DNA from: Akkermansia muciniphila
GTDB taxonomy: Bacteria > Verrucomicrobiota > Verrucomicrobiia > Verrucomicrobiales > Akkermansiaceae
DNA: 32,846 nucleotides
Assembly: GCA_945873305.1 (NCBI GenBank)
Contig: CAMCCX010000027.1
Span: forward strand, 1-32,846
Reading direction: 5' to 3'
Of this stretch, positions 1 through 32,846 are shown in pieces. A model generated the notes under the pieces. The model saw nothing but the letters and a program-made list of their open reading frames with translations, ran no database searches and was not told the DNA's origin. Position 1 is the first letter of the stretch. Each line of letters opens with the position of its first letter. A program made the position numbers and the translations under genes.

Positions 1-91
1 GGTGGAGCGTCGAGCCGGTGGCCAGCGCGAGGCGGCCGGCGGCCCCGGCGTTGTGCGGGATCTCGGGCTCGATGAGGACGATGTGGAACAT
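1..91 (-). CDS. trmL: tRNA (cytidine(34)-2'-O)-methyltransferase TrmL, N-terminal part (runs off the window)
   Basis: The gene starts at the ATG complementary to 89-91 and runs off the left edge, so only the first 30 residues are visible. They read MFHIVLIEPEIPHNAG and continue with a GRLALATGSTLH stretch. This matches the start of the SPOUT-class TrmL family, where E. coli has an EPEIPPNTGNI-type beginning. The family 2'-O-methylates the wobble nucleotide of certain leucine tRNAs using S-adenosylmethionine. The ATG lies 10 bases after the stop of the upstream membrane protein on the same strand, so the two are probably co-transcribed. The catalytic knot domain is outside the window, so the assignment rests on the N-terminal signature alone. 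Confidence 0.8.
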   Translation of the reverse strand, partial: MFHIVLIEPEIPHNAGAAGRLALATGSTLH

Positions 92-101
92 GGCGGCGCT
101 G

Positions 102-740
102 TTACGAGGGCTCCCGGCGTCTCGCCAAGGTGATGGACAGGCCGAGAATGCCGATGAAAATCAGATAGAACGCGAGCAGTTCCAGATAGCTTTTGCAGAT
201 CCTCGGAACTTCCGGGGAGAAGGCGGCGCCGAGCGTGGCCTTCCAAAACCGGGCGCTGCCGATGACGTGGTTGAACACGTAAATGATGAGCAGTGCCGAG
301 CCGATGAGCCCCGAGCCGGCATGATTTCCCATGGTGGAGAAGAAATGAAACATGACCCGCCGGTGGCGATAGATGGTGACGAACGCGTATAACAGGATGC
401 CCCCGACGACCCATCCTTCCGGAAAGTTGATGCCCATGATTCCGGAAATGAAGTCGTCGATCTCGCCGACGAAGGCGGCGAGCAGTCCTAACGCAAGAAC
501 CCGGCAGACCGCGCGGTTGGGGCCGGCGTGGGTGGACGCGCCGAGGATCACGGCGGCGGCGGCGGCGAGCAGAAACGCCTGCAGCAGCTCAACCGTGCCG
601 CGCTCGATGGGCACCGAAGGCCGGTTGGGCAGCCAGGCGGGCAGCAAAATGGCCACCGAGCCTCCACAGATCAGGACCACCCGCAGGAGGGTGCCGGACC
701 AGGATGAGTTTCGCTGCGGTTTGAGATTTTCGCCGGACAT
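102..740 (-). CDS. Hypothetical multi-pass membrane protein
   Basis: This 212-residue protein is not recognised as a named family. It has about six hydrophobic segments, near residues 19-37, 51-69, 79-97, 110-125, 142-160 and 186-205, separated by short polar loops. One acidic loop, GEIDDFISG, lies around residues 92-100. The ATG at 740 was chosen over a longer reading because AGGA lies about ten bases upstream and the extra N-terminal residues look non-coding. It sits between recQ (62 bases upstream) and trmL (10 bases downstream) on the same strand and is probably in their operon. Function unknown; an inner-membrane location is inferred from composition. Confidence 0.7.
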   Translation of the reverse strand: MSGENLKPQRNSSWSGTLLRVVLICGGSVAILLPAWLPNRPSVPIERGTVELLQAFLLAAAAAVILGASTHAGPNRAVCRVLALGLLAAFVGEIDDFISGIMGINFPEGWVVGGILLYAFVTIYRHRRVMFHFFSTMGNHAGSGLIGSALLIIYVFNHVIGSARFWKATLGAAFSPEVPRICKSYLELLAFYLIFIGILGLSITLARRREPS

Positions 741-802
741 CGGCCCGTTTCCTAAGAGTTTGGGCGCTTGCATGCAAGACTGATGCGGGTCTGGGGCGGG
801 TT

Positions 803-2986
803 TCACCCGGCGGTCTCCAGCCGGGCCGAGATCGCCCGGAAAAGCCGGAGCTTGCCGTAGCTGATGCGGCCTTCGAGTTGTTCGAACACCGGTTTGAGCG
901 AGGCTTCGTCATAGCCGTCGAGGGCGGCTTGCATCTGTTGTTCCTCGGCGGCGGTGTAGAAGGCGCGCGGATCGAGCGGCTCGCCGTTTTCGATGGCTTG
1001 GGCGAGGTGGTTCTCGATGGTGGTCTCGGCGAGGCTGCGGGTTTCCGCGATCTGGGCGATGGAATTGCCGCTTTTCCAGAGTTCGAGTGTGAGCTGGGCG
1101 GTGCTGTTGAGAATCCCCGGCCCGCGGGGTTTGGGATCGGGGGCGGCGGCGGGTGCGAGCGGGGCGAATTCCTGCGGCGGGTTTTCTGACAGCCAGTCGT
1201 GGATCGCGGCGAGAAACGCCTCGCCATAGTCCTCGCGCTTTTTCTCGCCGACGCCGGGGATGCGGAGCAGCGCGGCGGCGTCTCGCGGATAGTCGCGGCT
1301 GAAATGGCGGACCGTCACGTCGGAAAAAACCACGTATGGCGGCACGTTGCGGGCGTCTGCCAGCTCTTTGCGCAAGGCGCGCAGTTTTTCAAACAGACCG
1401 GGGTCGCAGGGGATGTCGCCGGTGCGGACGGCCTTCGCTTTGGGCATGCTGAGGGCGCGGGTGAGCATGACGGTCTCGCGCTTTTTCAGGGTGTCGATGC
1501 CGAGCTGGCTGACGCTGACGGTGGGGAACTTGTCCGCGCTCGCGGCTAACAAGCCGAGCCGTTGCAACTGCCTGCCGAGGTCCACCCAATACGGCCGCGG
1601 CTGGTCCTTGCCGATGCCGTGGGTGGTGAGCGCGTCGTGTTTCCAGCGCAGGATTTTCTCCGACAGGCCGCCGGTGAGGACTTCCGAAACGTGGTTGAGG
1701 CCGACGCTGAAATTCCCGGCCTGGCGAATGCGGAGGACGCAACTGAGGAGTTTCTGGACATCCGTGGTGGCGTCCCATTTCTCGCGCGGATGAAGGCAGT
1801 GGTCGCAGCCGCCGCAGTTTTCCGCAGGCCAGATTTCGCCGAAATAACCGAGCAGGCCGATGCGGCGGCAGGCGTCGTTCTCGGCGAAATGGGTCATTTG
1901 GTCGAGCTGGCGGTGGGCGACGTTGCGGGCTTGTTCGTCGGGGATTTCCTCGAGGAACTTGAGCAGTTTCATCACGTCGCCTCGGGAGAACAGCAGCAGG
2001 CAGTCGGCGGGCAGCCCGTCGCGGCCGGCGCGGCCGGTTTCCTGATAGTAGCCCTCGATGTTTTTCGGCAGGTCGGCGTGGATGACGTAGCGGACGTTGG
2101 GTTTGTTGATGCCCATGCCGAAGGCGACGGTGGCGCAGACGATCTTGGCTTCGTCGCGGAGGAAGGCGTCTTGGTTTTTCGCGCGCTCCGCCGGATCGAG
2201 CCCGGCATGATAGGCGACGGCGGAGAATCCCTGCGCCCGCAGCGTGGCGGCGAGGGCCTCGGTGCTTTTCCGGGACTGGCAGTAAACGATGCCGGATTCC
2301 TCGGGCCGGGCGCTGGCGAAGTTGCAAACCTGCGCCGCCGCACCAGACTTGGCGACGACCTGATATTTCAAATTCGGCCGGTTGAAGCTCGCGAGAAAGA
2401 CCTCCGGATCGCGGAGTTCGAGTTGTTTGACGATGTCCTCGCGCACGAGCTCGGTGGCGGTGGCGGTGAGGGCGAGCACCGGAATGTCAGGAATCAGCTG
2501 CCGCACTTCCTTGAGCCGGCGGTATTCCGGGCGGAAATCGTGGCCCCACTCGCTGATGCAGTGCGCCTCGTCCACCGCCAGCGCGGCGATTTTCCAGCCC
2601 TTCAGGCACGCCAGGAAATCCGGCAGCATCAGCCGCTCCGGCGCGACGTAGAGCAGTTGGTATTCGCCCGCGTCGAGCCCGTCGAGCCGCCGCCGCGCCT
2701 CAGCGCCGTCCAGCGACGAGTTGAGAAACGTCGCCGCCACGCCGCTGGCTTCGAGCTGGTCCACCTGGTCCTTCATCAGCGCGATGAGTGGCGAGACGAC
2801 CACGGTTAGGCCGTCGCGGACGAGTGCGGGCAACTGATAGCAAAGGCTTTTTCCAGCACCGGTGGGAAGAATGGCCACCGCGTCGCGGCCCTCCAGCGAG
2901 GCTTCCATGATCTCCCGCTGCAGCGGGCGGAATTCGTCATAACCGAAGGTTTGCTTGAGGCGGCTGGATAACAGTTGCAGGCTCAT
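803..2986 (-). CDS. recQ: ATP-dependent DNA helicase RecQ
   Basis: RecQ is a 3'-5' superfamily 2 helicase acting in recombination and stalled-fork repair. From the ATG at 2986 it has 727 residues. The order is: a Q-motif-like FRPLQ region; Walker A PTGAGKS near residues 41-47; DEAH near 139-142; the TATA motif ALTATAT; helicase motif VI QETGRAGRDG; and a zinc-binding cluster with a first Cys before the CGGCDHC group. A winged-helix RQC region and an HRDC domain with a GVGEKKREDYG turn follow. The last ~100 residues form a helix-turn-helix-like tail (IAQIAETRSLAETTIENHL), as in long bacterial RecQ proteins. A TTG at 3022 could extend the N-terminus by 12 residues, but homology begins at the ATG. 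It appears to head an operon with the membrane protein and trmL. Confidence 0.97.
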   Translation of the reverse strand: MSLQLLSSRLKQTFGYDEFRPLQREIMEASLEGRDAVAILPTGAGKSLCYQLPALVRDGLTVVVSPLIALMKDQVDQLEASGVAATFLNSSLDGAEARRRLDGLDAGEYQLLYVAPERLMLPDFLACLKGWKIAALAVDEAHCISEWGHDFRPEYRRLKEVRQLIPDIPVLALTATATELVREDIVKQLELRDPEVFLASFNRPNLKYQVVAKSGAAAQVCNFASARPEESGIVYCQSRKSTEALAATLRAQGFSAVAYHAGLDPAERAKNQDAFLRDEAKIVCATVAFGMGINKPNVRYVIHADLPKNIEGYYQETGRAGRDGLPADCLLLFSRGDVMKLLKFLEEIPDEQARNVAHRQLDQMTHFAENDACRRIGLLGYFGEIWPAENCGGCDHCLHPREKWDATTDVQKLLSCVLRIRQAGNFSVGLNHVSEVLTGGLSEKILRWKHDALTTHGIGKDQPRPYWVDLGRQLQRLGLLAASADKFPTVSVSQLGIDTLKKRETVMLTRALSMPKAKAVRTGDIPCDPGLFEKLRALRKELADARNVPPYVVFSDVTVRHFSRDYPRDAAALLRIPGVGEKKREDYGEAFLAAIHDWLSENPPQEFAPLAPAAAPDPKPRGPGILNSTAQLTLELWKSGNSIAQIAETRSLAETTIENHLAQAIENGEPLDPRAFYTAAEEQQMQAALDGYDEASLKPVFEQLEGRISYGKLRLFRAISARLETAG

Positions 2987-3091
2987 GGCATCAGTTGAAG
3001 CGTGATCGTTTGAACAGGTCAAGTTGGAATTGGCGCGGACCGCGGCGATAATTGATGTTGATATTCAGAGCTGCCCCATAAAAATCCGTCC

Positions 3092-3583
3092 ATGACTCAT
3101 GAGGAGCGGGCGTCACTGATCAAGAAAATCCTTTTTCTGGGTGTTGTGATCGCGATCGCGGCGGGTGTTTGGATTTATCAGAAACCCGTTGCCGCCCCGC
3201 CGCAGGTGAAGGCGGAGGAAAAGGTCGTCACGGAGAGTCCGGAAAACGGACTTGCGATCATCCACTATCACCTGCCCGGCGACCCGGCCAGCGAGCAGCT
3301 CGCCGACATCTTGAACCGGATTCAGAGGAAATACGGCAAGCTCGTGATCATCAGCCGGGCTGATTTCAAACTCCATCCGGAGGCCGCGAAGGCCGATGGC
3401 GTGACCCGGCCGCCCCATGTGATCATGATCTCCGGCAAGGAAAAGGCCTTCGAATTCCAAGGCCTGTGGAGCCAGGCCCGAGTGGAGCAAAAAGTGGACG
3501 AGATCCTCCGCGGGCTCAAGCGCGTGGGCAAGGACTGGCGGCCGGTGGTGCCCGGAATGACGCCCGCGGCCGGCAAGAGATAA
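3092..3583 (+). CDS. Membrane-anchored thioredoxin-fold-like protein without CxxC
   Basis: A 163-residue protein with one N-terminal membrane anchor (about residues 11-30) after a short basic start. This gives a predicted topology with the body outside the cytoplasm. The body contains LAIIHYHLPGDPASEQLADIL, then KYGKLVIISRADFKLHPEAAK, then a PPHVIMI strand. That pattern resembles a thioredoxin-like fold with a cis-proline type segment, but there is no cysteine pair, so disulfide chemistry is not expected. The gene is divergent from recQ, with 105 bases between start codons. No strong ribosome-binding site is visible before the ATG. The fold is inferred from pattern; function unknown. Confidence 0.7.
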   Translation: MTHEERASLIKKILFLGVVIAIAAGVWIYQKPVAAPPQVKAEEKVVTESPENGLAIIHYHLPGDPASEQLADILNRIQRKYGKLVIISRADFKLHPEAAKADGVTRPPHVIMISGKEKAFEFQGLWSQARVEQKVDEILRGLKRVGKDWRPVVPGMTPAAGKR

Positions 3584-3605
3584 CGGCTCCGGGCAACACC
3601 GGCCG

Positions 3606-3833
3606 TCAGGTCTGACGGGGAATCGGGCGGATTTCCACGTAGTAAGCCAGGGCGCTGGTATGGGGACCCACAGACCGGATCCCGAAGCGTTTTGATAGAT
3701 ATAATGGGAGCGCGGTGATGACCCGGCCCGACGTGCTGAATCCTCCAAAGCGCAAGGGCTTATTTAAGGCGGGCGTATCATCAGGGTCGATAAATCGAGT
3801 GACTCGTGACTTATTAGAATCACCGTCTTCCAT
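3606..3833 (-). pseudogene. Possible gene remnant or small ORF, pilin-like C-terminal tail
   Basis: The 371-base interval 3584-3954 has no other gene. On the minus strand an open frame ends at TGA 3606-3608. It can start at the ATG at 3833 (75 residues) or at 3872. It contains GRVITALPLYLSKRFGIRS followed by TSALAYYVEIRPIPR, which reads like real protein with balanced codon use. The end resembles, from memory only, the C-terminal strands of Verru_Chthon cassette pilin-like proteins. If so, the prepilin N-terminus is absent and this is a fragment. It is antisense to and upstream of the autotransporter, and could also be chance. Confidence 0.3.
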
Positions 3834-3954
3834 GTGAGAATGGAATGACGAGCCTCTTTTTTCTTGAATCATTCAGTTGTCTAGTTCATATGCGTAATCG
3901 GTTAATTGACAAAAAACCAATTTACCAATTCCTAACAATAACAAAAAGCGAACT

Positions 3955-6900
3955 ATGAAACCGAAATTCCGAGTCTTTCTGCGTAAAAGCCTCCCCGCCC
4001 TGATTATAATTCCCGCGATGACACAAATGGCGCAAGCGGCTCCCATCGTCACCGCGCCCAACGGCAGCTTGATCGTCACTCCCGCGGACAACGGAGCGAA
4101 CCACATCATTGCGAACGGCGGCGTCTCGCCGATCGTGGAGATCAACCCCCTCACGATCCTTTCTGCGGACGGTGGCACCAATGGAATCAGCATCGCCGCG
4201 GCGGGCTATTTCGACCCCGCATTCGACCCCGCCAACCCAAGTGTTTTGTCCCAGATCCTGGGCGTTCGCAACCTTGGCTTCATCACCGGCGCCAACAACG
4301 GCCTGAATGCTACCGGCCAAACCATCACTTTCCACAACGCCGGCACGCTCACCGCTTTGGGCTCCAACGGCGTTGTCCTGCTGGGCAACGGCTCGGTGAT
4401 TGCCAACTCCGGAACCCTTAGCGGGGTTGATGGCGGCATTTCATCTCCTCTCTCCAACAATGTGTTGGTCCATAATACCGGCCTCATCGACGGCGACACG
4501 GACAATGACTTGCTCGGCAGCGGCATCGTTCTCCAGGACGGCGCGGTCATCGTCAATACCCTCGGCTCCATCACCGGGGCTGTGGACGGCATCCAGGTCC
4601 GCGATAACGGCAGCATCACGAACGCTCTCGGAGCGTCCATCATTGGTGACGATGATCTCTCAGGGGCCGGCAACGGAATCACCTTCCGCGATGACACGAC
4701 GCCGCTTAACACCGTTGCCGACATTCTCAACAAAGGCGGCATCACCGGCTTTAACGGCGCGAGCGTCGGCAATGGCGTGACGGTCCACAACCTGACCTCG
4801 TTCGATACTTTCGGCCCCATCGATGGCGGTGACATCACCGGTGCCGCCGACGGCATCGTTGGCGGATCTAACCTGACGGTCCGCAACGAGTTTCTCAGCA
4901 CGATCACCGGCACCACCGACGACGGTGTCGACGCCGGCGACTCTTTGTTGCTCGACAACCTCGGCAGCATCGCGGGCGGTCACCGCGGCGTGGAAGCTGA
5001 CGATGATGCCGAGATCTTCAATACCGGCGGCGGCACGATCACCGGCACGAACGGCGACGGGGTGAACGTGGACAACAACGGAGACATTACCAACGGCCCC
5101 GGGGCAACGATTTCCTCGGCCACCGAAGATGCGGTGGATCTGAACTACGGTTTCGTCGACAACGAAGGCACGCTCACCGGCGGTGCGGGGCTGGGTGACA
5201 ACGGCATCGAAGTCGACGGCGGCGGCGCGACCACCATCTCCAACACCGGAGGCATTTCCGCCTTCCAAGGCATCGCCATCAGCGGAGTCGCCATCGACTC
5301 GGTCACCAACAGCGGCACGATCACCGGCACCGGCGGCGTGGCCGTCACCACGGGCGATGGCGACGATGATGTGTTCCTTGACCTCGGATCGATCGTCACT
5401 GGATCGATCGACGGAGAAGCGGGAGCCGATTTCCTCACCTTTACGGATGGCAAGACCGTGCCACTCGGCATCAGCAACGAAGTGCATGGCAATGTCACCA
5501 TGGAGGAGATCTTCAAAGAAGGGACCGGCACCGCCTTCATCGGCACCAGCGGCGATCCGCTCCACACGGTTCTGACAGACACCATCAACTTGAATTCCGG
5601 CGGGCTTTACATCAATGGCACGGTTGATGGCATCCTTGCCGCCCAAACGACGATCTTTCACAACGGCACCGGCCTCGGCGGCACCGGAACGTGGGATGCC
5701 AACATTATCCTCGGCGTGGCGGGCGCCGGCATCAGTGCTGGCGCGACGCCGATCGACATCGACGATGGGGTCGAACCGCTTGACTCGATTGGCACGCTCG
5801 ACATCACGGGTGATGTCACCCACACCGCGGGCTCGTTCATCCGGTTCGACGTCGCGCCCCAGACCGCCCTCACTAACATTGATAGCAGCGATCTGATCAA
5901 TCAGTTCGGCGTCGGTAATGTTTATGATGTCAATGGAGCGGCCATCCGTATTTCGCCGACCAACATTAACAAAGTTATCAACAACGGCACATACACCATC
6001 GTGGACAGCGACGAGGCCATCGCTAACTTTAATCCGTTGGCAGCGGTTGGAGTGCAGTTTAACGACAATGTGGACGACGACGGACCGTTCTTCGCGAACC
6101 AAACCGGCTCGAACAACCTGAATCCCGTGCTGGTATCCGAATTCACCGAGCTGGGTCTCGCCGACTCAGGCACCAACCTGGTCGTCACCATCGAGCACAA
6201 CTTCTCGGATCTTGACGGGCTGACGTCCAACGAGTCTTCGTTAGGCGAGGCGATTGACCAATCGATCGGCTCCACAAATGACGACGTGCAGGACTTCATC
6301 GCCGCGCTGGACTATTCGGACCTTTCCACGGTTCAGGAAACCCTCGCAAGCCTGAGTCCGGACGGTTACCTGGCCCAAGGCGTTGCGGTGGCGAACAGCA
6401 ACTACCGTCTGCATCGCATGACGCAGGAGCATTTGGCCGCAATCCGTCGCGGCGGAGTGGTCGTCACCACGCCGGGCCCGCAAGATGCCAAGGGCGTGAT
6501 TTCCGCTCCGACCACAAAAACCAGCTCTGCCAATGCCAACGTCTGGGGTGCCTACTCGCATGACTGGCAGGACTACAGCGGAGATGGCTCTGTGAGCGAC
6601 TTCGATGGTGACACCGGTGCTTTCACCGCCGGCTTCGACTGGCGGGTGGCTCCGGCGTGGGTTTTGGGCATCGTGCTTGATGGCTCCTCAAGCGACTTCG
6701 ACGGGGATAACGGCGGCTCGGAAGTGGACAGCTTCCGCGGCGCGGTTTATGGCACTTGGGGCGAGCCGATGGGGCTCTATTCCGACTTCCTCCTCGGCTT
6801 TGGCTCTCACGACATGGACTTGTCCCGCAGCTTCGGCGGTATCTTGTCGGGCTTGGACGGTGACGGCAGCGCTGATGCCAGCAGCGTCCAGGCGCTGTGG

Positions 6901-7338
6901 ACGATGGGCTACAGCATGGGCAACGACAGTTTCAAGCACGGCCCGTTCGCCGGTCTTGAGTACCAAAACGTGGACGTCGACAGCTTCGAGGAAAGCGGCC
7001 CGCTGCCCTTATCGGTGGATAGTTATGATGTCGATTCGTTGCGCGCCCTGATTGGCTATCGTCTGGATGCCACTTATGACAAGGTCCGTCCGTATGCGTC
7101 GATCGCCTACGCCCATGAGTTTGAAGACGACGAAATCGATGCCGAGGCGGACTTCGCGGGGAATTCCTTCTCCGTGAATGGACCCGCGCAAGGCTCAGCG
7201 ATCCTGCTCACCGCGGGTGTCGGCTTCTCGCTGTCTGAGCGGCTGTCGATGGATGTTGGCTACCGCGGCGAAATCTCGGTCGAGGATGAAGGACTCGACA
7301 GTCACGGTGGTTCCATCGGTCTGAACTATTCGTTCTGA
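3955..7338 (+). CDS. Type V autotransporter with repetitive beta-helix passenger
   Basis: A 1127-residue outer-membrane protein. A signal peptide covers about residues 1-28: basic start, hydrophobic PALIIIPA core, AQA cleavage site. The passenger (about 30-850) is built of degenerate short repeats around N-x-G-x-I-T-G and D-G-I, as in right-handed beta-helix adhesins. It includes a haemolysin-like stretch (GDGDDDVF, then GEAGADFLTF). The region from about residue 861 to the end is an autotransporter beta-barrel (VWGAYSHDWQDYSG, later LSMDVGYRGEISVED) ending in GLNYSF, the C-terminal aromatic signature of outer-membrane barrels. The protein is strongly acidic (Asp/Gly/Asn-rich). The ATG lies in an A-rich leader without a clear Shine-Dalgarno. 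A TTGACA box is at 3906-3911 but no convincing -10 box. Likely a surface adhesin; substrate unknown. Confidence 0.92.
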   Translation: MKPKFRVFLRKSLPALIIIPAMTQMAQAAPIVTAPNGSLIVTPADNGANHIIANGGVSPIVEINPLTILSADGGTNGISIAAAGYFDPAFDPANPSVLSQILGVRNLGFITGANNGLNATGQTITFHNAGTLTALGSNGVVLLGNGSVIANSGTLSGVDGGISSPLSNNVLVHNTGLIDGDTDNDLLGSGIVLQDGAVIVNTLGSITGAVDGIQVRDNGSITNALGASIIGDDDLSGAGNGITFRDDTTPLNTVADILNKGGITGFNGASVGNGVTVHNLTSFDTFGPIDGGDITGAADGIVGGSNLTVRNEFLSTITGTTDDGVDAGDSLLLDNLGSIAGGHRGVEADDDAEIFNTGGGTITGTNGDGVNVDNNGDITNGPGATISSATEDAVDLNYGFVDNEGTLTGGAGLGDNGIEVDGGGATTISNTGGISAFQGIAISGVAIDSVTNSGTITGTGGVAVTTGDGDDDVFLDLGSIVTGSIDGEAGADFLTFTDGKTVPLGISNEVHGNVTMEEIFKEGTGTAFIGTSGDPLHTVLTDTINLNSGGLYINGTVDGILAAQTTIFHNGTGLGGTGTWDANIILGVAGAGISAGATPIDIDDGVEPLDSIGTLDITGDVTHTAGSFIRFDVAPQTALTNIDSSDLINQFGVGNVYDVNGAAIRISPTNINKVINNGTYTIVDSDEAIANFNPLAAVGVQFNDNVDDDGPFFANQTGSNNLNPVLVSEFTELGLADSGTNLVVTIEHNFSDLDGLTSNESSLGEAIDQSIGSTNDDVQDFIAALDYSDLSTVQETLASLSPDGYLAQGVAVANSNYRLHRMTQEHLAAIRRGGVVVTTPGPQDAKGVISAPTTKTSSANANVWGAYSHDWQDYSGDGSVSDFDGDTGAFTAGFDWRVAPAWVLGIVLDGSSSDFDGDNGGSEVDSFRGAVYGTWGEPMGLYSDFLLGFGSHDMDLSRSFGGILSGLDGDGSADASSVQALWTMGYSMGNDSFKHGPFAGLEYQNVDVDSFEESGPLPLSVDSYDVDSLRALIGYRLDATYDKVRPYASIAYAHEFEDDEIDAEADFAGNSFSVNGPAQGSAILLTAGVGFSLSERLSMDVGYRGEISVEDEGLDSHGGSIGLNYSF

Positions 7339-7370
7339 TCGAGCGTGTTTTGTGTATTGGTTATTGAGTT

Positions 7371-7402
7371 AGCCGCCGCCCTTGAACGGGCGGCGGCTTT
7401 TT
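7371..7402 (+). terminator. Rho-independent terminator after the autotransporter gene
   Basis: An 11-bp perfect GC-rich stem (AGCCGCCGCCC at 7371-7381 with GGGCGGCGGCT at 7388-7398) closes a six-base TTGAAC loop and runs into a five-T tract. It starts 32 bases after the autotransporter stop, so it should end that transcript before carB. Confidence 0.95.
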
Positions 7403-7524
7403 GTTGTGACGCGCTTCCGGAATCTTCCATCTTCGCCACATCCCACCCTTTACAAGACCGGTGATCCCTGCCACACACCTCGAAATTTAGCCGCCCGGCG
7501 GCCTCTCCCGAACCTTTTCACACC

Positions 7525-10719
<3,195 letters not shown>

Positions 10720-10736
10720 GCGGCGGGCCGTCTTGG

Positions 10737-10827
10737 TTGCTCCTAAATTTTTTGAAATTAGGAATTGAGTTGAATTCCTAGGCGGTTGCTCCTAATTTGC
10801 TCCTAGTTTTCCAAAACTTAGGAGCAA
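10737..10827. repeat. 91-bp MITE-like segment with terminal inverted repeats
   Basis: The carB-fic gap is AT-rich and highly structured. Its ends are 15-base inverted repeats: TTGCTCCTAAATTTT at 10737-10751 and the complement of TTGCTCCTAAGTTTT at 10813-10827 (14 of 15 match). The 9-mer TTGCTCCTA occurs three times directly (10737, 10786, 10797) and once inverted (10819-10827). Inside, AGGAATT (10760-10766) pairs with AATTCCT (10773-10779), competing with pairing of TCCTAA (10741-10746) and TTAGGA (10758-10763). No target-site duplication is visible. It may be a small non-autonomous element or a multi-site operator for fic. Confidence 0.6.
10799..10825 (+). promoter_or_regulatory. Hairpin enclosing the fic ribosome-binding site
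   Basis: GCTCCTAGTTTT (10799-10810) pairs with AAAACTTAGGAGC (10813-10825) with one bulged base and a two-base loop. The purine-rich TAGGAG at 10819-10824, six bases before the fic ATG, is the likely Shine-Dalgarno and lies within the 3' arm. In RNA this stem would hide the ribosome-binding site. In DNA the repeats could bind a regulator. Confidence 0.5.
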
Positions 10828-10830
10828 TTC

Positions 10831-12171
10831 ATGAAATTTCCCCACATGCCACCCGCTTGGCAACCGCTGATGGACCGTGCGATCCAGCAGGGGAAGGGAG
10901 ATGCGTTCATGGAAATCAGCCATCAGGAAAACCTGCGGCCGGACCGGTATTTGCACTGGGATGATTTCCGCTACCGGGCTGCGGACAAGGATGACCTGAC
11001 AAAAGAAGAACAGTGGGCGGCGATCCGGATGGGGCGGGCAATGCGCTCCCAATCGCTGCCGTTGGTGGATCCGAAGGGGCGGCCATTCACCTTTTTCCTC
11101 ACGCCGAAGGCCTTCGGGTTGCTCCGGGAAATCGACCTCCACTGCGGAACCGGGCCGTCGGAGAGCGCCATGGTCCGAGAGGAGACGAGTCGCCATCAGT
11201 TCGATTCCGTGATGGAGGAGGCGCTGACGTCGAGCCAGCTGGAGGGGGCGGTCGTCACCCGGTCGGAGGCTCGGGAAATGATCTGCAGCCAGCGTCCGGC
11301 CACGACCGAACACGAGCGGATGGTGATGAACAACTACCGCACGATGCGTCTGCTCACGGAGTTGAAGGAGCGGTCGCTGACGCCAGAGATGATCCTGCGG
11401 ATTCATCGCGAAGTGACTGCGGGCACGCTGAAGGAAGCGGTGTTTGAAGGAAAACTCCGCTGCGCGGAAGATGACGTGCGGGTGGAGGACGAGGAGAGCG
11501 GCGAGGTATTCCACACGCCGCCGGACGCAGCGGCTTTGCCGGAGCGGATGTTGAGGCTTTGTGAGTTTGCGAACGAAGCGGGGATGACGGGCTTCCTCCA
11601 TCCCGTGATCCGCGCCATCGTGCTGCATTTCTGGATCGCTTATGATCATCCATTCGTGGACGGCAACGGCCGGACGGCGCGGGCCTTGTTCTATTGGTCG
11701 ATGCTCCGCAACGACTACTGGCTGGCAGAGTATTTCTCCATCTCCCATGAGATTCTCAAGGCTCCGAAGCAGTACTACCGGGCTTTTCTGCACACGGAAA
11801 CCGACGGCAACGATCTGAACTATTTCATCCTCCATCAGCTGGAAGTCATCTGCGCTTCGATCGCATCGCTCAAGGAATCCATCCGCACCAAGCAGGAGGA
11901 GGCTGAGTCGCTGCGCCGGAATCTCGGGGCGGGCGGCGAGTTCAACCACCGTCAGATCGCGTTGCTCAAGCATGCGCTGAAGCATCCGTTCGCGGCTTAC
12001 ACCGTGGTCGGGCACCAGACGTCCCACGGCACTTCCAACCAGACGGCGAAAAACGACATCGTGGCGCTTGAGGCGAAGGGCTTCCTCCAACGCGGCAAGA
12101 TCGGGAAGGCGTTTGTTTACAGTCCGGCCCCGGATCTCGCCGGCAAGCTGGGTTTTGCATCGCCCCCTTGA
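10831..12171 (+). CDS. Class II Fic family protein (putative autoinhibited AMP-transferase)
   Basis: A 446-residue Fic protein. The core motif HPFVDGNGRTAR at residues 273-284 matches the catalytic HPFx[D/E]GNGRxxR of enzymes that usually transfer AMP to target hydroxyl groups. An inhibitory helix motif [S/T]xxxE[G/N] is present as SSQLEG at residues 134-139. This precedes the Fic core and places the protein in class II, normally self-inhibited. A C-terminal winged-helix-like region (about 375-440) includes TSHGTSNQTAKNDIVALEAKGFL, suggesting DNA or protein binding. It follows carB by 111 bases of repeat-rich DNA and is unrelated to it in function. No antitoxin gene is adjacent, consistent with built-in inhibition. 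The target is unknown. Confidence 0.93.
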   Translation: MKFPHMPPAWQPLMDRAIQQGKGDAFMEISHQENLRPDRYLHWDDFRYRAADKDDLTKEEQWAAIRMGRAMRSQSLPLVDPKGRPFTFFLTPKAFGLLREIDLHCGTGPSESAMVREETSRHQFDSVMEEALTSSQLEGAVVTRSEAREMICSQRPATTEHERMVMNNYRTMRLLTELKERSLTPEMILRIHREVTAGTLKEAVFEGKLRCAEDDVRVEDEESGEVFHTPPDAAALPERMLRLCEFANEAGMTGFLHPVIRAIVLHFWIAYDHPFVDGNGRTARALFYWSMLRNDYWLAEYFSISHEILKAPKQYYRAFLHTETDGNDLNYFILHQLEVICASIASLKESIRTKQEEAESLRRNLGAGGEFNHRQIALLKHALKHPFAAYTVVGHQTSHGTSNQTAKNDIVALEAKGFLQRGKIGKAFVYSPAPDLAGKLGFASPP

Positions 12172-12200
12172 CCCGGTCGGATCGCGGCCCACGTTCGGCC

Positions 12201-12896
12201 ATGTCACGGACTATTTTATTGATTGGAGGGAATTCAGGGATCGGCCTGGCCACGGCGCGCTTGTTGCAGGCGCAGGGAAATTCACTCGTCGCCGCCGCCC
12301 GCAGCGCCGGACCGCTGGCGGAAATGGGAATCCCCGTGCAGCCCTTCGACGCGCTCAAGCCCGGCCCGCTTGAGTTACCGCCGGTATTGGACGGCCTCGT
12401 TTATTTTCCCGGCAGCATCACCCTCAAGCCGTTCCACCGGCTCACTCCGGAGGATTTCCTCAATGACTATCAGATCAACTGCCTCGGCGCGGTCGCAGCG
12501 CTCCAGGCCGCGCTGCCTGCGTTGAAAGCGGCACCCTCCGCCTCGGTCGTGCTGTTTTCCACCGTCGCCGTCGCGCAGGGACTCGCATTCCACGCCTCCA
12601 TCGCCGCCGCCAAGGGCGCGGTCGAGGGACTCACGCGGTCGCTCGCCGCCGAGCTGGCCCCGCAAATCCGGGTGAATACGATCGCCCCCTCGCTCACCGA
12701 CACGCCGCTCGCCGGAAATCTGCTAAACTCGGACACGAAAAAGGAAGCCGCCGCCAAACGCCACCCGCTCCAACAGGTCGGCGATCCCGATGACGTCGCC
12801 CGGCTCGTCGCCTTCCTCCTCTCGGACGCCTCCAGGTTCTTCACCGGCCAGATCCTCCGTCCCGACGGCGGGCTATCTTCTATCCGAACATTCTGA
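12201..12896 (+). CDS. SDR-family protein lacking the catalytic tyrosine
   Basis: A 231-residue Rossmann-fold short-chain dehydrogenase/reductase-like protein. The cofactor motif GGNSGIG is at residues 9-15, the usual serine is probably S120 (LFSTVAVA), and there is a C-terminal TGQILRPDGG. The YxxxK motif reads IAAAK at residues 134-138: Lys is kept and Tyr is Ile. The usual NNAG is also replaced (YFPGS). Classical oxidoreductase activity is therefore doubtful. The ATG at 12201 was preferred over an upstream TTG at 12168 overlapping fic, because the Rossmann strand begins directly after it. The stop is six bases before the photolyase-related start, so the two are surely co-transcribed. From memory, similar SDRs accompany this photolyase family elsewhere. 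Confidence 0.88.
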   Translation: MSRTILLIGGNSGIGLATARLLQAQGNSLVAAARSAGPLAEMGIPVQPFDALKPGPLELPPVLDGLVYFPGSITLKPFHRLTPEDFLNDYQINCLGAVAALQAALPALKAAPSASVVLFSTVAVAQGLAFHASIAAAKGAVEGLTRSLAAELAPQIRVNTIAPSLTDTPLAGNLLNSDTKKEAAAKRHPLQQVGDPDDVARLVAFLLSDASRFFTGQILRPDGGLSSIRTF

Positions 12897-12902
12897 TTCC
12901 TC

Positions 12903-14354
12903 ATGGAAATCACGCTCATCTTCCCCCATCAGCTTTTCAAAAACCACCCGGCCGTCGCGAAGGGCCGGGAAATCCGGCTGATTGAAGATCCGCTGTTCTT
13001 CGGCAACGACCCGCACTGGCCGGCGGCGATGCACCGGCAGAAGCTCATGCTGCACCGCGCCTCGATGAAGGCCTACGCCGCGGAACTTGAAGCGGATGGC
13101 TATCAGGTGCATTACATCGAGTGCGCGGACCGGCTTGCACTGCCAGCGCAGACCCGGGAAATCCACCTCGCCGATCCTGCCGACGACGTGTTGATGAGGC
13201 GCGTGAAACGCCTGGCGGAGAGGCATGGCGCGAAGCTGGTCGTCCACGCCTCCCCGAATTTCCTGAGCCCGCCGGAATTTCTAGCAACGCACACCGCCTC
13301 GAAGAAGAAGCCCTTCATGGCGAAGTTCTACGAAGCCCAGCGCAAGCGGATGAACTTATTGCTAGAACCTGATGGAAGTCCGCACGGAGGCAAGTGGTCG
13401 TTCGACGCCGAGAACCGGGCGAAGCTGCCCAAGAACCACGTGCCGCCCCGCGAGCCGTTTACGAAAGCCAATGAATTCACCCGAGAAGCCGCCGATTATG
13501 TCACCCGGAAGTTTCCCGACAATCCCGGCTCGATCAAACACTTCCGCTGGCCCGTCACCCGCAAGGACGCGGAAACCTGGTTGGACCAGTTCATCGACGA
13601 GCGTCTCGAAAACTTCGGTCTCTACGAAGACGCGATCTCCACCGGGCACGCCACGATCTATCACTCCGCCATCACGCCCATGCTCAACACCGGTCTGCTC
13701 GATCCGCAGGACGTCATCGACCGCGTGATGGCAAAATCGGGCACCGTTCCCATGAATTCGTTGGAGGGCTTCATCCGCCAGGTCATCGGCTGGCGCGAGT
13801 TCGTGCACGGCATCTATCGGCATCGGGGGACGGAGATCCGCAACGGCAACTTCTGGAACTTCGAGCGTCCCCTGCCCCGCTCGTTCTACGACGCCACCAC
13901 CGGCATCGCGCCCGTGGACCGCGTCATCCGGCAATTGTTGGACGACGGCTACTGCCACCACATCGAGCGGCTGATGGTGCTCGGGAATTTCATGCTGCTT
14001 TGCCGCATCCGGCCGGACGACGTCTATCGCTGGTTCATGGAAATGTTCGTGGATTCCTACGACTGGGTGATGGTTCCCAACGTCTATGGCATGTCCCAGT
14101 TCGCCGACGGCGGCACCTTCACCACCAAGCCCTACCTCTCCGGCTCGAACTACATTTTGAAAATGTCCGACGAGCCGAAAGGCCCGTGGTGTCAGATTTG
14201 GGACGGACTCTTCTGGACCTTCATCGGCGACCACACGCCGTTTTTCCTCAGGAACCCACGGCTGTCCATGATGGCGAGGAGCTGGGAGAAGATGACTCCG
14301 GAGAAGCAGGACGCCCACCGGACTGCAGCGGATGGGTTTCTGGCGGGGCTTTGA
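12903..14354 (+). CDS. Cryptochrome/photolyase-related protein (DPRP, PF04244 type)
   Basis: A 483-residue flavoprotein of the deoxyribodipyrimidine photolyase-related family, whose studied members (PhrB/CryB type) repair (6-4) photoproducts or sense light. The N-terminal alpha/beta domain starts ITLIFPHQLF and the helical FAD domain contains NSLEGFIRQVIGWREFVHGIY, HHIERLMVLGNF and GMSQFADGGTFTTKPYLSG. Well-studied members bind a [4Fe-4S] cluster through four cysteines in this domain. Here the usual cysteine-rich loop after the KPYLSG region has only C430 (EPKGPWCQIW). The other cysteines (C74, C351, C367) are not clearly at ligand positions, so a cluster is unlikely. It probably acts with the SDR gene six bases upstream and ends four bases from the convergent DUF1501 gene. 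Confidence 0.92.
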   Translation: MEITLIFPHQLFKNHPAVAKGREIRLIEDPLFFGNDPHWPAAMHRQKLMLHRASMKAYAAELEADGYQVHYIECADRLALPAQTREIHLADPADDVLMRRVKRLAERHGAKLVVHASPNFLSPPEFLATHTASKKKPFMAKFYEAQRKRMNLLLEPDGSPHGGKWSFDAENRAKLPKNHVPPREPFTKANEFTREAADYVTRKFPDNPGSIKHFRWPVTRKDAETWLDQFIDERLENFGLYEDAISTGHATIYHSAITPMLNTGLLDPQDVIDRVMAKSGTVPMNSLEGFIRQVIGWREFVHGIYRHRGTEIRNGNFWNFERPLPRSFYDATTGIAPVDRVIRQLLDDGYCHHIERLMVLGNFMLLCRIRPDDVYRWFMEMFVDSYDWVMVPNVYGMSQFADGGTFTTKPYLSGSNYILKMSDEPKGPWCQIWDGLFWTFIGDHTPFFLRNPRLSMMARSWEKMTPEKQDAHRTAADGFLAGL

Positions 14355-14358
14355 TTGA

Positions 14359-15657
14359 TCAGCCGAAGAGGGCGGAGACGGGGACGCCCTTGTCGGCGAT
14401 CTTGAAGGGGCGCTTGGTGGGCGACATGACGATGGTGTCGTAGGGAAGCGCGAGCGCGTGGGCGATGGTGGCGTTGAAGTCCTGGACGCTGACGAGGCCT
14501 TCCTTGACCTTGCCGCCGGAGGCGTCGGTTAGGCCGTGTTTGACGCCGCCCTTGATGCCGCCACCGGCAAGCAGGCAGGAGAAAGCCTGCGGGTGGTGGT
14601 CGCGGCCGTCCTTGTGCTCGGTTTTGATTTCCGGGGAGCGGCCGAACTCGGTGGCGACGACGACGAGCGTGTCCTTGAGCTTGCCGGACTTCGCGAGGTC
14701 GGTGATGAGGGCGGCGTAGGCTTGGTCGAACTCCTTGCAGCGGCCGGCGACAGCGGTGAAGTTGTCCACGTGGGTGTCCCATCCGCCGAGCTGCACCTCC
14801 ACGAAGCGCACGCCGTTTTCCACTAACCGGCGGGCGAGCAGGCAGCCCTGGGCGAAGCGGCCGCTGCCGTAGAGGCCGCGGGTGGCGGCGGATTCCTGGG
14901 AGAGATCGAAGGCGTTGAGGTCCTTCGATTTCATGAGGGCGATGGCTTCCCGATAGAGTTCCTCGTAGGCTTTCACATCCGCATTCGGATAGCGGCTGTG
15001 GAACTGGCTGTTCATGCGGTCCGCAAGCGAGAGGCGGCGGTCGAAATCCTCGGGGCTCACGGCATCGGAGCGCTTGGAGTCCTGGAGGCCGTCATCCGGG
15101 CTGCCGATGAGGGCGGCCGAGTATTTCGCGCCGAAGAAGCCGCCGCCGACGTGCTCGGGGGAACTGTTGATGGCGACGAAGCCGGGAAGCTCGGGATGGA
15201 TCCGGCCACCTTGTTTCACGACCCATGCTCCTAACGAGGGATGGGTAATGGTGCCGCGCAGCGCGTAGCTGGTATGCATGGTGTAGGCGCCCTGCTCGTG
15301 GGCGCCCTGGGTCGAGTTCATCGAGTTGATGACGCAGACCTTGTCCATGACTTCGGCGGTTTTGGGTAGATTATTGCCGAGCATCACGCCGTCCACCTTG
15401 GTGGTGATGGCTTCGGTTTTTCCCATCACATCCTTGTTTTTCGGCTTGGGGTCGAAGGTGTCGAGGTGGCTCATGCCGCCGGACATGTAGAGGTAGATGA
15501 CGCTCTTGGCGGTGCCGCCGGTGGCGGCTGTCGCCGGGGCGGCGCTGGCGAGCGTGCCGCCTAACATGGGAAAGAGATGCACGCCGAGATAGGCGCGGGC
15601 GGCGTTGGAAACGAACTGGCGGCGGGTGAGCTCGTCGGCTTTGGGGAAGGGATTCAT
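14359..15657 (-). CDS. DUF1501 domain-containing protein with twin-arginine signal
   Basis: A 432-residue protein of the DUF1501 family, a sulfatase/alkaline-phosphatase-fold relative abundant in Planctomycetes and Verrucomicrobia. A twin-arginine motif TRRQFVSNAA at residues 11-20 followed by a moderately hydrophobic stretch predicts folded export. Family landmarks include IYLYMSGGMSHLDTFDPKP, QGAHEQGAYTMHTSYALRG, HVGGGFFGAKYS, VQLGGWDTHVDNF and ATEFGRSPEIKTEHKDGRDHHP; the His/Asp/Glu residues probably bind metal. It lies nine bases downstream of the DUF1549/DUF1553 gene on the same strand, the standard pairing. The pair is suspected to act in extracytoplasmic sulfated-polysaccharide use or respiration, but the biochemical role is not established. 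Confidence 0.93.
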   Translation of the reverse strand: MNPFPKADELTRRQFVSNAARAYLGVHLFPMLGGTLASAAPATAATGGTAKSVIYLYMSGGMSHLDTFDPKPKNKDVMGKTEAITTKVDGVMLGNNLPKTAEVMDKVCVINSMNSTQGAHEQGAYTMHTSYALRGTITHPSLGAWVVKQGGRIHPELPGFVAINSSPEHVGGGFFGAKYSAALIGSPDDGLQDSKRSDAVSPEDFDRRLSLADRMNSQFHSRYPNADVKAYEELYREAIALMKSKDLNAFDLSQESAATRGLYGSGRFAQGCLLARRLVENGVRFVEVQLGGWDTHVDNFTAVAGRCKEFDQAYAALITDLAKSGKLKDTLVVVATEFGRSPEIKTEHKDGRDHHPQAFSCLLAGGGIKGGVKHGLTDASGGKVKEGLVSVQDFNATIAHALALPYDTIVMSPTKRPFKIADKGVPVSALFG

Positions 15658-15666
15658 GGTAGATTT

Positions 15667-17571
15667 TTATTGAAGGAAGAGAAACTCGGAGGACATCACG
15701 AGGGCGGAGACGATGTTGCGGTAGCCGGCGTCGCCTTGTTTTTTCACCTCGTCGAGCATCCAGGACATTTCCTCGTCGGAGGGCGGGCGGTTGAGGACGG
15801 CGATGTAAAGGCGGCGGATCTTCTCCTTGTCGGTGGTGGCGCCTTCGAGCGATTTGTAGAGGTGGGCGGAGGGCTGGTTCACCAACTCGCGCTGGACGAA
15901 GCCGTTCATCAGCGAGAGCACCTGGCCGACGTTCGGCTCGCGGCTGAAGGCGTCCACCACCTCGCGGTCGGAAGCGCCGAACAGATAGAGGAAGTGGTCG
16001 CGCGGGGCGGGTGAGGGGAGCTCGGAGGCTCGGACTTTCGCGTTCTTGTTATAAGAGTGGTTCGCGCTCATCGCCATCATGGAGCCGCCCTCGGGGTGCG
16101 CCGAGCCGCTTTCCACCTCTTTGAGAAGCTTCGAGAAGTAGGTGCGGAGTTCGGCTTCCGACTTGAGGGCGAGGACTTCCTTGGAGAGCTGGGTCATGTT
16201 TTTCTTGCCGACGAGAACGGGTTTGTTGCCCACGTAGATGCGGTTGTCCAAGGAGCGGGCGGGGGTTTTGTCGGGATCTCCGGCGGCCAGCGTGATGAGC
16301 GAGTCCCAGATTTGTTCGGAGGACATGCGTTCGATTTTCCGGCCGTGGAAATCATCGCCGCCCTCGATGGAGGAGGGATTCGGGTTGGTCCCGAATTGAA
16401 AGGTGCGGGTCAGCAGCAGGACATGCTGGAAGGCGCGGAGGTCGTAATTCAGCTCCACCATGAGCCCGCCCAGATAGCGCACCAGGTCGGGATAGGTGGT
16501 CTTGTTGCTGGGAATGAATTCATCCACCGGCTCGTAAACGCCCTTGCCCATGACGCGCTTCCACATCCGGTTGGCGATGACTGTGGGGAACTGGTCGCGG
16601 GTTTTCGCGGTGATCCATTCCGCCAGTTTTTCCCGGCCATCTGACTCCACCCGCTTATCCGACATGCGGACCGTCTGGCCGAAGGGCGTGCGCGCGCCCA
16701 CCACTTCGCCGGGGTCGGCATCGCGATACTGATAGTCCGTCGGCAGCGGGATTTGGCCTTGGCCGCCGCCGCCCAGGGACATTCCGTAAACGCGGTCCCA
16801 CAGCATCTGCGCCACGCGGTATTCCTCGCCTTGCCCTATGTCACTGTCCTGGAGTTCCTGCCAGAGCGACTCCATGTTGTTTTGACCCACGGTAGTCTGG
16901 CCGTGGGTGAAGGCGGCGAGTTGGTAGAAATCGTGCCGCTCCGTCGTGCCGTAGGGATCGTCATGGCATTGGGCGCACTCCATGCGGGTCCCGAGGAAGA
17001 CGCGCATCGTGTTGGATAGATTGTCGAGCGGCATGCCGCGGTCGCGGGTGTAGTAGCCGACCGCCGCGGAATCGGGGTCCCAGCCGTCGCCGGAGGAGGC
17101 GATGAGGTGGCGGGTGAATTCACTCCACGGCATGTTGTTGCTCATGGCGGTGCGCACCCAGTGGCGGTAGGGTTCGTTGTTGGCGGTGGAGCCGGTGCGG
17201 CCGTCGGTGAGGCGCAGCAGGTCGAAGGCCCAGTTCGCCATGTGGCTGGAGTAGCCCTTGGATTTCAGCAGATAGTCCACCAGCGATTCCCGCTTGGCCG
17301 GGTCCTCGATTTCGAGAAACGCGAGCGCTTCCTCGGCCGTCGGGATGCGACCCACGGAGACGAGGAACGCGCGCCGCAGGAACGTCGCGTCATCGGTCAC
17401 CTTGGGCACCTCGAGGTTTTTCGCCCGGTAGAAAGAAGCGACGTGCTGATCGATCCGCAAGGCGGCCTGCTTGAGGAATTTCGGGTCATCCTGCGGTTTC
17501 AAAGTCTGGGCGAATGATCCGGTCACAGGAACAAGCGCCGCCAGAAGGGTGAGGGTGATCTGATGATTCAT
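15667..17571 (-). CDS. DUF1549/DUF1553 domain-containing secreted protein
   Basis: A 634-residue exported protein. The ATG at 17571 gives a classical signal peptide (MNHQITLTLLAALVPVTGSF, then AQ); longer upstream readings lack one. DUF1549 comes first (LRRAFLVSVGRIPTAEEALAFL, then HWVRTAMSNNMPWSEF) and includes CAQCH within MECAQCHDDPYG, a CxxCH arrangement that could bind haem c or metal. The DUF1553 half follows (ANRMWKRVMGKGVYEPVDEF, then YDLRAFQHVLLLTRTFQ). It is shorter than many relatives, which carry extra N-terminal cytochrome-c-like or LamG domains. It is paired with DUF1501 nine bases downstream and forms an operon with it. Role unproven. Confidence 0.92.
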   Translation of the reverse strand: MNHQITLTLLAALVPVTGSFAQTLKPQDDPKFLKQAALRIDQHVASFYRAKNLEVPKVTDDATFLRRAFLVSVGRIPTAEEALAFLEIEDPAKRESLVDYLLKSKGYSSHMANWAFDLLRLTDGRTGSTANNEPYRHWVRTAMSNNMPWSEFTRHLIASSGDGWDPDSAAVGYYTRDRGMPLDNLSNTMRVFLGTRMECAQCHDDPYGTTERHDFYQLAAFTHGQTTVGQNNMESLWQELQDSDIGQGEEYRVAQMLWDRVYGMSLGGGGQGQIPLPTDYQYRDADPGEVVGARTPFGQTVRMSDKRVESDGREKLAEWITAKTRDQFPTVIANRMWKRVMGKGVYEPVDEFIPSNKTTYPDLVRYLGGLMVELNYDLRAFQHVLLLTRTFQFGTNPNPSSIEGGDDFHGRKIERMSSEQIWDSLITLAAGDPDKTPARSLDNRIYVGNKPVLVGKKNMTQLSKEVLALKSEAELRTYFSKLLKEVESGSAHPEGGSMMAMSANHSYNKNAKVRASELPSPAPRDHFLYLFGASDREVVDAFSREPNVGQVLSLMNGFVQRELVNQPSAHLYKSLEGATTDKEKIRRLYIAVLNRPPSDEEMSWMLDEVKKQGDAGYRNIVSALVMSSEFLFLQ

Positions 17572-17663
17572 GGGTTTGAGATGGCGGGAAAGTAGGGATT
17601 CCGCGGCCGAAGTCAAATGGCTGTTTCGTCCGGAAAACGCCCGCCCCTGCCACCGGAGAATCC

Positions 17664-18185
17664 TCACCGCGCGGCGGAGTAGAGGCCGACCCATCGGGCT
17701 TCCGCCAGGATTTTGCCCTTCATGGCGGCGGTGAGTGCGCTGGCGTTCGCGCCGGGCTTCAAGAGGAGCGGCTCTTTGAGCGCGTAGAGTTTGAAAACGT
17801 AGTGATGGGTGCCGCTTGGCGGCGCGGGTCCGCCCCATTCGGTTTTTCCCCAGCTGTTTTTCCCCAAGATGGCCCCGGCAGGAAGCGCGCCTTGGGGGAT
17901 TTGGTGCGTCTTCGGATCGAGGTTCCAAACCACCCAGTGCACCCAAGTGCCGGCGGGGGCGTCCGGATCGTCGCAAATGAGTGCCAGACTCGCCGCGCCG
18001 ACTGGGACCCGGGCGATCGTCAACGGCGGACTGATGTTTCCGCCGTGATAGGAATGCCCGGCGGGAATCAATCCGTCATTCTTGAATGCCGTGCTGGTGA
18101 GTTCCATGGCCGTTGCGAGGTCTGCGTTGAGAATGCATGCCGACAGAAGGAGAAGCCGCCGGATCATCGAGGAATATAGCCTCAT
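17664..18185 (-). CDS. Secreted YbhB/YbcL-type phosphatidylethanolamine-binding protein (PEBP) homologue
   Basis: A 173-residue protein with a signal peptide (RRLLLLSACILNADLATA) and the PEBP fold. Hallmarks are GGNISPPL, the CDDPDAPAGTWVHWVVWNL ligand-pocket motif, GKNSWGKTEWGGPAPPSGTHHYVFKLYAL, and a C-terminal helix ending in GLYSAAR. The bacterial YbhB/YbcL family resembles Raf kinase inhibitor proteins, but its bacterial ligands are poorly known. The start could be at 18185 or 18167 (the second Met); both keep the signal peptide. It is divergent from the HPD-motif gene, whose first ATG is only 15 bases away, so the two promoters must overlap the opposing 5' ends. It is 92 bases upstream of the DUF1549 gene and may be separately transcribed. 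Confidence 0.92.
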   Translation of the reverse strand: MRLYSSMIRRLLLLSACILNADLATAMELTSTAFKNDGLIPAGHSYHGGNISPPLTIARVPVGAASLALICDDPDAPAGTWVHWVVWNLDPKTHQIPQGALPAGAILGKNSWGKTEWGGPAPPSGTHHYVFKLYALKEPLLLKPGANASALTAAMKGKILAEARWVGLYSAAR

Positions 18186-18200
18186 TTCCGCATCTGGGAA

Positions 18201-19445
18201 ATGAAGAGATCCCAATCACGCCAATTGACTCCGGCCGATTCGTCAGGAAAAACTCCCCGGATGAAACGAAGATCCCCAAGCAAACCCGCTCCGCGCAAGG
18301 AGGGGCTCGTCATCCGGCCCGGGACCGGCGCGCCGCTCAGCCGCACGCAGGTGGAATTCAACCGCCTCATGAAAAGCCTCGAATCCACCAAGGCCCGCCA
18401 CACGCGCGAGCAGGAACGGCTCGATGACGCGCTCGTCATTTCCAGCCGCGAGCTGATGCCGCTGATCGAGGATCTCAACCGCGTCAACCGCGACCTCGTT
18501 TTCAAAGGCCGAAAGGCGTGGCAAACGCTCAAGCTCAGCGCCCACCGCCGGCGCTGGTTCGGCGACTTGTTGAGCGGCAAGGCGGCGGATCTGCTGGCGG
18601 ATCCCGTCGGTCTCAGTGCTGAGGAAATCGCGGCGCTGGAGGCGGTCGTCGCGGAGCTGGGCCCTTCCGTCGAGGAGCAGCGGATGCAGGAGGGCGAGGA
18701 CGAGGAATTCGATTTCCTGCGGGAAATGATCGAACAGACCGCGCGGCAGGCCGGGGTCGAGCTGGACCTCAGCGATCTCGATCCGAAGGGCGATCCCGAG
18801 GAATTCGAGCGCGTCGTGCGGGAACGCCTGGGCGCGGCCGCGGCGCTTTTTGAAAACATGGCGGATTCTCCGGAAGCCGCGGCCAAACCTCGCCGCAAAC
18901 CCACCAAAGCCCAAGCCGCCAAGGAGCGCAACCGCCTCGCCCAAGAGGAAGCCAAGAACCGCGACCTCAAGTCCCTCTTCAAGCAACTCGCCAAAGCCTT
19001 CCACCCCGATCTCGAACCCGACCCGCTGCTCAGGCAGCACAAGCTCATCTGGATGCAGCGCCTCAACACCGCCTACGCCGCCAACGACCTGCGGGAAATG
19101 CTCCAGCTCGAAATGGAATGGCTCGGCGAGGAAGCCACCAACCTCGCCACCGCCGGCGACGAAAAACTCCGGGTTTACTGCATGGTTCTCAAGGAACAGA
19201 TCGCCGACCTCAAGCGCCAGACGCACCAACTCCCGCACGAGCCCCAATACGGGCCGCTCCGGCGCTTCATGGATCCCTTCTACGGCACCATCGCCAGCCC
19301 GGCCACCATCCGGCGCGAACTCCGGGAAAGCCTGCGCCACCACCGCGGAATGCTGGAAATCCTCGACGCCAACAACGCCGCCTCCCGCCGCATGATCCAG
19401 GAATGGACCGACGAACACGCCTTCCGGTCGAGCGGTCCGTTTTGA
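18201..19445 (+). CDS. Coiled-coil protein with internal J-domain-like HPD segment
   Basis: A 414-residue, very charged protein. A basic N-terminus (about 1-40) leads to a helical region (LSRTQVEFNRLMKSLESTKARHTREQERLDDAL). An acidic segment lies near residues 165-220 and a Lys/Arg/Ala-rich linker near 225-252. At about 255-300 sits a J-like segment, LFKQLAKAFHPDLEPD with HPD at residues 268-270, followed by a helix LIWMQRLNTAYAANDL. HPD is the Hsp70-stimulating tripeptide of DnaJ proteins, but the usual N-terminal position and full J-domain helix I are not obvious. A second ATG at 18261 is an alternative start. The gene stands alone on this strand. Chaperone-partner function is inferred only from the motif. 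Confidence 0.82.
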   Translation: MKRSQSRQLTPADSSGKTPRMKRRSPSKPAPRKEGLVIRPGTGAPLSRTQVEFNRLMKSLESTKARHTREQERLDDALVISSRELMPLIEDLNRVNRDLVFKGRKAWQTLKLSAHRRRWFGDLLSGKAADLLADPVGLSAEEIAALEAVVAELGPSVEEQRMQEGEDEEFDFLREMIEQTARQAGVELDLSDLDPKGDPEEFERVVRERLGAAAALFENMADSPEAAAKPRRKPTKAQAAKERNRLAQEEAKNRDLKSLFKQLAKAFHPDLEPDPLLRQHKLIWMQRLNTAYAANDLREMLQLEMEWLGEEATNLATAGDEKLRVYCMVLKEQIADLKRQTHQLPHEPQYGPLRRFMDPFYGTIASPATIRRELRESLRHHRGMLEILDANNAASRRMIQEWTDEHAFRSSGPF

Positions 19446-19510
19446 GCCGGGCAAACCAACACCCTTGGTGAATGAAGTCCGTGGAAACCGACATCTGGAT
19501 CGGAGCGAGC

Positions 19511-19792
19511 CTAACCCCGAGACTTCGCGATTCCAGGTCGATTGAGTAAAGGCGGAATCGAGAAGCCCCCGGCCAAGACCCCGAGCCGAAGTATCGGAGG
19601 CAAGAGAATCAAGCCAATCCAAGGATGGAGAGGACCTGGCGAAAAGCTTCCAAAGAATATCCAGTTGATCGAATGCAGCATTACTCCCAGGGCAAAGATC
19701 ATCATGCCAGTAATCAAATAGGTCCCCAAGAGCCGAATCACTGCATCAATACTCTTCAGGTAGAAACAGGCGATTTTTTTGATGGTGTCCAT
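19511..19792 (-). CDS. Small hypothetical membrane protein
   Basis: A 93-residue protein with two to three hydrophobic segments (LLGTYLITGMMIFALGVML, then the WIGLILLPPILRLGVLAGG region). The ATG at 19792 is preferred because upstream residues look non-coding. It is the last of three small membrane-protein genes on this strand, 28 bases after the second. Local GC content is visibly lower than in the flanking genes. No family recognised. Confidence 0.55.
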   Translation of the reverse strand: MDTIKKIACFYLKSIDAVIRLLGTYLITGMMIFALGVMLHSINWIFFGSFSPGPLHPWIGLILLPPILRLGVLAGGFSIPPLLNRPGIAKSRG

Positions 19793-19820
19793 GTGCGGTT
19801 GGGTGCGGGCGGAGGTCGGG

Positions 19821-20078
19821 CTAATGACTGAAGACGGCAAAAAGGAAAATGCAGAAAGCCACCACTTGGAGCCACAACACCACACGGCAAACCAAGATCA
19901 TTCCATCATCCCCCTTCGCCTTGGCGATCTCTCCAGCTTCCTGCCAATCCACCCAAAATGTCACTCCGATATTCGCTCCGGGTGTGTGGCCTTTCCGATT
20001 GCGCTGACAGTAAGGCCTGATGGAAAGCAGCCAAAGCAGCGTGACCACAAGCGGGATGATGACGATGGCAAGAATCAT
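19821..20078 (-). CDS. Small hypothetical membrane protein
   Basis: An 85-residue protein with an N-terminal hydrophobic segment (ILAIVIIPLVVTLLWLL), a polar middle (KGHTPGANIGVTFWVDWQEAGE) and a C-terminal hydrophobic segment (VVLWLQVVAFCIFLFAVF). Its ATG overlaps the stop of the preceding gene by four bases (20075-20078), a sign of translational coupling. No family recognised. Confidence 0.6.
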   Translation of the reverse strand: MILAIVIIPLVVTLLWLLSIRPYCQRNRKGHTPGANIGVTFWVDWQEAGEIAKAKGDDGMILVCRVVLWLQVVAFCIFLFAVFSH

Positions 20079-20560
20079 AACGTCTTTATCTTCCCGCCGC
20101 TCGGAGCGACATCCGGTTCGGCTTGTCGCCTTTCCCGGATATAGGTGACCGCGAGGGGGACGATGATCAAAAAAGCGGTGACAAAACAGAAGGTGATGTC
20201 GGCGACGAAGGTCGGATGGGATTCCGTATTCAAGTCATTGATGACCGCCGATGCGGCGAGCACGATACCGACAAACACATGGAACGGCCCAAGCAAAACG
20301 ATCAGTCCTTGAAAGAACATGGGACGAAGGCAGGCAAGCCCTGATGCAATGCCAATGCATCCAAACGTGGCGGATGCCATCCGCAGCCAATAGTCGAGCA
20401 GTGGATGATATTCCATCCGGCCGGCACCCATGAGGTAAAGCTGGTCGGATGCGGAATCCCACGTCGAAAAGGTGAAAATAAACGAGATTCCCCATCCCAT
20501 GCTGCTGAAGAGGAGCCCGAGTTGGAGGGTCCTCAACCAGCCTCTTCCTGCGGGGATCAT
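20075..20560 (-). CDS. Hypothetical four-helix membrane protein
   Basis: A 161-residue protein with four predicted membrane segments: LGLLFSSMGWGISFIFTF, ASATFGCIGIASGLACL, FFQGLIVLLGPFHVFVGIVL, and ADITFCFVTAFLIIVPLAV. It ends in a basic cytoplasmic-looking tail. The ATG at 20560 was chosen; a TTG at 20581 would add seven residues, and neither has a clear ribosome-binding site. It is the first gene of the three-gene membrane cassette. No family recognised. Confidence 0.6.
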   Translation of the reverse strand: MIPAGRGWLRTLQLGLLFSSMGWGISFIFTFSTWDSASDQLYLMGAGRMEYHPLLDYWLRMASATFGCIGIASGLACLRPMFFQGLIVLLGPFHVFVGIVLAASAVINDLNTESHPTFVADITFCFVTAFLIIVPLAVTYIRERRQAEPDVAPSGGKIKTL

Positions 20561-20807
20561 GGTGTAGGGTTGAGTGCTCAAGGGATAACTCTGAAATTTT
20601 CAATCGGACGTTGTGATTCGTTCCGTTGGGAAGTTGTCGAGGGGCCGCGGATCTGGCGAGTGAATTGCAGAGGATTTCTATCACTAAATACCTGTCCCTT
20701 CGGGATAAGTTCGTCGCGCGCAGCACGAAGGGCGTGCTTCTGATCAGCCGGAAGTGACGGGGGGATCGCGAAAGCGGCCCACGCTCACGGCCGCCCCATT
20801 CCGCCGC

Positions 20808-21653
20808 TTACTTCGGCGCGTCCGGCTTTTTCAACGGCGGCAGGGTTGGCCTCGGCGGGCCGCCGGGCGGAGGCGGGATCGTCGGAGCAGGCGGCTTGGC
20901 GAGTTCCTCCTTCACGGCGGCGGCTGGCTGCTCCGGCACTTGCGGTTCGCCCGGAGCCCCGAGTTCGTCGTCGAAGAGCCGGTATTTCGGATCCACCCGG
21001 TCCAGCGGGATGGTCACGGCGGGCGGCGGGCTCGGCTCCGCGCCCTTCTCCGGCTTCTGTTGATAAAGGTCGTTTTTCAATTCCTCACCCGCAGCGGGCT
21101 TGAGACTCGGCAGATTCACTGGGGTGGTGTGACGGCTGATCCGGCTTGTCAATTTCATCGCTTCCTGCGGGTCGCGCTTCATCCAAGGCAGCTCGCCGAG
21201 TTTCGGACGCCGGTTCTGGAAATCGCCCCACAGCGTTTCCTCGTCGTCGGTCCAGAGGATGAAATGCTCGAGGTCCGGATTGCCGAGCGAGGGGTCCGCC
21301 TCCAGCGCCGCCCCGTAAAAGCGCGCGGCCTGCAGCACCATCCCGTGGTGGAGCAGCGCGTTGGCCAGGCCGAGATTTTGCACCGCCTTGCCCCGGTTGT
21401 GCTCCAGCAGCGCCGTCAGCAGCCGGATCGCCTTCCGCGGGCTGGCCTTGGCGAGAATCCGCGCCGCGAAGGCCAGCTCGACGTCGATGCTCGGGATTTC
21501 CTCCACCTCCCAAACCACATCCGCGGCCTCAAGGAAGGATCCCCGGTCGTAAAGCAGATGGGCCAGCTGCTTGCGACTCTCCCAATCGGCAGGGTCGTTC
21601 TTCAAGGTCTCGCGCAGTTTCGTCTCGTCGGGTGGTGGGGTGCCGGTGCTCAT
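20808..21653 (-). CDS. TPR-like protein with proline-rich C-terminus
   Basis: A 281-residue cytoplasmic-looking protein with no signal peptide. The N-terminal half has tetratricopeptide-like helix pairs (DWESRKQLAHLLYDRGSFLEAADV, then NLGLANALLHHGMVLQAARFYGAALEADP), typical of protein-protein scaffolds. The C-terminal third is low-complexity and rich in Pro, Ala, Lys and Glu (PPAPTIPPPPGGPPRPTLPP), probably disordered. It is transcribed toward the membrane cassette and lies just beyond the REP/RAYT element. Partner unknown. Confidence 0.82.
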   Translation of the reverse strand: MSTGTPPPDETKLRETLKNDPADWESRKQLAHLLYDRGSFLEAADVVWEVEEIPSIDVELAFAARILAKASPRKAIRLLTALLEHNRGKAVQNLGLANALLHHGMVLQAARFYGAALEADPSLGNPDLEHFILWTDDEETLWGDFQNRRPKLGELPWMKRDPQEAMKLTSRISRHTTPVNLPSLKPAAGEELKNDLYQQKPEKGAEPSPPPAVTIPLDRVDPKYRLFDDELGAPGEPQVPEQPAAAVKEELAKPPAPTIPPPPGGPPRPTLPPLKKPDAPK

Positions 21654-21772
21654 CGCGATTTACGGGTTTAGGGGGTAGATTCGTCCCGCTGCTTGGCGGC
21701 GGCAAGTCCTAAAGTGCATGCCATCGGGCGACGCGGCGGGGTGAAACTTGGCATTGCGGTGGCTTCGAAAAC

Positions 21773-21876
21773 GGAGCGCCGACATCCTGTCAGCTGTTTC
21801 CGGCCGACATTCTGTCGGGCGGAGGCCGGCGGACAGGATGTCCGCCGCAAGTAGCGTTCCGAATGAACGCGCTCCT
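21773..21876. repeat. REP-like palindromic cluster, copy 1 (upstream of the RAYT)
   Basis: A 104-base unit bounded by GGAGCGC and its complement GCGCTCC. It contains three short hairpins built on the same core: GACATCCTGTC, GACATTCTGTC and the inverted GACAGGATGTC, each with six- to eight-base arms and a three-base loop. It matches copy 2 at 22511-22614 in the same orientation at 98 of 104 positions. It lies 41 bases before the RAYT start codon. Confidence 0.9.
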
Positions 21877-21917
21877 TTGGGCTTGATCGGGATGGCCATT
21901 TTCTTTTACGTGTTCAC

Positions 21918-22511
21918 ATGAACTATTTGAATCCTGAAGCGGACATTCAAAAGTCGGGCAGCGAGTTGCCTCATTGGCAGCAGGGTGGCGCGTTGCAGTT
22001 GGTGACATTTCGCTTGGGTGACGCGCTGCCGCTCTCGCTGATGAGAGAATGGCAGGAGGAACGGATCCGATGGATGGCAGCGCATCCGCAACCCTGGTCG
22101 GTGGAAGTGGGTGCGGAGTATCACCGGAATTTCAGTGCGAAAATCGAGCGCTGGCTGGATCAAGGCATGGGCTCATGTCTGTTCGCAGATCCGGATGCCC
22201 GGCAAGTGCTGGCGGATTGCCTGATGCGTTTCGAAGGCGAGCGTGTCTTCCATCAGGCGTGGGTGGTCATGCCGAATCATGTGCATGTGCTTTTCAGCCC
22301 GAAGGTGCCGATGGAGAAGCTGGTCCAGGCGTGGAAAGGGCATTCTGCCAGACTCCTGGGAAAGGGGCCGATCTGGCAGCGCGACTATCACGACACGATG
22401 ATTCGCGATGAGGATCACCACGCGAACGTGCTGCGCTACATCCGGCGGAATCCGCTGAAGGCGAAACTGGCGGAAGGGAAATTCACGCTCTGGGAGAGGA
22501 GCGGCGGTTAG
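21918..22511 (+). mobile_element. REP-associated tyrosine transposase (RAYT, Y1/HUH family)
   Basis: A 197-residue Y1 transposase of the IS200/IS605-related REP-associated class, single-strand nucleases that recognise palindromic REP hairpins. The typical start ELPHWQQGGALQLVTFRLGD is present. The metal-binding HUH motif is MPNHVHV (H121 and H123) and the catalytic tyrosine is probably Y157 in WQRDYHDTM. The C-terminal NVLRYIRRNPLKA segment is also typical. All catalytic residues are intact. It is flanked by two directly repeated 104-bp REP clusters, and its TAG stop shares its last base with copy 2. RAYTs are usually single-copy and possibly domesticated. Codon use resembles the neighbours. 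Confidence 0.95.
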
Positions 22512-22614
22512 GAGCGCCGACATCCTGTCGGCTGTTTCCGGCCGACATTCTGTCGGGCGGAGGGCGGCGGACAGAATGTCCGCCGCAAATAGCGTTCAAA
22601 ATGAACGCGCTCCT
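22511..22614. repeat. REP-like palindromic cluster, copy 2 (between RAYT and alaS)
   Basis: The second 104-base copy of the palindromic unit, in the same orientation as copy 1, with six mismatches. Its hairpins are clearer here: GCCGACA/TGTCGGC around TCC, CCGACA/TGTCGG around TTC, and GGCGGACA/TGTCCGCC around GAA or similar. Its left end overlaps the RAYT stop codon and its right end overlaps the alaS stop codon (complement of 22613-22615). It could serve as a bidirectional transcription barrier between the convergent genes. Confidence 0.9.
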
Positions 22615-25516
22615 AAGCTCCCAATTTCGCGGCAGCGGCGGCTTTGATTTCTTCCAGCTTGGAGCGGTCAGGCGCGGCGCCGCGGGCTTGGTCGGGCTTG
22701 CCGCCGCCTTTGCCGCCGGCGAGGGCGGCGAGGTCCCGGAGGAGGTCGCCGGCTTTGAGGCCTGCGGCTAACGCATCCGGGCCGCAGTGGGTGGCGAGGT
22801 GGAGTTTCTCGCCGTCGTCCACGACGAGCAGGGCGGGGCCGGCGAACTGCTTTTTCTTGAGGCCGTTCTGGAGCCCCTGGAGCAGCGAGGCGTCGGACTC
22901 GAAGGCGACGATGATGGGTTTTCCTAACGCGATGAGCTCGGCAAGCGACTCGTCGGCGAGGGCGGCGGCTTGGGAGGATTGGATCTTCTTGATGCGCTTC
23001 TCGGCCTCGATGGCGCCGGCTTGCGTTTCCTCAAGCGTGCGCTGGCCGTGGGCGAAGGTGGCGTTGATCTGGGCGATGTCGGCGCGTTCGACGAGCATGG
23101 CTCCCATGATGTGCGGGAAGTCGTTCACGGTGACGGCGTCCTCACCCAGGGATGTTAGCTTTTCGTTGGCGGCGTGGAGTTTGGCGCGGGCGGCTTTGAG
23201 CTCGTGGTCCCATTTTTCGGCAACTTCGTTGAGATGGTTCCACGCGGCCTCGCCACAAACGGCTTCGATGCGGCGGACGCCGGAGGCGATGGCGCCTTCG
23301 GATTTGATTTTGAAAAGCCCGATCTCGCCGGTGTGGCGGACGTGGGTGCCGCCGCAGAGTTCCTGCGAATAGCCGTTGAGTTGGTTAGGCCGGCCGCCGA
23401 TCTGGACGACGCGGACGACGTCGCCGTATTTGTCGCCGAAGAACTGCATGATGTCGGCGCGGCCCTTGATGTCGGCGTGTTTGACTTCGGTCCAGCTAAC
23501 GGAGTCGTTGGCCTGGATGGAGGCGTTGACCTTTTCCTCCATCGCGGCGAGTTGCTCGGGCGTGACGGCGGCGCTGTTGAAATCGAAGCGCAGGCGGTTT
23601 TCATCGACCGAGGAACCCTGCTGCGCGGCGTCCGCGGAAACGATTTCATGCAGCGCCCAGTGGAGAAGGTGGGTGGCGGTGTGGTGGGCCTCGATCGGGC
23701 GGCGGCGGGCGGCGTCTAACTTGAGGGTGACTTTGTCGCCGACGGCAATTTGAGATTGAGGGATGATGTGGGCGCGGGCTTTGCCGATCTGTTGGGTGCC
23801 GGTGATTTCGATCTGGTTGTCGTCGGTGTCCATCACGCCGGTGTCGCCGGCCTGGCCGCCCATTTCGGCGTAGAAGACGGTCTTGTCGGTGATGACGAAA
23901 AGCGCGTCTTCCTGCGGGTGGATTTCGAGGATGGTGGCTTCGACCGAGTCGTTCTCAAAGCCGGTGAATTCGGTGACGGCCTCGGTGGAGATGTCGAGGG
24001 CGCGGACGATGTTGGATTTCTGGGCGGCGCGGGAGCGTTCTTGCTGCTGCTCCATGAGTTCATTGAAGCCCGGCATGTCGACTTCAAGTCCTCGCTCCGC
24101 GCAAAGCAGTTCAGTCAGATCGATTGGGAAGCCATACGTGTCGTAGAGAAGGAATGCATTCACCCCGGAAAACTGCCGGCTGATACGCAGCAGCTCGTCA
24201 TTCAGAGTTGAATCTGCCTTTGGGGATTTATTCAAAACGCTGGCATATTCTGCATGATTGCTGAGCAAGGCGCTGACCATAGACTCGAATTCTTTTAGCC
24301 CACGATCCAATGTCTGATTGAAGCTGGTCTCTTCCTGCTCAAGCGTTTGCCGGACCACGTCCTGGCGGTTTTTCAACTCGGGGAAAACTCCGCCCATCTC
24401 GGCGACAAGTGTTGCCACCAGCGCGCCGAAGAACGGCTTTTCTCCGGAGAAACCGAGCTGGCGGCCATACCTAACGGCGCGGCGGAGGATGCGGCGGAGG
24501 ACGTAGTTGCGGCCGTTGTTGCCGGGCATGATGCCGTCGGCGATGGAGAATGACAGGGTCCGCAGGTGGTCGGCGATGACTCGGAAGGCGATGGCGGTTT
24601 TCATTTCCTCGGTGAAGAGGGAACGGTCGGCGCCGAGCTCGGGGTAGATGTTGACGTAGGTTTTCCCGCTGAGTGCTTCGAGCTTGCGGAAGATCGGTTG
24701 GAAGACGTCGGTGGCGTAGTTGCTAGGCTTCTTGGAGAAGTCGGTGAAGCCGTTGGTGTTCTGGATGATGGAGCAGGCGCGCTCGAAGCCCATGCCGGTA
24801 TCGACGTGTTTGGCGGGGAGCTCGCGGAAAGTGCCGTCGGCCTCGGCGTTGTATTGGATGAAGACGAGGTTCCAGATCTCGATGCAGAGGTCGGAGTCGT
24901 TGTTGACGAGATTGCGGCCGGTGACGGGGTTGCCTTCGGGCGTTAGGTCGACGTGGAGTTCGGAGCAGGGGCCGCAAGGGCCGGTTTCGCCCATCATCCA
25001 GAAGTTGTCCTTCACGTTGCCGTGGACGATCTGGACGGCGGGATCGCAGCCTTTGGAAACGAAGAGGGCGGCCCAGATGTCGTAGGCTTCCTGGTCGAAG
25101 TTGCCGGGATCGCCTTCTTTCGGCGCGTAAACGGAGGCGTAGAGTCGGTGGGCGGGGAGGCCCCAGCGTTCGACGACCAGCTCCCAGGCCCAGGCGATGG
25201 CTTCCTTTTTGAAATAGTTGCCGAACGACCAGTTCCCGAGCATTTCGAAAAACGTGTGGTGATAGGTGTCGTAGCCGACATCCTCGAGGTCGTTGTGTTT
25301 GCCGCCGGCGCGGATGCATTTTTGCGTATCGGCGGCGCGCGGTGGCGAGTAGGGGGCCTTTTCAACGCCGAGGAAATACGGGACGAACGGGTTCATCCCG
25401 GCATTGGTGAACAGCAGGCCGAGCGACTGCGGCAGCAGCGAGGCGGAGGGGACGATGGTGTGCTGTTTCTCCTGGAAGAAATCGAGGAAGCTTTGGCGGA
25501 TCTCGGCGGAAGTCAT
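22613..25516 (-). CDS. alaS: Alanyl-tRNA synthetase
   Basis: AlaRS charges tRNA-Ala and removes mischarged Ser or Gly. From the ATG at 25516 it has 967 residues, longer than the 876 of E. coli. The class II catalytic core shows SFGNYFKKEA, GETGPCGPCSELHVD and GMGFERA, followed by the tRNA-recognition helices (NYVLRRILRRAVRYGRQLG). The editing domain has HTATH and CGGTHVRHTGEIG, supplying the zinc-binding His/Cys set. The C-terminal C-Ala domain ends in the Gly/Lys/Ala-rich tail AAAKLGA. Part of the extra length is a ~30-residue insert before LLYDTYGFPIDLTEL, in slightly AT-richer DNA. The ATG was chosen over an upstream in-frame extension because MTSAEIRQSFLDFF is the family N-terminus. A hairpin plus T tract precedes the start. 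Confidence 0.98.
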   Translation of the reverse strand: MTSAEIRQSFLDFFQEKQHTIVPSASLLPQSLGLLFTNAGMNPFVPYFLGVEKAPYSPPRAADTQKCIRAGGKHNDLEDVGYDTYHHTFFEMLGNWSFGNYFKKEAIAWAWELVVERWGLPAHRLYASVYAPKEGDPGNFDQEAYDIWAALFVSKGCDPAVQIVHGNVKDNFWMMGETGPCGPCSELHVDLTPEGNPVTGRNLVNNDSDLCIEIWNLVFIQYNAEADGTFRELPAKHVDTGMGFERACSIIQNTNGFTDFSKKPSNYATDVFQPIFRKLEALSGKTYVNIYPELGADRSLFTEEMKTAIAFRVIADHLRTLSFSIADGIMPGNNGRNYVLRRILRRAVRYGRQLGFSGEKPFFGALVATLVAEMGGVFPELKNRQDVVRQTLEQEETSFNQTLDRGLKEFESMVSALLSNHAEYASVLNKSPKADSTLNDELLRISRQFSGVNAFLLYDTYGFPIDLTELLCAERGLEVDMPGFNELMEQQQERSRAAQKSNIVRALDISTEAVTEFTGFENDSVEATILEIHPQEDALFVITDKTVFYAEMGGQAGDTGVMDTDDNQIEITGTQQIGKARAHIIPQSQIAVGDKVTLKLDAARRRPIEAHHTATHLLHWALHEIVSADAAQQGSSVDENRLRFDFNSAAVTPEQLAAMEEKVNASIQANDSVSWTEVKHADIKGRADIMQFFGDKYGDVVRVVQIGGRPNQLNGYSQELCGGTHVRHTGEIGLFKIKSEGAIASGVRRIEAVCGEAAWNHLNEVAEKWDHELKAARAKLHAANEKLTSLGEDAVTVNDFPHIMGAMLVERADIAQINATFAHGQRTLEETQAGAIEAEKRIKKIQSSQAAALADESLAELIALGKPIIVAFESDASLLQGLQNGLKKKQFAGPALLVVDDGEKLHLATHCGPDALAAGLKAGDLLRDLAALAGGKGGGKPDQARGAAPDRSKLEEIKAAAAAKLGA

Positions 25517-25527
25517 GGCGTGGTGGG

Positions 25528-25553
25528 AAAAAGTTGCGGCGAGACGCCGCAAC
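25528..25553 (-). promoter_or_regulatory. REP-type hairpin with T tract in the alaS leader (possible attenuator)
   Basis: Read on the minus strand, arms GTTGCGGCG and CGCCGCAAC (9 bp, perfect) enclose a TCT loop and are followed at once by TTTTT. The run ends 11 bases before the alaS ATG. The shape is that of an intrinsic terminator placed directly upstream of the gene. The core GCGGCGTCTCGCCGC is identical to the palindrome at the left end of the RAYT element inside ispG, so it may be a solo REP of that family. Confidence 0.7.
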
Positions 25554-25681
25554 CACTTGAGCGCGAAAAGATGCAGGAGGGGCGGGGGCGGTGTAAAGCC
25601 TCGCGGGTGGTCAGTTTGCGAAAGCGGCGCGGCGGTTTTTTCGGCTGGCGGCCCGCTGGGCGGGAAACCAATCTGCGCGCG

Positions 25682-26476
25682 ATGACCACTGATGAATCCT
25701 GGAAGCTCGAGCGCGACGCGTTTTTAGCCATGTCGCCGCCGAGGCAAGTTCCGCAGTCGATGAGCCGGGCCGTGGTATCATTCAAGAGCCAATGGCTGCT
25801 GATGATTTTCGGGATGATATTCCTGCTGATGGGCTTGGGCTTCAGTTGGGCTTTCGTGCCGCGCCATCTGCTGCGGGAGCGAAAGCTCGAGCAAGGCCCC
25901 TCGCTCACGGTGCCGGGGAAAATCCTGTCGGTGGAGGAGACCAATCTTTCCATCAATGAAGTGAAAGTCAGGGAATACCAGTTTTCCTATCAGCCTGACT
26001 CCGGCGGCAGCCGGCAAGGCACGGCCTACACCACCGGCGGGCGGTGGCGGGAGGGCGCGACGGTGCGCGTGCGTTATCTCGAAGCGGATCCCGCGCTCGC
26101 CGTGCCGGAAGGCGCGAGGCTGGGCAAGTCGTCCGCAGGCGCTTTGTTTGTCCTGTTATTTCCTCTCGTGGGCGGGGGGATTTTGATCGGTTGTCTTTAC
26201 AGCCGGCAAACCAAGAAGCGCCTGCTGCGGCATGGCTGGGCGAGCAGCGCGACCGTGACCGCACTGGAAAAGACGTCCACGGAGGTCAATGGCCAACACG
26301 TTTTCAAAATCCACCTCACCTTCATCGATGACGGGCGCGTCGTGGTGAAACGCAGTTACGACGCGGCGGAACTCGCGCTGGCCGAGGAAGCCGTGAGTTC
26401 CTCGCGGCCGCTGCAAATCCTTTACGATCCGAACAAGCCGAAGCGCCTGCTTTTCCCGGAAACCTGGAAATCCTGA
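25682..26476 (+). CDS. DUF3592 domain-containing membrane protein
   Basis: A 264-residue protein with two membrane segments (about residues 38-58 and 152-173) and two exposed beta-rich stretches. Between the helices is a DUF3592-like region (TVPGKILSVEETNLSINEVKVREYQFSYQ, later GATVRVRYLEADPALAV). After the second helix a related pattern recurs (LLRHGWASSATVTALEKTSTEVNGQHVFKIHLTF), ending in LQILYDPNKPKRLLFPE. The ATG at 25682 follows a non-coding stretch divergent from alaS. It ends two bases before the convergent AlkB-type gene. Molecular function of the family is unknown. Confidence 0.85.
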   Translation: MTTDESWKLERDAFLAMSPPRQVPQSMSRAVVSFKSQWLLMIFGMIFLLMGLGFSWAFVPRHLLRERKLEQGPSLTVPGKILSVEETNLSINEVKVREYQFSYQPDSGGSRQGTAYTTGGRWREGATVRVRYLEADPALAVPEGARLGKSSAGALFVLLFPLVGGGILIGCLYSRQTKKRLLRHGWASSATVTALEKTSTEVNGQHVFKIHLTFIDDGRVVVKRSYDAAELALAEEAVSSSRPLQILYDPNKPKRLLFPETWKS

Positions 26477-26478
26477 GC

Positions 26479-27090
26479 TCACTGCCGGAGCATCGACCGG
26501 AAAGTTAGATTGATCCGCGGGGTTGTGATTTTCTTGGATTTCGGGACGCAGTGGAGCCAGTGGCTCTGGGTGCTGCCCTGCATGACGAGCAGGCTGCCGC
26601 TCTCCAACAGCACGGAAATTTTCTCCTCGCCGCGCTTGTGCTTCAGGCGGAATTCCCGCTCCGCGCCGAGGCTGACGGAGGCGATGCCGCTGTCCTTGCC
26701 GAGCGATTTCTCGTCGTCGCTGTGCCAGGCCATGCCCTCGTTGCCGTCGTGATAGAGATTGAGCAGGCAGGAGTTGAAGGTGCTGCCGGTGAGTTGCTCG
26801 ACAAGCGACTTGAGCGCGGCGAGTTCCGGAGTCCAGGCGAGGGCGTGCTTGGTGGTGCCGGAGTAGGTGTAGGAGAAACTCGAATCGCCATACCAAGCGA
26901 CTTTGCGGGCGGTGACGATGTGCTTGCCGAAAATAACAGCCTCGTCGTTCTTCCACGGGATTTCCCGCAGCAGCGTCTCGTAGTAGCGGCGGGTGTCCGC
27001 CGGACTGAGGATCGGGCCGTGGTAGTTCACCGTGCCGTCGCGGGGCAGCAGGTTGGCGGCGGGATCGTGGCCGAAGAGGTCCATGATCAT
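26479..27090 (-). CDS. AlkB-family 2-oxoglutarate/Fe(II) dioxygenase
   Basis: A 203-residue oxidative DNA/RNA dealkylase of the AlkB family, which removes 1-methyladenine- and 3-methylcytosine-type lesions. Landmarks in order: NLYHDGNEGMAWHSDDE with iron ligands H123 and D125; SLGAEREFRLKHK; LLVMQGSTQSHWLHCVPK with distal ligand H180; and PRINLTFR, supplying the 2-oxoglutarate-binding arginines R192 and R198. The layout is that of the ALKBH2-like bacterial type. The start could be at 27090 or the next Met two codons on. It is followed upstream by a toxin-antitoxin pair and an O6-alkylguanine methyltransferase on the same strand, suggesting an alkylation-repair neighbourhood. Confidence 0.94.
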   Translation of the reverse strand: MIMDLFGHDPAANLLPRDGTVNYHGPILSPADTRRYYETLLREIPWKNDEAVIFGKHIVTARKVAWYGDSSFSYTYSGTTKHALAWTPELAALKSLVEQLTGSTFNSCLLNLYHDGNEGMAWHSDDEKSLGKDSGIASVSLGAEREFRLKHKRGEEKISVLLESGSLLVMQGSTQSHWLHCVPKSKKITTPRINLTFRSMLRQ

Positions 27091-27124
27091 TTCAAGGCTC
27101 GGTGGTTATCAAGGCACCATCGAC

Positions 27125-27433
27125 TTACGGATCACGGTTTTCAAGGTCCGAGGATTTCAAAAGTCGCTCGCTCCTCATCACATAAACGATCAAAACGAGA
27201 TCACCTTCCAGACGATAAAAAATTCGCAACGGGCCGACAACGAGATGCCTGTAGCGGGAGTCCGGCAGGTCGTGAGGGACAGGACACATCTCCGGAAATC
27301 CCCGCAGCAGTTCGGCCTTGGCAAAAACCTTCTGGATCAAACGGCGTGCGGCTGAGGGATCATCGAGGGCGATATAATCCGCGATCTGTTCAAGATCCTG
27401 AAGGGCGGGTTCCGACCAGATCAATCGAGCCAT
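27125..27433 (-). CDS. RelE/ParE-family toxin
   Basis: A 102-residue type II toxin-like protein. It starts ARLIWSEPALQDLEQIADYIALDD, the standard N-terminal helices of the ParE/RelE fold. It continues through RRLIQKVFAKAELLRGFPEMCP and the beta strands YRHLVVGPLRIFYRLEGDLVLIVYVMRSER, with the strand pattern and C-terminal basic residues typical of the family. Its ATG overlaps the end of the antitoxin gene by 13 bases, so translation is coupled and antitoxin comes first. Whether it blocks translation (RelE) or gyrase (ParE) cannot be told from sequence. Confidence 0.92.
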   Translation of the reverse strand: MARLIWSEPALQDLEQIADYIALDDPSAARRLIQKVFAKAELLRGFPEMCPVPHDLPDSRYRHLVVGPLRIFYRLEGDLVLIVYVMRSERLLKSSDLENRDP

Positions 27434-27678
27434 CGCGACATTCGGGTTTTCGCTTCATCATGGGTCAAGGTCCGTTTTTCCTGAATTGCCTTCTCGCCCT
27501 TTGCGATTCCCTCAAGCAGCCCGATTCGCGACTGCATCGCCTCATAGGTGGATACGTCCACCAGATAGGCGGCAGCCAAGCCGTGCTGGGTGATCAAAAC
27601 GGGCTCTTTTTCATCGGCGATCCTCGCGATTAACTCGGTGGCTTTCCTTTTCAGTGTGGTCACCAATTCCGTTCTCAT
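27421..27678 (-). CDS. Phd/YefM-family antitoxin
   Basis: An 85-residue antitoxin-like protein. The N-terminal DNA-binding Phd/YefM pattern is LVTTLKRKATELIARIADEKEPVLITQHGLAAAYLVDVSTYEAM. The C-terminal part (EKAIQEKRTLTHDEAKTRMSRWL) should be flexible and wrap the toxin. It precedes and overlaps the toxin gene, the normal order for a self-repressed operon. No strong Shine-Dalgarno is visible before the ATG at 27678, and only 29 bases separate it from the ogt stop. Confidence 0.92.
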   Translation of the reverse strand: MRTELVTTLKRKATELIARIADEKEPVLITQHGLAAAYLVDVSTYEAMQSRIGLLEGIAKGEKAIQEKRTLTHDEAKTRMSRWLD

Positions 27679-27707
27679 GCGGTGACACTAAAATGCCACT
27701 CATGGTT

Positions 27708-28211
27708 TCACAACGATTTTTTGCCCTCGCGATCCAAGAGCGCGCGTTTGCGCGCCACGCCCCAGCGGTAGCCGGAGAGATTGCCGTCGCTGCGGACCAC
27801 GCGGTGGCAAGGGATGGCGATGGCGATGGCATTCGCGGCGCAGGCTCCGGCGACGGCGCGCACGGACTTGGGGCTGCCGATTTTTGCGGCGACTTGCACG
27901 TAGCTCAGCGTCGAGCCGGCGGGGATTTCGCGCAGCGCCTGCCAGACGCGTTGTTGGAACGCGGTGCCGCGGAGGTCGAGCGGGAGGGCGAGCTCGCTGG
28001 CGGTTTCAATGAAGGCGAGGATTTGCGCGAGGGCGGCATTTCCCTCGGTCAGCCGGGCTTTGGGGAATCTCCGCTGCAGTTCGGTGACTAGCAGCTCCCG
28101 GTCATCGCCAAGCAGAATGCCGCAGACGCCCTTTTCCGAGGATGCGGCGAGCACCAGGCCGAGGGTGGATTTCCCCACGGCGTGGCGGATCACTTCGTTT
28201 TTCGCTGTCAT
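27708..28211 (-). CDS. ogt: Methylated-DNA--[protein]-cysteine S-methyltransferase
   Basis: A 167-residue suicide enzyme that moves O6-alkyl groups from guanine to its own cysteine. The active-site motif IPCHRVVRSDGNLSGYRWG places the acceptor at C135. The upstream helix-turn-helix (FQQRVWQALREIPAGSTLSYVQVA) inserts into DNA. The N-terminal domain (EVIRHAVGKSTLGLVLAASSEKGVCGILLGDD) resembles the equivalent part of Ada, but there is no Ada regulatory zinc domain, so it works as a stand-alone Ogt. It is divergent from ispG with 92 bases between starts and upstream of the toxin-antitoxin pair and the AlkB-type gene. Confidence 0.95.
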   Translation of the reverse strand: MTAKNEVIRHAVGKSTLGLVLAASSEKGVCGILLGDDRELLVTELQRRFPKARLTEGNAALAQILAFIETASELALPLDLRGTAFQQRVWQALREIPAGSTLSYVQVAAKIGSPKSVRAVAGACAANAIAIAIPCHRVVRSDGNLSGYRWGVARKRALLDREGKKSL

Positions 28212-28303
28212 CGGTTCGGTTTACACGGGTGCCAGCGGCAAACGAAGGATGAAACACGCAACCGTTGCCGGGGCAAGATTTCTCGTTTATATCCCAAGCA
28301 GAA

Positions 28304-30862
28304 ATGAATTCACCCGCCCTGCGCTACTGCCCGGACCTGTTGCATTATTCCCGCCGGATGACCCGCGAGGTCATGGTCGGAAATGTCGGCGTCGGCGGCG
28401 GCCACCCGATCCGCGTGCAGTCGATGATCACCTCTGACACGCGCGACACGCCGGCCTGCGTCGCCGAAGTGCTGGGATTGGCGGAGGCCGGCTGCGAAAT
28501 CGTGCGGATCACCGCGCAGACGAAAATCTACGCCGCGAACCTGGAAAACATCGCCCGCGAGGTGCGCGCGGCGGGCTGCCAGGTGCCGCTGGTGGCGGAC
28601 ATCCATTTCAAACCCGACGCCGCGATGGAAGCCGCGAAGTGGGTGGAAAAGGTCCGGGTGAATCCGGGCAACTACGTGGATAAGAAAAAATTCGAGATCC
28701 GCGAATACAGCGATGGTCAATACGCCGAGGAACTCGAGCGCATCCGCGACGAGTTCACGCCGCTGGTGATGCTGTGCAAGGACCTCGGCCGGGCGATGCG
28801 GATCGGCACGAACCACGGCTCTCTCTCCGACCGCATCATGAACCGCTACGGCGACACGCCGCTCGGGATGTGTGAGAGCGCGTTGGAGTTCGCCCGCCTC
28901 GCCCGGGAGAACGACTATCACAATTTCGTTTTCTCGATGAAGGCGTCCAACCCGAAGGTGATGATCGAGGCCTATCGCCTGCTCGTCGCCCGGCTCGATG
29001 CGGAAGGCCCGGACTGGAACTATCCGATCCACCTCGGCGTGACCGAGGCGGGCGACGGCGAGGACGGCCGCATCAAGAGCGCCATCGGCATCGGCTCGTT
29101 GTTAGCCGACGGCATCGGCGACACTATCCGCGTCTCGCTCACGGAGGACGCGATTTACGAAATCCCGGTCGCGCAGGCGCTGGCCGCGCCCTTCAACGCG
29201 CGCAGCAAAGTTGAAGGTGGCTGCGGCGTCTCGCCGCAGGCCGTGTTTGAGGCGTCTCGCCGCAAGTCCCTCTCCGAAGACGCCAAAACCACCCGCATCG
29301 ACTGGGAAAACGTCGAAAAATCCTCCGCTACTTTCCTCCCCCACTGGAAACAAGACGGCGCGACCTACGCCGTCACCTTCCGCCTCGCCGACTCCCTGCC
29401 TGCCGAATTCATCACAAACTATCAAAACCATCGCGATCAACTTCACCAAGAGCTCGACTCCCTCACCCATTCCGGCGACTCCCGCAGTTCTCTGGAAAAA
29501 ATCACCGCCCTGCGCAAACAACTCACAGACCTGCAAGCCGACTGGATCGACCCTGAGTTGGATCGCGGCCACGGAGCTTGCATTTTTAAAGACGCATCAC
29601 TCGCCGCGTTGGTGGCGGACGCGATGGCTCATTTCGATGGAAAACGCTACGAGCTGCTCGCCTGGTGCGTGATGCCCAACCATGTGCACGCCGTTCTCAG
29701 ACCGGCGGAAGGAGAGTTGTTGGAGAAAATCCTCCATTCATGGAAAAGCTTTACTGCGCATGAAATCAACAGGCGCTTGGGGACCAGCGGGGCTGTCTGG
29801 CAGAAGGAAAGTTACGATCATCTGGTGAGGGATGGTGAGGATTTGAGAAATCAGGTGGGGTATGTGATGAGGAATCCGGTGAAGGCGGGGGTGGGGGATT
29901 GGCGGTGGGTCGGGTGCGTTTATGAGGAACTCGCTGCGGGACGCAGCGAACACGGCCTGCGGCGAGACACCGCAGCCACCCTCGCGCCTGCGGCGCTCGC
30001 TGAAGATTTCGTTCCCTCTTACGATCCGTTCTCCTATGAAAAACGCGCCAGCTCCGTGCTCACCCTCATGGGCCACGAGCTCGGCGGCGAGAAGACGGTG
30101 CGCGTCTTCACCACCCAGGCACGCTGGAACTCCATTGCTCACAAAATCGCCGGCATGGGCGATTTCAAGCCGGAGATCATCCTCGAAAAATCCGGCGTCG
30201 TGGAAGTCGATCCGCGCGACGAGGCCGCCGTTTCCGAGATCAATTCCCAGCAGGAAGCCCGCCTCGTCACCGTCGCTGACGGCCTCGATCTCGAAGTCAT
30301 CCACGCCTTCCGCCAGCTTGCTTTCCGCGTCGATCCGCGGCATCCGATCCTTTTAAAAGACACGCTCCATCCGCCTGTTGGAGAAACGGATTTCATCGCC
30401 GCGCTGCTGCCTGCCGCGCGGAACATCGGCTCTCTGCTCTGTGACGGCATCGGTGACGCGGTTCTGGTGAGAGGCGAAACCGCGCCCGGCCAGTCGCTGC
30501 GGCTCGCCTATAACATTCTGCAAGCCGCCGGCACCCGCATCTTTAAAACCGACTACGTCGCCTGCCCGAGCTGCGGTCGCACGCTCTTCAACCTCCAGCA
30601 CACCACCCAGAAAATCCGCGAAGCCACCGGCCACCTCAAGGGCGTGCGGATCGCCGTGATGGGCTGCATCGTCAACGGCCCGGGCGAGATGGCGGACGCG
30701 GACTTCGGCTACGTCGGCGGCGCGCCTAACAAAATCAACCTTTACGTCGGCAAGACCGCCGTGAAGTTCAACATCCCGGAAGCCGAGGCCGTCGCGCGCC
30801 TCACCGACCTCATCCGCGAGCATGGAAAATGGGTGGACGCCCCCCAACCTGCGAGCGTATAA
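28304..30862 (+). CDS. ispG: 4-hydroxy-3-methylbut-2-en-1-yl diphosphate synthase (IspG) interrupted in frame by a RAYT
   Basis: IspG reduces methylerythritol cyclodiphosphate to HMBPP in the MEP isoprenoid pathway. The frame from ATG 28304 gives 852 residues. Removing residues 305-559 (the inserted transposase) leaves 597, the size of long three-domain IspG proteins found in Chlamydia, Bacteroidetes and plants. The TIM barrel is residues 15-304 (GGGHPIRVQSMITSDTRDT; VADIHFKPDAAMEA; KVRVNPGNYVDK; IGSLLADGIGDTIRVSLTEDA). After the insert come the middle domain (about 565-740) and the [4Fe-4S] domain, with CPSC, then GCIVNGPGEM supplying three Cys ligands and probably Glu. All family motifs are intact, so a working enzyme is plausible if the insert folds independently. 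clpS follows 11 bases after the stop. An upstream TTG at 28265 is unlikely as start. Confidence 0.93.
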   Translation: MNSPALRYCPDLLHYSRRMTREVMVGNVGVGGGHPIRVQSMITSDTRDTPACVAEVLGLAEAGCEIVRITAQTKIYAANLENIAREVRAAGCQVPLVADIHFKPDAAMEAAKWVEKVRVNPGNYVDKKKFEIREYSDGQYAEELERIRDEFTPLVMLCKDLGRAMRIGTNHGSLSDRIMNRYGDTPLGMCESALEFARLARENDYHNFVFSMKASNPKVMIEAYRLLVARLDAEGPDWNYPIHLGVTEAGDGEDGRIKSAIGIGSLLADGIGDTIRVSLTEDAIYEIPVAQALAAPFNARSKVEGGCGVSPQAVFEASRRKSLSEDAKTTRIDWENVEKSSATFLPHWKQDGATYAVTFRLADSLPAEFITNYQNHRDQLHQELDSLTHSGDSRSSLEKITALRKQLTDLQADWIDPELDRGHGACIFKDASLAALVADAMAHFDGKRYELLAWCVMPNHVHAVLRPAEGELLEKILHSWKSFTAHEINRRLGTSGAVWQKESYDHLVRDGEDLRNQVGYVMRNPVKAGVGDWRWVGCVYEELAAGRSEHGLRRDTAATLAPAALAEDFVPSYDPFSYEKRASSVLTLMGHELGGEKTVRVFTTQARWNSIAHKIAGMGDFKPEIILEKSGVVEVDPRDEAAVSEINSQQEARLVTVADGLDLEVIHAFRQLAFRVDPRHPILLKDTLHPPVGETDFIAALLPAARNIGSLLCDGIGDAVLVRGETAPGQSLRLAYNILQAAGTRIFKTDYVACPSCGRTLFNLQHTTQKIREATGHLKGVRIAVMGCIVNGPGEMADADFGYVGGAPNKINLYVGKTAVKFNIPEAEAVARLTDLIREHGKWVDAPQPASV
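29216..29247 (+). repeat. Left 32-nt inverted repeat of the ispG RAYT element
   Basis: This repeat begins GGTGGCTGCGGCGTCTCG and matches the reverse complement of 29949-29980 at 31 of 32 positions. It contains a hairpin with arms CTGCGGCG/CGCCGCAG around TCT. A second, slightly imperfect hairpin with the same GGCG-TCT-CGCC core follows at 29247-29265. The core is also found in the alaS leader. Confidence 0.93.
29949..29980 (-). repeat. Right 32-nt inverted repeat of the ispG RAYT element
   Basis: This is the mirror copy of the left repeat with one difference, which breaks one base pair of its hairpin. Immediately inside it, at 29932-29948, is a second hairpin with seven-base arms CGCTGCG/CGCAGCG around GGA. 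Each end of the element therefore has two consecutive palindromes, like a paired REP unit. Confidence 0.93.
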
Positions 30863-30873
30863 AATACGATCCC

Positions 30874-31155
30874 ATGGCCGACACCGACACGCTGACGCGC
30901 ACCGAGGAAGCGATCTCGCTCGACGCTCCGTGGAACGTCGTCGTCCACGATGATCCGGTGAATCTCATGGGTTACGTCACCTTCGTGCTGATGAAAATTT
31001 TCGGCTACGAGAAGAAGAAAGCCGACATCCTGATGATGCAAGTCCACCGCCAAGGCCGCTCGATCGTCTGGTCCGGCGAGCGCGAAAAGGCCGAGTTCTA
31101 CGTCCAGCAGTTGCAGTCCCACCAACTGAAAACCTCCTTGGAGAAAGCCGAATGA
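30874..31155 (+). CDS. clpS: ATP-dependent Clp protease adaptor ClpS
   Basis: ClpS delivers proteins with destabilising N-terminal residues to ClpAP or ClpCP. The 93 residues include a flexible acidic N-terminus (1-18) and the core NVVVHDDPVNLMGYVTFVLMKIFGY. The LMMQVHRQGRSIV helix has H58 matching the N-degron-contacting histidine of E. coli (H66). D26 and D27 match the pocket acidic residues, while the preceding Asn of E. coli is His here (H25). The ATG at 30874 starts 11 bases after the ispG stop, and the gene ends in an ATGA overlap with the DUF2017 gene, so all three genes are probably co-transcribed. The DPVNLM form resembles actinobacterial ClpS. Confidence 0.95.
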   Translation: MADTDTLTRTEEAISLDAPWNVVVHDDPVNLMGYVTFVLMKIFGYEKKKADILMMQVHRQGRSIVWSGEREKAEFYVQQLQSHQLKTSLEKAE

Positions 31156-31628
31156 AAGCGATGCCCACTCTCGAAGGCGGCCTGCGGATCGACGCGGAAA
31201 GTCCCAACGACTGGGCGGTGCTCCGCTCCATCGTCGCCGATGCGGGCGCGACTAACGGCGTCGATCTCGCCAGCCGTCTCGGCGCGCTCATCAGCGAGGA
31301 AGCCGGCTCGGAGGACTGGCACGAATACGTCGTCCCGGATTTGCGCGAGGGTTTTCAAGACGACCTGGCGCAAGTCGGCGCCAACATCGAGTCCGCGATT
31401 TTCGAGGTCGATGGCGCTGCCGGCCCTGTCTGGATCAGCCGCGCCGACGTCTTCCCGTGGTACAGCGCGCTCAACCAGGCCCGGCTCTCGTTAGAGGAGG
31501 TTTTCCACTTCGGTCCGGACGAGAACATCGACCCCGCCAGCTATCCACCCGCCATGCGCGCCGCCTACATCCGCACCCGGTTCTACGGCACCATCCAGGA
31601 ATTGCTGCTGGACCATGTGATGCGTTAG
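31152..31628 (+). CDS. DUF2017-like protein paired with ClpS
   Basis: A 158-residue acidic, mostly helical protein. Its C-terminal half, with WYSALNQARLSLEEVFHFGPDENI and a closing TRFYGTIQELLLDHVM, resembles the DUF2017 family. That family is typically encoded directly after clpS, as in Actinobacteria. The gene overlaps clpS by four bases, a strong sign of a shared role, perhaps tuning ClpS or Clp protease substrate delivery, but no biochemical function is known. The family call is from pattern and context. Its stop codon overlaps that of the convergent glycosyltransferase gene. Confidence 0.75.
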   Translation: MKAMPTLEGGLRIDAESPNDWAVLRSIVADAGATNGVDLASRLGALISEEAGSEDWHEYVVPDLREGFQDDLAQVGANIESAIFEVDGAAGPVWISRADVFPWYSALNQARLSLEEVFHFGPDENIDPASYPPAMRAAYIRTRFYGTIQELLLDHVMR

Positions 31629-32599
31629 TCCCGGGCGATCAATTCCCTGACCGCCTCGAAAACGGCTTCCGGGGTCAAATCCGCCAGCTTTCCGCCGGGC
31701 GCGACGATGGACGCGGTGCGCGGCGAGCCCGGCGGCCAAGGTCCGAACCGCGCGGGCGAGGTGGGTCCGAAAATCGCCAGCACCCGGTTCCCGACGGCGG
31801 CGGAGAGATGCATCGGCCCGCTGTCATTGCCGATGAAAACCGAAGGCTGGCGGGCCAGTTCGATCATTTCATCGAACGGACAACCCGTGAGATTGAGGAA
31901 GCGCCCCTCGGGAATCGGGAAATCCGGGGCAGCCGACTGGCCTGCGCACCAAGCAACCCGACTGTTCGGTATCTGTTCGAGAATGAGCCGGGTGAGCGGT
32001 CCGAACTTCGGCCATTCCTTTTCCGCGCCGCGGCTGTCGGTGAAAATCACGAAGCGCCGCAGCGGATCACCCTCGAAAAACGCCTTCCAGGGAAATTCAG
32101 GTCCAGTCCGCAGTTCGAGCGGAATGGAAACTTCCTCCTCGACGCCGAGCGTCCGCGCGAATTCCTGAAGCACCGGAATGGCATGGTGCGGTCCTTCTCC
32201 CGCAGGCAGTTTCACCTTGCGGGAAAAAAGCCCCGCGCCCTCGCGGCTGTCGCGCCGCCCCCATTTCACCGGGGACTTCGCCGCCGCCGCCATCAGCCCG
32301 GAACGCAGCAAACCCTGCATGTCCCAGACCGCGTCGAAATTTGCCGCGCGCAGCGTTTTCATGACATCAAGAATGCCGCGCAGGCCGTTCTTCCGCTGGA
32401 AATGAATCACCTCGTGGACAAACGGCGCCGCCTCGACCAGCGGCGCGAAGCGGTCCCGCGCCACCCACGTGATCCGGCACTCCGGAAAGCGCCGCGCCAC
32501 CGACTGAATCACCTGCAGTCCGTGGACGATGTCGCCAAGCGATGACGGCTTGATGACCAGCAAGCTGCGTGGATTAGGGTTGCGGGGCGTCTTCGGCAT
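31625..32599 (-). CDS. Glycosyltransferase family 9 (ADP-heptose:LPS heptosyltransferase-like)
   Basis: A 324-residue GT-B fold enzyme. It starts with SLLVIKPSSLGDIVHGLQVIQSV, the GDIxH signature of WaaC/WaaF-type heptosyltransferases. It continues with FDAVWDMQGLLRSGLM and has the C-terminal nucleotide-sugar site FIGNDSGPMHLSAAVGNRVLAIFGPTSP, ending with a FGPWPPGSP segment. The family adds heptose or related sugars to lipopolysaccharide core at the inner membrane. The gene is divergent from a DUF4254 gene (59 bases between starts), an association often seen with LPS sugar transferases. The exact donor and acceptor cannot be told. Confidence 0.93.
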   Translation of the reverse strand: MPKTPRNPNPRSLLVIKPSSLGDIVHGLQVIQSVARRFPECRITWVARDRFAPLVEAAPFVHEVIHFQRKNGLRGILDVMKTLRAANFDAVWDMQGLLRSGLMAAAAKSPVKWGRRDSREGAGLFSRKVKLPAGEGPHHAIPVLQEFARTLGVEEEVSIPLELRTGPEFPWKAFFEGDPLRRFVIFTDSRGAEKEWPKFGPLTRLILEQIPNSRVAWCAGQSAAPDFPIPEGRFLNLTGCPFDEMIELARQPSVFIGNDSGPMHLSAAVGNRVLAIFGPTSPARFGPWPPGSPRTASIVAPGGKLADLTPEAVFEAVRELIARD

Positions 32600-32658
32600 G
32601 GCTCAGGCTTGCCTCCGCCCCGCATCCCTGCAACCGTAAACGCCTTCTCAACCCGCCG

Positions 32659-32846
32659 ATGCACTTCAATCCGGACGAAATCGCCACCCTCCAAACGACC
32701 CTCACCGCCCGTTGGCACGAGGAGTCGCCCGCTGCCACGGGTACGGAATTCCTCCTGCTCGTGGAGGAAAACCACCTGCGGAATTTCCAGCTCTGGCACG
32801 AGGAAGACATCGCCCGCCGCGACGATCTGGGCTCCGAGCGCGTCCA
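32659..32846 (+). CDS. DUF4254 domain-containing protein, N-terminal part (runs off the window)
   Basis: The last 188 bases encode the first 62 residues of a plus-strand protein beginning MHFNPDEIATLQTTLTARWH. It continues with LLLVEENHLRNFQLWHEEDIARRDD. The NFxLWHEEDxARR stretch is the signature of DUF4254, a helical family of unknown function commonly found beside ADP-heptose:LPS heptosyltransferase genes. The divergent GT9 gene fits that context. Confidence 0.8.
   Translation, partial: MHFNPDEIATLQTTLTARWHEESPAATGTEFLLLVEENHLRNFQLWHEEDIARRDDLGSERV

Follow-up and report, generated by a model that had tools for sequence, protein, structure and literature searches.

A GTGG-headed REP element in the leader of the alanyl-tRNA synthetase gene of Akkermansia muciniphila and some of its relatives

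Intrinsic terminators and attenuators present a GC-rich stem and then a T-run before a gene, a build shared by the palindrome described here, which stands before the alanyl-tRNA synthetase gene alaS. The AlaRS of Escherichia coli attaches to a palindromic site in the promoter of its own gene. The alaS leader studied here is unlike known attenuators in that no leader peptide, antiterminator or T-box was detected in it, and its geometry is absent from relatives. Closer likenesses are found among REP elements. In the available portion of PMC3733652, which treats GTAG-type REPs, the GTAG-20 family of Opitutus terrae is mostly GTGG-headed, and it resembles the alaS element in its short palindrome immediately preceded by a tetranucleotide, for which GTGG is one option, in its verrucomicrobial host, in REP-flanked RAYTs and in copies located within and between genes. 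This likeness is one of description; the REPs of that text lie predominantly downstream of coding regions, whereas the alaS copy occupies a 5' leader. REPtron Sm of Stenotrophomonas maltophilia, as presented in the accessible part of PMC8266576, is likewise a perfect 16-nt palindrome split by 3 nt with a tetranucleotide directly before it; its head is GTAG and its loop GCT, whereas the alaS REP has a GTGG head and a TCT loop.

Palindromic repeats inside housekeeping reading frames are represented by the Rickettsia palindromic elements and the in-frame REPs of O. terrae (PMC3733652, available portion). The elements reported below are similar in this respect but differ in that whole RAYT-carrying elements lie in frame in AlaRS, IspG and MetH. 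According to the excerpts available from PMC6006769, REPs occur in frame within tnpAREP genes, and a few unexpectedly long TnpAY1 proteins were discarded and ascribed to gene fusions or annotation errors; such fusions may therefore have been noticed before. Among the papers listed in a literature survey of titles and abstract openings, with subscription journals and preprints mostly outside it, there was no report of in-frame RAYTs inside essential genes and none of a REP as an alaS attenuator.

The stretch of DNA analysed, referred to as the window, comprises 32,846 nt of an A. muciniphila contig (CAMCCX010000027.1). The features around the start of alaS are as follows:

22613-25516, minus strand: alaS, alanyl-tRNA synthetase, 967 aa, without an embedded RAYT in the window genome (Pfam tRNA-synt_2c, tRNA_SAD, DHHA1)
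25528-25532, minus strand: T5 run directly 3' of the REP stem, read from the sequence
25533-25553, minus strand: 9-bp hairpin as first described, perfect stem, -14.7 kcal/mol
25534-25556, minus strand: REP element, GTGG head, 8-bp stem and 3-nt TCT loop, single-hairpin form, 2 mismatches to the 23-mer family consensus, both within one compensated pair
25568-25597, minus strand: putative alaS promoter (TTTACA, 18 nt, CATCTT), a block conserved upstream of alaS in relatives
25682-26476, plus strand: divergent gene for a DUF3592 protein (Pfam)

The minus-strand hairpin at 25533-25553 consists of the stem arms GTTGCGGCG and CGCCGCAAC with a 3-nt loop. An earlier sequence-only reading had described a 9-bp stem followed by five Ts before the alaS start, and this description proved accurate, with the alaS ATG at 25514-25516 and 11 nt between the T5 and the ATG. 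It is refined by the REP unit proper at 25534-25556 (minus strand), which has an 8-bp stem; a ninth pair arises where the flanking C at 25533 meets the final G of the head. As expected of a REP, the GTGG tetranucleotide (25556-25553) stands directly before the stem, and the order towards alaS is GTGG, 8-bp stem with TCT loop, T5, 11 bases and ATG. An in-frame TTG at 25552 was considered as the alaS start and is unlikely, because the conserved MT(S/A)-EIR-SF of relatives begins at the ATG at 25514-25516.

The related elements in ispG are located as follows:

28304-30862, plus strand: ispG reading frame of 852 aa that includes a RAYT (Pfam GcpE and Y1_Tnp; Foldseek)
29217-29239, plus strand: left terminal REP of the ispG-embedded RAYT, exact consensus
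29957-29979, minus strand: right terminal REP of the same RAYT, inverted, 1 mismatch

The ispG RAYT is flanked by inverted terminal copies of the alaS-type REP. A 15-base core has the same letters at 25536-25550 (minus strand) and at 29223-29237 (plus strand, within ispG), and the two differences between the alaS REP and the ispG copy amount to one compensated pair (C-G to T-A). The core matched the window 20 times at up to 3 mismatches, against 6.6 expected, with 0 of 100 shuffles as high, and the genome 12 times at up to 1 mismatch (reversed control 1). With up to 3 mismatches allowed, the 23-mer with the GTGG head matched the genome 10 times and its reversed control 0 times. A chance origin of the alaS palindrome is unlikely because of these shuffle counts and of the genome counts against reversed patterns, and the assignment of the palindrome to the ispG-RAYT family of REPs, together with the core in common, is thereby upheld. 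Of the 73 genus genomes, 58 hold GTGGCTGNNGCGTCTCGCNNCAG with no more than 1 mismatch, and the control is 0 in every table row. Relatives often carry the REP as a double hairpin, and the alaS copy of the window is the single form. The alaS palindrome is a true REP in an unusual place, before an essential tRNA-synthetase gene; judged from the sequence, it is a non-autonomous copy of a GTGG-headed family whose putative transposase lies in ispG.

Leaders were compared in a genus set of 73 genomes, in which alaS was matched in 68 and a leader with a start was readable in 65, the window genome (G000) included; the other 8 comprise 5 without a match and 3 without the N-terminus. A sigma-70 consensus scan of 22000-32000 gave a single match, located elsewhere than at alaS, and conservation of the upstream block was therefore used instead. 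The block CTTTAC-N18/19-CA(T/A) precedes alaS in 34 of 65 genomes (33 of them listed), and CTTTAC occurs in 36 of 65 alaS upstream stretches versus 11 of 63 coding control stretches; by conservation only, the block is taken as a putative alaS promoter. Between it and the ATG, a family REP was identified in 11 of the 65 leaders (G000, G003, G004, G013, G022, G026, G027, G028, G036, G062 and G070), 10 of them at up to 4 mismatches (mean of 0.0 in shuffled leaders) and G036 at 5. In all 11, the head points to the promoter-like block. The leaders of G056 and G072 match the REP only at 6 mismatches, which shuffled leaders reach in 2.8 of 65 cases on average, and these matches are remnants at best. 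A copy in G034 (4 mismatches) was rejected as a leader REP since it lies on the opposite strand and upstream of the block. Some relatives have alaS leaders too short to hold such a hairpin.

The REP head follows directly after the CATC/CAAC of the -10-like hexamer in G062, G036 and G027 and begins about 11-19 nt past this hexamer in the remaining REP leaders; more than one insertion or later indels are therefore needed. On a tree of N-terminal alaS DNA, used for counting changes and with 25 of its 61 inner forks open, the leader-REP label requires 3 changes, whereas shuffled labels need 10.3 on average and reach so low a number in 0 of 500 cases. The full-length AlaRS tree sets the REP carriers G022 and G062 apart from the other carriers. 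The leaders of G004 and G022 were observed to be nearly identical, with their AlaRS proteins apart on the full-length tree. On such sequence comparisons, alaS looks mosaic in the genus. Outside the genus, a leader scan of 80 named alaS loci (78 with a readable start) at up to 4 mismatches, a threshold that misses weaker copies such as L091 = G036, found no REP beyond the genus; the 2 matches among those 78 loci are genus genomes already counted (L095 = G022 and L102 = G028).

Site occupancy was compared for 88 of the 92 REP matches of G000, G003, G004 and G070 (4 of G003 left out), grouped by their flanks with one-sided flank matches accepted. Of the 56 resulting site groups, 38 are confined to a single genome, 10 are shared by two genomes and 7 by three, and 1 is present in all four. 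The single fully occupied group is the alaS leader, the most widely occupied site of its REP family in the four genomes compared, in a comparison that somewhat favours alaS because its flanks match easily and the genomes are incomplete; absence at other sites is less certain because their flanks are harder to match. Within 12 of the 17 other shared site groups, all members agree in their variable stem letters. The stem letters of the alaS leader differ in all four genomes, yet they pair (with one G-U in G004 and one in G070).

Pairing was counted in nine rows for the 11 genomes, G013 being omitted because its stem has a different register and G026 and G028 sharing a row because their letters are identical. 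Among the 72 cells of these nine distinct stems, 94.4% form pairs and 10 have both sides changed; the covariation score reaches 0.43 (0.18 in shuffles). Each of these three values exceeds those of all 500 shuffles. Two further measures, the number of pairs with changes on both sides (3) and that of further pair types (7), were not above shuffles (226 and 293 of 500 as high), and unpaired stem cells are present in the leader REPs of G036 and G027. The stem pattern at alaS fits either selection for the hairpin or repeated replacement by other family members, and family subtypes match the variant stems seen there. Folding z-scores, listed for 26 of the 65 leaders (exact block, at least 30 nt; G013 not included, G056 and G072 classed as without a REP), averaged -3.2 with a REP (n=10) versus -0.9 without (n=16). 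Several REP-less leaders (G033, G041, G039 and G052) lie near z -2 and contain short hairpins unrelated to the REP, so that a hairpin may have a more general role in these leaders. The sequence-only reading had proposed conservation before alaS in relatives as a check on the hairpin, and the outcome goes against a regulated attenuator: a REP is present in 11 of 65 leaders and a terminator-scoring REP stem in 1 of 65. A mobile palindrome may have been recruited at alaS, as that reading suggested, with re-insertion as the alternative.

Terminator-like sites were scored with a d'Aubenton-Carafa-type d (cut-off 0). The alaS REP, a GC-rich stem leading directly into a U-run, scored d = 17.7; on the two strands of the 32.8-kb window, just one further site exceeds 0. 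The window also contains the following feature:

7372-7397, plus strand: strong terminator-like hairpin, d = 53.8, behind ORF 3955-7338, by the terminator score

Judged from its translation, ORF 3955-7338 looks like an autotransporter. When the 65 leaders were scored from -120 to +20, only G000 showed a REP stem above 0; the one other positive score belongs to an unrelated hairpin of G027 at about -113. Scores below 0 were obtained for the REP leaders of G022 (-1.1), the sister species G004 (-10.7), G070 (-18.3) and G028 (-46.3), and the remaining REP leaders in the 65-leader scan have no scorable REP stem with a T-run. T-runs of 4-6 within 25 nt of the ATG were found in G013, G017, G018, G027, G028, G039, G056, G067, G070 and G072, none of them directly behind a REP stem; the T-run may therefore belong to the leader itself, with the stem adjoining it by chance. 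Across the four genomes, 1 of 88 REP copies has T4 or more in the 16 nt past the REP, namely the alaS copy of G000. The terminator look of the alaS REP is peculiar to this species.

RAYTs were also identified in frame inside essential proteins of the genus. Among 30 ispG loci, 24 IspG fusions were aligned (loci L177-L202), and they show no variation at the two HUH histidines, at the tyrosine or in the NP motif. The model of the window IspG fusion has a mean pLDDT of 62.7 and a pTM of 0.38, a moderate to low quality, with residues 321-540 at 67-89 per block (pLDDT) between poorly predicted stretches; Foldseek with this model returned IspG structures and the REP-bound TnpAREP 4er8 (E 8.7e-7). 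In AlaRS, an embedded RAYT was found in 18 of 58 proteins covering the site, in frame at about residue 410-447 (for example L052:1001-4435, plus strand). These belong to two subfamilies (13 and 5), carry the HUH motif in 18 of 18 cases and have terminal palindromes that would be translated in frame, with GGGGAGCACACGCG-like or GGGGACCACACGCG-like ends in 13 of the 18. The sisters G042, G020 and G055 have an empty site, the second subfamily and the first subfamily, respectively, at the same codon. In 8 genome pairs, dN/dS was 0.10-0.26 in the RAYT part and 0.03-0.12 in the AlaRS N-terminus, values that indicate purifying selection on the transposase part of these fusions. A sequence search with the AlaRS RAYT of G003 matched 4er8 weakly (E 0.0035).

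MetH contained an in-frame RAYT in 5 of the 5 loci read (L234, L235, L237, L238 and L243; 6 fetched, L236 omitted). Locus L235 has two RAYTs in one frame of 1425 aa, and Pfam recognised both the MetH and the RAYT parts in the one MetH fusion scanned. With AlaRS, IspG and MetH, at least three essential or central enzymes host related RAYTs at fixed interdomain sites. In the window genome, a further RAYT stands outside any such protein:

21918-22511, plus strand: second, separate RAYT directly behind alaS, within 21778-22621

It has palindromes of another family (GGCGGACAG-ATGTCCGCC) at both ends, and the alaS stop falls in an arm of an imperfect inverted repeat beside it.

The account that we favour, with a probability of about two in three, is a passive-type REP insertion in the alaS leader that was later kept, worn or replaced and has a mild constitutive effect. 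It builds on the observed family membership, position, orientation and distribution of the leader REP and on a terminator geometry not common to relatives. The REP would have entered the 5' leader, between the promoter-like block and the ATG, in the ancestry of a genus subgroup, and would since then have been kept, worn down or replaced by other family copies, which would explain different but mostly paired stems in related species. In G000 the stem end adjoins a T-rich stretch near the start codon, hence the terminator-like look. Provided that the block acts as promoter and transcription covers the hairpin, the likeliest effect would be a modest one, exerted constitutively through a stable hairpin close to the start of the alaS mRNA and perhaps through some early termination. 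Against passive insertion, full occupancy, one orientation and compensated stems are also expected under hairpin selection, and the terminator score does pass in G000.

That score speaks for an intrinsic attenuator, which the sequence-only reading had suggested; in such a device, polymerase coming from the upstream block would stop at the T-run and controlled read-through would set the AlaRS supply. The 9-bp GC-rich stem followed by T5 does give terminator geometry here, so this part of the proposal stood; the geometry has no counterpart in any of the other 10 REP leaders, the sister G004 included, and relatives have T-runs without an adjacent REP stem. Only about 11 nt, with no ATG, separate the putative -10 from the REP, which leaves no room for a leader peptide or an antiterminator, an argument that holds only if the conserved block is a real promoter. 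An Rfam search of 25400-25800 gave no match, T-box included, and upstream of the hairpin no alternative structure, leader peptide or ligand-binding leader was found. Intrinsic attenuation is quite improbable to us, and a regulated attenuator at alaS appears unlikely from the sequence; a constitutive partial terminator in this one species is possible. The same hairpin might instead be selected without termination, the subgroup keeping a stable 5' hairpin on the alaS mRNA, supplied by REPs, that may serve stability, start-site access or as a protein site. Four different, mostly paired stems in four close species, the full occupancy of the site and the z-score difference, with unrelated hairpins near -2 in several REP-less leaders, speak for this. 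It is nevertheless rather unlikely, given the unpaired cells in G036 and G027, the chance-level remnant at most in G072 and G056, and the leaders of several relatives that are too short for it; re-insertion of other family copies also accounts for the stem changes. Control by an embedded transposase, with the RAYT domain of AlaRS or the RAYT in ispG binding the leader REP, is highly improbable. Leader REP and AlaRS RAYT do occur together in 4 genomes (G003, G004, G026 and G070), but the leader REP occurs without the AlaRS RAYT in 6 (G027 being unreadable there) and the AlaRS RAYT without the leader REP in 14, so that no association is seen, and the AlaRS of the window genome has no RAYT at all. 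Other palindromes flank the AlaRS RAYTs, and the site that these recognise is therefore probably different; the leader REP as an operator for RAYT-AlaRS was set aside on the missing co-occurrence and the different palindromes. The ispG RAYT is a possible binder of the leader REP.

A wider reading, which we consider unlikely, is that essential genes of the genus, alaS among them, are standing homes for REPs and RAYTs. Complete RAYTs, terminal palindromes included, would be translated as additional domains within AlaRS, IspG and MetH and be protected by the need for the host protein, and the leader REPs would be kept and exchanged as a functional hairpin through which the expression of the synthetase is set. 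One leader position in several species, with stems that change and yet mostly pair, offers a natural test of the use of a selfish palindrome. If translated as fusions, the in-frame transposases would represent an intein-like persistence route for a REP transposase, and the reason for RAYT maintenance would become directly testable. Both the retention of the hairpin and the in-frame transposases deserve experiments.
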